Assembly: GCF_033096465.1 (NCBI RefSeq)
Contig: NZ_AP028156.1
Location: 121,001 to 185,000, forward strand
Length of the DNA stretch: 64,000 nucleotides
Direction: 5' to 3'
From: Blautia luti
Lineage (GTDB): Bacteria > Bacillota > Clostridia > Lachnospirales > Lachnospiraceae
This document shows, piece by piece, positions 1-64,000 of the stretch. The notes under the pieces are model-generated. The model ran no database searches. It saw only the letters and a list, made by a program, of their open reading frames with translations, and was not told the DNA's origin. Position 1 is the stretch's first letter. Each line of letters opens with the position of its first letter. The position numbers and the translations under genes are program-made.

Positions 1-1
1 A

Positions 2-946
2 AATCAACTTGGATATATTAAAGGAATTACATTTGCCCCATTTCACAAACGTGGTTCTCTTTCTACACAGACTGCACGTGATAGTTTTGATTATATGATA
101 GAACACACGGCTGCTGATTTCGTAATCCTTGCTCCTGTAGGGCTACAGGACCACGCACACTCAGAAGAGATTTGTTACACTTCCAGTGCCACATTCTCAG
201 ATGAAGAATTAATCAATATGATACGTTATGCAAAAAGCAAGAGCATCCGTGTTGCCCTGAAACCTACCGTCAATTGTAAAAACGGTGTCTGGCGCGCTTA
301 CATCAGTTTCTTTGAAAAAGATGTTCCATGTGAACCGAAATGGGGCAACTGGTTTGCCTCTTACACAGAATTCCAGACACACTATGCCAAAATTGCAGAA
401 GCCGAACAATGTGATCTTTTTATTGCAGGATGTGAGATGGTAATGACGGAACACCGCAGTGAAGAATGGAGAAACGTAATCGCTGCGATCCGAAACTATT
501 ACCACGGACCTGTTTCCTATAATACCGATAAATATCAGGAAGAAAATGTAACCTGGTGGGATTGTGTCGACATGATCTCCTCCAGCGGATATTATCCGAT
601 TGATCAGTGGGAACAGGAACTTGACCGTATTGAAAGGACCGTTCAGAAGTTCAAGAAACCATTTTTCTTCGCTGAAGCAGGATGCATGTCCAGAAAAGGT
701 TCCTCACTGGTGCCTAACAACTGGGCAATTCAGGGAGCTTTACGTCTGGAGGAACAACCAGACTGGTATCGAGCTATGTTCGAGGCCTGCGCAAAACGCT
801 CATGGGTCAATGGTTTTGCCATGTGGGAATGGGCACCGGTTCTTCCTTCCAGAAGTACTGCGGCAAGAGATACCAGCTACGAAATCTGCAACAAACCGGT
901 ACAGGAGGTTATTAAAGACTACTATGGGAGAGACAAAAGAAAATAA
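2..946 (+). CDS. GH113-like glycoside hydrolase, 3' part (5' end outside window)
   Basis: The reading frame is open from the first bases of the window, so the gene starts upstream; 314 residues plus the stop are visible. The protein looks like a TIM-barrel glycosidase of the GH113 (beta-mannanase-like) type, often auto-named 1,4-beta-xylanase. Supporting motifs are ITFAPFHKRG near the visible start, ALKPTV at the end of a predicted strand, LFIAGCEM with a Glu in the acid/base position, FFFAEAG with a Glu in the nucleophile position, and GFAMWEWAP near the end. Substrate is inferred only. No signal peptide can be judged because the N-terminus is missing. The next gene (a broken ABC exporter) starts inside its last codons, so the two were probably one operon, perhaps for uptake or processing of plant-type oligosaccharides. 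Confidence 0.7.
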   Translation, partial: NQLGYIKGITFAPFHKRGSLSTQTARDSFDYMIEHTAADFVILAPVGLQDHAHSEEICYTSSATFSDEELINMIRYAKSKSIRVALKPTVNCKNGVWRAYISFFEKDVPCEPKWGNWFASYTEFQTHYAKIAEAEQCDLFIAGCEMVMTEHRSEEWRNVIAAIRNYYHGPVSYNTDKYQEENVTWWDCVDMISSSGYYPIDQWEQELDRIERTVQKFKKPFFFAEAGCMSRKGSSLVPNNWAIQGALRLEEQPDWYRAMFEACAKRSWVNGFAMWEWAPVLPSRSTAARDTSYEICNKPVQEVIKDYYGRDKRK

Positions 947-2293
947 CATACAACAAACTTCAGAACAGGATCTCTGGCAGGAAGAAGCTGCCATGATGCA
1001 CATCTTCAGCCGGAACAGAAAAAATAACCTGCGCACGCTTCTTTCTCTTTTCAAGGGACACTATGGCGCGCTGGCTGGTTCCATTTTCTTTTTCATTATC
1101 AAGCATTCCCCAACCTGGGTTCTTCCAATCGTCACAGCTAATATTATCAATGCAGTGACAGACCACAACGGGAATATTACCAAAATTCTGATTCTGAATA
1201 CCATCCTTATGATTGCATTTCTGGTACAGAACATACCAACCAACTACATCCATACCTGGCTCTATGCCAAAACGGTACGAACAGTAGAGAAAGAACTGCG
1301 CGAAGCCCTAGTCTGCAAGCTTCAGCAATTGTCGATCACCTATCACAAGGAAATGCAGTCCGGAAGGCTTCAGTCGAAGATCATGCGAGATGTAGAACAG
1401 ATACAAAATCTTGCATCTCAGATCTTTATCTCTCTTTTGACTATCATTCTGAACATTAGTGTATCCTTCGGAGTGGTCATCTTCAAAAGTCGGATCGTAT
1501 TTCTTTTCTTCCTCTGCACGATACCGGTTTCTGTTTTGATCATTGTTGGTTTTAAAGGAAAAATCAAAACCCATAACCGTGCTTTCCGTAAAGAAATGGA
1601 AGAAACTTCTGCAAAAGTAATGGAAATGGTTGAAATGATTCCTGTAACTAAAGCTCACGCTCTGGAAGATCAGGAAGCCCGTAAAATGAGTGAACAGCTT
1701 CGTAAAGTTGCTGAAAAAGGGCTTCAGCTTGATATGATTCAGACATACTTTTCTTCAATCAGCTGGGTTGCATTTCAGATCTTTCAGGTATTCTGTCTTG
1801 CATTTACAGCCTACATTGCATGGAAAGGAATCATCGGTGTCGGAGATATCACCTTATACCAGACTTATTTTTCCAGCATCGTCGCTCAGATTGCAAGTAT
1901 TGTGACTTTGCTGCCAATCATTGCGAAAGGCCTGGAATCCGTTGAATCGATTGGTGATGTGCTTTGTGCAAATGATATTGAGGACATGGGGAAAATCTTT
2001 CCGGCGGACAACGGCAGCGCATCTCTATTGCCCGTGCATTTTTACGGAATCCGAAGATCCTGATTCTGGATGAGGCAACTTCTGCGCTTGACAGCATCTC
2101 TGAAAAGAAGATTCAGGATTCAATCCAGAAACTTGTGAAAGGACGTACCACACTGATCGTAGCCCACCGTCTGTCTACCATTCGCAATGCTGACCGGATT
2201 GCTGTGATTGAAAAAGGAAATGTTCTGGAATGTGGCTCTTACGAAGAATTGATAGAGAAAAAAGGCACATTTTATCGGATGGAGAAAATGTAA
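924..2293 (+). pseudogene. ABC exporter (membrane domain fused to ATPase), broken by an internal deletion with frameshift
   Basis: Start ATG at 924 follows AGGAGG (903-908) and overlaps the preceding gene by 23 bases. Residues 1-353 form a normal six-helix exporter membrane domain ending in [13 protein letters not shown]. The frame then shifts: from about 1988 the sequence encodes, in another frame, [17 protein letters not shown] (ABC signature), [12 protein letters not shown] (Walker B) and VAHRL (H-loop), ending at the TAA at 2291-2293. The Walker A, Q-loop and about 130 residues expected between the membrane domain and the signature are absent. The upstream frame runs on only to a stop at 2063. 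The join lies around 1983-1990. Without Walker A no ATPase can form, so the exporter is inactive in this strain unless the join is an assembly error. In intact relatives it would be a homo- or heterodimeric drug, lipid or peptide exporter. Confidence 0.85.
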
Positions 2294-2424
2294 AAAATCA
2301 GTAGCTGGTTAGTTCAGAAACCTGTCTGCGGGATTGATCTGGAAAGAGTAGAAAGAAAATAGCTGGACAAATGCAGAGGCACAGAGAGAGTTACTGAGGA
2401 AATGGTATTTATTATTTAGGCGTC

Positions 2425-2453
2425 TTGACTCTTAGCCTAAATTTGAATAGAAT
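2425..2453 (+). promoter_or_regulatory. Probable sigma-A promoter for the NifX-FKBP gene
   Basis: TTGACT at 2425-2430, 17-base spacer, TAGAAT at 2448-2453. It lies about 180 bases upstream of the start at 2632, so the transcript would have a long leader containing the inverted repeat at 2505-2564 and the palindrome at 2572-2607. Confidence 0.5.
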
Positions 2454-2504
2454 AAGATATAATCAAAATTGAATAACGATTATGATAAAAGTTGTACTAG
2501 AACG

Positions 2505-2564
2505 TGTCTGAAAAAATATCCCACAAATTGTGACGCATATCTTGCAGAAAGCCTTTTTCAGACA
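2505..2564. repeat. 11-bp inverted repeat in the leader of the NifX-FKBP gene
   Basis: TGTCTGAAAAA at 2505-2515 is matched perfectly by TTTTTCAGACA at 2554-2564, with 38 bases between; the loop holds a second small palindrome, CACAAATTGTG. It directly precedes the GGGGAC palindrome at 2572. The rest of the 2294-2631 gap (the tail after the ABC pseudogene and the promoter region) shows no other gene. Function is unknown; an RNA hairpin or part of a composite repeat element is possible. Confidence 0.5.
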
Positions 2565-2571
2565 GGATCCA

Positions 2572-2607
2572 GGGGGACAGGAAAAATGTCTAGAAACACC
2601 GTCCCCC
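2572..2607. repeat. GGGGAC-headed short palindromic repeat, copy 1
   Basis: 36 bases starting GGGGGACAGGAAAAATG and ending ACACCGTCCCCC. The ends are complementary (GGGGGAC/GTCCCCC). Nearly the same core occurs twice more at 4177-4209 and 4230-4262. The shape resembles REP-like elements mobilised in trans by IS200-type single-strand transposases; that assignment is an inference. This copy lies immediately upstream of the ribosome-binding site of the gene starting at 2632. Confidence 0.7.
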
Positions 2608-2631
2608 AAAAAAACAGGAGGAATTATACAA

Positions 2632-3477
2632 ATGAAAATTGCAGTAACATACGAAAACGGAAAAGTTTTCCAGCATTTCGGAAAAACAGAATCTTTTAAA
2701 ATATACGAAGTAGAGGATAACCAAATTGTTTCCAGTGAAGTGATCAGCTCTAATGGCTCCGGACATGGTGCGCTGGCGGGACTTCTGGCAGAGCAGGGAA
2801 TTGATGTGCTGATCTGCGGTGGTATCGGCGGTGGAGCACAGGCGGCACTGGCTGATGCGGGGATTGAATTATGTGCAGGAGCACAGGGAGATACAGACCA
2901 GGCAGTAGAAGCTTATTTGAAGGGAGAACTGGTATCTTCCGGCGTGAACTGTGACCATCACGGAGAGGGACATTCCTGTGGACATCATGAAGAAGGACAT
3001 TCCTGCGGTGACAGCTGTGGAGGCGGATGCGGTTCACACAGTACCATCACAGGACGTAACGTGGGCAAAACCTGCCGCACTCATTACAGAGGAACATTTA
3101 ATGATGGCACTCAGTTCGATTCCTCTTATGACCGTGGAGAACCACTGGAATTTATCTGCGGTGCCGGACAGATGATCAAAGGATTCGATGCAGCAGTAGC
3201 TGACATGGAAGTTGGCCAGGTGGTTGACATTCACCTGATGCCGGAAGAAGCATATGGTATGCCGGATCCTAATGCAATTTTTACACTGGAGATCGCACAG
3301 CTTCCGGGATCTGAAGATCTGGAAGTAGGACAGCAGGTATATCTCTCCAATCAGTATGGACAGCCTTTCCCTGTAAAAGTCACAGCGAAAGAAGAAAAAA
3401 ACATCACATTTGATGCTAATCATGAGATGGCAGGAAAAGAACTGAACTTCAAGATCGAACTGGTTGAAGTGAAATAA
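2632..3477 (+). CDS. NifX/NifB-type dinitrogenase cofactor-binding domain fused to an FKBP-type (SlyD-like) peptidyl-prolyl isomerase
   Basis: The 281-residue start at 2632 is set by AGGAGG nine bases upstream. Residues 1-103 (MKIAVTYENGKVFQHFG, then GHGALAGLLAEQGIDVLICG) match the NifB/NifX/NafY cofactor-binding fold. Residues about 106-136 are a His/Cys-rich hinge with repeated GHSC and CGHHEEGHSC-like units. Residues about 143-281 are an FKBP domain of the SlyD type with the flap insertion (TFNDGTQFDSSYDRGEPL; AAVADMEVGQVVDI; MPEEAYG). SlyD proteins fold clients and bind Ni or Zn through a His/Cys tail, so a metal-handling chaperone is a reasonable inference. No nitrogenase genes are visible nearby. 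The protein should be cytoplasmic since no signal peptide is present. Confidence 0.85.
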   Translation: MKIAVTYENGKVFQHFGKTESFKIYEVEDNQIVSSEVISSNGSGHGALAGLLAEQGIDVLICGGIGGGAQAALADAGIELCAGAQGDTDQAVEAYLKGELVSSGVNCDHHGEGHSCGHHEEGHSCGDSCGGGCGSHSTITGRNVGKTCRTHYRGTFNDGTQFDSSYDRGEPLEFICGAGQMIKGFDAAVADMEVGQVVDIHLMPEEAYGMPDPNAIFTLEIAQLPGSEDLEVGQQVYLSNQYGQPFPVKVTAKEEKNITFDANHEMAGKELNFKIELVEVK

Positions 3478-3623
3478 TTGAAATCAGCCATAACCGCTGA
3501 AGCAAAAACAGCACCAATCCCGTTATAATAAATGAAGGAAGTTTTATCTTCCGGCAGAAAGCATCTGTTTAACTGTGCAAGTATCGAAAAAGATGCTTAA
3601 AAAGAGAAAGAGAGTGAATAAGA

Positions 3624-3845
3624 ATGCTTACATTATTATTTGTCATTTGTATGTTTGGTATTTTCGGAAAGCTCATCGGGCTTGCGTTTAAAATGACCTG
3701 GGGAATTGCGAAGGTGCTGTTCACACTGGTATTCCTGCCAGTTATTCTGGTCGGATTGGCAATGGGTGGCCTTTTGGTTGTTGCATTTCCGCTTCTGATC
3801 GTGGTAGGAATTGTATCGCTGGCAGTGGGATTGCTGAAGGGCTGA
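3624..3845 (+). CDS. Small hydrophobic membrane protein
   Basis: 73 residues, almost entirely hydrophobic: about two membrane segments (roughly 1-22 and 28-70) with Gly-rich stretches. A purine-rich AGAGAAAGAGAG precedes the ATG but there is no clear AGGAGG. It ends eight bases before the candidate upstream ATG of the next gene and may be co-transcribed with it. No family recognised; the composition resembles small membrane-stress proteins, but nothing specific supports that. Confidence 0.55.
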   Translation: MLTLLFVICMFGIFGKLIGLAFKMTWGIAKVLFTLVFLPVILVGLAMGGLLVVAFPLLIVVGIVSLAVGLLKG

Positions 3846-3868
3846 AAAATAGAATGGAGAAATGCTCT

Positions 3869-5293
3869 ATGAGAAGATCAGATGAATTTCAACCGGCAGA
3901 TCTGAAGGGAATTTCCATGATCCCTTTCGGACTGCTAGCAGGATTTATGGATGAAAAAGAAATCAGAATCACAGAGCTTGCAGAAGAAGGATTTCGGTTT
4001 CGACTGTCGGAGAAGGCAGTCAGACCGAAATCCTTTTACGTATGTTTCTATGATATGGAGAGATCAACTTATGAAAAAATATGTCTGCAGGATTATAAAC
4101 TGATAGAAATAGCAGACGAAAACGGTAAGCCAGGACAACCAGAAAATGAAATCACAGAAAACTCCTGGGTTTCGCAGGGACAAGAAAAATGCCTGGAAAC
4201 ACCGTCCCCATATACAGCATGGGTTCAGTGGGAAAAGGAAAAATGCCTGGAAACACAATCCCTCATAAGAAAATTCCAAGAACAATACAGCAGATATATC
4301 CGCCTGAAACTGGAAGATGACGATGAAGAACTCGCCAGGGTATTAACGGGATACCCGGAAAAAAAGCCAGTTAATTATTATGATCAGGAAGAGAAACAGA
4401 ATTACAGCCCGGAAACAGCAATTGAAATTGACCGGCCGGAATTATACAGAGAGTATCTGCAGAAAGATATAAGCCATCTGGTGAGACAATGTTACGAATG
4501 GAAATGGATAGCGAAAAGTGTGTCAGAATCAAAATCTAATTTCAGACCAGATCGTATTTACATTGGAAATCAGTTCTGTCACCTGTTATTCCCGAATGAA
4601 AAAGAACTATTTATGATGCTGGAGAAAGCACATAAGGAATCTCTTGGAATTACAATTGCGTTCTCTTATGTCCGGGAGTTTATGTTAAATCCCGTGGAAG
4701 AGCTGGTAAATCGTCTTGCGCAATGGTGCAGAGAAAAAGATACCTGCATAGAAATCGTTATAAATGACTGGGCGATGGCAGATATTATAGCAAAACAAAA
4801 TGTAGAATCAGCAAGACCATATCTCATTCCCTGTTTGGGAATTTTGTTAAATAAGCGAAAAAAGGATCCAAGATTCCCCTATAAAAAAGGTGATAAAAGC
4901 CTGTACAGTCAGAACAATCTAAATGCAGATTTCTATCGCGAATATCTGCAGAGCGAGTTTGGAATTCAGCGCTATGAATGGGAATCCTGCGGCTATGAGC
5001 AGGAATTTCCACAGGGAAAAAACAGTCTGCATCTTCCCTACTATCAGACCAATACTTCCCAGTATTGCCCACTCCACGCAATCTGTACAACAGGAAACCG
5101 AGGTATGCAGCGTCTGGTGAAAGAATGTCCATATTATTGCAGTACCTATACTCTGACATATCCAAAACATCTGAACATGACCGGACGCTTTAATTCTTTA
5201 TTTGGCATAGATAAAGAATTACTGGAACATCCGGAAAAAATAGCAGGTTACATAAACGCAGGAATAAATCGATTAGTTATCAGCTGGAGGTGA
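3869..5293 (+). CDS. Uncharacterised partner of a U32-type protein, with PilZ-like N-terminus and Cys-containing U32-like C-terminus
   Basis: 474 residues from the ATG at 3869, chosen because GGAGA at 3857-3861 sits eight bases upstream; an in-frame ATG at 3854 has no ribosome site. Residues about 25-80 contain a PilZ-like strand pattern (IRITELAEEGFRFRL). The C-terminal third has CPLHAIC and ECPYYC followed by NSLFGIDKELLEHPEKIAGY, resembling the iron-sulfur barrel of U32/UbiV-type proteins; this is a judgement by eye. Between them, residues about 103-132 come from two copies of a short palindromic DNA repeat read in frame (GQEKCLETPSP and EKEKCLETQS). The following U32 gene starts six bases after its stop. 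Function unknown; U32 pairs such as UbiU-UbiV act together in O2-independent hydroxylations, so an RNA or cofactor modification role is possible. Confidence 0.6.
   Translation: MRRSDEFQPADLKGISMIPFGLLAGFMDEKEIRITELAEEGFRFRLSEKAVRPKSFYVCFYDMERSTYEKICLQDYKLIEIADENGKPGQPENEITENSWVSQGQEKCLETPSPYTAWVQWEKEKCLETQSLIRKFQEQYSRYIRLKLEDDDEELARVLTGYPEKKPVNYYDQEEKQNYSPETAIEIDRPELYREYLQKDISHLVRQCYEWKWIAKSVSESKSNFRPDRIYIGNQFCHLLFPNEKELFMMLEKAHKESLGITIAFSYVREFMLNPVEELVNRLAQWCREKDTCIEIVINDWAMADIIAKQNVESARPYLIPCLGILLNKRKKDPRFPYKKGDKSLYSQNNLNADFYREYLQSEFGIQRYEWESCGYEQEFPQGKNSLHLPYYQTNTSQYCPLHAICTTGNRGMQRLVKECPYYCSTYTLTYPKHLNMTGRFNSLFGIDKELLEHPEKIAGYINAGINRLVISWR
4177..4209. repeat. GGGGAC-type palindromic repeat, copy 2, inside a coding gene
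   Basis: 33 bases beginning GGGACAAGAAAAATGCC and ending ACACCGTCCCC. It shares the core GAAAAATG(C/T)CT(G/A)GAAACACCGTCCCC with copy 1 at 2572-2607. It is read through without a stop in the gene at 3869-5293 and gives the same peptide (QEKCLETPSP) that copy 1 would give in one frame. Confidence 0.75.
4230..4262. repeat. GGGGAC-type palindromic repeat, copy 3 (diverged), inside a coding gene
   Basis: 33 bases, GGGAAAAGGAAAAATGCC through GGAAACACAATCCC, 20 bases after copy 2 and in the same orientation. The terminal palindrome has decayed (GGGA.. / ..TCCC), but the inner 16 bases (AAAAATGCCTGGAAAC) match copy 2 exactly. It is also in frame with the host gene. Confidence 0.65.
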
Positions 5294-5298
5294 AGCAA

Positions 5299-6399
5299 AT
5301 GAAAATCACAGCAGGCTTAGGATCAATAGATGAATACATCAGATTCGCAGAAGCTGGTGCAGACGAATTTTTCAGCGGTTATGTACCATATTCCTGGGCG
5401 GAGAAATACGGCACAGTGATGCCGTTAAATCGACGGGAAGTATTCTGCTACAATGTACAGCTTGGCGCCTACAGTGAACTGGAAATACTTTCCACAATGA
5501 TAAAGAAATATGGAAAACCTGTCCATCTGACATTTAATTCTCTCTATTACATTCCACAGCAGTATCCGGAGATAGTGGAAATCATTCAACGCTGCATGAA
5601 ACTGGGCTTCCACAGCTATATCATAGCAGATCCGGCGCTGATCTTATATCTGCGAAATCAGGGAATTGACTGCGATATCCACCTAAGTGGAGAAAACGGA
5701 GAAGTAAACAGCCGTATGATTGATGTTTTGCAGTGCCAGAAACTCAAACGTATTATATTCCACCGGAAGAATACTTTCGAAGATATGCAGGCAGTTATCC
5801 ATGCAGAACAACTGGCAGGCGGTGAACGAGCGCAGACAGAATTTGAAGCATTTGTCCTCAACGAAATGTGCCAGTTTAGCGGTGCATTTTGCAATTCTCT
5901 TCATTGTGATGAAATGGGATATCTTTGCAGAGTACCATATCATCTGGAAAAGATAGCAAAAAAAGACAGACTGTGTATGTACGCCAGTGATTACAGTAGT
6001 GGCGACTTTGATAAGATAAATGAGTGTAAATCAGGTGATGGCGAGAGGCATAGCAGGCAGATTTCAGAAGTTTCAGACGAGGAGTCTGTAGAAGTGGAAG
6101 ATGAAACCTGGCTTAATAGATACGACGACACAGGCTATCTATGCGGTGAAACCGGGTGTGGCCTATGTGCTCTTTACCAGTTGCAGAAAGCCGGCATCAC
6201 CCATCTGAAGCTGGTAGGCAGAGGCAATTACGTAGATTTTATGGAACAAGACATCCGCAATCTCCGCCGGGCACTGGACATTCTGGACAAGAGCCTTGCG
6301 AATCTCCAGCAGGATCAGGATAATGAGAAAATATTTCAGCAGCAAATGAAGCAGACGATTTTTCCAAATGGATGCAGTGAAAATTGCTACTACAGATAA
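5299..6399 (+). CDS. U32 family protein (peptidase U32-type, likely iron-sulfur)
   Basis: 366 residues from ATG 5299, eight bases after GGAGG (5286-5290), which overlaps the end of the preceding gene; a GTG at 5290 is in frame but lies inside that ribosome site. The N-terminus MKITAGLGSIDEYIRFAEAGADEFFSGYVP and the strand/helix rhythm match the U32 TIM-barrel family. Two Cys clusters are visible, CQFSGAFCNSLHC (about residue 195) and CGETGCGLCALYQLQKAG (about 283-300), compatible with a 4Fe-4S cluster of the UbiU/UbiV/RlhA/TrhP type. An acidic insertion (residues about 230-275) interrupts the barrel. 'Peptidase' is the historical family name; experimentally studied relatives mostly act in RNA or ubiquinone hydroxylation. 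Confidence 0.75.
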   Translation: MKITAGLGSIDEYIRFAEAGADEFFSGYVPYSWAEKYGTVMPLNRREVFCYNVQLGAYSELEILSTMIKKYGKPVHLTFNSLYYIPQQYPEIVEIIQRCMKLGFHSYIIADPALILYLRNQGIDCDIHLSGENGEVNSRMIDVLQCQKLKRIIFHRKNTFEDMQAVIHAEQLAGGERAQTEFEAFVLNEMCQFSGAFCNSLHCDEMGYLCRVPYHLEKIAKKDRLCMYASDYSSGDFDKINECKSGDGERHSRQISEVSDEESVEVEDETWLNRYDDTGYLCGETGCGLCALYQLQKAGITHLKLVGRGNYVDFMEQDIRNLRRALDILDKSLANLQQDQDNEKIFQQQMKQTIFPNGCSENCYYR

Positions 6400-6543
6400 C
6401 CTGTACCAATATCAGAAATACAATATTTTCAAGGAAAATCACTGTTAAAACGGTTAACAAAATCCTAATTCATCAAGAAAGAATTCTGTCCAAAAACTTC
6501 GATATAAACAGTTAGAAAACTTAACTTAAATTTCCCTGTTTTG

Positions 6544-6572
6544 TTGCTGATTGACTTAAATTATGGTATGAT
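6544..6572 (+). promoter_or_regulatory. Extended -10 promoter for phosphoglucomutase
   Basis: TGGTATGAT at 6564-6572 (extended -10), preceded with a 17-base spacer by the weak -35 TTGCTG at 6544-6549. It lies about 60 bases upstream of the start at 6634. Confidence 0.5.
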
Positions 6573-6633
6573 GGAACTATATTAAGCTAATATATACAAA
6601 AAAATCTAAAAAAACAGGGCAGGAGTGGTCAAA

Positions 6634-8316
6634 ATGTATCAAGAAGAATACGAACGCTGGTTAGCAGCAGATCTGCAGGACGCAGACCTCAATCCGGAAT
6701 TATCCAAGATCGAAGGAAACGATGAAGAAATTAAAGATCGTTTCGCAGTAGCACTGAAGTTCGGAACAGCAGGACTTCGTGGAGTACTTGGTGCCGGAAC
6801 AAACCGTATGAATATTTATGTAGTACGTCAGGCAACACAGGGACTGGCAAACTGGGTGAAAACACAGGGCGGAAACCAGACAGTAGCCATCAGCTATGAC
6901 AGCCGTCTTAAGAGTGACGTATTTGCCAAAACTGCAGCAGGTGTACTGGCAGCAAATGATATCAATGTCAGAATTTACGATGCACTGATGCCTGTACCGG
7001 CACTTTCTTTTGCAACACGTTACTATGAATGCAATGCAGGTATCATGGTAACAGCATCTCACAATCCGGCTAAGTATAACGGATACAAAGCATATGGTCC
7101 TGACGGATGCCAGATGACAGACGATGCAGCAGCAATCGTATATGATGAAATTCAGAAAACAGATGTGCTCACAGGTGCGAAATATATGTCTTTCGCAGAA
7201 GGTGTAGAAGAGGGAAAAATCCGCTTCGTAGGTGATGACTGCAAACAGGCACTTTATGAAGCAATCGAATCCCGCCAGGTTCGTCCAGGCTTATGCAAAA
7301 CAGCTGGACTGAAACTGGTTTACAGCCCATTAAACGGCTCCGGACTTGTACCTGTAACTCAGGTATTAAAAGACATCGGAATCAAAGATATTACAATCGT
7401 TCCGGAACAGGAATATCCGAACGGATACTTCACAACCTGCAGCTATCCGAACCCGGAAATCTTTGCAGCTCTTGAATTAGGATTAAATCTTGCAAAAGAA
7501 ACAGGTGCAGACTTAATGCTTGCAACTGACCCGGATGCAGATCGTGTTGGTATCGCAATGAAATGCCCGGATGGTTCCTATGAACTGGTAACAGGTAATG
7601 AAGTAGGAGTTCTTCTCCTTGACTACATATGTGCAGGCCGTATCGAAAAAGGCACAATGCCAAAGAACCCGGTAGCAGTTAAATCTATCGTTTCCACACC
7701 ACTTGCAGATGCAGTAGCAGAGCATTATGGCGTAGAACTCAGAAGCGTACTTACAGGATTCAAGTGGATCGGCGATCAGATCGCACAGCTTGAAGCAGCA
7801 GGTGAAGTAGACCGTTTCATCTTCGGATTCGAAGAGAGCTACGGATACCTTGCAGGCCCATATGTACGTGATAAAGATGCTGTTATCGGATCCATGCTGA
7901 TCTGCGAAATGGCTGCATACTACAGAAGCATCGGAAGCTCTCTGAAACAGAGACTGGAAGAGATCTATGCACAGTACGGACGTTACCTCAACAAAGTAGA
8001 CAGCTTCGAATTCCCGGGATTAAGCGGAATGGACAAGATGTCAGCTCTGATGCAGGGACTTCGTGACAAACCTCTCACAGAGATTGCAGGTCATCAGATC
8101 GTCAAAGTAACAGATTACAAGAAACCAGAAGAAACAGGACTTCCGGCAGCAAACGTACTGATCTACAAACTGGACAACGGTGAGACAGTAGTCGTTCGTC
8201 CATCTGGTACAGAACCTAAGATCAAAATCTATTACACAACTCTCGGCAAGAACCTCGAAGAGGCAGAAGCTGAGAAAGAGAAACTTGCAGAAGCTCTGAA
8301 ACCAATTATGGGCTAA
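6634..8316 (+). CDS. pgcA: Phospho-sugar mutase (alpha-phosphoglucomutase)
   Basis: 560 residues; ATG 6634 is eight bases after CAGGAG, so it is preferred to the in-frame GTG at 6625. It interconverts glucose-1-phosphate and glucose-6-phosphate, linking glycogen and glycolysis. Seen motifs: FGTAGLRG near residue 43, the phosphoserine loop TASHNP (Ser142), the metal-binding loop DPDADRVGIA (about 300), a sugar-binding FGFEESYGY, and the phosphate-binding RPSGTEPKIKIY near the end. Length fits the PgcA/PGM-PMM class. The glycogen phosphorylase and branching enzyme genes elsewhere in the window belong to the same pathway. The DUF1292 gene follows without a gap. Confidence 0.93.
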   Translation: MYQEEYERWLAADLQDADLNPELSKIEGNDEEIKDRFAVALKFGTAGLRGVLGAGTNRMNIYVVRQATQGLANWVKTQGGNQTVAISYDSRLKSDVFAKTAAGVLAANDINVRIYDALMPVPALSFATRYYECNAGIMVTASHNPAKYNGYKAYGPDGCQMTDDAAAIVYDEIQKTDVLTGAKYMSFAEGVEEGKIRFVGDDCKQALYEAIESRQVRPGLCKTAGLKLVYSPLNGSGLVPVTQVLKDIGIKDITIVPEQEYPNGYFTTCSYPNPEIFAALELGLNLAKETGADLMLATDPDADRVGIAMKCPDGSYELVTGNEVGVLLLDYICAGRIEKGTMPKNPVAVKSIVSTPLADAVAEHYGVELRSVLTGFKWIGDQIAQLEAAGEVDRFIFGFEESYGYLAGPYVRDKDAVIGSMLICEMAAYYRSIGSSLKQRLEEIYAQYGRYLNKVDSFEFPGLSGMDKMSALMQGLRDKPLTEIAGHQIVKVTDYKKPEETGLPAANVLIYKLDNGETVVVRPSGTEPKIKIYYTTLGKNLEEAEAEKEKLAEALKPIMG

Positions 8317-8322
8317 GTGACT

Positions 8323-8568
8323 ATGGAAGAATATGAAGTAATCAGTATCCCGGTATCTGACGGTACAGAACGAGATTTCGCGATCATGGATACGTTTGAA
8401 TTCGAGGGACAGGGATACCTGGCAGTTTCTCTGATCGAGGGAGATGAGATTCAGGAAGGTGTATACATCTACCGTTATCATAATGCGGAAGATGGAGATG
8501 TTGTGGTAGAGCAGATTACTTTACCGTCAGAATACAAAAAGGTTACGAAATTTTACGAGCAGATGTAA
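8323..8568 (+). CDS. DUF1292 family protein
   Basis: 81 residues, beginning MEEYEVISIPVSDGTERDFAIMD and containing FEFEGQGYLAVSL, the usual pattern of the small DUF1292 family common in Firmicutes. ATG 8323 is taken as start; GTG 8317 is also in frame and directly abuts the stop of pgcA. No strong ribosome site is present, so translational coupling to pgcA is likely. Function of the family is unknown. A strong terminator follows. Confidence 0.8.
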   Translation: MEEYEVISIPVSDGTERDFAIMDTFEFEGQGYLAVSLIEGDEIQEGVYIYRYHNAEDGDVVVEQITLPSEYKKVTKFYEQM

Positions 8569-8585
8569 GTGAAAAGAAAATAAGA

Positions 8586-8637
8586 AGAGATCCCAGATTC
8601 AGCGGATGAATTGTGCTGAGCCTGGGATCTCTTTTTA
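8586..8637 (+). terminator. Bidirectional intrinsic terminator
   Basis: An 11-bp perfect stem, AGAGATCCCAG (8586-8596) with CTGGGATCTCT (8622-8632), is followed by a T run; the opposite strand also has a T-rich flank. It separates the convergent pgcA operon and the surface-protein gene on the minus strand. Confidence 0.9.
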
Positions 8638-8654
8638 AGTTTTACAGATTGGTT

Positions 8655-11600
8655 TTATTTCACAGTGACTGATTTTACAGATGACCATGTGGAATAATAT
8701 TTCTTGCCGCTGACAGTCTTATAAGTTCTGATGCGGACATAATATTTTTTCTTTGAGGTCAGGTTCTTGAGTACTGCGGATTTGGCAGAGCTTTTCGCTG
8801 TGATGTGTTTGGCATTTTTCATATCACTGCGCCGGCTGTAGTAGATCTGGTATCTGCTGATGGATTTCCTTGCTGTCCAGGAAACTGTGGCCTGTTTTTT
8901 GGCAGTTGATTTCAGGGACAGTTTGGAAGTGGTGAGAGGACGAACTGTTACGGAGATTTTTTTGGATGCTTTCTCGTAATCCTGTCCTCTGGCAGCTGTG
9001 ATAGTGAGTGTAACTTTACCAGGAGCTACAGGGATAATCTTAGTTCCGGAAACCTTGACGATTTTGGAATTGGAAGATTTCAGGGTGATTTTACCATCTG
9101 TTTCTGCTGTAAAGATGCTGGTCTTCTTGGTACTCTGATTCAGAGTCACACTTTTGGCAGTGATCACGGCAGGGATTCGGGCATTGGTGATGGTAAAGGT
9201 TCTGGTCATGGAGCCGGTGTAATTGCCCTGGCCTGTGATGTTTACAGTGGCAGTACCGACATCGATGTTATCGCTGTAGGAAACAGTGAAATCAGTATCT
9301 GGTACAAGCATTTTGTCTCTGGATTTCACAGTAACTGAAGGTTTCTGCTCTGTGCCGTTGTATCTGAAAATATCGGCAGAAAGAGAGGCAGTCAGCTGGC
9401 TGATATCAGCAGGGGTGATGGTGAATTCCTTTGTGATAGTGCCGGAGTAGTTGCCTTTACCTTTGATGGTTGCTTTGGCAGTACCTGCATTTGTGTTGTT
9501 ACTGTAAGAAACAGTGAAATCCGTGCCGGAAACCAATACCTTATCGCCAGATTTCACAGTAGCACCTGGTTTCTGTGCGGAACCGGTATAAGTAACTGTA
9601 TCTGCAGAAAGCTCAGCGGAAAATCCGGAAAAATCAGCCGGAGTGATCGTAAACTGTTTCCTGATAGAACCGGAATAGTTACCTTTACCTGTAATAGTGA
9701 CAGTGGCAGTGCCTGCGTTTACATTGCTGCTGTAAGAAACTGTAAAGTCGGTATCTGCAGTTAACTGTGCATTATCGGATTTCACAGTGACTACAGGTTT
9801 CTTTTCTGCGCCATCGTAGATAAAGGAATCAGCAGAAAGAGAAGCTGTGAATTTGCTGAGGTCAGCCTGAGTGATCTTAAAAGATTTCGTAATGGTACCG
9901 GAATAGTTGCCTTTGCCTGTAATAACGGCTTTGGCAGTGCCGACATTAATGTTGTCAGTGTAGGAAACGGTGAAGTCAGTACCGGAAGTCAGCTGTTTAC
10001 TGCCGGATTTCACAGTAACCTCAGGTTTCTTTTCTGTGCCGTCATAGCTGAATGTGCCTGCTGCTAGTGAAGCAGTCAGTTTGCTGAAATCCGCCGGAGT
10101 AATGATGAATTCTTTTGTAATAGAACCGGAGTAATTGCCCTTACCTGTAATGACTGCGGAAGCTGTGCCTACGTTTACATTGTTACTGTAGGAAACAGTG
10201 AAGTCCGTGCCGGAAGTGAGCGCTTTGTTTCCGGATCTGACTGTTGCGGACGGTTCCTTTTTAGAACCATCGTATCCAAATGTGCTTGCTGAGAGGGAAG
10301 CGGTAAAATTTGCGATGTCAGCCGGAACAATCCTGAAGCTTTTTGATGTAGAACCGGTGTAGTTATTTCTGCCTGATATTGTTACCGTAGCAGTACCTAC
10401 AGCACGGTTATTGCTGTAGGAAACCGTGTAATCTGAACTGGCAGTTAAGGTGTTATTACCGGATTTTACAGTAACTTCAGGTCTTTTGTCGGAACCGTCA
10501 TACGGGAAAGAATCTGCAGATAATATAATGCTGCAGTTACTGATGTCCTGTTTCCGAATTGTGAAATACTGGGTTAATGTACCTTTGTAATTGCCCTGGC
10601 CGGTGATGCATGCCCGTGCGTAATTAGTAACTTTGATATTGTTAGTATAAGCGACGGTATAATCAGTATCTGGTGTCAGTTTCTTACCATTATGTGTGAC
10701 ACTTACGGCTGGTTTTTGTTCAGAACCGTTGTAGTAAGCGGATTCAACGGAGATACTGGTATCAGTTGCTGTTAGTGTTTGAGGATTAATACGGTAAGTG
10801 GTGCTTACAGAACCTGTATATTTACCAATACCTGTGGCTGTTACTGTAACAGTACCTGCATTTACGAGATCTCCTTCGTAAGAAAGTTTAAAATCTGTTC
10901 CTTCTGTTGCTGCAGCACCGTTTATTGTTAAGGTTGCAGATGGTTTATGTTCAGTTCCATCGTAATTATAGGTACTTCTTTTAAGAGAAAGACGGGAATG
11001 GCTGCTGTCGATCATATTGACATAAAAATCGGTTTTCAGGACATAATCGTCGCTGTATTTGGATTTAATGCTGATAGTGGCTTTGCCGGCTTTTTTGGCA
11101 GTGATCGTAGCCATATCAATTGTATTCATTTTTATAGACAGAACACTTTCATCTGAATTGCTGATCACACATTCTGATAATTCAGGATAAGATGAATTGG
11201 CAGAATTGAACTTAGGAGTCCACCAGAGATCGGCAGACTGTCCAATATCCATATAATTAGATCTGCCCATATAGATATAGTTATAACTGTCAGGTTCTTT
11301 CTTCTTCCACAGATTGATAGAGGTAGGAACGGAAACGGTATCCTGATAGCCGCAGGCTGTACAGGAACGTTTCATTAATCCATTAACTGGGGTTCCATTG
11401 GCAAACTTGTGACCATTTGTAATCCTTGAAGCATGATTCTCTGAAAGGTTGGACAGGTTGATGCTGTAAAAGGTATTTACCTCATTTTTCCAGGTATACC
11501 AGATCAGTTTTCCATTTACAATGACTGGAACACAATCAGACAGATTTCCTACCATCTGGTAAATAGAACTGGTTTGCTGTCCGTTTCCGTCCAGAGCAGT

Positions 11601-12956
11601 ATAGTAAACATGTCCCTGGCTGGACCACATAATGATGAAACTGTTGCTGCCTGTTTTGATCAGATGGGGAGCAGAGGCTGTATCTTCAGTTCCTGCATAG
11701 TTGGAAAGATAACGGATCACTGGTGTATCACCGGATTTTGGGGCAGAAAGGATGAAAACATTTCTGGTGGTTCTGGTATTGTCAATATCACAACTTCCTG
11801 CAACCAGATAAGAAGAATCTGAATATTCAAATCCGCCTACTGTAGCAGCCGTATAAGTACCGCCGCCTAATGTAAAATCCATTATTACAGAGGTAGAGAA
11901 ATTCTTGGTAAAACGTCCGGTGCTGCTGTCAATGGTACTTTTGACAAGATTGATTCCTCGTGGATAGGTATCACCCTGATCTACTCCCAGGAAGGTTCCA
12001 TTATCCATTTTCAGAAATTGTGTAAAAGTATGACTTACGTAACCGGAAGGGGTATATTCCACTTTATAATACTGATCCATAATACTCATATCGGAAGTAT
12101 TTACAGAGAAAGTTACATTTGCCTGATGTCCATTATACATAACATGACAGGTTCTGACATAGAGGTAGTTTCCGGATACCATCATTCTGGCTGTTCCGAA
12201 TGCAAATGGCTGGGCAGTATTGGCACCAAAAAGGCTGCAGGAGCCCTGGGCTTTCCAGTCTTTGGAATATTTTGTCACACGGTAGGTTTCCACAGAATCA
12301 TTATGATCCGGGTTGTTTTGACCAGTGAGAATATAGTAATTGTCATTGCTTTCATAGAATGCGCCGAAAATTGGCAGGGACAGATCCAGTGTCATTGCTC
12401 TTTTGAAGTTATAGGATGTGTCGTAATATTCGATCAGAAGCTTACCATCCAGGGCACCGGCCTGTACACGCATAAGGTTGCCGTCAGGGCTTGTGGTGAG
12501 ATAGGAATCGATGGTTGTAGCCCAGGCTTCATAGTCCTGAGATTCCAGATTGCTTCCCTTGTAAGTATCGCAGATTGTTTTTAGAGAAGGATCATTTTCA
12601 ATGTCTGCTTCTACAATAGAATAATTAAAATGAGTAGAGATGGAATTCTCCAGACCGCCGGCAACCGGCGCTTCTTCTGTTTCCACCTCATCAGAAGAGA
12701 ATTCACTGTTCGTTTCTTCATCAGTGAAAATCTCGTCTTCAGAATCAAAAGCTGCTGTGTCGTCTGTGGCATCATCTGCCGAGAAATCGTCTGTGGCTGT
12801 CGGATCTGCGACAGCTGAATTGGTGTCTGTCTGAGCCTGCGTGCTGTCTTCTGTAAAGTCAGAGCCGTCTGAAAAATCAGTGGCACTGACTGGAGATGTT
12901 CCTAGCAGGCAGATAGAAAGCAGGACAGATAGAGATTTTAAAGTTCTGTTTTTCAT
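8655..12956 (-). CDS. Large secreted protein: propeller-like N-terminus, eight tandem Ig-like (MBG/YDG-type) repeats, Fn3 C-terminus
   Basis: 1433 residues. The minus-strand start is preceded by AAGGAGGAG. Residues 1-25 are a signal peptide ending near PVSA, followed by the acidic DFSDGSDF segment and a Ser/Thr/Asp/Glu-rich linker to about 105. Residues about 110-560 look beta-rich (a propeller or similar) and end with a CTACGYQ motif. About 655-1260 holds eight repeats of about 76 residues with the pattern YDG..KKP..TVKSG...L..GTDFTVSYSNN.N.GTA...ITGKGNYSG, each spaced by about 228 bases of DNA (roughly 9180-10990). Then come a bacterial Ig-like segment and a C-terminal Fn3 domain (KYYVRIRTYKTVSGKKYY). 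No LPXTG or choline-binding anchor is seen, so the mode of surface attachment is unknown. A role in adhesion or host or glycan contact is inference only. Confidence 0.85.
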   Translation of the reverse strand: MKNRTLKSLSVLLSICLLGTSPVSATDFSDGSDFTEDSTQAQTDTNSAVADPTATDDFSADDATDDTAAFDSEDEIFTDEETNSEFSSDEVETEEAPVAGGLENSISTHFNYSIVEADIENDPSLKTICDTYKGSNLESQDYEAWATTIDSYLTTSPDGNLMRVQAGALDGKLLIEYYDTSYNFKRAMTLDLSLPIFGAFYESNDNYYILTGQNNPDHNDSVETYRVTKYSKDWKAQGSCSLFGANTAQPFAFGTARMMVSGNYLYVRTCHVMYNGHQANVTFSVNTSDMSIMDQYYKVEYTPSGYVSHTFTQFLKMDNGTFLGVDQGDTYPRGINLVKSTIDSSTGRFTKNFSTSVIMDFTLGGGTYTAATVGGFEYSDSSYLVAGSCDIDNTRTTRNVFILSAPKSGDTPVIRYLSNYAGTEDTASAPHLIKTGSNSFIIMWSSQGHVYYTALDGNGQQTSSIYQMVGNLSDCVPVIVNGKLIWYTWKNEVNTFYSINLSNLSENHASRITNGHKFANGTPVNGLMKRSCTACGYQDTVSVPTSINLWKKKEPDSYNYIYMGRSNYMDIGQSADLWWTPKFNSANSSYPELSECVISNSDESVLSIKMNTIDMATITAKKAGKATISIKSKYSDDYVLKTDFYVNMIDSSHSRLSLKRSTYNYDGTEHKPSATLTINGAAATEGTDFKLSYEGDLVNAGTVTVTATGIGKYTGSVSTTYRINPQTLTATDTSISVESAYYNGSEQKPAVSVTHNGKKLTPDTDYTVAYTNNIKVTNYARACITGQGNYKGTLTQYFTIRKQDISNCSIILSADSFPYDGSDKRPEVTVKSGNNTLTASSDYTVSYSNNRAVGTATVTISGRNNYTGSTSKSFRIVPADIANFTASLSASTFGYDGSKKEPSATVRSGNKALTSGTDFTVSYSNNVNVGTASAVITGKGNYSGSITKEFIITPADFSKLTASLAAGTFSYDGTEKKPEVTVKSGSKQLTSGTDFTVSYTDNINVGTAKAVITGKGNYSGTITKSFKITQADLSKFTASLSADSFIYDGAEKKPVVTVKSDNAQLTADTDFTVSYSSNVNAGTATVTITGKGNYSGSIRKQFTITPADFSGFSAELSADTVTYTGSAQKPGATVKSGDKVLVSGTDFTVSYSNNTNAGTAKATIKGKGNYSGTITKEFTITPADISQLTASLSADIFRYNGTEQKPSVTVKSRDKMLVPDTDFTVSYSDNIDVGTATVNITGQGNYTGSMTRTFTITNARIPAVITAKSVTLNQSTKKTSIFTAETDGKITLKSSNSKIVKVSGTKIIPVAPGKVTLTITAARGQDYEKASKKISVTVRPLTTSKLSLKSTAKKQATVSWTARKSISRYQIYYSRRSDMKNAKHITAKSSAKSAVLKNLTSKKKYYVRIRTYKTVSGKKYYSTWSSVKSVTVK
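9180..10990 (-). repeat. Eight tandem coding repeats of about 228 bp
   Basis: DNA repeats encoding the Ig-like units of the large secreted protein. Internal units 4 to 7 are the most alike (for instance GTDFTVSY and ITGKGNYSG recur), while the outer units 1, 2 and 8 are more diverged, a pattern typical of expansion by recombination between central copies. The boundaries are approximate. Confidence 0.8.
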
Positions 12957-13047
12957 GTTACTCCTCCTTAAAAAAGTGTGTGAATATTATGGGTATATTT
13001 TACAATAAATGGAACAAAAAGTGTAGATTTCCGGGGCAAAAAAATAC

Positions 13048-13076
13048 TTTAAAATAAGAGTGCCAGGCTTTATAAT
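13048..13076 (+). promoter_or_regulatory. Probable promoter for the DUF362 gene
   Basis: TTTAAA at 13048-13053, 17-base spacer, perfect TATAAT at 13071-13076, about 100 bases before the start at 13180 in the divergent gap. Confidence 0.5.
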
Positions 13077-13179
13077 TACACTTAACAAAAGCAGATAATG
13101 GAACAGATAAAAAAATCCGTTGTCTGATAAAAAAGGGGATTATAAAAATTCTCTTAGTATTTAACAGGAGGAAACGAAA

Positions 13180-14304
13180 ATGGAAAAATCAACCGTATAT
13201 TTCACAGATTTCCGATGCTCAGTAGGAACCAGCCAGCTGGATAAGCTGAAAAAACTCTGTATTGTAGCTGGAATCAAAGATATTGATATGGAAGGGAAAT
13301 TCGTAGCGATCAAGATGCATTTCGGAGAGCTTGGAAACATGGCATTTCTGCGTCCGAATTATGCAAAAGTAGTCGCTGATCTTTGTAAGGAGCAGGGAGG
13401 ACTTCCGTTCCTGACAGACTGCAACACCCTTTACCCGGGAAGCAGGAAAAATGCCCTGGAGCATCTGAATTGTGCGAACATGAATGGTTTTAACACCATC
13501 ACTACCGGATGTCAGATCATCATTGGTGACGGACTGAGAGGTACGGATGAAGTGGAAGTGCCTGTAGTAAATGGAGAATACTGTGAAACAGCACTGATCG
13601 GACATGCAATCATGGATGCGGATATTTTTATCAGCTTAACTCATTTCAAGGGACATGAAGCGACCGGTTTCGGAGGCACGCTCAAAAATATCGGTATGGG
13701 CTGCGGAAGCCGTGCAGGAAAAATGAAACAGCATGCCAGCGGAAAACCGGCTGTAAATGAGGAACTCTGCCGTGGATGCCGCCGTTGTGCCAAAGAATGT
13801 GGCAGTGATGCCATTACCTATCTGAATAAAAAAGCAGTTATTGATTATGACAAATGTAAAGGCTGTGGACGCTGTATCGGAGCCTGCAGTTTTGACGCAG
13901 TTTATAATCCAAACAGCAGTGCCAACGAACTTCTGGACCGCAAAATGGCTGAGTATGCACAGGCAGTCTGTCATGGACGTCCATGTTTCCATATTTCCCT
14001 GGTGCAGGACATCAGCCCGAACTGCGACTGTCACGGAGAAAATGATGCGCCGATCCTTCCAGATATCGGAATGTTTGCAAGTTTTGACCCGATCGCACTG
14101 GATCAGGCATGCGCAGATGCCTGTCTGAAAGCAGCACCTATTGCCAACAGCCAGCTGGGAGAACATCTGGCGAAACCGGACTGGCACTGCCACCACGACC
14201 ATTTCAAAGATTCCAATCCAAACATTGAGTGGGAGGCTACACTGGATCAGGGTGAAAAGATAGGACTGGGAACCAGACAGTATGAACTGAAGATTGTGAA
14301 ATAG
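13180..14304 (+). CDS. DUF362 domain protein with two 4Fe-4S ferredoxin motifs
   Basis: 374 residues, start supported by AACAGGAGG. The N-terminal half (FVAIKMHFGELGNMAFLRPNY, LTDCNTLYPGSRKNALEHL, ISLTHFKGHEATGFGGTLKN) matches DUF362 proteins. Two ferredoxin clusters follow: CRGCRRCAKEC (about 195) and CKGCGRCIGAC (about 225). A C-terminal Cys/His-containing tail (NCDCHGEND; HCHHDHF) could bind more metal. It is cytoplasmic, probably an electron-transfer or metal-binding protein; its substrate is unknown. It sits alone between the two giant surface-protein genes with its own promoter. Confidence 0.85.
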   Translation: MEKSTVYFTDFRCSVGTSQLDKLKKLCIVAGIKDIDMEGKFVAIKMHFGELGNMAFLRPNYAKVVADLCKEQGGLPFLTDCNTLYPGSRKNALEHLNCANMNGFNTITTGCQIIIGDGLRGTDEVEVPVVNGEYCETALIGHAIMDADIFISLTHFKGHEATGFGGTLKNIGMGCGSRAGKMKQHASGKPAVNEELCRGCRRCAKECGSDAITYLNKKAVIDYDKCKGCGRCIGACSFDAVYNPNSSANELLDRKMAEYAQAVCHGRPCFHISLVQDISPNCDCHGENDAPILPDIGMFASFDPIALDQACADACLKAAPIANSQLGEHLAKPDWHCHHDHFKDSNPNIEWEATLDQGEKIGLGTRQYELKIVK

Positions 14305-14450
14305 AAAAGGAGCAGTGTGAATTACAGCTTTACAATTACGGAAGTATTGGACACTTCTGGGTGAAAAAATACGAAAATCTCCGGGTACTGGAATATCAGA
14401 TCGAGATCTTGCGTGATAAGTATGATTATCTGGGAGAGGAAGTTTTATAG
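14286..14450 (+). pseudogene. Short conserved-looking reading frame without a clear start (possible gene remnant)
   Basis: A stop-free frame overlaps the end of the DUF362 gene and encodes YNYGSIGHFWVKKYENL then EYQIEILRDKYDYLGEEV before TAG at 14448-14450. Composition looks like real protein, and a purine-rich AAAAGGAG lies at 14305-14312, but the only start codon in frame with good spacing is missing (the nearest GTGs are out of frame; an in-frame GTG lies mid-frame). It may be the tail of a decayed gene or a very small protein with an unusual start. Confidence 0.3.
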
Positions 14451-14498
14451 AGATACTGTTCACGCAGATATAGAAATAAAAGGAAGGAGAGAGGGGCT

Positions 14499-17400
14499 AT
14501 GAAAAGGATGTTTGCAATACTGCTGGCATTTCTGGTACTTGTTCAATCTACCTGGGTCTTGGCAGCAGATTTTTCAGATGGGACAGGAGATGATACTTTT
14601 TCTTCGGGATCAGAAGACATGATAACAGAGCCATCTGAAGAAGAGATTTTTTCTGAACCGGATATGTCTTCGGAGGATGAAACGTCAGAGGATAATTTTT
14701 CGACGTCTGATGAGGAGGAAAATGAAACACAATCAGCGCAAAACGATCAGGAACAGGAAATAACTGCAGAAAGCCTGATTGGAAAAGATTATTATGCAGG
14801 ATCTGACTATATAGGATTCTTCAGAGGAACAACTACTTCTGATAATAAAGAGATCTATTTTAAATGGAAAAAAGGATATGAGATCCTGTATCTGTACATA
14901 TCGGATGTGCATAGTACTTCGCCGGATCACTTTTCTACATTGCTGTACTTAAATTATATGAGCGATTTTTCCACTGTTTCTGTTTCAGAAAGAAAGTCTT
15001 ATTATGGGGCTTGTCTGGAAGGTACTTTGGAGAAAAATGGACAATGGGAATTTAAAATAACAGATATTTTTGGGTCAGTAGTATACAGGCAGAATTTTGA
15101 TGAATCTGGTCAGAAGGCACTTTTTGATCTGAATGATCAGAGGATTCTGCTGGACAGTGAAGGAAGTGTAAAGGGATCTTATTATGTAAGAGACGGGAAC
15201 TCAGTCAAAGCGGAACTCGATTTGATCACATGGGAGATCCAGGATACGAAAATTGCGCAATTTAAAGGTTTTTCCTATGATATTTCAGCAGAAAATTCCA
15301 GAAATGTAATTGCTTCACTAAACATAAAATTAAAAGCTGTCAATGTGGGAAAAACGACTTTGACAGGTACTACTGCGGAGGGAAAAACAGTATCCTGTAC
15401 TATTTATGTAGAACCTGAGATGAAAGTTACAGCACCGGTAAGCATTCCTGACAGTGATGAGATCATATGTAAGATTTCTCTTCCAAAGGCAAATAAAGAT
15501 TATCTGGATAATTATATGAAAAATCTGAAACATACGATCAAGAATAATGATTCAACAGGTTCCTTAACAGAGGATTCTTTTTCATATAGTATTTCTTCTG
15601 ATAATACCAGCGCTTCAGGAATATTAAAAGTAAGAGCTTCCGGTTCTCAGGGAAGTGCAGATATCACTTTCACATCAGAAGGTGGATTTTCGAAAACGGT
15701 TAATGTTCCTATTGCAAGAGATAACATTTCAGATTACTTTGTGCTGAGAAAAGATACGAATCGTTTTGATCATGCTCATAGTACTTGGGGGACTGCAGAT
15801 TTTTCAACGGATTATCTGGATCTTCTTTTAAACATGCAGTCGAAACATCCGGTCATCAGCAAAAACAGATTACGCCAGGAAGAGCACAGAGCCTGGGATG
15901 GTTCCTGTCTGGGAATGGCATTATCTATGATTTACATGAATGAAGGAATGCTGTCTGAGCGTTTAGGAGATACCTATTATTACAGTTTCGACAACCCGCT
16001 TAAAGGTTCGCCGTTAATGAATACGATCAATTATTATCAGCTTTGCCAGAATTCAGATAATTTTTCATATTCTCATAGTACATATAAAGAAGGACTTACA
16101 AACCTTTTAATGGGAGAAAGTCTTAGCTCTTTTTTGAAAAATATGGTTACAGAAGCAAAGAAGAGTTCTAATGAACGCCTGCCATTCTGCTTTACCTATA
16201 CCTATACTTATATGGTCGATAATAAATCTCACACAGATGGTCATTCAGTAGTAGTATGCGGATATGAAAAAGATGCTCATACAGGCGGGCATCTGATAAA
16301 AATTTACGATTGCAATACGATATCTTCCAGGTATCTGTATATGAATATTTCTTCAGATTTCAAATCTTTTTCATTTACAGACAGTAATGGCGCGGTGTTA
16401 AATTCTTTATGGAAAAATATGCAGTTTATAGGAATTAATGATCTGGCATCCGCATCATGGAATCTGTTAAAGAATTCAGGAAAAAGTATGGTAAGTGTCA
16501 ATGCTGCATCCGCGTCACAGAATACTGCTGAAATAAGTTTTTCTGCATATAAACAGTTTAATCTGAAAAATGAAAAAGGACAGACACTGTCATATGATGG
16601 AAATACATATGCGGGAAATCTGCCGGTATATTCTTCAAAAGTAAGTGGTGAAACAAACCCTGTTATTACAATTGAAACGGATCCGGTTAATTCTTTCGAG
16701 GTTTCCGGTTTTACTGATGAATTTGAGATTTCGGCAGAGATAAATGGAAAATATTATAATGCCAGTACAGATGGTGCTTCGAAAATAGTGCTGGATAAAA
16801 CGAATGGAATTGTGACAGATGGAGAAAATTACTCATTTTCTATGGCGGTAAGTGCAGATCTTCAGACTTGTGATCTTTTTCAAGTTTCCGGATCAACCAG
16901 TGGAACAAGTAACATGACCAGTGATGCTGATAAGATTACTTATCAATCGGAAGAGACAGTTTCCGGTGTAAATGTAGCTATTTATAATGGAAATGATTAT
17001 CGTACGGAGAATGTGAATTCTGATTGTGATGAAATCAGTTTCTCCGATACATCTGCAGGGCAGTTAAGTGTTTCGAAAATATTGACATCCGGAAGCTGCG
17101 GAGCAGATGCTCAGTGGAAATTAAATACCCGGGGGATACTCACGATCAGTGGTTCTGGTAAAATGGAGGATTTATATGGAGAAACTTTTGTGCCTTCTTA
17201 TTATCAGTCCAAGGTAAAGAAAGTAGTAATACAGAATGGGATCACAAGGATAGGTGGTGCGGCATTTTTTGAATTGAGTAATCTGAAAGAAGCTGTGATT
17301 CCTGAGAGTGTGACGGAGATTGGATATCAGGCGTTTGCATTTTGCGGGATGTCAGATATTGTAATTCCGGCATCAGTTATTACCATTGAGGAAGGGGCAT

Positions 17401-18704
17401 TTACAAGTGATAATCTGAAGAGTATCTCTGTAAATGCGGATAATAAATCCTTTACTTCTGTAGATGATGTTCTGTTCAGTAAAGATAAAACAGTGCTGGT
17501 GGCATATCCGGGAGGCAAGGCTGCGGAGTCTTATTCAATTCCGGAGGGAACACAGAAGATCGGCATTATGGCGTTTGAAATGCAGAGTAATCCGGAGTCT
17601 GTTATAATTCCGGCAAGTGTGGATTATATAGGAGAACAGGCATTCGGATGGATGGGCAAGAAACTGAAAAGTATTTATTTCAAGGGGGATATGCCGGTAT
17701 TCGAGGAGAATTCCTATAGCAATGTATTTTCGAATACGACGACTACAGCGTATTATCCTGATGATAACAGTACGTGGAAAAGAAGTTCACTTCCCGGTGT
17801 GTCATCAGTAACATGGAAAACCTGGACAGTACCCGGAAAGCCGACAGTGACACCGACGGCAACGCCTACGCCAACGCCAAAACCGACGGTGACACCGACA
17901 CCAACGGCGAAGCCAACGCCAAAGCCGACGGTGACACCGACACCAACGGCGAAGCCAACGCCAAAACCGACAGCAGCGCCGAGCCCAACGGTGACACCAA
18001 CACCAACGGCGAAGCCCACAGCGACACCAAGGCTGACGGTAACGCCTGGTCCCACAGCGACGCCGAAACCGACAGCAGCGCCGAGCCCAACGGCAGCGCC
18101 TGAACCAACGGAAACACCTGCGCCGAAGCCAACGGTGGCACCGACAGCAACCCCTGCACCAACGGCGAAGCCCACAGCAGTTCCAACCCCTGCTGTGCTT
18201 ACAGGAAAGTTCACAGTCACTCTTTCCAAAACATCCTATACCTATAATGGAAAAAAACAGACTCCGAAAGTTACAGTAACTTATAAAGGAAAAACTGTTT
18301 CTTCGAAATACTATACAGTAAGTTACAAAAACAACAAAAACGTAGGAAATGCATCTGTCACTGTAACGGGAAAAGGAAAATACAAAGCCTGCTCAGGAAA
18401 AGCATCATTTAAAATTATCCTAAAGCCAGGAAATATATCAGAACTGAAAGCCGGAAAGAAATCCGCATCTGTCAAATGGAGCAAAATATCAGGAGCAGCC
18501 GGATATCAGCTGCAGTACAGCACCAGCAAAAAATTCTCAAAGAGTAAAACTGTAAAGATATCAGGAACTGCAAAAAATAAGCAGACAATTAAAAGTTTAA
18601 GTTCCCAAAAGACTTATTATGTAAGAATCCGTGCATATAAGACGGTAAACGGTAAGAAATGGTACGGAGCCTGGTCGAAGAGTAAAAAATGTTGTGTTAA
18701 ATAA
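14499..18704 (+). CDS. Large secreted protein: papain/C39-like cysteine peptidase domain, BspA-type leucine-rich repeats, Pro/Thr linker, Ig-like and Fn3 domains
   Basis: 1401 residues; start after AGGAAGGAGAGAGG. Signal peptide 1-23 (ending near VLAA), then ADFSDGTGDD and an acidic Ser/Glu linker to about 90. Residues about 440-620 look like a cysteine-peptidase fold: WDGSCLGMALSM (Cys470), DGHSVVVCGYE (His582) and IYDCNT (Asp604/Asn606). About 870-1085 are LRR_5/BspA-type repeats (RIGGAAFFELSNLKEAVIPESV, SITIEEGAF). About 1113-1233 is a Thr/Pro/Lys-rich linker built from TP units. The end carries one Ig-like repeat related to those of the 8655-12956 protein, then Fn3 (YYVRIRAYKTVNGKKW). No sortase motif. 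Protease activity is inferred from the triad pattern; the natural substrate is unknown. Confidence 0.8.
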   Translation: MKRMFAILLAFLVLVQSTWVLAADFSDGTGDDTFSSGSEDMITEPSEEEIFSEPDMSSEDETSEDNFSTSDEEENETQSAQNDQEQEITAESLIGKDYYAGSDYIGFFRGTTTSDNKEIYFKWKKGYEILYLYISDVHSTSPDHFSTLLYLNYMSDFSTVSVSERKSYYGACLEGTLEKNGQWEFKITDIFGSVVYRQNFDESGQKALFDLNDQRILLDSEGSVKGSYYVRDGNSVKAELDLITWEIQDTKIAQFKGFSYDISAENSRNVIASLNIKLKAVNVGKTTLTGTTAEGKTVSCTIYVEPEMKVTAPVSIPDSDEIICKISLPKANKDYLDNYMKNLKHTIKNNDSTGSLTEDSFSYSISSDNTSASGILKVRASGSQGSADITFTSEGGFSKTVNVPIARDNISDYFVLRKDTNRFDHAHSTWGTADFSTDYLDLLLNMQSKHPVISKNRLRQEEHRAWDGSCLGMALSMIYMNEGMLSERLGDTYYYSFDNPLKGSPLMNTINYYQLCQNSDNFSYSHSTYKEGLTNLLMGESLSSFLKNMVTEAKKSSNERLPFCFTYTYTYMVDNKSHTDGHSVVVCGYEKDAHTGGHLIKIYDCNTISSRYLYMNISSDFKSFSFTDSNGAVLNSLWKNMQFIGINDLASASWNLLKNSGKSMVSVNAASASQNTAEISFSAYKQFNLKNEKGQTLSYDGNTYAGNLPVYSSKVSGETNPVITIETDPVNSFEVSGFTDEFEISAEINGKYYNASTDGASKIVLDKTNGIVTDGENYSFSMAVSADLQTCDLFQVSGSTSGTSNMTSDADKITYQSEETVSGVNVAIYNGNDYRTENVNSDCDEISFSDTSAGQLSVSKILTSGSCGADAQWKLNTRGILTISGSGKMEDLYGETFVPSYYQSKVKKVVIQNGITRIGGAAFFELSNLKEAVIPESVTEIGYQAFAFCGMSDIVIPASVITIEEGAFTSDNLKSISVNADNKSFTSVDDVLFSKDKTVLVAYPGGKAAESYSIPEGTQKIGIMAFEMQSNPESVIIPASVDYIGEQAFGWMGKKLKSIYFKGDMPVFEENSYSNVFSNTTTTAYYPDDNSTWKRSSLPGVSSVTWKTWTVPGKPTVTPTATPTPTPKPTVTPTPTAKPTPKPTVTPTPTAKPTPKPTAAPSPTVTPTPTAKPTATPRLTVTPGPTATPKPTAAPSPTAAPEPTETPAPKPTVAPTATPAPTAKPTAVPTPAVLTGKFTVTLSKTSYTYNGKKQTPKVTVTYKGKTVSSKYYTVSYKNNKNVGNASVTVTGKGKYKACSGKASFKIILKPGNISELKAGKKSASVKWSKISGAAGYQLQYSTSKKFSKSKTVKISGTAKNKQTIKSLSSQKTYYVRIRAYKTVNGKKWYGAWSKSKKCCVK
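17837..18195 (+). repeat. Pro/Thr linker-coding tandem repeat
   Basis: GC-rich repeat within the preceding gene. A 42-base unit (AACGCCAAAACCGACGGTGA and onward) encodes TPKPTVTPTPTAKP; two near-exact copies start near 17874 and a third begins before diverging into related PTATP/PTAAP units. The region differs clearly in base composition from the rest of the gene and opens long artefactual frames on the other strand. Confidence 0.8.
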
Positions 18705-18705
18705 G

Positions 18706-18751
18706 AAAACAAGGTCTGAACGCTGAAAAACAATGTTCAGACCTTGTTTTT
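18706..18751. terminator. Bidirectional intrinsic terminator
   Basis: A 16-bp perfect stem, AAAACAAGGTCTGAAC (18706-18721) and GTTCAGACCTTGTTTT (18735-18750), with A/T runs on both flanks, between the convergent surface-protein gene and the kinase operon. Confidence 0.92.
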
Positions 18752-18753
18752 AT

Positions 18754-19572
18754 CTACTGGTACCGCAACATAACAATTGAATCAAAGCTATCTCCGTGAT
18801 CCAGCCACTGGCAGCTGCCGTCATTTTTGGTGCAGATGTCTTCGATGATAGATAAGCCGAAGCCATGGTTTACGATATCGGATTTGGAGGTTTTGTGGTC
18901 AAAAGTTTGTGCAGGGTCTTTGCTGTTTCGCATATGTATGGTAAGAAAACCAGCTGACATGCGTGAGGTCACGGAAATAAAAGGTTCCGGAAGTCCGCAT
19001 GTACTGCAGCTCTCAAGTCCATTATCCAGGAGATTGAAAAATATACTGCTCAGTTCAGAAGAAGAAATGCACGACTTCTCCGGAAGAAGGATCTCATAGC
19101 TGATTTTGACATTTTTCTGCAAAGCCAGAAATCTTTTGTCCGCAAGGATCGCATTGATCAGGCTGTCATGGCAGATCGGGTGGAAACGCTCCTTCTGGAA
19201 ATTATCTGTAATAGCAGGAAGGTAGTTCTGGATCTTATCATATTCACCTGACTTCAGATAAGTCTGAAGTGTCTGGAGATTCTGGATCGTGGCCTGCTGG
19301 AATGCCAGCGTTTCCTGACGTCTGGAAATAAAAAGCTGTTCCTGATCTTTCTGCAGCTGTTCCTGTTTCTGAAGAGACTGGAATTCTGCCTCCTGCTGGG
19401 CGTTTTTCAATGACTGTTTAACCAGAAGATAGAGATGCCTGTAAATAAACAACAGCAGGAAAGACTGGATAAGCAGGAAAATATAGGCAATTTCAGACTT
19501 TACGGAAAGCAGAAAATTGCACAGCTGGACTCCGAAAATTTCCAGAAACAAAATAATAAAACCAGATTTCAT
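18754..19572 (-). CDS. GHKL-type histidine kinase ATPase subunit lacking the phosphoacceptor His
   Basis: 272 residues. One or two membrane segments (1-50), a Gln/Glu-rich coiled coil (about 52-100), then a GHKL ATPase domain with N-box FFNLLDNGLESC (about 178-189) and G-box HGFGLSIIEDI. At the place where GHKL kinases carry the phosphoacceptor (RHD..N), this protein has LAFQQATIQNLQTL: aligned by eye with the neighbour's WNHDMENHLFSL, His becomes Gln93, Asp becomes Ala94 and Asn becomes Gln97. It therefore seems able to bind ATP but not to autophosphorylate in the usual place. The ATG overlaps the stop of the upstream kinase-like gene by four bases, so the two are co-translated. Together they look like two halves of one sensor kinase. 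Confidence 0.8.
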   Translation of the reverse strand: MKSGFIILFLEIFGVQLCNFLLSVKSEIAYIFLLIQSFLLLFIYRHLYLLVKQSLKNAQQEAEFQSLQKQEQLQKDQEQLFISRRQETLAFQQATIQNLQTLQTYLKSGEYDKIQNYLPAITDNFQKERFHPICHDSLINAILADKRFLALQKNVKISYEILLPEKSCISSSELSSIFFNLLDNGLESCSTCGLPEPFISVTSRMSAGFLTIHMRNSKDPAQTFDHKTSKSDIVNHGFGLSIIEDICTKNDGSCQWLDHGDSFDSIVMLRYQ

Positions 19573-20471
19573 AAGTTCCTCTTTTCCGGCGGAAGATCTG
19601 AAAGAAGAGATTCCAGATATTTCTCTGCCTCATCGTATTTCTTAGTGTTTATCAGGTAATTCAAAGAAAAAAGATGATTCTCCATGTCGTGGTTCCATTT
19701 GCGCACAGAACGGTATTCCTTCTCCATTTCCTGTGAAAATTCCATCTGTTTTCTGGTAAAATCCATCTGCTGAACAAGCAGCTCATGCTCCTTTTCCCTG
19801 GCGTAGATATTGCGGAAAGCCCGAAGCACAATAAAATAACAGAGAAATTCAATCAGCCAGTACAGAAAGATCAGCCAGCCATACCAGGGAGAATTTTCCT
19901 TATACAGGATCAATCCCGTAATAAGAGACGAAACCTGTGCAGGAAAGACCAGTTCTGCAAGGGTAGTCAGATGGATGCTGTGAGAGTACTTTTTCAGCAG
20001 GGGAACTACCTTCGAGATGATCAGTAATGCAATAAGGAAGGTCAGAGTTGTCATAAGAAGGAGTTCCCATGTGGTAGAAAGCGTATGGTAAATGTTATAA
20101 GCTGCTTCTCCGTGGAGCAATGCATAAAGTGACAGGATCAATGATCCGGAAATGGATTCAGAGATCATCATGATCGAGATATAGATCAAAAATGCCGAAA
20201 GCTTCCTTTTCAATGTATCTGTAAAAAGGAGAATCACCCACAGGACAAGGGCTAGCTGGAGCACCCAGGTTCCGAAACTCTGATAAAAATATTTTACGAC
20301 AATGGCGAAAGCCGTAGAGATCATAAAACAAAGAAAAATCCGTACGCGGCTTCGGGAGAGAAATTTCCCGGAAGGTGTAAGGATGCCGGGGAAAAAGAGA
20401 GCAGCGCAGCAGGAAATGGAAAAGGATGCCGGTAAAAGTGAACATAATAAATATTTGAGAATATAAACCAT
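19569..20471 (-). CDS. Membrane sensor with GHKL phosphoacceptor (DHp) helix but no ATPase domain
   Basis: 300 residues. About six membrane segments (1-225) of the peptide-sensing AgrC/ComD type, then a coiled helix ending in KEYRSVRKWNHDMENHLFSLNY, which carries the HD..N phosphoacceptor motif (His261). The protein stops 39 residues later (PPEKRNL), where the catalytic ATPase domain (about 150 residues) would normally begin. The stop codon overlaps the start of the ATPase-only gene downstream. The likely reading is a sensor that is phosphorylated in trans by the next protein and passes phosphate to the LytTR regulator encoded 30 bases upstream. The translational overlap makes a simple sequencing error less likely, since both ends are clean. 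Confidence 0.8.
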   Translation of the reverse strand: MVYILKYLLCSLLPASFSISCCAALFFPGILTPSGKFLSRSRVRIFLCFMISTAFAIVVKYFYQSFGTWVLQLALVLWVILLFTDTLKRKLSAFLIYISIMMISESISGSLILSLYALLHGEAAYNIYHTLSTTWELLLMTTLTFLIALLIISKVVPLLKKYSHSIHLTTLAELVFPAQVSSLITGLILYKENSPWYGWLIFLYWLIEFLCYFIVLRAFRNIYAREKEHELLVQQMDFTRKQMEFSQEMEKEYRSVRKWNHDMENHLFSLNYLINTKKYDEAEKYLESLLSDLPPEKRNL

Positions 20472-20500
20472 GATATTGCCTTTCTGTAAATAATATAAAG

Positions 20501-21208
20501 TTACCTGAGCATCAGCAGCGAAAATGCTTTTTTTGTATCATCATAATGGGCACGGCTGACAGGAATGCCCTTCCCGTTATTCAGTATGATCTCAGCATGA
20601 TGAAGACTGGTGACTGCATGCAGATTTACGAGAAAGCTTCTGTGGCAGCATACAAAAAAGGAAGGAAGCTGCTGTTGAAGTTCACTGAGTTTATCTCTGG
20701 TGGTATAGGTTTTATTTCCGGTATAAATAAAAGTTTCCCGCAGATTACGCTCCAGATACAGAATATTATCTGCAGGAATTCTGAGCTGAGTCTGCTTTAC
20801 CTTAAAGGTAAGATACTGTTTCCGGCCGGTGTCCAGATTTTTCAGCGCAGCATGCAGGGCATCTGCCAGATAATCATTCAGCCGGTTTTTGTTAATGAAG
20901 TAGGTATGCTTCGTTGAATAGACATCGGAAGCATACTCCAGATACTGGCTGATGAAGATCAGCTGTGTCTGAGGATTCCGGCTGTTGATCATCTGTCCCA
21001 GATCGATCCCTGAAATAGATTTGTCCTCCAGTTCAATATCCAGAAAAACAAGGTTATACTGACAGACATTCTCTGACAGTGCTTTCAGGAATTCCCTGCC
21101 GGAAAGGAAAGAATCCAGTTTATAGGGAACATTTAACATAGTTTTAAGGTTGTTTTTTATAATTTCAACGAAGATCTCATTGTCTTCGCAGATAGCAATT
21201 TTCAGCAT
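20501..21208 (-). CDS. LytTR-family response regulator
   Basis: 235 residues: receiver domain 1-120 (MLKIAICEDNE; phosphoacceptor Asp57 in LVFLDIEL; a conserved Lys near KHTYFINKN) and a C-terminal LytTR DNA-binding domain (about 133-235; ILYLERNLRETFIYT, FFVCCHRSFLVNL). It is the first gene of a three-gene minus-strand operon with two sensor-kinase halves. Relatives (AgrA, VirR, ComE) bind direct repeats upstream of target promoters; a 12-base direct repeat lies just upstream at 21310 and 21350. No peptide pheromone gene was identified nearby. Confidence 0.88.
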   Translation of the reverse strand: MLKIAICEDNEIFVEIIKNNLKTMLNVPYKLDSFLSGREFLKALSENVCQYNLVFLDIELEDKSISGIDLGQMINSRNPQTQLIFISQYLEYASDVYSTKHTYFINKNRLNDYLADALHAALKNLDTGRKQYLTFKVKQTQLRIPADNILYLERNLRETFIYTGNKTYTTRDKLSELQQQLPSFFVCCHRSFLVNLHAVTSLHHAEIILNNGKGIPVSRAHYDDTKKAFSLLMLR

Positions 21209-21309
21209 AATTCAATAATTCACCTTCGGATGTATATGTATTCAGCTAATTTTTGGCCGTAGTGTCTTTATAAGAACAATATACAGGAAAAATGGTGGAA
21301 AGTCTACGG

Positions 21310-21361
21310 CAAATATTACAGCAGCAGATCGTGAAGGGGAGAAACATGCCAAATATTACAG
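21310..21361. repeat. Pair of 12-base direct repeats, candidate regulator binding sites
   Basis: CAAATATTACAG occurs at 21310-21321 and again at 21350-21361, a spacing of 40 bases or nearly four helical turns, about 100-150 bases upstream of the LytTR regulator start. LytTR proteins bind imperfect direct repeats, so these may be autoregulatory sites; the assignment is tentative. Confidence 0.4.
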
Positions 21362-21475
21362 TTTTATGGTTAATTATGCAAATTGGTTGAAATAAATACA
21401 AAAAACTATACAATAACACCTGTGAGGTAATTTCCAAGCCGGTAGTAAAAGAAAAAGATAAAATATTTACTTATG

Positions 21476-21519
21476 AAACAAGGGCCGAATCCCGGGGACG
21501 GGGTTTAGGTCCTTGTTTT
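21476..21519. terminator. Hairpin upstream of the acyltransferase gene containing a GGGGACGGGGTTT motif
   Basis: AAACAAGGGCC (21476-21486) pairs with GGTCCTTGTTT (21508-21518), with one G-U pair. The loop holds CCCGGGGACGGGGTTTA. The same GGGGACGGGGTTT(A/G)GGTCCT string recurs at 22833 just after the acyltransferase gene. It is 99 bases before the acyltransferase start, where a terminator would have no obvious upstream gene to serve, so it may be an attenuator or the end of a lost gene. Confidence 0.5.
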
Positions 21520-21617
21520 ATGAAATTAGTTGAACGGGAGACGATATGCTGATACAATAATATTTAGGATAAATATGGAATATTATTGTGTTATAAAAAA
21601 GATTTACAGGAGGTTTT

Positions 21618-22790
21618 ATGTTTACTTTAGTTCAGAAAAAGAAACAAAATACGCAGAGTATAGAAGGAAATATACATAAATCTCAGGATATTTTTGGTAA
21701 ATATCAATCCGACTGCCTGAAGGGAATTGCCATCATTATGCTTATTGCCCATCACTGCTTTTTGGGGCCATCCCGTTATAAAGGTCAGGAGCTTATTTTT
21801 ATCATACCTGAATCAGTGTGGAATTATGTTGCTCTTTTCTTTAAAATATGTGTGTCGCTTTTTGTTTTTATCAGTGCATATGGATTAACGAAAAAGATGA
21901 TGTCTTTGCCAAAAGATGCAGATAGTCAGACCACCCATAAATTTATAGGAAATATGATTTTATCAAGGGTGATCCGTCTGCTGGGAGGATTTATTTTTGT
22001 ATTTTTGCTGGTAGATATTTTTGCATTATTCTATGATCCGGGGCGTCTGGCTGAAATTTACGGAAGCGTCTTTCCTCTGAATATGGAATACTATATCCTG
22101 GATATGCTTGGCCTGGCCCAGCTGCTGGGGACACCTACATTTCTCGGAACTTACTGGTATTACAGCCTGGCACTGATACTGATCGTACTTGTTCCCCTGT
22201 TTTATCTGCTTTTAGAGAAGGTGGGGTCTTTAGCGTTTTTGTGTGTGGTTGCAGTACTGAATTTTACAGTTACTTTCGGAAACATAAATATCTGGCATTA
22301 TATCTTGTGCATTGCTGTCGGTATTGCTGCGGCTTATGGTAACACGATTACCCGAATGGTACAGTTTCGGATATGTGGCAATAATGTGATTAATAAAATT
22401 TTGAAATTCCTGCTGGAATTTTCAGGAATACTACTTGTGATGAGCGTACGTGAAGGTCCGTTAAAGGGTGTTCTGTATCCGTTCTGGGATGCGGTTATTC
22501 CGGTTATGGTAACGGCTTTTGGATGTGAGTTCCTTTTCTCCCTGCCGGGACTTAAACAGGTCCTGAGGTTCCTGGGAGTATATTCTGCGAATATTTTCCT
22601 GGTTCATAACTATATCCGCAGGGTTTGGTTCTATGATTTTACATACAGTTTTAAATACCCGCTGTTGATCGTAAATGTATTGATGATCATTTCGCTGATG
22701 CTCTCTATTGGGATAGAATTTTTGAAGAAAGTTCTTCATTATAATGAGGCCGTTGGCAAGATTGTTAAGCTTATAAGTCGGGGAAGGTGA
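21618..22790 (+). CDS. Membrane acyltransferase (acyltransferase family 3)
   Basis: 390 residues, start after ACAGGAGG. About ten membrane segments; the N-terminal motif DCLKGIAIIMLIAHHC carries the conserved His of acyltransferase-3 enzymes and is followed by SLFVFISAYGLTKK, as in sugar O-acetyltransferases such as OatA-type and exopolysaccharide acyltransferases. The C-terminal part (YSANIFLVHNYIRRVWFYDF) is also typical. It likely acetylates or acylates a cell-wall or exported polysaccharide at the membrane. There is no fused periplasmic SGNH domain. The gene stands alone between two similar hairpins. Confidence 0.85.
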   Translation: MFTLVQKKKQNTQSIEGNIHKSQDIFGKYQSDCLKGIAIIMLIAHHCFLGPSRYKGQELIFIIPESVWNYVALFFKICVSLFVFISAYGLTKKMMSLPKDADSQTTHKFIGNMILSRVIRLLGGFIFVFLLVDIFALFYDPGRLAEIYGSVFPLNMEYYILDMLGLAQLLGTPTFLGTYWYYSLALILIVLVPLFYLLLEKVGSLAFLCVVAVLNFTVTFGNINIWHYILCIAVGIAAAYGNTITRMVQFRICGNNVINKILKFLLEFSGILLVMSVREGPLKGVLYPFWDAVIPVMVTAFGCEFLFSLPGLKQVLRFLGVYSANIFLVHNYIRRVWFYDFTYSFKYPLLIVNVLMIISLMLSIGIEFLKKVLHYNEAVGKIVKLISRGR

Positions 22791-23105
22791 AAAAGGATTA
22801 TTGGAAAAGATATGATACAGGGTCTGGACTTCGGGGACGGGGTTTGGGTCCTGTTTTTTTGATAAATTTAAGAAAATGGCCAGAATTTGTCGAAACATTT
22901 TAGTTGAATTATCGCCCATATTGTGCTAAAGTAAAACAAAGCATTTCATTTCTATCATTCTATACGGACATTTTCCGTATCTGAGCTTATCAGCCGTTCG
23001 GCTATCACGAAGAAATCTCAATGCTTAAATAACTTGATCAGGCAGGGAGGTTTCCGGAAGATTATTACCATGGGATTCTCCCGACAGTGCAAAAGGAGGA
23101 TTAAC
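22791..23105. other. Gap after the acyltransferase with leader of a decayed Rpn-type gene
   Basis: After the hairpin at 22817-22860 comes a credible promoter for the remnant at 23106: TTGAAT at 22904-22909, 17-base spacer, TAAAGT at 22927-22932. Two small perfect hairpins follow in the leader, ATACGGA/TCCGTAT (22962-22980) and AGCCG/CGGCT (22992-23003). No protein-coding gene is visible. Confidence 0.5.
22817..22860 (+). terminator. Terminator-like hairpin after the acyltransferase gene
   Basis: ACAGG (22817-22821) pairs with CCTGT (22850-22854), with further GTCTGGAC/GGGTCC pairing possible, followed by seven T. The interior contains GGGGACGGGGTTTGGGTCCTG, almost the same as the string in the hairpin at 21494-21519. 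Confidence 0.7.
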
Positions 23106-23370
23106 ATGGCAGAAAATAACACCGATGTTTTACCTGCGAACCGGATTTATAAATCACGGATCTTCGCAATGCTGTTCAGCAACAGGAATGAACTGCTGAA
23201 ACTTTACAATGCGATCAATGGAACCAGGACATAACCGAAAACTGATGGAAACCGGCAAAACACTTCAGGACTACGCAGAATATACATCACGTGTAAGAAC
23301 CTATGCAGCAGAAATGTCGCTGGATGAAGCCGTAGAACGTGCTATCACGGAATGCATCAGAGAGAAAATA
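23106..23370 (+). pseudogene. Remnant of an Rpn-family (PD-(D/E)XK, transposase_31-like) recombination-promoting nuclease
   Basis: AAAAGGAGG precedes ATG 23106. The first 42 codons (NRIYKSRIFAMLFSNRNELLKLYNAINGT) match the N-terminus of Rpn/PDDEXK_2 proteins, then a stop occurs at 23232. From about 23220 another frame encodes PGHNRKLMETGKTLQDYAEY and VERAITECIRE, which is the C-terminal third of the same family. About 150 central residues with the nuclease motifs are missing and the C-terminal tail is lost as well, joined to the hairpin at 23388. The gene is dead; it is one of three genes here that keep both ends but lack the middle. Confidence 0.75.
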
Positions 23371-23387
23371 TGTGAAAATAAATCCCC

Positions 23388-23426
23388 AACAGGGTCTGAA
23401 CTGAGAAAAAAGTTCAGGCCCTGTTT
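23388..23426 (+). terminator. Hairpin, probable terminator
   Basis: AACAGGGTCTGAACT (23388-23402) pairs with AGTTCAGGCCCTGTT (23411-23425) around an eight-base A-rich loop; the T run after it is short. The stem resembles the terminators at 18706 and 22817 (ACA(A)GG.TCTG..). Confidence 0.6.
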
Positions 23427-23539
23427 GCGTTATAGTTGTAAACAGAAATTGACAGCCAATTTCCCTACAAGTTATAATAAGAAAAATACTTACCAACAAC
23501 TTTAAATATCAGCAGTTATAGAAGACAGGAAGAGTATGA

Positions 23540-23881
23540 ATGAGAGAAATAAAACAGGACAGGAATCATAACAGACATAAGAAGAAAATTGCAGCACTGC
23601 TCGGCATTTTCTGCGTGGGAGCTGTTCTTTTCAGCGGATGTGCCGGTGTGGGAGATGTACAGAAGGGAAATACCCGGAGTCTGCCCCAGGTTATTGTGGG
23701 CAGTGATGATTATCCGCCGTTTAATTTCGAAGATGCCGGAAGCATTCCAATCATTGCCATGACTGCCAATGCCTTCGACGAAGATGTGAGACAATGCATG
23801 GAAGCGGGAATGAATGCACATCTTTCCAAACCGCTGGAGATGAAAAAGGTTGTGGAAACCATTGCCGGATATTGTGGATAA
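23540..23881 (+). pseudogene. Hybrid sensor histidine kinase reduced to its two ends by an in-frame internal deletion
   Basis: A 113-codon frame. Residues 1-37 are a lipoprotein-like signal ([11 protein letters not shown]), then [17 protein letters not shown], the start of a periplasmic solute-binding domain as found at the N-terminus of large hybrid kinases. The sequence passes directly into [20 protein letters not shown] and [17 protein letters not shown], the second half of a receiver domain (the T and K motifs of the phosphorylation site region) as found at the C-terminus of the same kinases. The membrane helix, DHp, ATPase and the phosphoacceptor Asp of the receiver are absent. A function as a genuine small lipoprotein is unlikely because the receiver fragment would be outside the cell. 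Confidence 0.75.
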
Positions 23882-23901
23882 AGAGCGTGATATCTTTTAC
23901 A

Positions 23902-23930
23902 TTTACAGTAAAGTAACAGTCTGGTATACT
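23902..23930 (+). promoter_or_regulatory. Strong promoter for the nucleoside hydrolase
   Basis: TTTACA at 23902-23907, 17-base spacer, TATACT at 23925-23930 preceded by TG (extended -10). The start codon is 25 bases further on. Confidence 0.7.
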
Positions 23931-23955
23931 ATAGAGAAAAAAGAGGAAATCGGTT

Positions 23956-24915
23956 ATGGAACAGAGAAAAATTATTATGGATTGTGATCCGGGAATTGAC
24001 GATGCAATGGCATTGGCGTATGCAGCTTCCAGACCGGATGCGTTTAAAATCCTGGCAGTTACCACAGTGGCAGGGAATCAGGAACTTCAGAAAGTAACAG
24101 CGAATGCGCTGGATCTGACTGCGTTTTATGGTCTGGATACAGAGGTGGCAGCAGGAATGTCCCAGCCGTTGATCAACAAACTTGCACCGGCTACAGATTA
24201 TCACGGAGAGAATGGACTGGGAAATTGTGTTCTGCCTGGGTCTGAGAAACAGGCAGTGGAAGAAATGGCTGTATTTTATATAAGAAGAAAGCTTATGGAG
24301 CTTCCGGAGAATGAGAAAGCTACTCTGGTCTGTACAGCGCCTCTGACAAATATTGCTATGCTTCTGAAGCTTTTTCCGGAAGTAAAAAGCAGAATATGTG
24401 AGATCATATTTATGGGAGGTTCCGCATCAGGAGGAAATGTAACTGCTTCTGCAGAGTTCAATATTTATACGGATCCGGAAGCTGCGAAGATTGTATTTGG
24501 TTCCGGTGTGCCCCTTGTAATGTGCGGCTTGGATGTAACGGAGAAATGTGTGCTTACAGCGTCCCAGATCGCGAAACTGGCACAGTCCGGCAATAAGATC
24601 GCTCATTTCTGCGGAGAAATGGGAGCCTACAGTCTGGATCACGGGAACAAATATAAAAGAGTGGTAAGCATTCACGATGCAGTGCCATTTATGTATCTGA
24701 CCCATCCGGAGATCTTTGAAGCAGAGAAAGCCGTGTTGGATGTGGAATGCTCAGACTGTGCGTCCAGAGGTAGAACGATCTGCGATTTCCGCTGGTGGAG
24801 AGAAGAAGAACTGGAAAGCAATAATCTGGTGCTGATGAGAGCAGACAGCACAGAATTCCAGAAATATCTCATCGAAGGTCTTTATGAACTGGGTGAGATG
24901 GTGAAAGGAAACTAA
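23956..24915 (+). CDS. Nucleoside hydrolase (inosine-uridine preferring family)
   Basis: 319 residues. The N-terminal calcium-binding motif DCDPGIDDAMAL (Asp9, 11, 15, 16) is diagnostic of nucleoside hydrolases, which cleave the N-glycosidic bond of ribonucleosides for purine or pyrimidine salvage. Also seen are VTTVAGNQELQKVTANAL, IIFMGGSASGGNVTASAEFN and the His-containing DAVPFMYLTHPEIF near residue 240. Whether it prefers pyrimidines (RihA/B-like) or purines cannot be read. The exonuclease gene follows 17 bases after the stop and is probably co-transcribed. Confidence 0.92.
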   Translation: MEQRKIIMDCDPGIDDAMALAYAASRPDAFKILAVTTVAGNQELQKVTANALDLTAFYGLDTEVAAGMSQPLINKLAPATDYHGENGLGNCVLPGSEKQAVEEMAVFYIRRKLMELPENEKATLVCTAPLTNIAMLLKLFPEVKSRICEIIFMGGSASGGNVTASAEFNIYTDPEAAKIVFGSGVPLVMCGLDVTEKCVLTASQIAKLAQSGNKIAHFCGEMGAYSLDHGNKYKRVVSIHDAVPFMYLTHPEIFEAEKAVLDVECSDCASRGRTICDFRWWREEELESNNLVLMRADSTEFQKYLIEGLYELGEMVKGN

Positions 24916-24932
24916 CAAGAAGGAACAGACTC

Positions 24933-25892
24933 ATGAATTATATTGTCTTTGATCTGGAATGGAACCAGAATCCGGAGGGGAAAAAGACCCGCAATGATAA
25001 ACTGCCCTTCGAGATCATAGAGATCGGAGCAGTAAAAGTAAACAGCAGAAAAGAAATCACAGACAGCTTCCACAGACTGATCCGGCCACAGGTTTATAAC
25101 TGGATCCATGACAGTATTCATGAAGTGATCCATGTAGATTATAAGGATCTGCTGGATGGAATCCCTTTTCAGCAGGCTGCACGGGAATTTCTGGAGTGGT
25201 GCGGACCGGACTGGTATTTCTTTACCTGGGGAAATCAGGATGTGATGGAACTTCAGAGAAATATGAAATTTTATGGAATGCTGGATCAACTCCCGGGTCC
25301 TGTGACTTATTATGATGTACAGAAACTCTACAGTCTTTCCTTTGATGACGGAAGCCACAGATGTGCACTGGAACATGCTGTGGATGAACTGAAGATCGGG
25401 AAGCAGCAGGGCTTTCACAGGGCACTGGCAGATGCGGTGTACACGGCGGAAGTTCTGAAGCATCTGAATAACATTATGATCATAAATCACCCCTCCCTGG
25501 ATGTATATCAGAATCCGAAAAAGAAAAAAGATGAGATCCATATCTCCTATCCGGAATATGACAAATATGTATCCAGAGAATTCGTCGCAAAGGAACGGAT
25601 CATGAAAGACAGAGAAGTGACAAGCACCAGATGCCCCATCTGTCATCAGCCGGCCAGACGCAGGATCCGGTGGTTCATGAACAATCCAAAGGTTTATTTC
25701 AGTGTTTCTGTCTGTGATGAACATGGACTGGTACGAGGGAAGATCCGTATTCATAAAACGGATGAAGAGAAGTATTTCGCTGTGAAAACGCTGCGGTTCA
25801 CAGATACAGAAGAAGCGGAGGAACTCCGTGAAAGAAAGGAGCTTCTCCGCCGCAGAAGACAATTAAAAAGAAATACCGGAAAGGAGGTCTGA
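24933..25892 (+). CDS. DEDDh-type 3'-5' exonuclease with C-terminal Cys/His extension
   Basis: 319 residues. Exo I motif VFDLEWNQ (Asp7, Glu9), Exo II WGNQDVMELQRNM and Exo III HRALADAVYTAEVL (His162, Asp167) identify a DnaQ/KapD-like exonuclease. After residue about 225 there is an extension with RCPICHQPARRR and VCDEHG, a possible zinc site not present in minimal exonucleases. Substrate (DNA or RNA ends) is unknown. The last ten codons overlap the end of the convergent dacA gene by 30 bases. Confidence 0.88.
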   Translation: MNYIVFDLEWNQNPEGKKTRNDKLPFEIIEIGAVKVNSRKEITDSFHRLIRPQVYNWIHDSIHEVIHVDYKDLLDGIPFQQAAREFLEWCGPDWYFFTWGNQDVMELQRNMKFYGMLDQLPGPVTYYDVQKLYSLSFDDGSHRCALEHAVDELKIGKQQGFHRALADAVYTAEVLKHLNNIMIINHPSLDVYQNPKKKKDEIHISYPEYDKYVSREFVAKERIMKDREVTSTRCPICHQPARRRIRWFMNNPKVYFSVSVCDEHGLVRGKIRIHKTDEEKYFAVKTLRFTDTEEAEELRERKELLRRRRQLKRNTGKEV

Positions 25893-27110
25893 AAGGATCT
25901 CCTTTTCATATTGCATTCCATAGCCGACCATATGGCCGTCCAGATAATATTTACTTTTGATTCGTTTCGGACCTACGGAGTTGGGCAGGACTTTCTGCTT
26001 CTTCTCCAGGGTACTTACATCAGTTCCGGTGGGAACTGTCACATACACATGCCTTATATAATAGAAAGGACAGATATCATCCGTACTCTTCAGCAGATAT
26101 TTCTCAGAGGGGAGATATCTGGCTGGAACAGGATTCAGATCCACGTTCATATCGACTTTCTCGAAATTGTCAAATCCGTAATCCAGCAGGGAGGCTGTAT
26201 CAGGGAAAGCTCCGTTGGTGGAATTCAATACCACTGCCACCAGAACCATGTTGCCTCTTTTGGCATAGGTTACCAGGGTGTTTCCTGCGTTGGTGGTGTA
26301 TCCGGTCTTACCGCCCAGTACTCCGTCATATGCATAGGACTGTCCGGCCATCATCTTATGATGGTTGAGAAAATAGCGGGTTTCCGGCTGCATATTGGTA
26401 GGCGGAACCTCATAAACCTGGGTAGTGACGAACTTGCGGTAAAGAGGATTGTACCAGGCTGCCTTGGCAATTTTCATCATATCATTGGCAGTGGTGTAAT
26501 GCTTCTCATCGTGAAGACCGTTGGGATTGTTAAAGTGTGTGTTGTGGCAGCCAAGCTGTTCGGCGCGCTGGTTCATCAGCTCTACGAATTTCTTCACAGA
26601 TCCGCTGACTTTCTCAGCCAGGGCCAAAGCCATTTCATTGGCAGATTCCAGCATGAGAGCCATGAGGGCCTGTTCTACTGTAAAGACTTCCCCTGTCTCT
26701 GCATAAATAGAAGAACTGCCGGACTCGATGCCGTATGCTGCTTCCTGGGACATGGTGATGGTATCGTTCATATCCAGGTTCTCACATGCCAGCAGTGCCG
26801 TCATGATCTTCGTGATGCTGGCAGGATAAAGCTTCTCATCTGCATTCTTGGAATAAAGAACAGTATCTGTTACTGCGTCCATCAGTACTGCTGACTGACC
26901 CTCGATACTGGGGCCGGTAGGCCATCCTTTGATGGAATCCGTGTCTGCAGCCTGTGAATAATAAGCGGAATGCTCCGGCACAGGAGTGGCAGTGATGATG
27001 GGATCGTCTTCCGCCGCATAAATGATTCCCGGCTGGGTGGCGAAAAGTCCTGCACAGAGAGCAGCAGAAATCAGTTGCTTCATTCGTTTATGAAATTTTC
27101 TTTTAAACAT
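25863..27110 (-). CDS. dacA: D-alanyl-D-alanine carboxypeptidase (low-molecular-weight PBP)
   Basis: 415 residues with signal peptide (1-33). Penicillin-binding motifs are complete: SITK (Ser98, Lys101), SAN (156-158) and KTG (268-270). The enzyme trims the terminal D-Ala of peptidoglycan stem peptides outside the membrane. The C-terminal part (YLPSEKYLLKSTDD...; KKQKVLPNSVGPKRIKS) forms a beta-domain in place of the usual PBP5 domain; a final hydrophobic anchor is not obvious. AGGG lies nine bases upstream of the ATG. Its 3' end overlaps the exonuclease gene; no terminator separates them. Confidence 0.92.
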   Translation of the reverse strand: MFKRKFHKRMKQLISAALCAGLFATQPGIIYAAEDDPIITATPVPEHSAYYSQAADTDSIKGWPTGPSIEGQSAVLMDAVTDTVLYSKNADEKLYPASITKIMTALLACENLDMNDTITMSQEAAYGIESGSSSIYAETGEVFTVEQALMALMLESANEMALALAEKVSGSVKKFVELMNQRAEQLGCHNTHFNNPNGLHDEKHYTTANDMMKIAKAAWYNPLYRKFVTTQVYEVPPTNMQPETRYFLNHHKMMAGQSYAYDGVLGGKTGYTTNAGNTLVTYAKRGNMVLVAVVLNSTNGAFPDTASLLDYGFDNFEKVDMNVDLNPVPARYLPSEKYLLKSTDDICPFYYIRHVYVTVPTGTDVSTLEKKQKVLPNSVGPKRIKSKYYLDGHMVGYGMQYEKEILSDLLSGISF

Positions 27111-27315
27111 TTGAATATTTACCCTTCATAAAATCAGTTGGTATATTTTGTATCCGTGTTGTATTGTAACATATAAATATCAGATATCTGTAATCTGGTA
27201 AAAAATCTTTTTTACAGACAGCAGATTTTACACTATTATACCATTATTTACAAGAGGTGTGTAAAAATTTCTGGTTCCTCCTGGTTAGGATTACCTTAAA
27301 TATACCAAAAAATAC

Positions 27316-27345
27316 TTGACACAGGGAAATTCCAGACCTTATAAT
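27316..27345 (+). promoter_or_regulatory. Promoter of the ileS T-box transcript
   Basis: Consensus TTGACA at 27316-27321, 18-base spacer, TATAAT at 27340-27345, just ahead of the T-box leader. Confidence 0.8.
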
Positions 27346-27354
27346 AAATCCGCA

Positions 27355-27630
27355 TAGTGTTAAAAAAACATAACCACAAAAACGTTGATGGAGACAGTAA
27401 CTGCAGTCGAAAGCGGACAGCGAACCGGGGAAGGTGTGAGCCCGGCAGTGAGTAAATGCGGCGAATATCACTCCGGAGTTGCAGCTCTGAAGGGCAGACA
27501 GGCAGGTAAGGGCTGACGGAAATCCCCGTTAAAGGATTCTTGTATCGGCAAAAACAGCCCGTACAATGTAACAGGTGGTATAACGAACGTCAATAAACCT
27601 TCGTCCTTTTACAAAAGGGGCGATTTTTTT
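27355..27630 (+). promoter_or_regulatory. T-box leader (isoleucine) controlling ileS
   Basis: A long leader between a consensus promoter and ileS. Stem I region starts near GTTGATGGAGACAGTAAC; the specifier bulge GAATATCACTCC presents ATC (27467-27469), an isoleucine codon, matching the downstream gene. The T-box sequence ACAGGTGGTATAACG (27571-27585, the antiterminator side) contains the GGTGG needed to pair with the tRNA acceptor end. A terminator, TCGTCCTTTT/AAAGGGGCGA, with a seven-T run ends at 27630. By established T-box behaviour, uncharged tRNA-Ile stabilises the antiterminator and turns on ileS. Confidence 0.92.
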
Positions 27631-27692
27631 GTTTTATAGGATAAAGATGAGGACTTTTGATAGTAAACGCCTTTATCCTATAAAACAAAAAA
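27625..27692. repeat. 22-bp perfect inverted repeat between the T-box terminator and ileS
   Basis: TTTTTTGTTTTATAGGATAAAG (first arm, 27625-27646) is matched exactly by the second arm (27671-27692), with a 24-base loop. It shares the T run of the T-box terminator. It is not part of any T-box structure I know and is followed by no U run. It could be a second regulatory hairpin or a small mobile palindromic element. Confidence 0.75.
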
Positions 27693-27788
27693 GATCAAAG
27701 GCTTGTTTTCGTTCTTAAAAGACACAGGAAATATTTTGTATATTTTCCAATGTCTGATACAAATAATTTAAACAGGAGGTAAATTACT

Positions 27789-30700
27789 GTGTACCAGAAA
27801 GTTGATACGAACTTAAACTTTGTAGACCGTGAGAAAAAAGTAGAAGAATTCTGGAAAGAGAACCATATCTTTGAGAAAAGTATGGAGAACAGAAAAGAGG
27901 GAGAAACCTATACTTTCTACGATGGACCGCCGACCGCAAACGGTAAACCACATATCGGTCATGTGCTTACACGTGTAATCAAAGATATGATCCCGAGATA
28001 CCGTACAATGAAAGGCTACATGGTTCCGCGTAAAGCAGGATGGGATACTCATGGCCTTCCGGTAGAGCTGGAAGTAGAGAAGAAACTGGGACTGGATGGC
28101 AAGGAACAGATCGAAGAATACGGTATGGAGCCGTTTATCAAACAGTGTAAAGAAAGTGTCTGGAAATACAAAGGAATGTGGGAGGATTTCTCTTCTACAG
28201 TTGGTTTCTGGGCAGACATGGAACATCCATATGTAACTTACTATGATGATTATATTGAATCCGAATGGTGGGCACTGAAAGAAATCTGGAACAAGAAACT
28301 TCTGTACAAAGGTTTCAAAATCGTTCCTTACTGTCCACGCTGCGGTACCCCGCTTTCCGCACAGGAAGTATCCCAGGGATACAAAACTGTAAAAGAGCGT
28401 TCCGCAGTTGTAAGATTCAAAGTTATCGGTGAAGATGCATATTTCCTTGCATGGACAACAACACCTTGGACACTTCCGTCCAACGTTGCACTCTGCGTAA
28501 ACCCGGATGAGACTTACTGCAAAGTAAAAGCAGCAGATGGATACACATATTACATGGCAGAAGCACTTCTGGACAAAGTTCTTGGCAAACTTGCCAAAGA
28601 AGAAGGCGAGAAAGCATACGAAGTTCTGGAAACTTGCAAAGGAACAGATCTGGAATACAAAGAATATGAGCCGCTTTTCGCATGCGCAGGAGAAGCAGCA
28701 GCAAAACAGAAAAAGAAAGCTCATTTTGTAACATGTGACACATACGTTACCATGAGCGATGGTACCGGTATCGTTCATATCGCACCGGCATTCGGTGAAG
28801 ACGACAGCAGAATCGGACGTAACTACGATCTTCCATTTGTACAGTTCGTAGATGGCAGAGGTAATCTGACAAAAGAAACTCCATACGCTGGCATTTTCGT
28901 AAAGAAAGCAGACCCGATGGTTCTCACAGACCTGGACAAAGAAGGCAAACTTTTCGATGCTCCGAAATTCGAGCATGAATATCCACACTGCTGGAGATGT
29001 GACACACCACTGATCTACTATGCAAGAGAATCCTGGTTCATCAAAATGACAGCAGTCAAAGATGACCTGATCAGAAACAACAATACAATCAACTGGATTC
29101 CGGAGAGCATCGGTAAGGGACGTTTCGGTGACTGGCTTGAAAATGTTCAGGACTGGGGTATCAGCCGTAACCGTTACTGGGGAACACCACTGAACATCTG
29201 GCAGTGCGAATGCGGACATATGCATTCTATCGGAAGCCGTCAGGAATTATTTGAGATGAGCGGCGACGAGAAAGCCAAGACAGTAGAGCTTCACCGTCCA
29301 TACATTGATGAGATCACACTGAAGTGTCCGGAGTGCGGTGGAGAAATGCACCGTGTACCGGAAGTTATTGACTGCTGGTTCGACTCAGGAGCAATGCCTT
29401 TCGCACAGCACCACTATCCATTTGAAAACAAAGAATTATTTGAGCAGCAGTTCCCTGCAAACTTTATCTCCGAGGCAGTAGACCAGACCCGTGGATGGTT
29501 CTATTCACTCCTTGCAGAATCCACACTGCTCTTCAACAAAGCACCATACAAGAACGTAATCGTTCTGGGACATGTCCAGGATGAGAACGGACAGAAGATG
29601 AGTAAGTCCAAAGGAAACGCAGTTGACCCGTTCGATGCACTGAACAAATATGGCGCAGATGCCATCAGATGGTACTTCTATATCAACAGTGCACCATGGC
29701 TTCCGAACCGTTTCCACGGCAAAGCAGTTGTAGAAGGACAGCGTAAATTCATGAGCACACTCTGGAACACTTACGCATTCTTCGTATTATATGCAAATAT
29801 CGATAACTTCGATCCGACCAAATACAATCTTGAATACGACCAGCTTCCAGTAATGGACAAATGGCTCCTCAGCAGATTAAACACAACTGTTCAGACAGTA
29901 GATAATGATCTGGCAAACTACAAGATCCCGGAAGCAGCAAGAGCACTTCAGGAATTCGTAGATGAGATGAGTAACTGGTATGTAAGAAGAAGTCGTGAAC
30001 GTTTCTGGGCAAAAGGAATGGAGCAGGATAAGATCAACGCTTACATGACTCTGTACCATGCACTGGTAACAATCGCCAAGACAGCAGCTCCGATGATCCC
30101 GTTCATGACAGAAGATATGTACCAGAACCTGGTAAGAAGCGTAGACAAAGATGCACCTGAAAGTATCCACCTCTGCGACTTCCCGACTGTAAACGAAGCT
30201 TGGATCGACAAAGATCTGGAAGCAGATATGAAAGAACTTCTTGAGATCGTAGTTCTTGGACGTGCATGCAGAAATACAGCAAACATCAAGAACCGTCAGC
30301 CGATCGGAATTATGTATGTAAAAGCTGAGAAGAAGATGGACAAATTCTACACAGACATCATCGCAGACGAGCTGAATGTCAAAGAAGTAAAATTTGCAGA
30401 TGACGTAGAATCCTTTATCTCCTACAGCTTCAAACCACAGCTGCGTACAGTAGGACCGAAATACGGTAAACTCCTCGGCGGAATCAAGCAGGCTCTCACA
30501 GACATCAATGGAACAGCAGCGATGAACGAACTGAGAACCAACGGTGTCCTGAAACTGGATATCAACGGAAATGATGTAGAGCTTACAGAAGAAGACCTTC
30601 TTATTGAAACAGCACAGACAGAAGGCTATGTATCCGAATCCGACGGTGAAACATCCGTAGTTCTTGATACAAACCTGACACCTGAACTGATCGAAGAGGG

Positions 30701-30944
30701 ATTCGTTCGCGAGATCATCAGCAAGATCCAGACCATGAGAAAAGAAGCTGGCTTCGAAGTCATGGACAAGATCGTAGTATACGCTCACGGAAACGACAAG
30801 ATCCAGGATGTCATGAAAGCACATGAAGACGAAATTAAGTCTGAAGTACTTGCAGACGAAATGGTACTTGGAGAGACCGATGGTTATGTGAAAGAATGGA
30901 ACATCAATAAAGAAGCAGTAACTATGGGTGTTAAGAAACTGTAA
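27789..30944 (+). CDS. ileS: Isoleucyl-tRNA synthetase
   Basis: 1051 residues, GTG start at 27789 set by AACAGGAGGT. It charges tRNA-Ile with isoleucine. Class I motifs: PPTANGKPHIGHVL (HIGH) near residue 50 and KMSKS at 603-607. The editing (CP1) domain with TTTPWTLPSN is present. Cys clusters such as CPRCG, CPECGGE and CECGH give zinc sites. Length and N-terminus (GWDTHGLPVELEVEKKLGL) match the longer type 2 IleRS, which is related to eukaryotic enzymes and in characterised cases less sensitive to mupirocin; that last point is inference. Expression is governed by the upstream T-box. Confidence 0.95.
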   Translation: MYQKVDTNLNFVDREKKVEEFWKENHIFEKSMENRKEGETYTFYDGPPTANGKPHIGHVLTRVIKDMIPRYRTMKGYMVPRKAGWDTHGLPVELEVEKKLGLDGKEQIEEYGMEPFIKQCKESVWKYKGMWEDFSSTVGFWADMEHPYVTYYDDYIESEWWALKEIWNKKLLYKGFKIVPYCPRCGTPLSAQEVSQGYKTVKERSAVVRFKVIGEDAYFLAWTTTPWTLPSNVALCVNPDETYCKVKAADGYTYYMAEALLDKVLGKLAKEEGEKAYEVLETCKGTDLEYKEYEPLFACAGEAAAKQKKKAHFVTCDTYVTMSDGTGIVHIAPAFGEDDSRIGRNYDLPFVQFVDGRGNLTKETPYAGIFVKKADPMVLTDLDKEGKLFDAPKFEHEYPHCWRCDTPLIYYARESWFIKMTAVKDDLIRNNNTINWIPESIGKGRFGDWLENVQDWGISRNRYWGTPLNIWQCECGHMHSIGSRQELFEMSGDEKAKTVELHRPYIDEITLKCPECGGEMHRVPEVIDCWFDSGAMPFAQHHYPFENKELFEQQFPANFISEAVDQTRGWFYSLLAESTLLFNKAPYKNVIVLGHVQDENGQKMSKSKGNAVDPFDALNKYGADAIRWYFYINSAPWLPNRFHGKAVVEGQRKFMSTLWNTYAFFVLYANIDNFDPTKYNLEYDQLPVMDKWLLSRLNTTVQTVDNDLANYKIPEAARALQEFVDEMSNWYVRRSRERFWAKGMEQDKINAYMTLYHALVTIAKTAAPMIPFMTEDMYQNLVRSVDKDAPESIHLCDFPTVNEAWIDKDLEADMKELLEIVVLGRACRNTANIKNRQPIGIMYVKAEKKMDKFYTDIIADELNVKEVKFADDVESFISYSFKPQLRTVGPKYGKLLGGIKQALTDINGTAAMNELRTNGVLKLDINGNDVELTEEDLLIETAQTEGYVSESDGETSVVLDTNLTPELIEEGFVREIISKIQTMRKEAGFEVMDKIVVYAHGNDKIQDVMKAHEDEIKSEVLADEMVLGETDGYVKEWNINKEAVTMGVKKL

Positions 30945-31268
30945 TTGATAACATATGATCAATTGCTGATAAGATACTGATAAATTACAGATATTTCGCA
31001 GGAAATATAGTACTTTCGCAATGCATGATAACAAAAAAAAGTTATAAAATTCGGCAATTATACACATGACAGACTGTCGGAAAAAGAGTATCATTATCTA
31101 TGACAGTCTGATTTCAGAGAGGAAATTGGAGGCGGAGATTCTTTGCCCCCAATTTCTCTGATATGAGAAAACAGAAGAGTTGACGGAATGAAGAGGTTCG
31201 CCGGCAATATCCGCAAGGCATATTACTGAGAATAAAGTGAACCGTGAAACCATTACGGGAGGTATGAA
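30945..31268. other. Intergenic region with hairpins between ileS and glgP
   Basis: Contains CAGACTGTC (31070-31078) pairing with GACAGTCTG (31102-31110), and a longer interrupted stem TCAGAGA..GGAAATTGG / CCAATTTCTCTGA (about 31115-31161). Neither is followed by a convincing T run, so these could be leader structures of glgP or a weak ileS terminator. No coding frame or clear sigma-A promoter was recognised. GGGAGG precedes the glgP ATG. Confidence 0.45.
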
Positions 31269-33731
31269 ATGACAAACGAAATGTTCAAGAAAGAGGCATT
31301 CAAGAAAAGCGTAAAAGACAACGTAAAATTCCTCTATCGAAAAACAATTGAAGAAGCTACACAGGAGCAGATTTTCCAGGCAGTAAGCTACACAGTTAAG
31401 GATGTTATCATTGATAACTGGCTTGCAACACAGAAAGCATATGAAGAACAGGATCCGAAGATCGTATATTATATGTCCATGGAATTCCTGATGGGACGTG
31501 CTCTCGGAAACAACCTGATCAACCTTTGCGCTTACGGTGAAGTAAAAGAAGCTCTCGAAGAACTGGGATTTGACCTTAACTGTATCGAAGACCAGGAGCC
31601 GGATCCGGCACTTGGAAACGGTGGTCTGGGAAGACTGGCTGCATGCTTCCTTGATTCTCTCGCAACTTTAAATTACGCAGCATATGGCTGCGGAATCCGT
31701 TATCACTACGGAATGTTCAAACAGAAAATCGAAAACGGTTATCAGATCGAGGTACCGGATAACTGGTTAAAGAACGGCTACCCATTTGAACTGCGCCGTC
31801 CGGAATATGCCAAAGAAGTACACTTCGGCGGATATGTAAGAGTAGAGTACGATCCTGAAAAGGGCGGAAACAAATTTATCCACGAAGGATATCAGGCAGT
31901 AAAAGCCATTCCTTATGATATGCCGATCACAGGATATGACAATGATGTAGTAAACACACTTCGTATCTGGGATGCAGAGCCAATCGTAGACTTCGAGCTG
32001 GATTCCTTTGACAAAGGTGATTACAAGAAAGCAGTAGAGCAGGAGAACCTTGCCCGCAATATCGTAGAAGTCCTTTACCCGAATGACAACCACTATGCAG
32101 GTAAAGAGCTGAGACTGAAACAGCAGTACTTCTTCGTATCTGCAAGCCTCCAGGCAGCAATTGCCAAATACAAAAAGAAACATGACGATATCCATAAATT
32201 ATATGAAAAAGTAACCTTCCAGATGAATGATACACATCCGACTGTAGCAGTAGCAGAGTTAATGCGTATCCTCATGGATGAAGAAGGACTTGGATGGGAT
32301 GAAGCATGGGAGGTAACAACCAAATCTGTTGCTTACACAAACCATACTATCATGTCCGAAGCACTTGAGAAATGGCCGATCGAGCTCTTCTCCAGACTGC
32401 TTCCGCGTGTATACCAGATCATCGAAGAGATCAACCGTCGTTTCATTCTCGCTATCCAGGCAAAATATCCGGGAAACTACGAGAAGATCAAAAAGATGGC
32501 AATCATCTATGACGGACAGGTTAAGATGGCTCACCTTGCAATCGCAGCAGGCTACTCTGTAAACGGTGTTGCACGCCTTCATACAGAGATCCTGAAACAT
32601 CAGGAATTAAAAGACTTCTATGAAATGATGCCTGAGAAATTCAACAACAAGACAAACGGTATCACTCAGAGACGTTTCCTGCTCCATGCAAATCCACTCC
32701 TTGCAGACTGGATCACAGAGCACATCGGACCGGACTGGATCACAGACCTTCCACAGTTAAAGAAACTTGCAGTTTATGCAGACGATGAAAAAGCACTCCA
32801 GGAATTCATGAACATCAAGTTCAAGAACAAAGAGCGTCTGGCCAAATACATCCTCGAGCACAATGGCGTAGAAGTAGACCCACACTCCATCTTCGATGTA
32901 CAGGTTAAAAGACTTCACGAATACAAACGTCAGCTCCTGAACATCCTGCATGTTATCTATCTGTACAACCAGATCAAGATGCATCCGGAAATGGAATTCT
33001 ATCCAAGAACATTCATCTTCGGTGCAAAAGCATCCGCAGGTTATGCAACAGCCAAGAAGATCATCAAACTCATCAACTCCGTAGCAGATGTAGTAAACAA
33101 CGATGCTTCCATCAACGGCAAGATCAAAGTTGTATTCATCGAAAACTACAGAGTATCCAATGCTGAGTGGATCTTCGCAGCAGCAGACGTTTCTGAGCAG
33201 ATCTCCACAGCAAGTAAAGAAGCATCCGGAACAGGTAACATGAAGTTCATGCTCAACGGTGCTCCGACACTTGGAACTATGGACGGTGCCAACGTAGAGA
33301 TCGTAGAAGAAGTTGGTGCAGAGAACGCATTCATCTTCGGTTTAAGCTCCGACGAAGTCATCAACTACGAAAACAACGGCGGATACGATCCAAACGTAAT
33401 CTACAACACAGACGAAGAAATCCGTCAGGTACTGATGCAGCTCATCAACGGAACTTTCTCCAGCGACACAGAACTCTTCCGCGACCTGTACGATTCACTT
33501 CTTAATACAAAGAACACAGACAGAGCAGACCGCTACTTCATCCTTGCAGACTTCCGCTCCTATGCAGATGCACAGAGACGTGTAGAAGAAGCATACAGAG
33601 ATGAGAAAGGCTGGGCTAAGAAAGCACTTCTGAATACAGCACACAGCGGCAAGTTCACATCCGACAGAACTATCCAGGAATATGTAGATGATATCTGGCA
33701 TCTGGACAGAGTAATTGTAAGAAAGAAATAA
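31269..33731 (+). CDS. glgP: Glycogen/maltodextrin phosphorylase
   Basis: 820 residues, ATG 31269 after ACGGGAGG. It releases glucose-1-phosphate from alpha-1,4-glucans with a pyridoxal-phosphate cofactor. Seen: YYMSMEFLMGRALGNNL (about residue 55), GNGGLGRLAACFLDSLATL, and the cofactor-binding EASGTGNMKFMLNGAPTLG (Schiff-base Lys659). Length is normal for GT35. The product feeds phosphoglucomutase (6634-8316). It is flanked by structured DNA upstream and a strong terminator downstream, so probably a single-gene unit. Confidence 0.95.
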   Translation: MTNEMFKKEAFKKSVKDNVKFLYRKTIEEATQEQIFQAVSYTVKDVIIDNWLATQKAYEEQDPKIVYYMSMEFLMGRALGNNLINLCAYGEVKEALEELGFDLNCIEDQEPDPALGNGGLGRLAACFLDSLATLNYAAYGCGIRYHYGMFKQKIENGYQIEVPDNWLKNGYPFELRRPEYAKEVHFGGYVRVEYDPEKGGNKFIHEGYQAVKAIPYDMPITGYDNDVVNTLRIWDAEPIVDFELDSFDKGDYKKAVEQENLARNIVEVLYPNDNHYAGKELRLKQQYFFVSASLQAAIAKYKKKHDDIHKLYEKVTFQMNDTHPTVAVAELMRILMDEEGLGWDEAWEVTTKSVAYTNHTIMSEALEKWPIELFSRLLPRVYQIIEEINRRFILAIQAKYPGNYEKIKKMAIIYDGQVKMAHLAIAAGYSVNGVARLHTEILKHQELKDFYEMMPEKFNNKTNGITQRRFLLHANPLLADWITEHIGPDWITDLPQLKKLAVYADDEKALQEFMNIKFKNKERLAKYILEHNGVEVDPHSIFDVQVKRLHEYKRQLLNILHVIYLYNQIKMHPEMEFYPRTFIFGAKASAGYATAKKIIKLINSVADVVNNDASINGKIKVVFIENYRVSNAEWIFAAADVSEQISTASKEASGTGNMKFMLNGAPTLGTMDGANVEIVEEVGAENAFIFGLSSDEVINYENNGGYDPNVIYNTDEEIRQVLMQLINGTFSSDTELFRDLYDSLLNTKNTDRADRYFILADFRSYADAQRRVEEAYRDEKGWAKKALLNTAHSGKFTSDRTIQEYVDDIWHLDRVIVRKK

Positions 33732-33753
33732 AATAATTACCGGATAAAATACA

Positions 33754-33800
33754 GCCCCGGCAGTACAGTGATAGAAATTGTACTGTCGGGGCTTTTTACG
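33754..33800 (+). terminator. Intrinsic terminator after glgP
   Basis: AGCCCCGGCAGTACA (33754-33768) pairs with TGTACTGTCGGGGCT (33781-33795), then TTTTTA. Confidence 0.9.
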
Positions 33801-33889
33801 TGGTTGAAATCCACTGCAGGCGGAGAATCCTGCCTGTCAGTTCTGTCAGAGAGTTACCTGGAATAAGATAGCATAACGGAGGGTTGAAC

Positions 33890-34501
33890 ATGACTTATTT
33901 ATGGAGCGGTATGATCCTGGTGGGGATTATTTACGGTCTTCTGACCGGGAATTTGAAAGCTGTTACTGAGGCTGTGGTGTCATCTTCCAGGGAAAGCGTA
34001 AACCTGTGCATTTCCATGGCAGGAATTGTAGGAATGTGGACCGGACTGATGAAGATCGCGGAAGGTTCCGGCCTGATCGAAGGACTTTCAGGGAAAATGG
34101 GACCTGTGCTCCGGTTCCTTTTTCCGGGGCTGGATCCTGATTCCATGGCAGGCAGATATATTTCCGTGAATTTCCTGTCCAATATTCTGGGGCTTGGATG
34201 GGCAGCCACTCCCGCAGGGCTGAAAGCCATGGAAAGTCTGGCAGAAGCAGAAGAGGAGAAAAGAATCTCCGGTATACAGGCAGCCCCGTCAGGAACTGCT
34301 ACAGATGAGATGTGTACTTTTCTCATTATCAATATTTCTTCGCTGCAGCTTATTCCGGTAAATATCATTGCGTATCGTGTACAATATGGCAGCGCAAACC
34401 CCACAGCTGTAATAGGACCTGCCATTGCTGCCACTGCAGTAAGCACAGGAGCGGCAGTGATCTTCTGCTGGATCATGAACAGAAAGGGGAGGGCAGGATG
34501 A
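33890..34501 (+). CDS. spmA: Spore maturation protein A
   Basis: 203 residues; ATG 33890 lies six bases after CGGAGGG (an in-frame TTG at 33884 is less likely). Multi-span nucleoside-recognition (Gate) domain protein: MAGIVGMWTGLMKIAEGSGL, PDSMAGRYISVNFLSNILGLGWAATPAGLKAM. In Bacillus, SpmA and SpmB are needed for proper dehydration of the spore core. The stop overlaps the spmB start (ATGA). Confidence 0.88.
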   Translation: MTYLWSGMILVGIIYGLLTGNLKAVTEAVVSSSRESVNLCISMAGIVGMWTGLMKIAEGSGLIEGLSGKMGPVLRFLFPGLDPDSMAGRYISVNFLSNILGLGWAATPAGLKAMESLAEAEEEKRISGIQAAPSGTATDEMCTFLIINISSLQLIPVNIIAYRVQYGSANPTAVIGPAIAATAVSTGAAVIFCWIMNRKGRAG

Positions 34502-35025
34502 AGCTTCTGTCGTATGTATCGGAATTGCTGATGCCGTTTCTGATCCTGTATGTGGTCGGTTACGGGCTTGCTTCCAGAAGGGATATTTACGGAGATTTTA
34601 TGGAGGGAGCAAAAGACGGACTGAAAACAGCAGCAGGGATCTGTCCTACCCTGATCGGTCTGATGACTGCAGTGGGAATCCTGCGTGCATCAGGATTTCT
34701 GGACTTTGTGGGAGGATTGCTGGGAAAACTTACAGAAAGGATGGGGGTGCCCTCGGAGATCCTGCCGCTTACAGTTGTGCGGATGTTTTCGTCCAGTGCA
34801 GCAGTAAGTCTTCTGCTGGATATTTTCAAAGAATATGGGACTGACTCTGCAGCGGGGCTTATGGGAGCTGTGATCATGAGTGCCACAGAAAGTGTATTCT
34901 ACTGTATGAGTGTTTATTTTGCAGCTGCAAAGATCGAGAAAACCAGATATACGCTGCCGGGTGCACTGATCGCCACCCTGGCAGGAACGGTTACAGCAAT
35001 TTTTCTGGTGCAGATGATGATCTGA
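34498..35025 (+). CDS. spmB: Spore maturation protein B
   Basis: 175 residues, starting in the ATGA overlap with spmA. Membrane protein with GAKDGLKTAAGICPTLIGLM and FSSSAAVSLLLDIFKEYGTDS followed by MSATESVFYCMSVYF, typical of SpmB. Partner of SpmA in spore core dehydration. The pair strongly supports a spore-forming host. Confidence 0.88.
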   Translation: MKLLSYVSELLMPFLILYVVGYGLASRRDIYGDFMEGAKDGLKTAAGICPTLIGLMTAVGILRASGFLDFVGGLLGKLTERMGVPSEILPLTVVRMFSSSAAVSLLLDIFKEYGTDSAAGLMGAVIMSATESVFYCMSVYFAAAKIEKTRYTLPGALIATLAGTVTAIFLVQMMI

Positions 35026-35040
35026 TATCTGCCCATAACG

Positions 35041-35084
35041 TAAAAAGGAGCAGATTCCTGTAGGAAAAACGGTAGATCTGCTCC
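35041..35084 (-). terminator. Terminator of plsC (minus strand)
   Basis: On the minus strand GGAGCAGAT (35084-35076) pairs with ATCTGCTCC (35055-35047) and runs into TTTTTA. A second small GCCCTCCGGGC hairpin at 35091-35101 sits between it and the plsC stop. Confidence 0.8.
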
Positions 35085-35111
35085 AATATTGCCCTCCGGG
35101 CAGGATTCTTT

Positions 35112-35858
35112 TTATTTTTCAGTCAGCGGTTTATTTTTTACCAGCATGTCATGAATGATATTGCGGGTATATTCACCGATATGTTTCTTATCTTCCTTGC
35201 TCAGCTCGTCCGGATAAATAGGTTTCCCGTATTCCACCACAACCTTCGCAGGATGAATGGTTGGGAAATGAGCTTCGAAAACATCAGCGGAATTGCTGAT
35301 CGCCATAGGAATGATAGGACATTTCGCTTTGGCTGCGATCTTGAAGCTTCCCTCATGGAAAGAAAGCATATCCAGTTCATCTTCATTTTTATTTCTGGTT
35401 CCCTCGGGGAAAATACAGATGGAGATTCCGGATTTCACTTTATCTACTGCTGCCAGGATGGTCTTAAGTCCCTGTTTAATATCCTTTCTGTCCAGAAACA
35501 GGCAGTGCAGATAACGCATCCAGTTAGACAGAAGAGGGATTTTTTCCATTTCTTTTTTCGCAATGTATCCGGTGCGGATGGGACAGCGGGAATAAGTCAG
35601 CAGGATATCGAAGTAGCTTCTGTGGTTGCCGATATAAAGTACAGGAGTATCCTTCGGGACATTTTCCTCACCGATCACAGTGACTTTCGCTCCGGTAATC
35701 CACAGGATAAAGCGGAACATAAACTGAACAATGCGCAGGGAACTGATATCCTTCGCCATAGGTGCGAACTTCCCGATGATCCATTCTACCAGAAGGATCG
35801 GGATAGAAAGGATCAGAAATCCGATCACCACAATACAGACTAATATAAAACGTATCAT
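35112..35858 (-). CDS. plsC: 1-acyl-sn-glycerol-3-phosphate acyltransferase
   Basis: 248 residues. N-terminal hydrophobic segment (1-30), then the acyltransferase motifs NHRSYFD (His79, Asp84) and FPEGTR (150-155), and a proline-rich CPIIPMAI. It transfers the second acyl chain to lysophosphatidic acid to make phosphatidic acid at the inner face of the membrane. Single-gene unit convergent with spmAB. Confidence 0.92.
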   Translation of the reverse strand: MIRFILVCIVVIGFLILSIPILLVEWIIGKFAPMAKDISSLRIVQFMFRFILWITGAKVTVIGEENVPKDTPVLYIGNHRSYFDILLTYSRCPIRTGYIAKKEMEKIPLLSNWMRYLHCLFLDRKDIKQGLKTILAAVDKVKSGISICIFPEGTRNKNEDELDMLSFHEGSFKIAAKAKCPIIPMAISNSADVFEAHFPTIHPAKVVVEYGKPIYPDELSKEDKKHIGEYTRNIIHDMLVKNKPLTEK

Positions 35859-36022
35859 AATAAATTCCTTTCCGGGTCATCATATACAGACCTGACCCAC
35901 AGTCATAATGCCATTATACGGAATCCATCTGAAACCTGCAATGCTTTTCCTTCCAAAAAGAGCATAAGCGGCCGTTTTTTCTCATAGAATGGGTAATAAG
36001 GGAACAGCAGCAGGCAGGCGCA

Positions 36023-36433
36023 ATGAAGAAAAAAGCAGGAGGATTTTTCATACTGGTATTTCTGCTGTCAGCATTACTGGCAGGGTGCCGACTTATACGC
36101 ATAGAAGAGGGAGAACGCAAACCTCTGGAATATACCATTGTGAAACTGACGGATCTTCCTCAGGAGGCGCTGGAGTTCATAGAGCAGAAGAAGGAAAAAG
36201 AATTCCAGATGACTTACCGTGTGGGAGATGACCTGTATCTGATGAAAGGCTACGGAGTGCAGATGACAGGAGGATACAGCATTCAGGTAGAAGAGATGTC
36301 TGAGTCCGAAAATGCGGTGTTCTGCAGGACCCGTCTTCTGGGCCCCTCGAAAGAGGATCAGGGCGGCGAGCCATCCTGTCCATGTATTGTGCTGAAAATA
36401 AAGAATACAACGAAGCCGGTAGAGTTTTTCTGA
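36023..36433 (+). CDS. Lipoprotein with PrcB-like domain
   Basis: 136 residues. Signal peptide with lipobox LLAGC (Cys about 22), then a short domain with GYGVQMTGGYSIQVEEMSE and a C-terminal CPCIVLKIKNTTKPVEF, resembling the PrcB/protease-complex-inhibitor C-terminal fold. It should be anchored outside the membrane. Upstream is only a weak AGGCAG ribosome site. It precedes the SPOCS-LysM gene by 58 bases and could be co-transcribed with it. Function unknown. Confidence 0.65.
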   Translation: MKKKAGGFFILVFLLSALLAGCRLIRIEEGERKPLEYTIVKLTDLPQEALEFIEQKKEKEFQMTYRVGDDLYLMKGYGVQMTGGYSIQVEEMSESENAVFCRTRLLGPSKEDQGGEPSCPCIVLKIKNTTKPVEFF

Positions 36434-36491
36434 TGCAGGACCGGGCTACAAGTTCAAAAATCGAAAAGTTAAAAAAGAAAGGGAATTAAAC

Positions 36492-38051
36492 ATGCTGGAA
36501 TTAAAAAAAGAAAATGTTCAGATGCTTCGTGTAAAAAATAAAGCAGTCAGCCAGGTGACCTTTGATGTAGATTACAATGTGCCGGATGCGAAAGCGGACA
36601 TGGGAAGGATCGTGCAGAGCAAGGCAGATGTTTCCATGGATGAAGTCCGTCTCAGCGAGGGAAAGGCCTTTCTCAAAGGTTCTCTGAATGCGGATATCCT
36701 GTATGTCAGTGAAAATGAGGGCAGGATCTGCAGTCTTTCTGCTTCACTTCCCATGGATGAAACAGTGAATCTGGAAGGAATCCAGGGCGGGGATAAACTG
36801 TGCCTGAGCTGGGAAATCGAAGATCTGACTGTCCGCATGATCCACTCCCGGAAGCTGAGCATCAAGGCCATCGTGACTTTTTATGCAGTGGTGGATGAGC
36901 TGACCCAGGTTCAGATACCGACGGCACTGGACGAGAATGAGATTTCTGTAAAAAAGAAAAAAGTCCGGCTTATGAGTCTGTGTGTACATAAAAAAGACAC
37001 CCTCCGGATCAAAGAAGATATCAGTCTGGCGTCAAACCGGCCGAACATAGAGTCCCTTTTATGGTACACAATAGAACCCCGCAACCTGGATCTGCGGCCT
37101 GAGAATGATAAAATCCGGGCGAAGGGGGAACTGTCGGTTTTTGCCCTGTATATGGGAACAGAAGCGGAAAATCCTCCCCAGTGGCTGGAATATGCGCTGC
37201 CTTTTAACAGTGAAGTGGAATGCACAGGCTGCGGAGAAGACCTGATCCCCCACATTGAAGTTTCTGTTCTTCATCATACCATGGAAGTGAAGCCGGACGG
37301 TGACGGGGAAGAGCGGATCCTGCAGGCAGATGTGGTGCTGGAGTTGAACATGAAGCTTTACCGTGAAGAAGAACATGACCTGATCCTGGATGTATACACT
37401 CCGCTGAAAGAGTGCGTGATACAGAGAAAAAAGGAACAGCTGGAAAGTCTTCTGGTGCGGAATTTCTCCAAATGCAGGGTGACAGACCGTATAGAAGTCA
37501 AGGAAAGCCAGGGCAAAGTGCTGCAGCTTTGTCACAGCAGCGGCAGGGTAAAGATCGACAGCACGAAGATCACACAGGAAGGGATCCTGGCAGAAGGTGT
37601 TATCATCCTGAAGATCCTGTATATTATAGGAAATGATGAGATGCCTTTTTACTCTATGGAAACCATGCTGCCTTTTACCCATGTAATCGAAGCCAAAGGG
37701 ATCACGAAGGACAGCGTCTATTTCCTGCAGGCAGATCTGGAACAGCTTTCCACTACTATGGCTGACGGAGATGAGATCGAGGTAAAAACAGCAGTGGGAC
37801 TGAATGTGCTGGTCCTGCGCCAGTGGGAAGAGCAGCTGATAGACCAGGTGGAAGAAAAGCCCCTGGATATGAAAAAGATCGAAGCAATGCCGGGGATCAC
37901 TGTATATATGGTGAAGCAGGAGGATACCCTTTGGGATATAGCCAGACAGTTTTATACCACAGTGGATGAGATCTGCGCAGTCAACGGCATTACAGAGAAA
38001 GAAGTAAAGGCAGGGCAGCCGCTGCTTCTCATCAAACAGGTGCAGAATTAA
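36492..38051 (+). CDS. SPOCS (DUF3794) and LysM domain protein, spore-associated
   Basis: 519 residues, AAGGGAATTAAAC before ATG. The body repeats SPOCS-type units (VTFDVDYNVPDAKADMGRIVQ; later ILKILYIIGNDEMPFYSMETMLPF), and residues about 470-517 are a LysM domain (VYMVKQEDTLWDIARQFYT, VNGITEKEVKAGQPLLLI). Proteins of this architecture, like SpoVID/SafA-type assembly factors, are thought to sit at the spore cortex/coat interface and bind peptidoglycan through LysM. No signal peptide, consistent with assembly in the mother cell. Neighbouring spmAB and ger genes support a sporulation role. Confidence 0.85.
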   Translation: MLELKKENVQMLRVKNKAVSQVTFDVDYNVPDAKADMGRIVQSKADVSMDEVRLSEGKAFLKGSLNADILYVSENEGRICSLSASLPMDETVNLEGIQGGDKLCLSWEIEDLTVRMIHSRKLSIKAIVTFYAVVDELTQVQIPTALDENEISVKKKKVRLMSLCVHKKDTLRIKEDISLASNRPNIESLLWYTIEPRNLDLRPENDKIRAKGELSVFALYMGTEAENPPQWLEYALPFNSEVECTGCGEDLIPHIEVSVLHHTMEVKPDGDGEERILQADVVLELNMKLYREEEHDLILDVYTPLKECVIQRKKEQLESLLVRNFSKCRVTDRIEVKESQGKVLQLCHSSGRVKIDSTKITQEGILAEGVIILKILYIIGNDEMPFYSMETMLPFTHVIEAKGITKDSVYFLQADLEQLSTTMADGDEIEVKTAVGLNVLVLRQWEEQLIDQVEEKPLDMKKIEAMPGITVYMVKQEDTLWDIARQFYTTVDEICAVNGITEKEVKAGQPLLLIKQVQN

Positions 38052-38111
38052 CAATCCCCGGATCATCTTTGGTTATTGAAAAATTTTCCATAAAAAACCG
38101 TTTTTCTCTTA

Positions 38112-38140
38112 TTGAAATAAAAAAAGAAATGTTTTAAAAT
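38112..38140 (+). promoter_or_regulatory. Promoter of the ispE-gntR unit
   Basis: TTGAAA at 38112-38117, 17-base spacer, TAAAAT at 38135-38140. The operator-like palindrome at 38157 begins about 17 bases downstream of the -10. Confidence 0.6.
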
Positions 38141-38156
38141 AAGTATCAGAAATGTA

Positions 38157-38166
38157 TTGTATACAA
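38157..38166. promoter_or_regulatory. Operator-like palindrome, candidate GntR (FCD) binding site
   Basis: TTGTATACAA is a perfect 10-base palindrome of the kind bound by FCD-type GntR repressors (general form T.GT...AC.A). It lies just after the promoter and before ispE, upstream of a GntR-FCD gene in the same unit, so autoregulation is likely. Confidence 0.55.
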
Positions 38167-38204
38167 AGTACAAAGAATAATACAAAGGAGTGTCTGAGGG
38201 ATAT

Positions 38205-39062
38205 ATGCGGTTACGTGCACTGGCGAAAATAAATCTGGGACTTGATATCCTGGGGAAAAGAGAAGACGGATATCATGAAGTAAGAATGATCATGCAGACC
38301 ATACAGATGTATGATGTACTGGAGATGAAGAAAAAGAAAATTCCGGGAATTTCCCTTGCAGTGAATTACCCGTTTATTCCATCTGATGAACGGAATCTGG
38401 TGTATAAAGCAGCGAAGCTTTTGATGGATGAATTTCAGGTGGAAGAGGGAGTTTCTATCCATCTTGATAAATTTATCCCGGTGGCTGCAGGCATGGCAGG
38501 AGGTAGTTCAGATGCGGCAGCAGCACTGGTAGGGATCAATCGTCTGTTCAGGCTGGGACTTACGGAGAGGGATCTGATGGAGCGTGCGGTGAATATAGGG
38601 GCAGATGTTCCTTATTGCGTAATGCGGGGAACTGCCCTGGCAGAAGGAATCGGCGAGAAACTTACAAGGATCGCCCGTATGCCACAGTGTTATGTGCTGG
38701 TAGGGAAACCGGGAATCAATGTTTCTACGAAGGCTGCGTACGAGAGCCTGAAGCTGGATCAGATACAGACTCATCCGGATATTGACGGAATGGTCCGGGA
38801 TATAGAGAATAGTGATCTTTATTCCATGGTGAATAAAATGGGAAATGTATTCGAATCGGGGATCATCGGGAAATATCCGGTTATCCGTGAGATTAAGGAT
38901 TTGATGGAAGAACATGGAGCTTTGAAGGCCATGATGAGCGGAAGCGGTCCTACAGTATTTGGAATTTTTGATGATAAAAAGAAAATGGAGGAAGCAGCAG
39001 CAGTCCTCCGTGAGAGCAGACTGGCGAAAACAGTTTTCGGCACAGAGATTTTTAACAAATGA
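38205..39062 (+). CDS. ispE: 4-diphosphocytidyl-2-C-methyl-D-erythritol kinase
   Basis: 285 residues from ATG 38205 (GAGGG a few bases upstream; a GTG at 38190 is in frame but is part of the AAGGAG). IspE phosphorylates CDP-methylerythritol in the non-mevalonate isoprenoid pathway. GHMP-kinase motifs: LRALAKINLGLDILGKREDG at the N-terminus, PVAAGMAGGSSDAAAAL (about 92-108) and MMSGSGPTVFGIF near 245. It shares a transcript with the GntR regulator 45 bases downstream. Confidence 0.93.
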   Translation: MRLRALAKINLGLDILGKREDGYHEVRMIMQTIQMYDVLEMKKKKIPGISLAVNYPFIPSDERNLVYKAAKLLMDEFQVEEGVSIHLDKFIPVAAGMAGGSSDAAAALVGINRLFRLGLTERDLMERAVNIGADVPYCVMRGTALAEGIGEKLTRIARMPQCYVLVGKPGINVSTKAAYESLKLDQIQTHPDIDGMVRDIENSDLYSMVNKMGNVFESGIIGKYPVIREIKDLMEEHGALKAMMSGSGPTVFGIFDDKKKMEEAAAVLRESRLAKTVFGTEIFNK

Positions 39063-39107
39063 GATTTCTGACTCCACAGATCAGAGAAACAGGAGGTTAT
39101 AATACGA

Positions 39108-39827
39108 ATGACAAGTGATTTTTCTGTAAATATGAATGAATACCTGCCCCTGCGCGACGTTGTGTTCAACACACTGCGTCAGGCGATCCTGAAAGGAGAA
39201 CTGAAACCGGGCGAGAGATTGATGGAGATCGCCCTGGCTGAGAAGCTTGGTGTGAGCAGAACCCCTATCAGGGAGGCAATGCGTAAGCTGGAGCAGGAGG
39301 GACTTGTAGTCATGATCCCCAGAAGAGGTGCGCAGGTTGCTAACATCACAGAGAAGGATTTAAATGATGTTCTGGAAGTCCGTATTGCGCTGGAGAATGT
39401 GGCTATCGAGAAGGCCTGTGACCGTATGTCAGAGGAAGAGATGAGCAGACTGTGGCTGGCAGCCAAGGAATTCGAACATACTATTGCAGAGGGAAATCTG
39501 GTGAAGCTTGCAGAGGCAGATGTGGCATTCCATGAGATCATTTACCAGGCATCCGATAACAAGAGACTGATCCAGGTACTGAATAATATGCGTGAGCAGA
39601 TCTACCGCTACCGTGTAGAATATCTGAAAGAAGGAGAGACCAGAGATATTCTGGTGAAAGAACACGAAGAGCTGACGAAAGCCATCAGGGATCGTGATGT
39701 GGAGCGTGCGAAAAAACTTTCCTACCAGCATATCGAGAATCAGAGAACGGCGATCATGCGTTCCATCGAAGCCGAGAATGCAGAACGGGCCAGAGCTGAG
39801 AAAGAGAAATCAAGAGGACATAAATAA
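39108..39827 (+). CDS. GntR family transcriptional regulator, FCD (FadR) type
   Basis: 239 residues. Winged helix-turn-helix 10-75 (LRQAILKGELKPGERL, LGVSRTPIREAMRKLEQEGL) and an all-helical FCD ligand/metal domain (LNDVLEVRIALENVAIE, VAFHEIIYQAS, KEHEELTKAI with the usual metal-binding His/Asp). The C-terminus ends in a charged tail. The ligand is not predictable. Its position behind ispE and the TTGTATACAA site upstream suggest it controls its own operon. A terminator follows. Confidence 0.9.
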   Translation: MTSDFSVNMNEYLPLRDVVFNTLRQAILKGELKPGERLMEIALAEKLGVSRTPIREAMRKLEQEGLVVMIPRRGAQVANITEKDLNDVLEVRIALENVAIEKACDRMSEEEMSRLWLAAKEFEHTIAEGNLVKLAEADVAFHEIIYQASDNKRLIQVLNNMREQIYRYRVEYLKEGETRDILVKEHEELTKAIRDRDVERAKKLSYQHIENQRTAIMRSIEAENAERARAEKEKSRGHK

Positions 39828-39849
39828 TATCCGGAAATCTGGAAATTCT

Positions 39850-39875
39850 AAGAGAGGTGAACAGCCTCTCTTTTT
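39850..39875 (+). terminator. Intrinsic terminator after gntR
   Basis: AAGAGAGG (39850-39857) pairs with CCTCTCTT (39865-39872) and runs into six T. Confidence 0.8.
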
Positions 39876-39934
39876 TGTTGCTGAAGCGACCCGTACGAAA
39901 AACAGGCTGTTGGATACAGACAGGAGGAACTGTT

Positions 39935-41467
39935 TTGAAAGATAGAAATAAATTGAAAAATAAAAGTGATCTGAATGACTTAAAAACAGATTTGGAAAAG
40001 GCAAAAATCTCCGCGAATCTCCGGGAAAATGAGAAATATCTCAGAGAACGCCTGGAAAACTGCAGCGATATCCTGATCCGTCCTATGAAACTGGGGGATC
40101 ATCACAAGGTAGACTGCCTGATGGTCTATATCGAAGTTGCAGTTTCCAACATGATGCTGGATGACTCCGCCATCGGCAAAATGATCAACCATTTCTGGGA
40201 GATATCCCCGGATCAGATACAGGAATTCGTACGGAATAACAGTCTGGGAATTGCAGATGTAAAGAAACTGAAGGATATGGAAGAAGCCATTTCCGCTCTG
40301 CTTACCGGAAATGCGGTCTTCTTTATGGACGGCTATGACAAGGCCATGAAGATTTCCAGCAAAGGATATCCGGGAATGGGTATATCCCAGGCAGAGACAG
40401 AGAAAGTACTCCGGGGATCCAAAGAGGGATTTTCAGACAGTGTGAAAAGCAACACTGCCCTTGTGCGCAAGAGACTGCGGGATACCAGGCTGAAGGTGGA
40501 AGAATACTATGTGGGCGTCCGTTCTCATACACTGGTGCAGGTTCTGTACATGGATGATCTGGTACATGAAGAACTTCTGACAGAAGTAAAAGAGCGGCTG
40601 GAAAAATTCGAGATCGACGGGATCCTGGACAGCGGTATGCTGGAACAGCTTACAGAAGATACCTGGTATTCGCCGTTTCCACAGTATCAGACTACAGAGA
40701 GACCTGACCGGACTGTGCAGGAGATCCTCAACGGAAAGGTAGCAGTACTGTGTGACAATTCCCCGGAAGCATTGATCCTGCCGGGAAATTTCAACAGTTT
40801 TATGGAAAGCAGCGAAGACTGGTATCACAGGTTTGAGATGGCATCGTTTCTTCTGCTCCTGCGGTATCTGGCAGTGCTCATGACCACGATACTGCCCGGG
40901 CTTTATCTGGCGGTGATCCGTTTCCATACACAGGTCCTGCCCACCAATCTGATCCTGTCCTTCGCAGAAGCCAGGGAAGGAGTGCCGTTCTCCAGCGTTG
41001 TGGAACTGATCTTCCTGGAACTGTCATTTGAACTGATCCGGGAGGCAGGAGTGCGAATACCGGGCTCTCTGGGAAACGCCATAGGGATCGTAGGCGGCCT
41101 GGTGATCGGCCAGGCTGCGGTGGAAGCGAATCTTGTGAGTCCCATCGTGGTGATGATCGTGGCGCTTACGGAGCTGGGATCGCTGGTAGTACCCAGTGAG
41201 GAGTTTGCTTCGGCGTTTCGGTTGTTGAAGTATGGGTTTCTGATTTTGGGTGGTTATTTGGGAATTTATGGGATGGCGTTGGGGGCGTATGTTACTGTTG
41301 GGCATTTGGCGGGGTTGTTGAGCTTTGGAGTACCTTACCTGGGGGTGGCCAATGGGGACGGTGTTTGGCGGCTTCCTTTCCGTATGAGGAAAATGCGTCC
41401 GCTGTATGCCCGGAAAGAACAGCGTATCCGGCTGAAAGAACGGAACAGAAAGGAGAAAAGCCAATGA
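39935..41467 (+). CDS. GerA-family spore germination protein (GerKA-like)
   Basis: 510 residues from a TTG at 39935, seven bases after CAGGAGG; other upstream starts would cross the terminator stem. The soluble N-terminal half (LRERLENCSDILIRP, FMDGYDKAMKISSKGY, RGSKEGFSDSVKSNTALVRKRL) and the membrane half (HTQVLPTNLILSFAEAREGVPF, LIREAGVRIPGSLGNAIGIVGGLVIGQAAVEA) are typical of the A subunit of nutrient germinant receptors in the spore inner membrane. It overlaps the next gene by four bases (ATGA), as in ger operons. Confidence 0.92.
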   Translation: MKDRNKLKNKSDLNDLKTDLEKAKISANLRENEKYLRERLENCSDILIRPMKLGDHHKVDCLMVYIEVAVSNMMLDDSAIGKMINHFWEISPDQIQEFVRNNSLGIADVKKLKDMEEAISALLTGNAVFFMDGYDKAMKISSKGYPGMGISQAETEKVLRGSKEGFSDSVKSNTALVRKRLRDTRLKVEEYYVGVRSHTLVQVLYMDDLVHEELLTEVKERLEKFEIDGILDSGMLEQLTEDTWYSPFPQYQTTERPDRTVQEILNGKVAVLCDNSPEALILPGNFNSFMESSEDWYHRFEMASFLLLLRYLAVLMTTILPGLYLAVIRFHTQVLPTNLILSFAEAREGVPFSSVVELIFLELSFELIREAGVRIPGSLGNAIGIVGGLVIGQAAVEANLVSPIVVMIVALTELGSLVVPSEEFASAFRLLKYGFLILGGYLGIYGMALGAYVTVGHLAGLLSFGVPYLGVANGDGVWRLPFRMRKMRPLYARKEQRIRLKERNRKEKSQ

Positions 41468-43161
41468 AATTCGCTGAGAATAACAGGATTTCCCACAGAC
41501 AGCTGTACAGACAGATCATTCTGAGTCTGGCTGCACCTTTTCTGCTGTGTATGTCGGGGAAAGACTGGCCTTATGCCAGCGGCGGTCTGGATGACGGGAA
41601 TGGACTGCTGGGGCTGGTGCTTGCCCTGGTGGTGCTTGGATTTTATGTCGTTTTTCTCATCAGGCTTGAGCCGTATTTCGGGGATCTGACGAAGGCAGCA
41701 GGAGGATTTTCGGGCCGAGTGATTGGGGCTTTTTTCCTGGTGTTCGTGCTGCTGGCAGGAGGTTATCTTCTGACAGTGATCGCTGATCTGGTTCCCGTAA
41801 GCCTGGTTACAGGGATTTCCGGGAACTGGATTGCTTTCTGGGCGGTGCTTGCATGTGGGGCAGGTACCTGCAGGGGAATGCAGCGCAGAGGCAGGATGGC
41901 AGAGGTGTCAGGGGGATTTCTCCTGGGAGGCATCCTGCTTATGATGGCTCTGTGTATCCCTCAGGGCAAGGCTGTGTATCTGGAAGAAATGACAGAAACC
42001 TGGAACCTTTCGGCAGGGTCTGTTATAGAAAAGATGTATGGTACCTTGTGCGCTTTTTCTGTGATCGGATTGCTGCCATTTGCGCTGGGGGATGTGGAGA
42101 AATATGGAAGCGCGGGTAAGGCAGTAACGGGCGGGATTGTTACTGCAGGGGGGATCCTGGCAGGGATGAAGATCCTCATGCCGGCAGTTCTGGGAATGGA
42201 CAGAGTGCGGGCAGAGGAGTATCCGGTTCTGCCCCTGTTGGATGGAGCAGATCTTCCGGGAAATGTGCTGGCCAGATTCGATGTGCTGTGGATGGGATTT
42301 CTGCTGTACAGCCTGCTTTTCGCCCTGGGAAGCCTGATGCATTACGGACACCAGATCATCCGCAGGGCACATCTGGGAACCGGGCGGGTATGGATGGCGG
42401 CTGTGATGTGGCTGCTTTCACAGATATCCATTGGAGGGCTGGAGATCCGACAGTATTTCCTATGGTATCTCAGCTACATTTTCCTGCCGGGACTTCTGAT
42501 CTGCCAGGTTTATGTGTATCTGAGAGGCAGGGGGCGTTACAGGAAAAAGACAGCAGCGTTATCTCTGTTTCTGGTCTTCAGTCTGTTTCTGGGTGGCTGT
42601 GGCTCGGCTGTGGAACCGGAGAAAAGGATGTATCCTCTGGCAGTGGGAGTGGACGCTTCTGCAGAAGGCATTCTGGTCAGCTATGGAATGCCGGATCTTT
42701 CCCAGAGTACAGGACAGGGGAAAGAGGAAGAGGATGGCAGTACCCGGGTGCTGCAGATCAGCGGCAGCGATTTCCGTGAAATTGAACAGATCTATGACCG
42801 TTCCCAGGAGAAATTTCTGGATATGGGACATGTTCAGGTGTTTGTTCTGGGACAGACGATCCTGGAGGACGGAAGATGGAGGATGGTGCTGGAATATCTG
42901 AAACAGGAACCTTTTACAGGGGAGGATATTTATGTTTTCGTCACATCTCAGGCACAGGAAGTCCTGAAATGGCAGGGAGAAAATAATTCCAGTGCAGGGG
43001 AATATATTACAGGTCTGATGGAGAACCGGATGTCAGAGCAGAGAAATCAGGCGGTGACGCTGCGGGATGTATTTTACAGGTGGTATAAAGAGGATTCGCT
43101 GCCTGTGCTGCCGCGGATCACGGTGACAGATTCTTCTCTGGAGATTACAGGTCTTGGATAA
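41464..43161 (+). CDS. Germinant receptor GerAB-type permease fused to a truncated GerAC-type lipoprotein domain
   Basis: 565 residues, starting in the ATGA overlap with the GerA gene. Residues about 1-355 are a ten-span APC-type GerB permease. Residues about 360-380 read LSLFLVFSLFLGGCGS, a perfect lipoprotein signal and lipobox, followed by MYPLAVGVDASAEGILVSYGMPDL and later FREIEQIYDRSQEKFLDMGHVQVFVLG, the first domain of GerC proteins. It ends at 565, so only about 185 residues of GerC are present instead of about 350; domains 2 and 3 are missing. Standard ger operons encode A, B and C separately. Here B and a short C are one reading frame with no frameshift signs; the internal lipobox could still be cut by signal peptidase II. 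Confidence 0.85.
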   Translation: MKFAENNRISHRQLYRQIILSLAAPFLLCMSGKDWPYASGGLDDGNGLLGLVLALVVLGFYVVFLIRLEPYFGDLTKAAGGFSGRVIGAFFLVFVLLAGGYLLTVIADLVPVSLVTGISGNWIAFWAVLACGAGTCRGMQRRGRMAEVSGGFLLGGILLMMALCIPQGKAVYLEEMTETWNLSAGSVIEKMYGTLCAFSVIGLLPFALGDVEKYGSAGKAVTGGIVTAGGILAGMKILMPAVLGMDRVRAEEYPVLPLLDGADLPGNVLARFDVLWMGFLLYSLLFALGSLMHYGHQIIRRAHLGTGRVWMAAVMWLLSQISIGGLEIRQYFLWYLSYIFLPGLLICQVYVYLRGRGRYRKKTAALSLFLVFSLFLGGCGSAVEPEKRMYPLAVGVDASAEGILVSYGMPDLSQSTGQGKEEEDGSTRVLQISGSDFREIEQIYDRSQEKFLDMGHVQVFVLGQTILEDGRWRMVLEYLKQEPFTGEDIYVFVTSQAQEVLKWQGENNSSAGEYITGLMENRMSEQRNQAVTLRDVFYRWYKEDSLPVLPRITVTDSSLEITGLG

Positions 43162-43299
43162 ACTGGTGAAAACTGAATAAAAACAGGAAAATCTGTCCAT
43201 GATAGAAAAGAACAGTAGTAAGAGAATAACAGGAGATCCAGGCATGCGTAAAAGAAATAGAAAAGATTTGCCTGGACAGAAAAGGAGCGCGTCAATATC

Positions 43300-43593
43300 A
43301 TGGACAGAATAAATGACAAACATATTCAGGAGAAAGGCCACAGAGCAGACTGCAGAAAAAAACAGCAGGGAACCAGAATAAAAGCTGCATTGCTTGCAGG
43401 ACTGGCAGGCGCTGTTCTGGCGAACACTTTTCCCGGACAGATAAGAAATCTGGCAGTACAGCACAGAGAACAGGCGGCAGTATCTGCATGGTGGGGAACC
43501 ATTTACCCGAAATTCTGCTTTGCTGATGCGAAAAAAGACGGAAAAGGCAGTGTAAAGATTTCCTTGTGGCTTGCACAGGCTCTTGATTGGTGA
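43300..43593 (+). CDS. Small membrane-anchored protein of unknown function
   Basis: 97 residues. A basic start, then one hydrophobic segment (about 27-45, IKAALLAGLAGAVLANTF) and a soluble tail with AWWGTIYPKFCFADAKKDGK. An AAAGGAG lies about 12 bases upstream. It is on the same strand between the GerB-C fusion and murI. No family recognised. It could be a spore or envelope protein expressed with the ger genes. Confidence 0.5.
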   Translation: MDRINDKHIQEKGHRADCRKKQQGTRIKAALLAGLAGAVLANTFPGQIRNLAVQHREQAAVSAWWGTIYPKFCFADAKKDGKGSVKISLWLAQALDW

Positions 43594-43634
43594 TAAAATA
43601 ATCAAACAATCAAAAAAGAGATGGAGAGAAATCG

Positions 43635-44456
43635 ATGAAGATAGACAGAGATGCACCGGTAGGTGTATTCGACTCCGGTGTGGGAGGACTGACGGTTGCC
43701 CGTGAGATCATGCGCAATCTTCCTTCCGAGAAAATTGTATATTTCGGTGATACGGCGAGAGTTCCATACGGAAGTAAGTCGAAGGAGACAGTCATCCGGT
43801 ATTCCCGCCAGATCATACGGTTTCTGCAGGAACAGCAGGTGAAGGCTATTGTGGTTGCGTGCAATACAGCCAGCGCCTTTGCACTGGATACAGTGAGGGA
43901 CGAATTCGATATTCCGATCATCGGTGTGATCGAATCAGGAGCGAAAGTGGCAGCTGCCCGGACACGGAATAAGCGTGTGGGAATTATTGGGACAGTGGGG
44001 ACGGTGGGCAGTGGCATTCATGCCCAGTACCTGAAGAAGCTGGATCCGGGGATTACGGTTTTCGGAAAAGCCTGCCCGCTGTTTGTACCGCTTGTGGAAG
44101 AAGGATGGCTTCATGACCCGGTAACTGTGGAAGTGGCATCCAGGTACCTGAAAGAACTGCAGGATAAAGATGTTGACACGCTGATCCTGGGATGTACCCA
44201 TTACCCGCTGATCCGTTCTACAATACGTCAGGTGATGGGGGAAGAGGTATGTCTCGTAAATCCGGCATATGAAACAGCCCTGGAGCTGGGTAAGCTTCTG
44301 GAAGAACAGGGGCTGTCCAGTACCGGAACAGAACAGAAGGAATTTCCATATCGTTTCTATGTAAGTGATCTGGCAGATGAGTTTAAGGAATTTGCCAATT
44401 CCATACTTCCCTATGATGTGGAAATGACGAAGAAGATTGATATTGAGAAATATTAG
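43635..44456 (+). CDS. murI: Glutamate racemase
   Basis: 273 residues. Makes D-glutamate for peptidoglycan. Catalytic cysteines are in VACNTAS (Cys76) and LGCTHYPL (Cys187); the N-terminus IGVFDSGVGGLTV-like motif (VGVFDSGVGGLTVAREI) and YFGDTARVPYG are conserved. Length normal. Followed 10 bases later by the DUF1934 gene. Confidence 0.95.
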   Translation: MKIDRDAPVGVFDSGVGGLTVAREIMRNLPSEKIVYFGDTARVPYGSKSKETVIRYSRQIIRFLQEQQVKAIVVACNTASAFALDTVRDEFDIPIIGVIESGAKVAAARTRNKRVGIIGTVGTVGSGIHAQYLKKLDPGITVFGKACPLFVPLVEEGWLHDPVTVEVASRYLKELQDKDVDTLILGCTHYPLIRSTIRQVMGEEVCLVNPAYETALELGKLLEEQGLSSTGTEQKEFPYRFYVSDLADEFKEFANSILPYDVEMTKKIDIEKY

Positions 44457-44466
44457 GAGCAGAAAG

Positions 44467-44913
44467 ATGGATAAAGAAGTATTGATTCATGTGAGAGGGC
44501 TTCATATGATGGAAGAGGACGGAGAGCAGGAACCTGTGGAGATTGTTGTACCAGGCGAGTATTATTTCCGCAATGGCAGCCATTACCTGCGTTACGAGGA
44601 AATCCTGGAAGACTTTTCCGAACCTACGATCAACTACATAAAAATATCCCCGAAGGGAATAGAAGTCCGCAAAAAAGGAATTGTAAATGTACACATGGTT
44701 TTCGAACAGGGAAAGAAAAATATGACTTATTATACCACTCCTTACGGAACCATAGAGATGGGGATCGCGGCTACCAATATGAACCTGAAAGAAGATGAAA
44801 GCGGCCTGAACATGAAGGTGGATTATGCACTGGATATGAACCAGGAGCATGTGGCAGACTGCTGTCTGGCAATTCAGGCTCAGCCGAAGAACTGCAAGAA
44901 CTTTACATTATAA
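44467..44913 (+). CDS. DUF1934 family (calycin-like) protein
   Basis: 148 residues; ATG 44467 is seven bases after AGGAG (44455-44459), preferred over an upstream in-frame ATG inside murI. Sequence MDKEVLIHVRGLHMMEEDG ... TTPYGTIEMGIAATNM ... VDYALDMN matches the small beta-barrel DUF1934 family found next to murI in many Firmicutes. Function unknown; cytoplasmic. Confidence 0.85.
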   Translation: MDKEVLIHVRGLHMMEEDGEQEPVEIVVPGEYYFRNGSHYLRYEEILEDFSEPTINYIKISPKGIEVRKKGIVNVHMVFEQGKKNMTYYTTPYGTIEMGIAATNMNLKEDESGLNMKVDYALDMNQEHVADCCLAIQAQPKNCKNFTL

Positions 44914-44937
44914 AATACCGTAATGTGGAAATAACAG

Positions 44938-44990
44938 AAAACAGACTGTAACCGGATATGATAGTCAGGTAAACAGTCTGTTTTTATTTT
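44938..44990. terminator. Bidirectional terminator
   Basis: AAACAGACTGT pairs with ACAGTCTGTTT across a 24-base loop, with A and T runs on both sides, between convergent genes. Confidence 0.85.
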
Positions 44991-45000
44991 ACGTTTATGA

Positions 45001-45447
45001 TTATTTTTCTTTTTTAAAGCGTGCAAAGAAACCTTTCTTCTTGGCTGGCTTGGTTTCCAGGGAACCACGGATTCCTTTGACTCCTACGATATAAAGACCG
45101 CTGACTTCTGCCTTGATCTCCTTTTTTACCGGGATGAGGTCGAAAACTTTCTCATCTGCGATCAGGATAGAGATCTTCGGGCCAACTTTCGCTTTAACGA
45201 TCGGAAGCTTGGAACGGCGCATGATCTTAGGCGTTTGGTCAATGACCATCTGAGGAAGGCCGGATTCTTTCAGAGGCATCCTCTTTTTATCGATAACCAG
45301 CATGGAAATTGTCTGTTTGGTAGCTTCGATCTGAGCCTGCTGTTCTTCCTGTTTCTTCTGAGCTTTTTTGCCGAAGAAATATAAACCGATCAGTGCAGCG
45401 ATCAGAATAACAAGAATGACCAGAAGGACTATTGTTACTGTACTCAT
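45001..45447 (-). CDS. Small N-terminally anchored membrane protein, function unknown
   Basis: 148 residues. The start (minus ATG at 45447) is six bases after AGGAGG; an ATG at 45453 overlaps that site. One membrane helix (about 4-26, VTIVLLVILVILIAALIGLYFF) then a basic coiled segment (KKQEEQQAQIEATK) and a conserved-looking domain with MLVIDKKRMPLKESGLPQ, KVGPKISILIADEKVFDLIP, ending in a basic tail. The orientation suggests a cytoplasmic domain. I do not recognise the family. Confidence 0.6.
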   Translation of the reverse strand: MSTVTIVLLVILVILIAALIGLYFFGKKAQKKQEEQQAQIEATKQTISMLVIDKKRMPLKESGLPQMVIDQTPKIMRRSKLPIVKAKVGPKISILIADEKVFDLIPVKKEIKAEVSGLYIVGVKGIRGSLETKPAKKKGFFARFKKEK

Positions 45448-45663
45448 TTGCATCCTCCTAATATGTGTAATAGTAAACATTGCATACATTTCATTTTATC
45501 ATTAAATAGAAGAAAAGGCAATTGAATTAATGGAATTATTGGGATAAAAATGGTAGAAATTTATATTGTAACAGGTTATAATTGAGGCAGACACCAGTTC
45601 GAGAGGATAGAATGTCCGGGAAAGGTCATACTATCTTTATCCGATAGATAAAGGAGATCAGAT

Positions 45664-47454
45664 ATGAGTGAAAAGAAGCCTGACTCTGAAACAACAGAGG
45701 AGAGACTTTCAGAAAAAATCAGCATACAGACAGAAGAGATAAAGGCAGAGATCCAGGACAAGAGGGAATCTGCAGAAGATACAGCAGAACCGCCGGCAGC
45801 GGAACCGGAGAATGCAGAAGAAACAAAGTCTGCAGAAGAAACAGGATCAGCAGAGGAGAGTTCGGTTTCGAAGGAACAGGTGCAGGAAGAAGAACCGCCG
45901 GCAGCAACACAGGATGAAGACTTCTTCTATGATGATGAGAAAGCATATGAGGCCCGGAAAGCAGCGCGTATGGAGCGCCGCCTGAAACAGAAACGCAGAA
46001 GGAGAAGAAGGCGTATCATCGGCGGGGTCATCGTGGTGGCAGCCGCAGCTATTGGAATCGGTGTAGGATTCTATGGGGATCAGCTGCAGGCATTTGTGAA
46101 GGAACAGCAGGTCCGCATCGCGCAGCTTGCACAGAAGAATACAGAAGCTCAGAAGGAAACAGAAACTGCCCAGACTTCAGCAGAACCTGAGACAGAGACT
46201 GAGACAGAAGTAACCCAGGCTCCTGAACAGACTTCCGGTGATGAATTAAGCGCAGATGACAAGAAACTCTACAGAAGAGCGAAACGTTATGCACAGCAGT
46301 ACGATTATGATAAAGCCATCAAGGTGCTGAAAAGCAGCCCTAATTATAAGATCAGCACGAAGCTGAGAAAAGCAGCGAAAGTCTATAAGAAGAAAAAAGA
46401 ATCATGTGTATCATGGCCGCTGGATCAGGTCACCCATGTGTTTTATCACACCCTGATCAAAGATACTTCCAAGGCATTTGACGGAGATTACAAATCCGGA
46501 GATTATGATCAGGTTATGACTACCATTGATGAATTTAACAAGATCACCCAGAGTATGTACGAGAAAGGATACGTAATGGTCAGCATCTACGATATGGCCA
46601 CTGTGGATGAGAACGGAAATATGACACCGGGTGAGATCCTTCTACCGGAAGGTAAAATACCGTTTGTGCTTTCTGAGGATGATGTATGTTATTATCATTA
46701 TATGGATGGTGACGGATTCGCATCCAAACTGGTCGTGGATGATGACGGTAAGGTACGCAATGAATATATCGAAGATGATGGAAGCGTTTCAGTGGGAGAC
46801 TATGATGTAGTTCCGCTGATCGACCGTTTCGTGGAAGAACATCCGGATTTCTCATATCGGGGAGCCAGGGGAATCGTGGCACTGACGGGATATAATGGAA
46901 TCCTGGGATATCGTACAGACAGCAGCTATGAGACACGTCCGGATGATCTGGATGCAGATAAAGTACAGTGGCTGGATAACCATCCTGATTTCGACCTGAA
47001 TACAGAACGTGAAGGTGCCAAGAAGGTTGTGCAGGCCATGAAGAAGGAAGGATGGCTGTTTGCAAGCCATACCTGGGGCCACCAGAATGTAAGCCAGATC
47101 AGTTTGGAGAAACTTCAGGCCGATACCCAGAGATTTAAGGAGAATGTAGATCCTCTTATAGGAGGAACGGATATCATTATTTTTGCTTTTGGTGCAGACC
47201 TTGCAGGAGCTGAAGATTATTCGGGTGAGAAATTCGAATATCTGAAGAGCCAGGGATATAATTATTTCTGTAATGTAGATTCCAGTCAGTATTTCGTACA
47301 GATACGGGATAATTATTTCCGAATGGGAAGAAGGAATCTGGATGGATACAGAATGTATTATAATCCGGAACTGATTTCTGACCTGTTCGATGCACAGGAA
47401 GTATTTAATTCTGACAGACCGGTACCTGTACCACCTATGGGTGACAGCAACTAA
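45664..47454 (+). CDS. Membrane-anchored polysaccharide deacetylase-like protein
   Basis: 596 residues, AAAGGAGA before ATG. Residues 1-115 are acidic, disordered cytoplasm; a basic RRRRRRII run precedes one membrane helix (about 118-140); an outer coiled linker follows. The C-terminal half is a NodB-like deacetylase variant: SEDDVCYYHYM carries the two Asp of motif 1, and ASHTWGHQNV gives motif 2 (H...H). It is likely an extracellular metal-dependent deacetylase acting on peptidoglycan or another wall polymer. The next gene, a secreted trigger-factor-like protein, starts 13 bases later. Confidence 0.85.
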   Translation: MSEKKPDSETTEERLSEKISIQTEEIKAEIQDKRESAEDTAEPPAAEPENAEETKSAEETGSAEESSVSKEQVQEEEPPAATQDEDFFYDDEKAYEARKAARMERRLKQKRRRRRRRIIGGVIVVAAAAIGIGVGFYGDQLQAFVKEQQVRIAQLAQKNTEAQKETETAQTSAEPETETETEVTQAPEQTSGDELSADDKKLYRRAKRYAQQYDYDKAIKVLKSSPNYKISTKLRKAAKVYKKKKESCVSWPLDQVTHVFYHTLIKDTSKAFDGDYKSGDYDQVMTTIDEFNKITQSMYEKGYVMVSIYDMATVDENGNMTPGEILLPEGKIPFVLSEDDVCYYHYMDGDGFASKLVVDDDGKVRNEYIEDDGSVSVGDYDVVPLIDRFVEEHPDFSYRGARGIVALTGYNGILGYRTDSSYETRPDDLDADKVQWLDNHPDFDLNTEREGAKKVVQAMKKEGWLFASHTWGHQNVSQISLEKLQADTQRFKENVDPLIGGTDIIIFAFGADLAGAEDYSGEKFEYLKSQGYNYFCNVDSSQYFVQIRDNYFRMGRRNLDGYRMYYNPELISDLFDAQEVFNSDRPVPVPPMGDSN

Positions 47455-47467
47455 TAAGGAGTAGGAA

Positions 47468-48718
47468 ATGAAGAAAAGAATATATCTTGGCATGCTTGCC
47501 CTGTGCCTGGCTTTGACAGCCACGGCATGCGGCAGTAGTAAGGATACGACAGATACAGCTGCAGATACTGCGAAAACGCAGGAGAATACAGAAGATAAGA
47601 AAGCTGAAGTAGGAACCGGAAGACTTGTCTCTGTAGAGAATGTAGACAAATATATTACCATTGGAGAATATAAAGGCCTGATACTGGATAATACAGTATC
47701 TGCGATTACAGATGAAGATGTGCAGGTGCAGATTAATGAGGATCTGCAGGATAAGGCAGAACCTGTATCGGATGGAGCACAGGAGGGGGATCTTGTAACC
47801 ATCAATTATACAGGAACCATTGACGGGAAGACTTTTGACAGCGGCACAGCGAATAATTATGATTTCGTTGTAGGCCAGGGGACTATGTTCGATGAATTTG
47901 AGCAGGGTGTCATCGGTATGAAGAAAGGTGATACCAAGGAGATCGACATTGATTTTCCATCAGATTACGGTGACAGCACAGTGGCAGGTCAGAATGTATC
48001 CTATAAAGTAACTGTGCAGAACGTGCGACGTGCAGCTGAGCTTACAGATGAGTGGGTGGCAAAAAATACCGATTACACCACAGTGGATGAGTATAAAGAG
48101 GGTGTCCGTGCCCAGCTTGAGCAGGATGCGAAGGATTCCGCCGAGGAAGTGCTGAAAAGCACAGCCTGGAGCACAGTCCTGGAGAACTCCGAGGTGAAGG
48201 AATACCCACAGGAAGACCTGGACAATGCTGTTTCTGAATTTAAATCCAGCATGGAAGTTTATGCGAAACAGGCAGATATGACATTGGAAGAGTTCGTGGA
48301 AAGCCAGGGAATCTCCCAGGATGATTTCGACGAGCAGTGCACCCAGTATGCAGAGGGTAAGGTGAAACAGAATCTGATCGTGCAGGGGATCATGGATGCA
48401 GAAGGAATTTCCCTGGATGATAAGGAAAGCCTTCAGGTACAGAATGAGCTTGTGAAACAGATGGAAGCAGGAAGCCTGGCAGAACTGGTTTCCACTTATG
48501 GTCAGAATTATGTGGATGAATCGGTTGGACTTCTCAGAGTGGAGAAACTGATCGTCGATAATGCCAATGTCAGTGAGAAAGTTTCAGAAGGCGATACAGT
48601 AGCTGAGAATGCAGATGCTGTGGCAGACACAGACACCCAGGATGAGGAATCTGTAACAGACCAGGAGATGGAAGAAGAGCTTGGCACAGAGAATGTGGAT
48701 GGTGCAGAAACGGAATGA
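47468..48718 (+). CDS. Secreted trigger-factor-like lipoprotein (FKBP-type foldase)
   Basis: 416 residues. Signal peptide with lipobox LTATACGS (Cys about 21). An acidic Thr/Asp linker, then a trigger factor architecture without the ribosome-binding domain: FKBP PPIase (about 95-195; GDLVTINYTGTIDGKTFDSG, GVIGMKKGDTKEIDIDFP) and the trigger factor C-terminal helical chaperone domain (EDLDNAVSEFKSSMEVYA, DDFDEQCTQYAEGKVKQNL). It ends in a very acidic tail. As a lipoprotein it would sit outside the membrane and help fold exported proteins, a role more often filled by PrsA. It lies between two deacetylase genes. Confidence 0.85.
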   Translation: MKKRIYLGMLALCLALTATACGSSKDTTDTAADTAKTQENTEDKKAEVGTGRLVSVENVDKYITIGEYKGLILDNTVSAITDEDVQVQINEDLQDKAEPVSDGAQEGDLVTINYTGTIDGKTFDSGTANNYDFVVGQGTMFDEFEQGVIGMKKGDTKEIDIDFPSDYGDSTVAGQNVSYKVTVQNVRRAAELTDEWVAKNTDYTTVDEYKEGVRAQLEQDAKDSAEEVLKSTAWSTVLENSEVKEYPQEDLDNAVSEFKSSMEVYAKQADMTLEEFVESQGISQDDFDEQCTQYAEGKVKQNLIVQGIMDAEGISLDDKESLQVQNELVKQMEAGSLAELVSTYGQNYVDESVGLLRVEKLIVDNANVSEKVSEGDTVAENADAVADTDTQDEESVTDQEMEEELGTENVDGAETE

Positions 48719-48737
48719 TTTTGTGAAAGAAAGGCCA

Positions 48738-48766
48738 TTGTATTTCCGAAGTAAATGAGTTATGAT
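48738..48766 (+). promoter_or_regulatory. Possible promoter for the second deacetylase
   Basis: TTGTAT at 48738-48743, 17-base spacer, TATGAT at 48761-48766. The -35 is weak. Confidence 0.4.
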
Positions 48767-48823
48767 TAAATACAGTACGTATTAATTAAAGAAACAAAAA
48801 GTAAAAGCGGGGAAAGTAAGGAA

Positions 48824-50215
48824 ATGGATAAGCGGGTCTTGCGCGAGAGAATGCGCAGAAAAAAGCGTCAGATGATGATCCGGCGGTATACGAAATTAGG
48901 ATTGTATGTAGTCGGCCTGATCCTGGCGGTTGTGTTTGTGATCAGAGGGATCATTGTTCCCATCGCACAACATGTAGCAGGCGGTGGAAGCGGGAAAGAA
49001 ACAGTACAGGCTCAGGCAGATACAGAGCAGGAGGTTTCAGATCCTAATGCAGCAGTAAGGCAGCCGCTGAAGGGACAGTCAGACACAGATAAGGTATCTG
49101 TTGTTACGGCTGGCTGGCATGAGGATGCCAATGGAAAATGGTATCAGAATGCTGATGGTACATATTATGCGAATGGATTTCAGGATATAGACGGAACAAC
49201 TTATTCCTTCGATGAGAACGGTTATATGCAGACCGGATGGATCACCAAGGGTGTAAATGACTATTATTTCAATGAGGATGGATCTTATGATCCGTCACAG
49301 AAGCGTCCGATGCTGGCGCTGACCTTTGATGATGGTCCGGGAGAGTATACAGATGAACTTCTGGACTGCCTGGAGGAGAATAATGCACATGCAACTTTCT
49401 TCATGTTAGGACAGAATGTATCTGCATATCCGGATGCACCGAAGCGTATGCTTGAGCTGGGATGTGAGATCGGAAGCCATTCCTGGGATCACACACAGCT
49501 GACTACCATAGACATTGATTCCGTTGCGAAACAGTTTACAGATACAGATAACGCACTGATCGACGCATGTGGACAGGCTGCATCTGTTGCGCGTGCTCCA
49601 TACGGAGATGGAAATTCAGATATTTATAACACAGTAGGCAAGCCGTTCTTCATGTGGTCATTGGATACAGAGGACTGGAAACTGCTGGATGCAGATGGTG
49701 ATTATAATGCAGTCATGAACGGTGATCTTACAGATGGATCTATCATTCTGATGCATGATATTCATGAGCCGTCAGTACAGGCTGCGTTAAGACTGATCCC
49801 GGATCTGATCGCACAGGGATATAAACTGGTAACAGTCAGCGAGATGGCTGAAGCCAAGAATGTAACCCTGCAGAATGCCTGCTATATAGATTTCTGGCAG
49901 AGCACTCTTGACAGCGGACAGGTGGCAGGATATCAGGGCAGTACAAGTACAGACGGGGATACTTCAGACAGTACGGATACATCCTCAGACGGCAGTGATT
50001 CAAGTGATACATCAGACGATACATCAGACGGAAGTGATACGTCTGATGGAAGTGATTATTCCGATGGATCAGACAGTTATGATGATGGAAGCTCCGATGA
50101 CGGAAGTTACGACGATGGAAGTTATGATGACAGCAGCTATGACGACGGAAGTTACGACGATGGAAGCTCCGATGACAGCAGTGATGAAGACTATAGCGAT
50201 GACAGTGGGTACTGA
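48824..50215 (+). CDS. Polysaccharide deacetylase with cell-wall-binding-type repeats and Asp/Ser-rich tail
   Basis: 463 residues. A basic cytoplasmic N-terminus, one membrane anchor (about 24-50), then two to three glucan/choline-binding-like units (WHEDANGKWYQNADGTYYAN, YSFDENGYMQTGW, YYFNEDG), then a complete NodB domain: LTFDDGPG, GSHSWDHTQLT, RAPYGDGN, WSLDTEDW, LMHDIH. It probably deacetylates N-acetylglucosamine residues in peptidoglycan, as PdaA- or PgdA-type enzymes do. Residues about 373-463 are almost only Asp, Ser, Gly and Tyr (DDGSYDD repeats). This tail is encoded by a simple DNA repeat. Confidence 0.88.
   Translation: MDKRVLRERMRRKKRQMMIRRYTKLGLYVVGLILAVVFVIRGIIVPIAQHVAGGGSGKETVQAQADTEQEVSDPNAAVRQPLKGQSDTDKVSVVTAGWHEDANGKWYQNADGTYYANGFQDIDGTTYSFDENGYMQTGWITKGVNDYYFNEDGSYDPSQKRPMLALTFDDGPGEYTDELLDCLEENNAHATFFMLGQNVSAYPDAPKRMLELGCEIGSHSWDHTQLTTIDIDSVAKQFTDTDNALIDACGQAASVARAPYGDGNSDIYNTVGKPFFMWSLDTEDWKLLDADGDYNAVMNGDLTDGSIILMHDIHEPSVQAALRLIPDLIAQGYKLVTVSEMAEAKNVTLQNACYIDFWQSTLDSGQVAGYQGSTSTDGDTSDSTDTSSDGSDSSDTSDDTSDGSDTSDGSDYSDGSDSYDDGSSDDGSYDDGSYDDSSYDDGSYDDGSSDDSSDEDYSDDSGY
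49940..50212 (+). repeat. Asp/Ser/Gly-coding simple repeat
   Basis: Degenerate 12- to 15-base units (GACGGAAGTTACGAC-like) encode the SDDGSYDDGSYDD tail of the deacetylase. Such repeats gain and lose units easily by slippage. Confidence 0.7.
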
Positions 50216-50382
50216 TCGTACAGCAGCTGACGGGCTGTTCAGAACAGCCATATAAAAATAACATAGAATTATCTTTAAGAGAGCAGAGAATGTACGAAAA
50301 TACGGGAATCTGTTCTCTTTGTTTTTACACAAAAAAACTTAAAAAATAACAAAAAAATTGTTGAATATATACAGTATTCGCA

Positions 50383-50411
50383 TTGACGGAAAAGGAACGC
50401 ATTGGTATAAT
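50383..50411 (+). promoter_or_regulatory. Strong promoter for glgB
   Basis: TTGACG at 50383-50388, 17-base spacer, TATAAT at 50406-50411 preceded by TG (extended -10). Confidence 0.75.
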
Positions 50412-50520
50412 AAAGGCTATAGAATGACTGAAAGTCAGTTCACATCAGTGGCATGTGAAATAAAGCCAGAAACAAAAGCAGCATATGCTGATGAAGCTGA
50501 AAATCAAGGGAGGACTCCAG

Positions 50521-52404
50521 ATGGGTGAAAGTATGAAATTTACGGAATTGGACCAGTATTTATTTGGCCAGGGGACCAATTATGAAGTATATAAGAAACT
50601 GGGAGCTCATCCGGTTACATATCGCCGTAGAAAGGGTGTATATTTTGCAGTATGGGCACCGAATGCCCGGTCTGTATCTGTGATCGGAGAGTTTAATAAC
50701 TGGGATGAAGAAGCAGATCCGATGAAGAAGGTCGGACCGATCGGTGTTTATGAAGTATTTGTGCCGGGAGCGAAGATCGGCCAGCTTTATAAATTTTTTA
50801 TTGTGGGAGCCCACGGTGAACATCTGTATAAAGCAGACCCATATGCCAATGCAGCAGAGAAACGTCCTGGCACAGCATCCAGAATTACAGATATCACGGA
50901 TTATAAATGGAAAGATTCCACCTGGATCAAGAACAGAGAGAAATACGATGAGAAGAAAGAAGCCATGGCGATCTATGAGGTACATCCGGGTTCCTGGAAG
51001 AAACACTCATGGTCGGAAGATAACGAAGAAGGATTCTACAATTACCGGGAACTTGCCCATTCCCTTACTGACTATGTGAAAGAAATGGGATACACCCATG
51101 TAGAACTTATGGGGATCGCAGAGCATCCTTTCGACGGCTCCTGGGGATATCAGGTAACTGGATATTATGCACCAACTTCACGCTATGGAACACCGCAGGA
51201 TTTCAAATATATGATCGATTATTTCCATCAGCATAAGATTGGTGTTATCCTGGACTGGGTACCGGCCCATTTTCCGAAGGATGCCCATGGATTGGTGAAC
51301 TTTGACGGAACAGCTGTTTATGAACATGCAGACCCGAGACAGGGAGAACATCCTGACTGGGGAACGAAGATCTATAATTACGGCCGCCCGGAAGTGAAGA
51401 ATTTCCTGATCGCCAATGCCCTTTACTGGGTGGAAGAGTGCCATGTAGATGGTCTTCGTGTAGATGCAGTGGCTTCCATGCTTTATCTGGATTACGGTAA
51501 GAAAGACGGAGAATGGGTAGCCAATAAATACGGTGGAAATAAGAACCTGGAAGCGATTGAGTTCTTTAAACATCTGAATACAGTAGTTCTTGGCAGAAAT
51601 CACGGAACAGTTATGATCGCTGAAGAATCCACTGCATGGCCTATGGTTACAGGTGATGCAGAGAAGGATGGACTTGGATTCAGTCTGAAGTGGAACATGG
51701 GATGGATGAATGATTTCCTGGAATACATGAAGCTTGACCCGTATTTCCGTAAGTTCAACCATAATAAGATGACTTTCTCCATGACCTATGCTTACAGTGA
51801 GAGATATGTGCTGGTTCTTTCCCATGATGAAGTGGTGCATCTGAAATGTTCCATGCTGGAGAAGATGCCGGGCGAGATGCCGGATAAATATAAGAATCTG
51901 AAGGCAGCATATTCCTTCATGACCTGCCATCCGGGCAAAAAGCTCCTGTTCATGGGACAGGAATTCGGACAGCTTCGTGAATGGAGCGAGGAGAGAGAAC
52001 TTGACTGGTTCCTTCTGCAGGAACAGCCCCACCAGGATCTCCGGAATTATGTGAAAGATCTTCTTACTATTTATAAGAAATATCCTGCATTATATGCCAC
52101 AGACAATGATCCTGAGAGCTTCGAGTGGATCAATGCCAATGACGGAGACAGAAGTATTTTCAGCTTCATAAGGAAATCACCTACTAAGAGAAACAACATC
52201 CTCTATGTGGTAAACTTCACACCTGTAGACCGTCCGGATTACAGAGTAGGAGTTCCGAAACAGAAGCAGTACAAGCTGATCATGGATGAGCACGGACTGA
52301 TACAGCCGAAAACATTTAAAGCAGCAAAACAGGAATGCGACAACCGCCCATATTCTTTCGCATATCCCATTCCTGCTTACGGAGTTGCTGTATTTGTATA
52401 TTAA
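50521..52404 (+). CDS. glgB: 1,4-alpha-glucan branching enzyme
   Basis: 627 residues from ATG 50521, seven bases after GGGAGG; an ATG at 50485 is in frame but has no ribosome site. N-terminal carbohydrate-binding module (VYFAVWAPNARSVSVIGEFN) then a GH13 barrel: DGLRVDAVASML (nucleophile Asp315), MIAEESTAWP (acid/base Glu368) and LSHDEVVH. Introduces alpha-1,6 branches in glycogen. It has its own promoter; glgC and glgA are not in the window. Confidence 0.95.
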   Translation: MGESMKFTELDQYLFGQGTNYEVYKKLGAHPVTYRRRKGVYFAVWAPNARSVSVIGEFNNWDEEADPMKKVGPIGVYEVFVPGAKIGQLYKFFIVGAHGEHLYKADPYANAAEKRPGTASRITDITDYKWKDSTWIKNREKYDEKKEAMAIYEVHPGSWKKHSWSEDNEEGFYNYRELAHSLTDYVKEMGYTHVELMGIAEHPFDGSWGYQVTGYYAPTSRYGTPQDFKYMIDYFHQHKIGVILDWVPAHFPKDAHGLVNFDGTAVYEHADPRQGEHPDWGTKIYNYGRPEVKNFLIANALYWVEECHVDGLRVDAVASMLYLDYGKKDGEWVANKYGGNKNLEAIEFFKHLNTVVLGRNHGTVMIAEESTAWPMVTGDAEKDGLGFSLKWNMGWMNDFLEYMKLDPYFRKFNHNKMTFSMTYAYSERYVLVLSHDEVVHLKCSMLEKMPGEMPDKYKNLKAAYSFMTCHPGKKLLFMGQEFGQLREWSEERELDWFLLQEQPHQDLRNYVKDLLTIYKKYPALYATDNDPESFEWINANDGDRSIFSFIRKSPTKRNNILYVVNFTPVDRPDYRVGVPKQKQYKLIMDEHGLIQPKTFKAAKQECDNRPYSFAYPIPAYGVAVFVY

Positions 52405-52485
52405 CAGACGGGAAAAAACCGGAGTTATTTGCGAAACGCCGTACGGAAGTATGAATAATGCATAAAATTCGTGCAAAATAAATAA

Positions 52486-52514
52486 TTGCTTTTTCATATG
52501 AATTGCGTTATAAT
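52486..52514 (+). promoter_or_regulatory. Promoter for the conserved 77-residue protein
   Basis: TTGCTT at 52486-52491, 17-base spacer, TATAAT at 52509-52514; the start codon is 54 bases downstream. Confidence 0.7.
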
Positions 52515-52567
52515 GAGCGCGAAAACAACGAGATGAATGAAAAGTGCATGTTGAAAGGAGAACAGAC

Positions 52568-52801
52568 ATGAAAGTATCCAACATTAAAGATATCGAGAAA
52601 TTTTTTGACGTAGTAGACAGCTGCGAAGGCAGAGTAGAATTAGTTACAGGCGAAGGCGACAGACTGAACCTTAAATCTAAATTATCCCAGTATGTATCTC
52701 TGGCAAACATCTTCTCAGGTGGAGAGATTCCGGAACTTGAGATCGTTGCATATGAGAAAGAAGACATCGATAAATTAATGAGCTTCATGATCAACGGTTG
52801 A
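52568..52801 (+). CDS. Small conserved cytoplasmic protein
   Basis: 77 residues; ATG 52568 is eight bases after GAAAGGAG. MKVSNIKDIEKFFDVVDSCEG, LVTGEGDRLNLKSKLSQY and VAYEKEDIDKLMSFM look well folded (alternating helix and strand). From memory, close relatives occur in many Lachnospiraceae and are often mislabelled 'polya polymerase'; there is no nucleotidyltransferase motif. Good promoter, strong ribosome site and terminator indicate a well-expressed monocistronic gene. Function unknown. Confidence 0.7.
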   Translation: MKVSNIKDIEKFFDVVDSCEGRVELVTGEGDRLNLKSKLSQYVSLANIFSGGEIPELEIVAYEKEDIDKLMSFMING

Positions 52802-52817
52802 TCATTGAAATACATTT

Positions 52818-52842
52818 GGGGGCATGATATAGTCATGTCCCC
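52818..52842 (+). terminator. Terminator hairpin
   Basis: GGGGGCATGA pairs with TCATGTCCCC with a five-base loop, then TTATTT, directly after the 77-residue gene. Confidence 0.7.
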
Positions 52843-52875
52843 TTATTTGACGTAGAGAAAAAGGAGAAATAGATT

Positions 52876-54069
52876 ATGGCTACAAAAATTGATATTATTT
52901 CCGGTTTTCTGGGTGCAGGTAAAACTACACTGATCAAGAAACTTCTGAAAGAAGCATTTGGTGATGAGCAGGTGGTATTGATCGAGAATGAATTCGGTGA
53001 GATCGGTATTGACGGCGGTTTCCTGAAAGAAGCAGGAATTGAGATCCGTGAGATGAACTCCGGATGTATCTGCTGCTCTCTGGTCGGTGACTTCGGTACT
53101 TCCCTGAAGGAAGTTGTGGACAAATATCATCCGGACAGAATCCTGATCGAGCCGTCAGGCGTAGGTAAACTTTCTGATGTGATCAAAGCAGTACAGGGCG
53201 TTCAGGAAGATGTGGATATCGTGCTGAACAGTTACACAACTGTAGTGGATGCGAAGAAATGCAAGATGTATATGAGAAACTTCGGTGAGTTCTTTAACAA
53301 TCAGGTAGAATATGCCGGAGCGATCATCATGAGCCGTACAGATATTGTAGATGAGAAGAAAGCACAGCAGGCAATGGAACTTCTCCGTGGCATGAATGAG
53401 AAGGCAGCCATCATCACTACCCCGATCGAGAAACTGGATGGTAAGAAGATCCTGGAAGTTATGGAGAAACCGGTATCTCTGGCTGATGAGCTGATGGCAG
53501 AAGAAGAGGTTTGCCCGGAGTGCGGACATGTACACGAGCATGGAGAACACCATCACCATGACCATGAAGAGCATGAGCACCATCATGATCACGAAGAGCA
53601 CGAACATCACCATGGCCACGACCATGACGAATGTGGCTGCGGACACGATCACGATCATGAAGAACATGAGCATCATCACAGCCACGACCATGACGAATGT
53701 GGCTGTGGACACGATCATGACCATGAACATCATCACGATCATGAATGCGGCTGTGGACATGACCACCATGCTCATCACCATCATCATGCAGATGAGGTAT
53801 TCACAAGCTGGGGCCGTGAGACAATTAAGAAATACACCAGAGAAGATCTGGAGAAGAAACTGGAAGCTCTTTCTGCTTCTGAGGATTATGGTATCATCCT
53901 TCGTGCCAAGGGTATGCTTCCTGCAGAAGACGGAACATGGATCTACTTTGACATGGTTCCGGAAGAAACAGAGATCCGTGAAGGTGCACCGGAATATACA
54001 GGCCGTCTGTGCGTGATCGGTTCCAAGCTGAAAGAAGACAAGCTGTCTGAACTTTTCGGACTGGCCTGA
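52876..54069 (+). CDS. COG0523 (CobW/ZNG1-like) GTPase with long His-rich metal-binding arm
   Basis: 397 residues. Walker A GFLGAGKTT (10-18), switch/metal motif GCICCS (CxCC at 64-67), LIEPSGVG and SRTD nucleotide-binding motif. Residues about 215-305 are an uninterrupted His/Asp/Glu arm with three ECGCGHDH units. Then the CobW C-terminal domain (GMLPAEDGTWIYFDMVPEE, RLCVIGSKL). COG0523 GTPases deliver zinc, cobalt or nickel to target enzymes. The arm should store or present many metal ions. The second COG0523 gene starts 48 bases later, so they are likely co-expressed; no Zur box was convincing. Confidence 0.9.
   Translation: MATKIDIISGFLGAGKTTLIKKLLKEAFGDEQVVLIENEFGEIGIDGGFLKEAGIEIREMNSGCICCSLVGDFGTSLKEVVDKYHPDRILIEPSGVGKLSDVIKAVQGVQEDVDIVLNSYTTVVDAKKCKMYMRNFGEFFNNQVEYAGAIIMSRTDIVDEKKAQQAMELLRGMNEKAAIITTPIEKLDGKKILEVMEKPVSLADELMAEEEVCPECGHVHEHGEHHHHDHEEHEHHHDHEEHEHHHGHDHDECGCGHDHDHEEHEHHHSHDHDECGCGHDHDHEHHHDHECGCGHDHHAHHHHHADEVFTSWGRETIKKYTREDLEKKLEALSASEDYGIILRAKGMLPAEDGTWIYFDMVPEETEIREGAPEYTGRLCVIGSKLKEDKLSELFGLA
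53560..53790 (+). repeat. His-rich arm coding repeats
   Basis: Tandem and imperfect repeats, including a 66-base unit around GACGAATGTGGCTG(C/T)GGACA (copies near 53627 and 53693). Encodes the DHDECGCGHDHDHEEHEHHH-type arm. Confidence 0.75.
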
Positions 54070-54116
54070 CAATCCTGACATTATATAAAATAAAAGCTGT
54101 AAAGGAATGAAAATTT

Positions 54117-55067
54117 ATGGATGATATCAGAGTTCCCATTTATTTGATAACAGGTTTCCTGGAAAGCGGCAAGACCACTTTCCTGAACTTCACACTGCAG
54201 CAGGACTATTTTTCCATTGATGGAAAAACTCTGCTCATTCTTTGCGAAGAAGGTGAAGAAGAATATGACATGGATAAACTGAAACTCACAAACACAGTTG
54301 TGGAAGTGATCGAGGATGAGGAAGATCTTACGCCTCAGCGCCTGGCTGCTATGGATATCATCCATCAGCCGGAGCGTGTTGTGATCGAGTATAATGGTAT
54401 GTGGCTGGTAAGCAAGTTCGAAGAGATGGAACTGCCGGAAGGCTGGGGTGTTGAACAGCAGATCACCTGTGTAGATGCCACTACTTATCAGGTCTATATG
54501 GCAAACATGAAATCACAGTTTATGGACATGATAAAGAATACAGACATGGTAGTCTTTAACCGCTGCAAAGAGGGAGATCCCCTTCCTGCATACAGACGTG
54601 GAATTAAAGTAGCAAACCAGGGTGCAGAGGTCATCTTTGAGGATGAAGAGGGTGAACTGGACGACATTTTCCAGGATGAAATGCCCTTTGACATTGATGC
54701 ACCGGTCATTCAGATTGCGCCGGAAGATTACGGCATCTGGTTTGTGGATGCGATGGACCACCCGGACAAATATGCGGGCAAAACTGTCAATTTCAAGGGC
54801 CGCGTTATGAAACCACGCGGAATGGGAAGCAAATTCTTTGTTCCGGGCCGTGTGGCAATGACCTGTTGTGCAGATGACACCACATTCCTGGGATATATCT
54901 GCAGAAGTGACAATGCATCTCATATCAAAGAAGGAAGCTGGGTAGATGTGACTGCGAAAGTTGCTTTTGAGTACCGTACAGAATATCAGGATGAGGGCAT
55001 TGTGCTTTATGCAAGTGAGGCAACACCATGTGAACCACTGAAAGATGAAATGGTATACTTTAACTGA
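54117..55067 (+). CDS. COG0523-like GTPase lacking the CxCC motif, fused to a DUF1980/YcgQ-like domain
   Basis: 316 residues. Walker A GFLESGKTT at about 13-21, and the rest of an N-terminal CobW-like domain, but the metal motif CxCC of canonical members is absent (sequence ILCEEGEEEYD at that position), and the SKxD-type motif is FNRC. Residues about 195-316 resemble the C-terminal domain of YcgQ/TIGR03943 proteins: KTVNFKGRVMKPRGMGSKFF, VPGRVAMTCCADDTTFLGY. DUF1980 proteins are linked to zinc starvation in Bacillus. The fusion, downstream of a His-rich COG0523 gene, suggests a two-part metal trafficking module; this is inference. Confidence 0.8.
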   Translation: MDDIRVPIYLITGFLESGKTTFLNFTLQQDYFSIDGKTLLILCEEGEEEYDMDKLKLTNTVVEVIEDEEDLTPQRLAAMDIIHQPERVVIEYNGMWLVSKFEEMELPEGWGVEQQITCVDATTYQVYMANMKSQFMDMIKNTDMVVFNRCKEGDPLPAYRRGIKVANQGAEVIFEDEEGELDDIFQDEMPFDIDAPVIQIAPEDYGIWFVDAMDHPDKYAGKTVNFKGRVMKPRGMGSKFFVPGRVAMTCCADDTTFLGYICRSDNASHIKEGSWVDVTAKVAFEYRTEYQDEGIVLYASEATPCEPLKDEMVYFN

Positions 55068-55102
55068 TTGCCTGGTATGGCAGCAGTGGACGGAGAGACA
55101 AT

Positions 55103-55684
55103 ATGTATTTAGTAGCAGGTTTGGGAAACCCGGGGAAGCAGTATGAAGCGACCCGTCATAACATGGGTTTCGATACAATAGATTATCTGATAGAGGAATA
55201 TAAAGTTCCCCAGGGTGGCGTGAAGTTCAATGCCATGTATGGAAAGACCATGATCGGAGGAGAGAAAGTCATTCTGATGAAACCCCTCTCCTTTATGAAC
55301 TTAAGCGGCGGCCCCATCCGGGATATGGTCAATTATTTCAAGATCGATCCGGAAACAGAACTGATCGTGATTTACGACGATATTGACCTGGATCCGGGTC
55401 AGCTTCGCATCCGTAAGCAGGGAAGTGCAGGCGGACACAATGGTATCAAAGACATTATCCGTCAGCTTGGAACTGAGAAATTCCTCCGTATCAAAGTGGG
55501 CGTAGGTGCTAAGCTGAAAGGATGGGATCTGGCAGATCATGTACTTGGCAGATTTTCCACAGAGGATCGTAAACTTGTGGATGAAGCCATCGGGAAAGCA
55601 GCGAAAGCTGTGGATATCATGATTGAACAGGGCGCAGATGCAGCCATGAACGAATACAACAGAAAAGTACCTGTACAGAAATAA
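55103..55684 (+). CDS. pth: Peptidyl-tRNA hydrolase
   Basis: 193 residues. Releases tRNA from stalled peptidyl-tRNA. Conserved LVAGLGNPGKQYEATRHNMG (His19, Asn20), MKPLSFMNLSG, YDDIDLDPGQLRIRKQGSAGGHNGI. Start after GGAGAG. Commonly next to mfd, as here. Confidence 0.95.
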   Translation: MYLVAGLGNPGKQYEATRHNMGFDTIDYLIEEYKVPQGGVKFNAMYGKTMIGGEKVILMKPLSFMNLSGGPIRDMVNYFKIDPETELIVIYDDIDLDPGQLRIRKQGSAGGHNGIKDIIRQLGTEKFLRIKVGVGAKLKGWDLADHVLGRFSTEDRKLVDEAIGKAAKAVDIMIEQGADAAMNEYNRKVPVQK

Positions 55685-55755
55685 AACATGCCGGAGGGCA
55701 TGGAAGAACAGCCGGACAGAAATAAGTCATATAAAAGAAATCGTACAGGGGAGAG

Positions 55756-55804
55756 AAGCGGTAACTGTCATGAAACATTATGTTGAAACAGATACCGCTT
55801 TTTT
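55756..55804 (+). terminator. Terminator between pth and mfd
   Basis: AAGCGGTAACTGT (55756-55768) pairs with ACAGATACCGCTT (55788-55800), with one mismatch in the middle, then TTTTT. Confidence 0.8.
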
Positions 55805-55836
55805 GCCATCAGAAAGGTTGAAACAGAGAGGTTGAT

Positions 55837-58800
55837 ATGAAAGGTTTTTTGGCACCGCTGCAGGGTCTTGCAGAATATGAACAGATATGTGAAAAGAGTA
55901 AAAAAAATAAAGGGATCCTTCAGGTTTCAGGATGTCTGGAATCTCAGAAAGCCCATCTGATCTACGGACTTGGACAAACAGCTTCCCGTCGTCTGATCCT
56001 GGCGGAAGATGAACGCAGAGCCAGAGAAATCTATGAGGATTATCGCTTCTATGATAAAAAGGTATATTCCTATCCTGCGAAGGATCTGCTGTTTTTCCAG
56101 GCGGATATTCATGGGAATCTTCTGATCCGTCAGAGGATGAAAGTAATCAGGGCACTTCTGGAGGAAAAAGATCTGACAGTGGTCACCAGCATTGACGGAT
56201 GCATGGATTATCTGGAGCCGTTGGAGAAGATCGGGGAGAAGCTGATCCACTATGAAAGTGACAGCACTGTGGATATTGAGAAACTGAAAAGTGCACTGGT
56301 AAGCCTGGGCTATGAACGTGTGGGACAGGTGGAAATGCCGGGACAGTTTTCCATCAGAGGCGGCATTATAGATGTTTACTGTCTTACAGAAGAGAATCCC
56401 TGGAGGATCGAACTGTGGGGAGATGAGATCGATTCTATCCGAAGTTTCGACGCAGAGAGCCAGCGTTCCCTGGAAAACCTGGATGAGATCACCATTTATC
56501 CGGCAGTGGAATACACCGGAGAACAAGGGGTGTCTTTCCTGAATTATTTTCCCCAGGAGGATACCATGGTGTTTCTGGATGAGCCGAACCATCTCACTGA
56601 GAAAGGGGAAGCTGTAGAAGAGGAATACCGTCAGAGCCGCCAGCACAGGGAGGAGAAAGGCGGGCAGAATCTGCCTGAGAACTGGATCTGTTCTTTCGAG
56701 CAGCTTCAGAAAGAACTGAACAGGAGAAACTGTATTTCTCTCTGTGCTCTGGAACCACGACAGTCCGGCTGGAAGATCCGGGACAAATTTTATCTGGAGG
56801 TAAAATCCGTCAGTTCCTATAACAGCAGTTTCGAACTTCTGGTAAAGGATCTTCTTCAGTATAAGAAACAGGGATACCGTATTGCGCTGCTGTCCGGTTC
56901 CCGTACCAGGGCAGAACGTCTGGCCGGAGATTTCAGGGAAGAGGGGCTGAATGCTTTCTACGGACAGGATTATGACAGAGAGATCCAGCCCGGAGAGATC
57001 ATGGTGGTTTACGGTCATGCGAAAAAAGGCTTCGAATATCCGCTGATCAAATTTGCGGTGATGACAGAATCCGACATTTTCGGTCAGGAGCAGAAGAGAA
57101 AGAAGAAGAAAAAGAATTATAACGGCAAACGGATCCAGGACTTCGCAGAGTTGTCCATTGGAGATTTCGTTGTTCATGAGAAGCATGGACTGGGAATCTA
57201 CCGGGGCATTGAGAAAGTGGAGGTGGACAGGATCGTCAAAGATTACATCAAGATTGAATACAAGGGTGGAAGCAATCTTTATATCCTGGCTACGCAGCTG
57301 GATTCCCTCCAGAAATATTCCGGCGCAGATACAGCGAAGCCACCGAAGCTGAATAAACTGGGCACCCAGGAATGGAACAAGACCAAAAGCAAAGTCCGGG
57401 GAGCGGTAAAGAATATTGCGAAGGACCTGGTGGAACTTTATGCCGCAAGGCAGGAGAAAGAGGGATATGTCTGCGGACCGGATACGGTATGGCAGAAGGA
57501 GTTCGAGGAAATGTTCCCGTATGAGGAAACAGAGGATCAGCTCAGTGCCATCGAGGATGCCAAGAGGGATATGGAGAGTACGAAGATCATGGACCGTCTG
57601 ATCTGCGGAGATGTGGGATACGGAAAAACGGAAGTAGCTCTGCGTGCTGCATTTAAAGCTGTGCAGGAGAGCAGACAGGTGGCATATCTTGCCCCTACTA
57701 CCATTCTGGCGCAGCAGATTTATAATACATTTTCCCAGAGGATGAAGGAATTTCCGGTACGTGTGGAACTTCTCTGCCGTTTCCGCACTCCTGCCCAGCA
57801 GAAAAAGGCCATCGAGGATCTGAAAAAAGGTCAGGTGGATGTGATCATCGGAACCCACAGGATCCTGTCGAAGGACGTGCAGTTTAAGAATCTGGGACTG
57901 CTGATCATAGATGAGGAGCAGCGTTTCGGCGTAACCCATAAAGAGAAGATCAAACAGCTGAAAAAAGATGTAGATGTACTGACTCTGACAGCTACTCCCA
58001 TTCCCCGTACTCTTCATATGAGCCTTATCGGGATCAGGGATATGAGTGTTCTGGAAGAGCCGCCTATGGATCGAATGCCCATTCAGACTTATGTAATGGA
58101 ATATGATGAGGAAACTGTACGGGAAGCTATTAACCGTGAACTGCGCAGGGGCGGCCAGGTTTATTATGTATACAATCGTGTGACAGATATTGCGGATGTG
58201 GCACTGCGTATTGCGAAACTGGTGCCGGATGCCCGGGTGGATTTTGCCCATGGACAGATGAGCGAGAGAGAACTGGAAAATGTAATGTACAGTTTCGTAA
58301 ACGGTGACATCGATGTGCTGGTTTCTACCACTATCATTGAGACGGGACTGGATATCTCCAATGTAAATACCATGATCATCCATGATTCGGACAGATACGG
58401 ACTTTCCCAGCTCTATCAGCTTCGTGGAAGGATCGGGCGTTCCAACAGGACTGCCTATGCGTTCCTGATGTACAGGCAGAATATGATGCTGAAAGAGACT
58501 GCAGAGAAGCGTCTGTCCGCGATCAGGGAATATACAGATCTGGGAAGCGGATTTAAGATCGCCATGCGTGACCTGGAACTTCGTGGTGCAGGAAATCTTC
58601 TGGGAGCCCAGCAGCATGGACACATGAATGCCGTAGGATATGACCTTTACTGCAAAATGCTCAGTGAAGCGGTCAAAGAAGCCAAGGGAATCCATACAAT
58701 GGAAGATTTCGAGACTTCTATAGACCTGAACGTGGATGCCTATATTCCAGACAGCTATATCAGCAACGAATTTCAGAAACTGGATATTTACAAACGTATT

Positions 58801-59151
58801 GCAGGGATTGAGAATCAGCAGGATTATGATGACATGCTGGAAGAGCTTCTGGATCGTTTCGGGGAACCGGGCAAAGCAGTCCTGAATCTTCTGGCTGTGG
58901 CGAAGCTGAAAGCCATTGCGCATCAGGGCTATGTAACGGAGATCAAACAGATGGGCAAAGAAGTCAGAATCACTCTTTATGAGAAAGCGAAACTGAATCC
59001 TGAGGGAATCCCGGTGCTGATGCAGAAATACAGGCGGGGACTGCAGTTTAAGAATGAACAGGAACCGAAATTTATCCTGGAACCACAGGGAAACTTCATC
59101 CAGGCGCTGACAGATTTCGCCCAGGAGCTGGAAAAACTGGCAGAATCGTGA
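55837..59151 (+). CDS. mfd: Transcription-repair coupling factor
   Basis: 1104 residues. Displaces stalled RNA polymerase and recruits UvrA. UvrB-like N-terminal domain (FSIRGGIIDVYCLTEENPWRIELWG), RNA-polymerase interaction (CarD-like) domain (IGDFVVHEKHGLGIYRGIEKVEV), helicase domains with Walker A GDVGYGKTE (591-599), DEEQ box IDEEQRFGV, TATPIPRTLHMSL and the TRG motif region (RGRIGRSNRTAYAF), and the C-terminal domain. The length is slightly shorter than Bacillus Mfd but all parts are there. Confidence 0.96.
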   Translation: MKGFLAPLQGLAEYEQICEKSKKNKGILQVSGCLESQKAHLIYGLGQTASRRLILAEDERRAREIYEDYRFYDKKVYSYPAKDLLFFQADIHGNLLIRQRMKVIRALLEEKDLTVVTSIDGCMDYLEPLEKIGEKLIHYESDSTVDIEKLKSALVSLGYERVGQVEMPGQFSIRGGIIDVYCLTEENPWRIELWGDEIDSIRSFDAESQRSLENLDEITIYPAVEYTGEQGVSFLNYFPQEDTMVFLDEPNHLTEKGEAVEEEYRQSRQHREEKGGQNLPENWICSFEQLQKELNRRNCISLCALEPRQSGWKIRDKFYLEVKSVSSYNSSFELLVKDLLQYKKQGYRIALLSGSRTRAERLAGDFREEGLNAFYGQDYDREIQPGEIMVVYGHAKKGFEYPLIKFAVMTESDIFGQEQKRKKKKKNYNGKRIQDFAELSIGDFVVHEKHGLGIYRGIEKVEVDRIVKDYIKIEYKGGSNLYILATQLDSLQKYSGADTAKPPKLNKLGTQEWNKTKSKVRGAVKNIAKDLVELYAARQEKEGYVCGPDTVWQKEFEEMFPYEETEDQLSAIEDAKRDMESTKIMDRLICGDVGYGKTEVALRAAFKAVQESRQVAYLAPTTILAQQIYNTFSQRMKEFPVRVELLCRFRTPAQQKKAIEDLKKGQVDVIIGTHRILSKDVQFKNLGLLIIDEEQRFGVTHKEKIKQLKKDVDVLTLTATPIPRTLHMSLIGIRDMSVLEEPPMDRMPIQTYVMEYDEETVREAINRELRRGGQVYYVYNRVTDIADVALRIAKLVPDARVDFAHGQMSERELENVMYSFVNGDIDVLVSTTIIETGLDISNVNTMIIHDSDRYGLSQLYQLRGRIGRSNRTAYAFLMYRQNMMLKETAEKRLSAIREYTDLGSGFKIAMRDLELRGAGNLLGAQQHGHMNAVGYDLYCKMLSEAVKEAKGIHTMEDFETSIDLNVDAYIPDSYISNEFQKLDIYKRIAGIENQQDYDDMLEELLDRFGEPGKAVLNLLAVAKLKAIAHQGYVTEIKQMGKEVRITLYEKAKLNPEGIPVLMQKYRRGLQFKNEQEPKFILEPQGNFIQALTDFAQELEKLAES

Positions 59152-59188
59152 TAAATGTGTGAATTGAAGCACATATTTAGGAAATTAC

Positions 59189-59217
59189 TTGCCCTGTGAG
59201 GAAAAAAAGTTTATACT
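59189..59217 (+). promoter_or_regulatory. Promoter for the PrsA-like lipoprotein
   Basis: TTGCCC at 59189-59194, 17-base spacer, TATACT at 59212-59217. Confidence 0.6.
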
Positions 59218-59305
59218 CTAATAATAGCACAGTCCGGAAGTGCGTCCGGGCTGAATAATGGAAGAAGGCTGTAACATAAAATTTCAGCTAAACATGGAGG
59301 AAGAA

Positions 59306-60559
59306 ATGAAAGAAATGATAAAAAGAACAGCCGTTGTGACACTGGCTGGTGTTATGGCAGCAGGAATGCTTACCGGCTGTGGAAGTAAAACATTAGATGG
59401 AACAAAGACAGTAGCAACGATCGATGGAACAGATATTCCGCTGGGTATCGTAAGCCTGTATGCACGCCAGCAGCAGGAGCAGACCACTGCCATGTATTTA
59501 AGTTTCATGGGAAGTGCAGACAATATCTGGGATACTTCTGATGATTCCGGTGAGACATATGGCGAGCAGGCAGTAGACAGCAGCCTGAAAGCAGTAGAAC
59601 TTATGTATCTTCTGAAAGAGAAGGCCGCTGATTATAACGTAGAGATAACAGATGATGAAGAAACTGCCATTGCAGACGCTGCATCACAGTTTATGTCTGA
59701 TAACAGCGAAGAAACCATTAAGGAACTGGGTGTTACCGAAGATCAGGTAAAGACACTTCTGGAACTCCGCACCATCCAGCAGAAGACTCATGATTCCATC
59801 GTAGCAGAAGGAAACATCACAGTATCTGATGACGAAGCAAATCAGTCCTCCTTCACCTATGTCAGCATCTCCACAAGCGGTGATGACATAACTGATGACG
59901 AGAAGGCTGAGAAGAAAGAGCAGGCACAGGAGATCCTGGATAAGATGAAAGAGGATCCGACTGCTGATATGAGTGAAGTAGCGAAAGAAGTAGATGACAG
60001 CTATTCTGCAGTACAGGGTAACTTTACTGTGAAAGAAAGCGATGATGAAGATGAAGACGAAGACAGCTCCGCATATCCGGAAGAGGTTCTGACAGTGCTT
60101 CGCGGACTGACAGAGGGAGAAGTTGCATCTGACATTATTGAGACAGATACAGGATATTATGTAGTAAGACTGGATAAGGTTCTGGATGAAGATGCCACAG
60201 CATCCAAGAGAGAATCTCTGAAAAGCTCCAAAGAGGAAGACTATTATACAGAAACGACAGACGGATGGCTGGACGACGCAGATGTGAAAGAAGTTAAGAA
60301 AGTTCTTAAGACTCTGAAGATCACAGACAGTCACACATTTACAGCGCCGACTGCCACACCGACACCGGAAGTGACAGAGGAACCGGAAGCCACAGAGGCA
60401 CCAGCAGCAACAGAAACACCGGAAGCAACAGAGACACCGGAAGCAACAGAAACACCAGCAGCTACTGAGACACCGGAAGCAACAGAAACACCGGAAGCTG
60501 CTGAGACACCAGCAACAACAGAAACACCGGCACCAACAGCTACACAGGCTGCGAAATAA
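59306..60559 (+). CDS. PrsA/SurA-like foldase lipoprotein
   Basis: 417 residues; ATG 59306 is five bases after GGAGG. Lipobox MLTGCGSK (Cys about 22). Helical SurA_N-like region (LGIVSLYARQQQEQTTAMYL...; VTEDQVKTLLELRTIQQKTHD), then a parvulin-like region (EILDKMKEDPTADMSEVAKEV; LRGLTEGEVASDIIETDTGYYVVRLDKV) interrupted by an acidic DEDEDED loop. Residues about 350-417 are a repeated Thr/Glu/Pro tail (ETPEAT units) that probably reaches into the wall. Likely helps fold exported proteins. It is one of two secreted foldases in the window. Confidence 0.85.
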   Translation: MKEMIKRTAVVTLAGVMAAGMLTGCGSKTLDGTKTVATIDGTDIPLGIVSLYARQQQEQTTAMYLSFMGSADNIWDTSDDSGETYGEQAVDSSLKAVELMYLLKEKAADYNVEITDDEETAIADAASQFMSDNSEETIKELGVTEDQVKTLLELRTIQQKTHDSIVAEGNITVSDDEANQSSFTYVSISTSGDDITDDEKAEKKEQAQEILDKMKEDPTADMSEVAKEVDDSYSAVQGNFTVKESDDEDEDEDSSAYPEEVLTVLRGLTEGEVASDIIETDTGYYVVRLDKVLDEDATASKRESLKSSKEEDYYTETTDGWLDDADVKEVKKVLKTLKITDSHTFTAPTATPTPEVTEEPEATEAPAATETPEATETPEATETPAATETPEATETPEAAETPATTETPAPTATQAAK

Positions 60560-60582
60560 TCAGGACAAATAATTTACAGAAT

Positions 60583-60626
60583 AAAAACGCATGATCATCG
60601 AAAAGTGATGGTCATGCGTTTTTTTG
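60583..60626 (+). terminator. Intrinsic terminator
   Basis: AAAACGCATGATCATC pairs with GATGGTCATGCGTTTT, then a T run. Confidence 0.88.
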
Positions 60627-60721
60627 ATCACTGAATGATGTGAAGTTATGGTTTTATTGCGGACAATTGCCGGACTGCCGGAGTGGTTATGCCGTTGAGA
60701 CAGCCTGTCGCAGTCAGATTT

Positions 60722-61797
60722 TCAGAAAATAACAGTATTACGTCCGTGGGTCTTTCCATAATATAATTTCTCATCAGCCTGTTTTATCAGTGCGGAAAGG
60801 TCAGAGGAATAATCATATTCTTCTACTCCGAAAGTCATAGTGATATGCAGGGCAGTATCTTTATATACGATGGGATGGTAGCTGACAGACATTTTAATAT
60901 CATTGATCAGTGTGCTGGACTGATCCAGGTTAACATACGGGAAGAAGAACAGGAATTCTTCACCGCCCCAGCGGCAGACATGCCCTTTTCCCATGGTTTT
61001 ATCTTTAAATAAAGCGGAAAGCTCCTGCAGTACCAGGTCTGCAGTACCAGGTCACCGCAGTCGTGACCATACGTGTCATTTACTGATTTGAAGAAATCGA
61101 TATCACCGATGGCAATGCAGAAAATTTCATTGGGATTGGCTGCAATGTGATTATCCAGGATTTCTTCCATCCGACGCCTGTTATATAAACCGGTCAGAGG
61201 ATCTGTACCTGCCTGCTGACGCAACTCCATATTGTAAAGGAGCAGATGTTTCTCCGCTTTCTGGAGGTTCGTACTGAAGGTGATACAGATCACACCCATG
61301 ATCACGAAGGATAAAATTGTATTTACAACCTGTAAGATCAGCATTTGCCCGGTGCTTAACGGATAGATCACCGGATAGGTCTGGCAGTGGAAAAACAAAG
61401 CCATACGCAGCAAAAACAGAAATACAGTAAATGTGATCTTCGTAAAAAAGGTATCATATACGGAAAACATGGACATAAGCATCAGCGGCATGATAAAGTT
61501 GGTGCCGCCACAGTTCCATCCGTAGAAGTAGATAAAATATGAAATCCATCCTGCAGAGATGATTACATAAAACAGGAAATTCCATCGTACCCAGAGATGG
61601 TCAATCCCGTATCTGGCCACAAGTGTTCCGATGAGCCAGAAGAAAACAGGAATGCAATTGGCAGGATATCCGAAAGCTGCCATACAGAGGATGAAAATTC
61701 CGAAATATATAATAAAAACATTGTAGGATCGTTTCATTGCCAGGGAAAAATATACAGGTGATATTTCTCCGTCATATTTATGATTAACTAATTTCAT
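60722..61797 (-). pseudogene. Membrane diguanylate cyclase (GGDEF) frameshifted by a 14-bp tandem duplication
   Basis: The minus-strand start is ATG at 61797 after AAGGA. About six membrane helices (MASE-like) span the first 175 codons, then a GGDEF domain begins: TDPLTGLYNRRRMEEIL, GDIDFFKSVNDTYGHDCGDL. At 61025-61052 the 14 bases CTGCAGTACCAGGT occur twice in tandem; this shifts the frame, and the wrong frame ends at 60907. Removing one copy joins DLVLQ to ELSALFKDKTMGKGHVCRWG and on through GGEEF to the normal end at 60722. The catalytic RWGGEEF is intact in the second part. The enzyme would make cyclic di-GMP if restored. Confidence 0.88.
61025..61052. repeat. 14-bp tandem duplication inside the GGDEF gene
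   Basis: CTGCAGTACCAGGT at 61025-61038 and exactly repeated at 61039-61052. The extra copy adds 14 bases (not a multiple of three) and breaks the frame of the diguanylate cyclase. Confidence 0.95.
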
Positions 61798-61841
61798 AAG
61801 TGAAGTCCTTAGTATATGTAGTGAGCCAGCTTGTCGGCACA

Positions 61842-62645
61842 CTAGATCAGATGGAAATGTTTCAGTGCATTGGCAATTCCATCTTCCTCTATATTGGTAG
61901 TCTGGTACGTACAATGAGGAAGAATCTTCGGATCTGACTGCCCCATTGCAATGCTGGTTCCGGCGAACTGAAGCATCGGAAGATCGTTGGTGCTGTCTCC
62001 GAATGCGAAAGTATCTTCTATGGACACTCCCAGATGATCTGCCAGGAACTGGATTCCGGTAGCTTTACTGTATTCTTTCTGGGTCAGTTCCCAGGCTGCG
62101 TCTTCATGTACGAAGCAGATGAAATGCTGGTCTGCAAATGCGCGGAAAGCTTCTGTATCTGCTCCAGGAACCGGAAATGCCAGAAATTTGTCGAAAGTGA
62201 ATGTGTGATAAACCTCCGGGCTGTAGAGAGAAAGATCCTCCACAGCAGTTTCAACTTTTAATTGTGCAATGGCATCAGGAAGAGCTTTGGCTGCACCGTC
62301 ATACAGGATTTTGTCCGGACGTTCGAAAAATGCGGGCATTTGACACTGGCGAAGCCTTTCTACAGTTTCCCTGCACAGTTCGTTGGGATTGGAACTGGAG
62401 AAGAGAAGTTCTCCGTTCATGTAGATCTGGCTTCCACAGCCACATACATATCCATCGAAATCCATCTCTTTGATCATACTGGAAATCATGGCGTAGGTGC
62501 GCCCGGAATTGATAAAAAGGAGATGCCCGTTAGCCCGGGCTTCCTTTAACGCCTGACGTGTACTGTCAGGGACTTTCCATGGATAAGGGGTCAGCAGAGT
62601 TCCGTCAATATCAAAAAATAAAAGTTTACGTGTATTATTCTTCAT
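61842..62645 (-). CDS. Cof-type HAD-IIB sugar-phosphate phosphatase
   Basis: 267 residues from the minus ATG at 62645 (nine bases after GAAGAGG; an ATG at 62654 touches that site). HAD motif I FFDIDGTLL (Asp12, Asp14), motif II FINSGRT, and motif IV FGDSTNDLPML. Likely a phosphatase for sugar phosphates or similar small metabolites. The start overlaps the stop of the DUF4317 gene, so the two are one operon. Confidence 0.9.
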   Translation of the reverse strand: MKNNTRKLLFFDIDGTLLTPYPWKVPDSTRQALKEARANGHLLFINSGRTYAMISSMIKEMDFDGYVCGCGSQIYMNGELLFSSSNPNELCRETVERLRQCQMPAFFERPDKILYDGAAKALPDAIAQLKVETAVEDLSLYSPEVYHTFTFDKFLAFPVPGADTEAFRAFADQHFICFVHEDAAWELTQKEYSKATGIQFLADHLGVSIEDTFAFGDSTNDLPMLQFAGTSIAMGQSDPKILPHCTYQTTNIEEDGIANALKHFHLI

Positions 62646-63795
62646 AAATGTCATCCTCTTCAGAAGTTCTTTCACCTGTATGTACGCGGATGCCATTTAA
62701 TTCTACATTATCCTCCATAGGGATCACCAGACATTTGCGTCCGTCGATGATCCTGGTTTCCACCAGATCTGCGCGTTCAGGATCTACGTGGATCACCACG
62801 TCAGGAGTTTTGATCTCGAAACGGCGGGTATTGGTGATATTAGAAGCAACCAGAGAAGATTTTTCTCCGGCAGTGATCTCGTACTGCTCGTCAAAGGACT
62901 GGAGTTTATCATCCTCCACGCCGCATTCTTCGAAGAGACGCCTGACTTCAGACTTCGTCAGAACTACAGGTTCCGGTTCATCTTTCTGGGATTCGATCAG
63001 TTCGTTTAATTTCTCATGAATATTTAAAACTGTGTCATATTTACAATCATCTCCCAATGTATCCTCTACCAGGGCGTTAAAAGAATCACGCTGTCCGCCT
63101 GCAGACAGAGGAGCAGTACAGCCCAGAAGCTCGTCGATAAAAATGTCCCGAAGCTCGTTGGTATTCTTACTATAATAAAGAACACCGTGAATATCGGTAC
63201 TTCTGTCGTTAAACTGCGGGAAAAGGAATGCCACGTCCGGCATTTCCACGATCCAGTCGCGGATACGGTCCTGGATGCTGTTTGTCTCTGCGTTGTAACA
63301 AAGGCCGGCTTTGGATAATTTCACAGGGCAGATACAGCACATAATGTGGTCATAGATTTCGTCGGATGCATCGAACATCTCAGCACCGTCGGAAGATTTG
63401 CCCGGGATATCATAGACCCCGTGGATCAGAATGATATAGTAATTCTCCGGGTAATCATAAGTCTCAATGATCCTGTCATAAAAACTCTCAATCAGGGCAT
63501 CGTCTGTAAGTTTGCTCTCGCGCAGCTTCATAAGGAAATGCTGTGTACCTCCCTCGGTCTCCTGATCCAGCGGAAATTCCATATTCATCAGATTCTTCCC
63601 GATGGTTCCGGACAGGGATTTGCGGAAAATCTCAAAATATTTAAACATTTCCTCCTCAGAAAGAGAAAGAAATGCTTCTTTTAATTCAGTCTTTTTATTC
63701 TTCTCTCCATCCACGTAACATCCACAGATACGGGTAATAGAGCAGTTTTCCGGGGTAAACTGTTTCTTGATCTCGGAAATTTCTTTTTTATTCAT
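62635..63795 (-). CDS. DUF4317 family protein
   Basis: 386 residues; minus ATG at 63795 is taken as start (a GTG at 63807 is in frame). Contains MNKKEISEIKKQFTPENCS, TRICGCYVDGEKNK and PDVAFLFPQFNDRSTDIHGV, typical of DUF4317, a family of unknown function common in Firmicutes. Soluble, acidic C-terminus (ERTSEEDDIYEE). Its stop overlaps the HAD gene start. Confidence 0.85.
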   Translation of the reverse strand: MNKKEISEIKKQFTPENCSITRICGCYVDGEKNKKTELKEAFLSLSEEEMFKYFEIFRKSLSGTIGKNLMNMEFPLDQETEGGTQHFLMKLRESKLTDDALIESFYDRIIETYDYPENYYIILIHGVYDIPGKSSDGAEMFDASDEIYDHIMCCICPVKLSKAGLCYNAETNSIQDRIRDWIVEMPDVAFLFPQFNDRSTDIHGVLYYSKNTNELRDIFIDELLGCTAPLSAGGQRDSFNALVEDTLGDDCKYDTVLNIHEKLNELIESQKDEPEPVVLTKSEVRRLFEECGVEDDKLQSFDEQYEITAGEKSSLVASNITNTRRFEIKTPDVVIHVDPERADLVETRIIDGRKCLVIPMEDNVELNGIRVHTGERTSEEDDIYEE

Positions 63796-63887
63796 ATAAT
63801 GAAACACCTCGTAGTTAATTTACTTAATATTATAGCTCAGTTTGGAAAAAGGGGCAAGGATGAAGTAGTGCATTTTCTGGATACAGG

Positions 63888-63896
63888 TGTTATAAT
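63888..63896 (+). promoter_or_regulatory. Extended -10 for the nitroreductase gene
   Basis: TG at 63888-63889 and TATAAT at 63891-63896; no clear -35 was seen. The start codon is 30 bases downstream. Confidence 0.5.
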
Positions 63897-63925
63897 TAGA
63901 AAAAACGCGCACAGGAGGAATACAT

Positions 63926-64000
63926 ATGAACGAAACATTAAAAACACTGCTGGAACGCAGAAGCGTACGTGGGTATAAAGAAGACCTGGTACCTGCAGAG
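63926..64000 (+). CDS. Nitroreductase family protein, 5' part (cut by window end)
   Basis: Twenty-five codons after ACAGGAGG: MNETLKTLLERRSVRGYK, the conserved N-terminus (ERRSVR.Y) of FMN-dependent nitroreductases. The rest of the gene is outside the window. Confidence 0.8.
   Translation, partial: MNETLKTLLERRSVRGYKEDLVPAE

Follow-up and report, generated by a model that had tools for sequence, protein, structure and literature searches.

Results

The window, that is, the whole 64,000-nucleotide stretch of Blautia luti DNA analysed here, comes from a genome that shares its genus with Blautia wexlerae and Blautia sp. MSJ-9. The minus strand of the window encodes, between 61797 and 60722, a membrane protein whose C-terminal part is a GGDEF domain; the gene is split over two reading frames. 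The upstream frame (60907-61797, minus strand) opens with an ATG at 61797 and runs for 296 codons through the membrane part, a long helix and the first part of the GGDEF domain, up to a stop at 60909-60907. The downstream frame (60722-61048, minus strand) carries the remainder of the domain, with its first ATG at 60994 (90 aa). No Pfam family was matched by the first 180 or so residues, for which five to six helices are predicted. Assignment of the gene as a GGDEF diguanylate cyclase is supported by its sequence.

A 14-bp unit, CTGCAGTACCAGGT, occupies 61025-61038 and is followed head to tail by a second copy at 61039-61052. The two copies are identical, with 0 mismatches; the match runs on for one base to 61053, and the homology at the duplication junction is 1 base. 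Among periods of at least 14, scanned up to 150, this is the sole exact tandem duplication in the window, and in the whole 3.74-Mb genome the 14-mer occurs at 2 places, both within 61025-61052. Forty simulated windows with the dinucleotide transitions of the real one contained 0 exact tandem runs of at least max(period, 14) for periods 9-100, so the duplication is not expected by chance. The 28-mer formed by the two copies had 0 matches in the genome_contigs collection, which may omit the window's own genome and very near ones.

The effect on the frame was apparent from the Pfam GGDEF profile (PF00990, 161 positions), of which the upstream frame matched positions 2-61 and the downstream frame 54-160, the overlap of the two matches being the duplicated stretch. 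No single frame of the window allele contains the complete domain, which in the relative P0001 is matched over positions 2-160 in one frame. The first-pass annotation had placed an exact tandem 14-bp repeat at 61025-61052 inside the GGDEF domain, and both the sequence and the split Pfam match bear this out. Its further proposal, that one copy gives a continuous frame through RWGGEEF and two copies break it, agrees with our alignment, in which the one frame of P0001 accommodates both pieces. The upstream frame follows P0001 up to Q253, which lies 20 positions ahead of the first G in GGEEF, and the product of this frame ends in about 43 out-of-frame residues before the stop. The GG[DE]EF motif is present as RWGGEEF in the downstream frame only; its GGEEF part, read from the translation at 60953-60967 (minus strand), is the active-site motif of GGDEF enzymes. 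That the gene is broken by the duplication is well supported.

P0001, the closest intact relative, is 353 aa long, shares 97% identity in the aligned region and stands for 538 member sequences. Its comparison with the window gene revealed differences at 10 of 343 residues (7/253 and 3/90), a count that leaves out residues 254-263; these ten read as in P0001. An alignment of 61 homologs has 36 invariant columns, none of which coincides with a differing site, and at all the differing sites the residue of the window recurs in at least one of the homologs. Residue 283, Y in the window and G in P0001, requires two base changes and lies in a variable column, with Y in 1/61 homologs. We found no lesion besides the duplication in the cyclase gene and no sign of further decay.

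An AlphaFold2 model of P0001 (pLDDT 88, pTM 0.59) placed the break site in the helix formed by residues 245-263, ahead of strands 268-271 and 276-282, which flank GGEEF. Loss of this beta hairpin should, according to established knowledge of GGDEF enzymes, abolish cyclase activity. The modelled fold and its preceding helix are those of the GGDEF diguanylate cyclase DgcB (6ttr; TM-score 0.88 to 6ttr_A by target length); compared with such enzymes of known structure, the window allele is split. At the position of RxxD, the inhibitory site of GGDEF enzymes, P0001 reads MGKG; the usual feedback inhibition is therefore not expected, even in the intact form.

Directly upstream of the cyclase lies a HAD-type hydrolase gene (61842-62696, minus strand), an order kept in relatives, and upstream of that a DUF4317 gene (62635-63807, minus strand). 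The Blautia loci L001 and L002 share this arrangement of DUF4317, HAD hydrolase and cyclase genes, which face a PrsA-like gene and Mfd; identity in these two loci is 70 and 64% for the cyclase, 95 and 94% for Mfd and 91 and 93% for DUF4317, the cyclase being conserved less than either of the other two. The sequence at the cyclase gene is the same in genomes G063 and G024 as in records L002 and L001. The PrsA-like protein of the window has a Thr/Pro/Glu/Ala-rich tail encoded by about 10 copies of in-frame 18-bp repeats at 60361-60539.

Close orthologs of the cyclase (E 4.1e-72 or better) were detected in 14 of 63 other genomes of the genus searched. None of the 14 has an internal stop, and the open frame is 340 aa or longer in each; for G056 the match was confined to residues 109-353. 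Sixty loci of relatives were also compared, a partly redundant set with some genomes represented twice, and in 59 of them a single uninterrupted segment covered residues 205-345. The exception, L045, from a metagenome assembly, gave two segments with coordinates in different frames. As close orthologs are uninterrupted in 14/14 genomes, the sequences suggest that the duplication, and with it the break, is probably recent. At the duplication site, the DNA of 4 distinct relatives contained no repeat.

Public proteins were searched with residues 248-296 of the upstream product, which gave 4 candidates, none at E 10 or better; the window's own protein was likewise missed in this collection of 90% clusters only, so the outcome carries no information on the frequency of the two-copy form. 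The search with the downstream fragment gave 24 matches. Among them, two close matches, P0125 (74 aa) and P0127 (65 aa), were rejected as parallels, as they start after GGEEF and do not display the 14-bp break.

Other short proteins pointed to a different site. In Blautia sp. MSJ-9 and B. wexlerae (L047, L049) the FFKKI codons of the cyclase ortholog, within the GGDEF domain, contain an A7 tract, and 3 of 9 short-protein ends tested switched frame there. The tail of P0021 (21 members) is in frame with the MSJ-9 gene up to A7 and in the next frame after it (16/17 residues), P0025 (32 members, 6 contigs) makes the same switch relative to B. wexlerae (16/17 residues), and the head of P0122 (5 members) enters from another frame at A7 (14/16 before, 27/28 after). 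P0121 fits a frame switch elsewhere weakly (48% identity upstream), and no switch against the four relatives used was found in P0004, P0020, P0125, P0126 or P0127. Frameshifted forms of this GGDEF domain thus occur in at least three further protein clusters. The A7 frame changes could represent genuine OFF variants, or else mistakes made at a homopolymer in sequencing or assembly. A further short protein, P0002 (252 aa), ends in LSLIHI, presumably a translated transposase-adapter sequence, so that its truncation is probably artefactual.

The genome contains 21 GGDEF matches: two are the halves of the split gene, one is under the cut-off and 18 others are over it. There are 5 EAL matches, comprising 4 full domains and one fragment, and 5 c-di-GMP-I riboswitches. 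PilZ gave 0 matches in the genome; the c-di-GMP-II riboswitch likewise gave 0, in a search whose control was silent as well. The GGDEF and EAL domains and the c-di-GMP-I riboswitches found indicate that the c-di-GMP pathway is present and largely intact. Five such riboswitches and no PilZ match suggest that RNA is possibly the main c-di-GMP receptor. The EAL fragment (L157:4004-4489), from a phosphodiesterase, covers profile positions 158-236 only and looks like a decayed gene. Elsewhere in the genome, at L095:11257-11297, an 11-bp unit is repeated 3.7 times between genes for a LacI-type regulator and a GGDEF-histidine kinase, named from their translations; it is possibly a variable-number repeat.

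Discussion

We favour, at a probability of roughly 0.7, the interpretation that this strain lost one membrane-bound diguanylate cyclase to a 14-bp tandem duplication, leaving a rarely reverting null allele and not a built-in two-way switch. The 14-bp stretch would have duplicated spontaneously and broken the frame before GGEEF. Since it is without the GGEEF loop, the 296-aa product would be unable to make c-di-GMP, and the 90-aa downstream ORF would not be expected to be a working enzyme. Replication slippage could drop one copy at a low rate, by analogy perhaps near 1e-5 per cell, and the 14-bp unit may be somewhat less stable than insertions of up to 9 bp. For the reverse step the stretch would have to duplicate afresh from a single base of homology, which is expected to be far rarer. 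Because there are two copies only, with a single base of junction homology, and because a repaired site would be left without a repeat to slip on, we read the allele as a rarely reverting null and not as a contingency locus. The repeat tract of a contingency locus is kept across relatives, and none was present in the 4 distinct relatives.

Capsule phase variation in pneumococcus was reportedly traced by Waite et al. (2001, 2003) to spontaneous duplications inside capsule genes. As in those genes, a short tandem duplication within the ORF turns the window gene off, and there the loss of one copy restores the gene; the window gene has the same features, an exact short frame-breaking duplication and no other lesion. 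PMC4022640 describes a tandem repeat as one of the few pneumococcal wchA lesions still able to revert and, citing Waite et al., expects reversion at most at ~1e-5 for insertions up to 9 bp in wchA; PMC4243769 calls such duplications reversible. For the pneumococcal capsule, however, reversion and phenotype were reported, whereas our case is one genome sequence and concerns a c-di-GMP enzyme in a gut commensal.

Two further systems share part of this behaviour. The pdcB and pdcC genes of C. difficile phase-vary (PMC9286219) and are likewise a case of a gut Firmicute in which individual c-di-GMP enzymes vary heritably; they are reported to be phosphodiesterases controlled by site-specific inversion upstream of the genes, whereas the window has a coding duplication in a cyclase. 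E. coli kpsC, subject to homopolymer slippage (PMC13410964), has in common with the window type a reversible frameshift in a coding repeat, but there the lesion is a single-base change in a run of A, and the longest homopolymer run in the window gene is T6. The A7 tract of related Blautia is closer to the kpsC type than is the window gene.

Of the alternatives, the strongest is a population-level ON/OFF switch, in which one- and two-copy cells would coexist and interconvert often enough to matter; we consider it unlikely. The first-pass annotation had suggested switching of this kind, and one part of the suggestion stands, since such duplications can be lost precisely. The exact duplication in an otherwise undamaged gene speaks for it, as do the pneumococcal capsule genes, which vary likewise (PMC4022640, PMC4243769), and the three Blautia clusters that change frame at A7 in the same GGDEF domain. 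Against frequent interconversion stand the limitation to two copies, the 1-base homology and the lack of a repeat at the site in 4 distinct relatives, and the A7 clusters, whose background error is uncontrolled, could be homopolymer errors of sequencing or assembly. To call the gene switched is possible but unsupported. A broader version, which we regard as a little less probable still, would have this cyclase, third in the DUF4317-HAD-cyclase row, recurrently switched across Blautia lineages, by the 14-bp duplication here and by gain or loss of one A at A7 in relatives, with gut populations holding ON and OFF cells for one source of c-di-GMP.

An assembly or sequencing artefact, with the organism carrying one copy, appears improbable to us. 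It would fit the intact one-frame forms of all close relatives, as well as a similar exact tandem duplication that splits a second gene of the same assembly. This second duplication, of 32 bp (G000:C1:2008918-2008981, L087:8918-8981), divides an M56-family peptidase gene whose halves match PF05569 in two frames, one at 3-224 with 43.2 bits and the other at 214-295 with 25.5 bits, which is below the cut-off of 31. The genome, however, is a single contig of 3,741,599 bases, 99.98% complete, and exact duplications of 14 and 32 bp are an atypical type of error. The rate is not clearly raised either. Counting exact tandem duplications whose period is 14 or more and not divisible by 3, we found 2 among the 859,000 non-N bases sampled, which make up 23% of the genome; two further genomes of the genus yielded 1 in 393,977 (71-bp unit) and 0 in 400,000. 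These counts are too small for the genome to be called unusual for such duplications.

Least probable is a mobile-element footprint, in which the 14-bp repeat would be a target-site duplication left after excision: a direct repeat that is exact and has next to no homology at its junction, and the 32-bp case with zero homology beyond its unit, would suit it, but the units differ in size (14 vs 32) and sequence, no element residue lies between the copies, and 14 bp is an unusual length for target-site duplications. Both duplicated units contain short inverted repeats with stems of 4-6 bp. Ku-type end joining was rejected as an origin of the duplication, the genome giving 0 Ku matches in a search whose control found B. 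subtilis.

Returning to the rarely reverting null allele, the effect on total c-di-GMP of losing this one cyclase is possibly small in view of the 18 other GGDEF matches, and it may be felt locally rather than across the whole c-di-GMP pool.

In conclusion, the significance of this allele is modest unless read data reveal both forms. Should the one- and two-copy forms occur together, a simple DNA change would let a common gut commensal vary one source of its second messenger, and the 5 c-di-GMP-I riboswitches and 4 full EAL domains of the genome provide means to respond to c-di-GMP. If they do not, the gene would be a clean example of a revertible null allele. It would also serve as a caution that 'pseudogene' calls may conceal revertible duplications, of which 23% of this genome yielded two cases.
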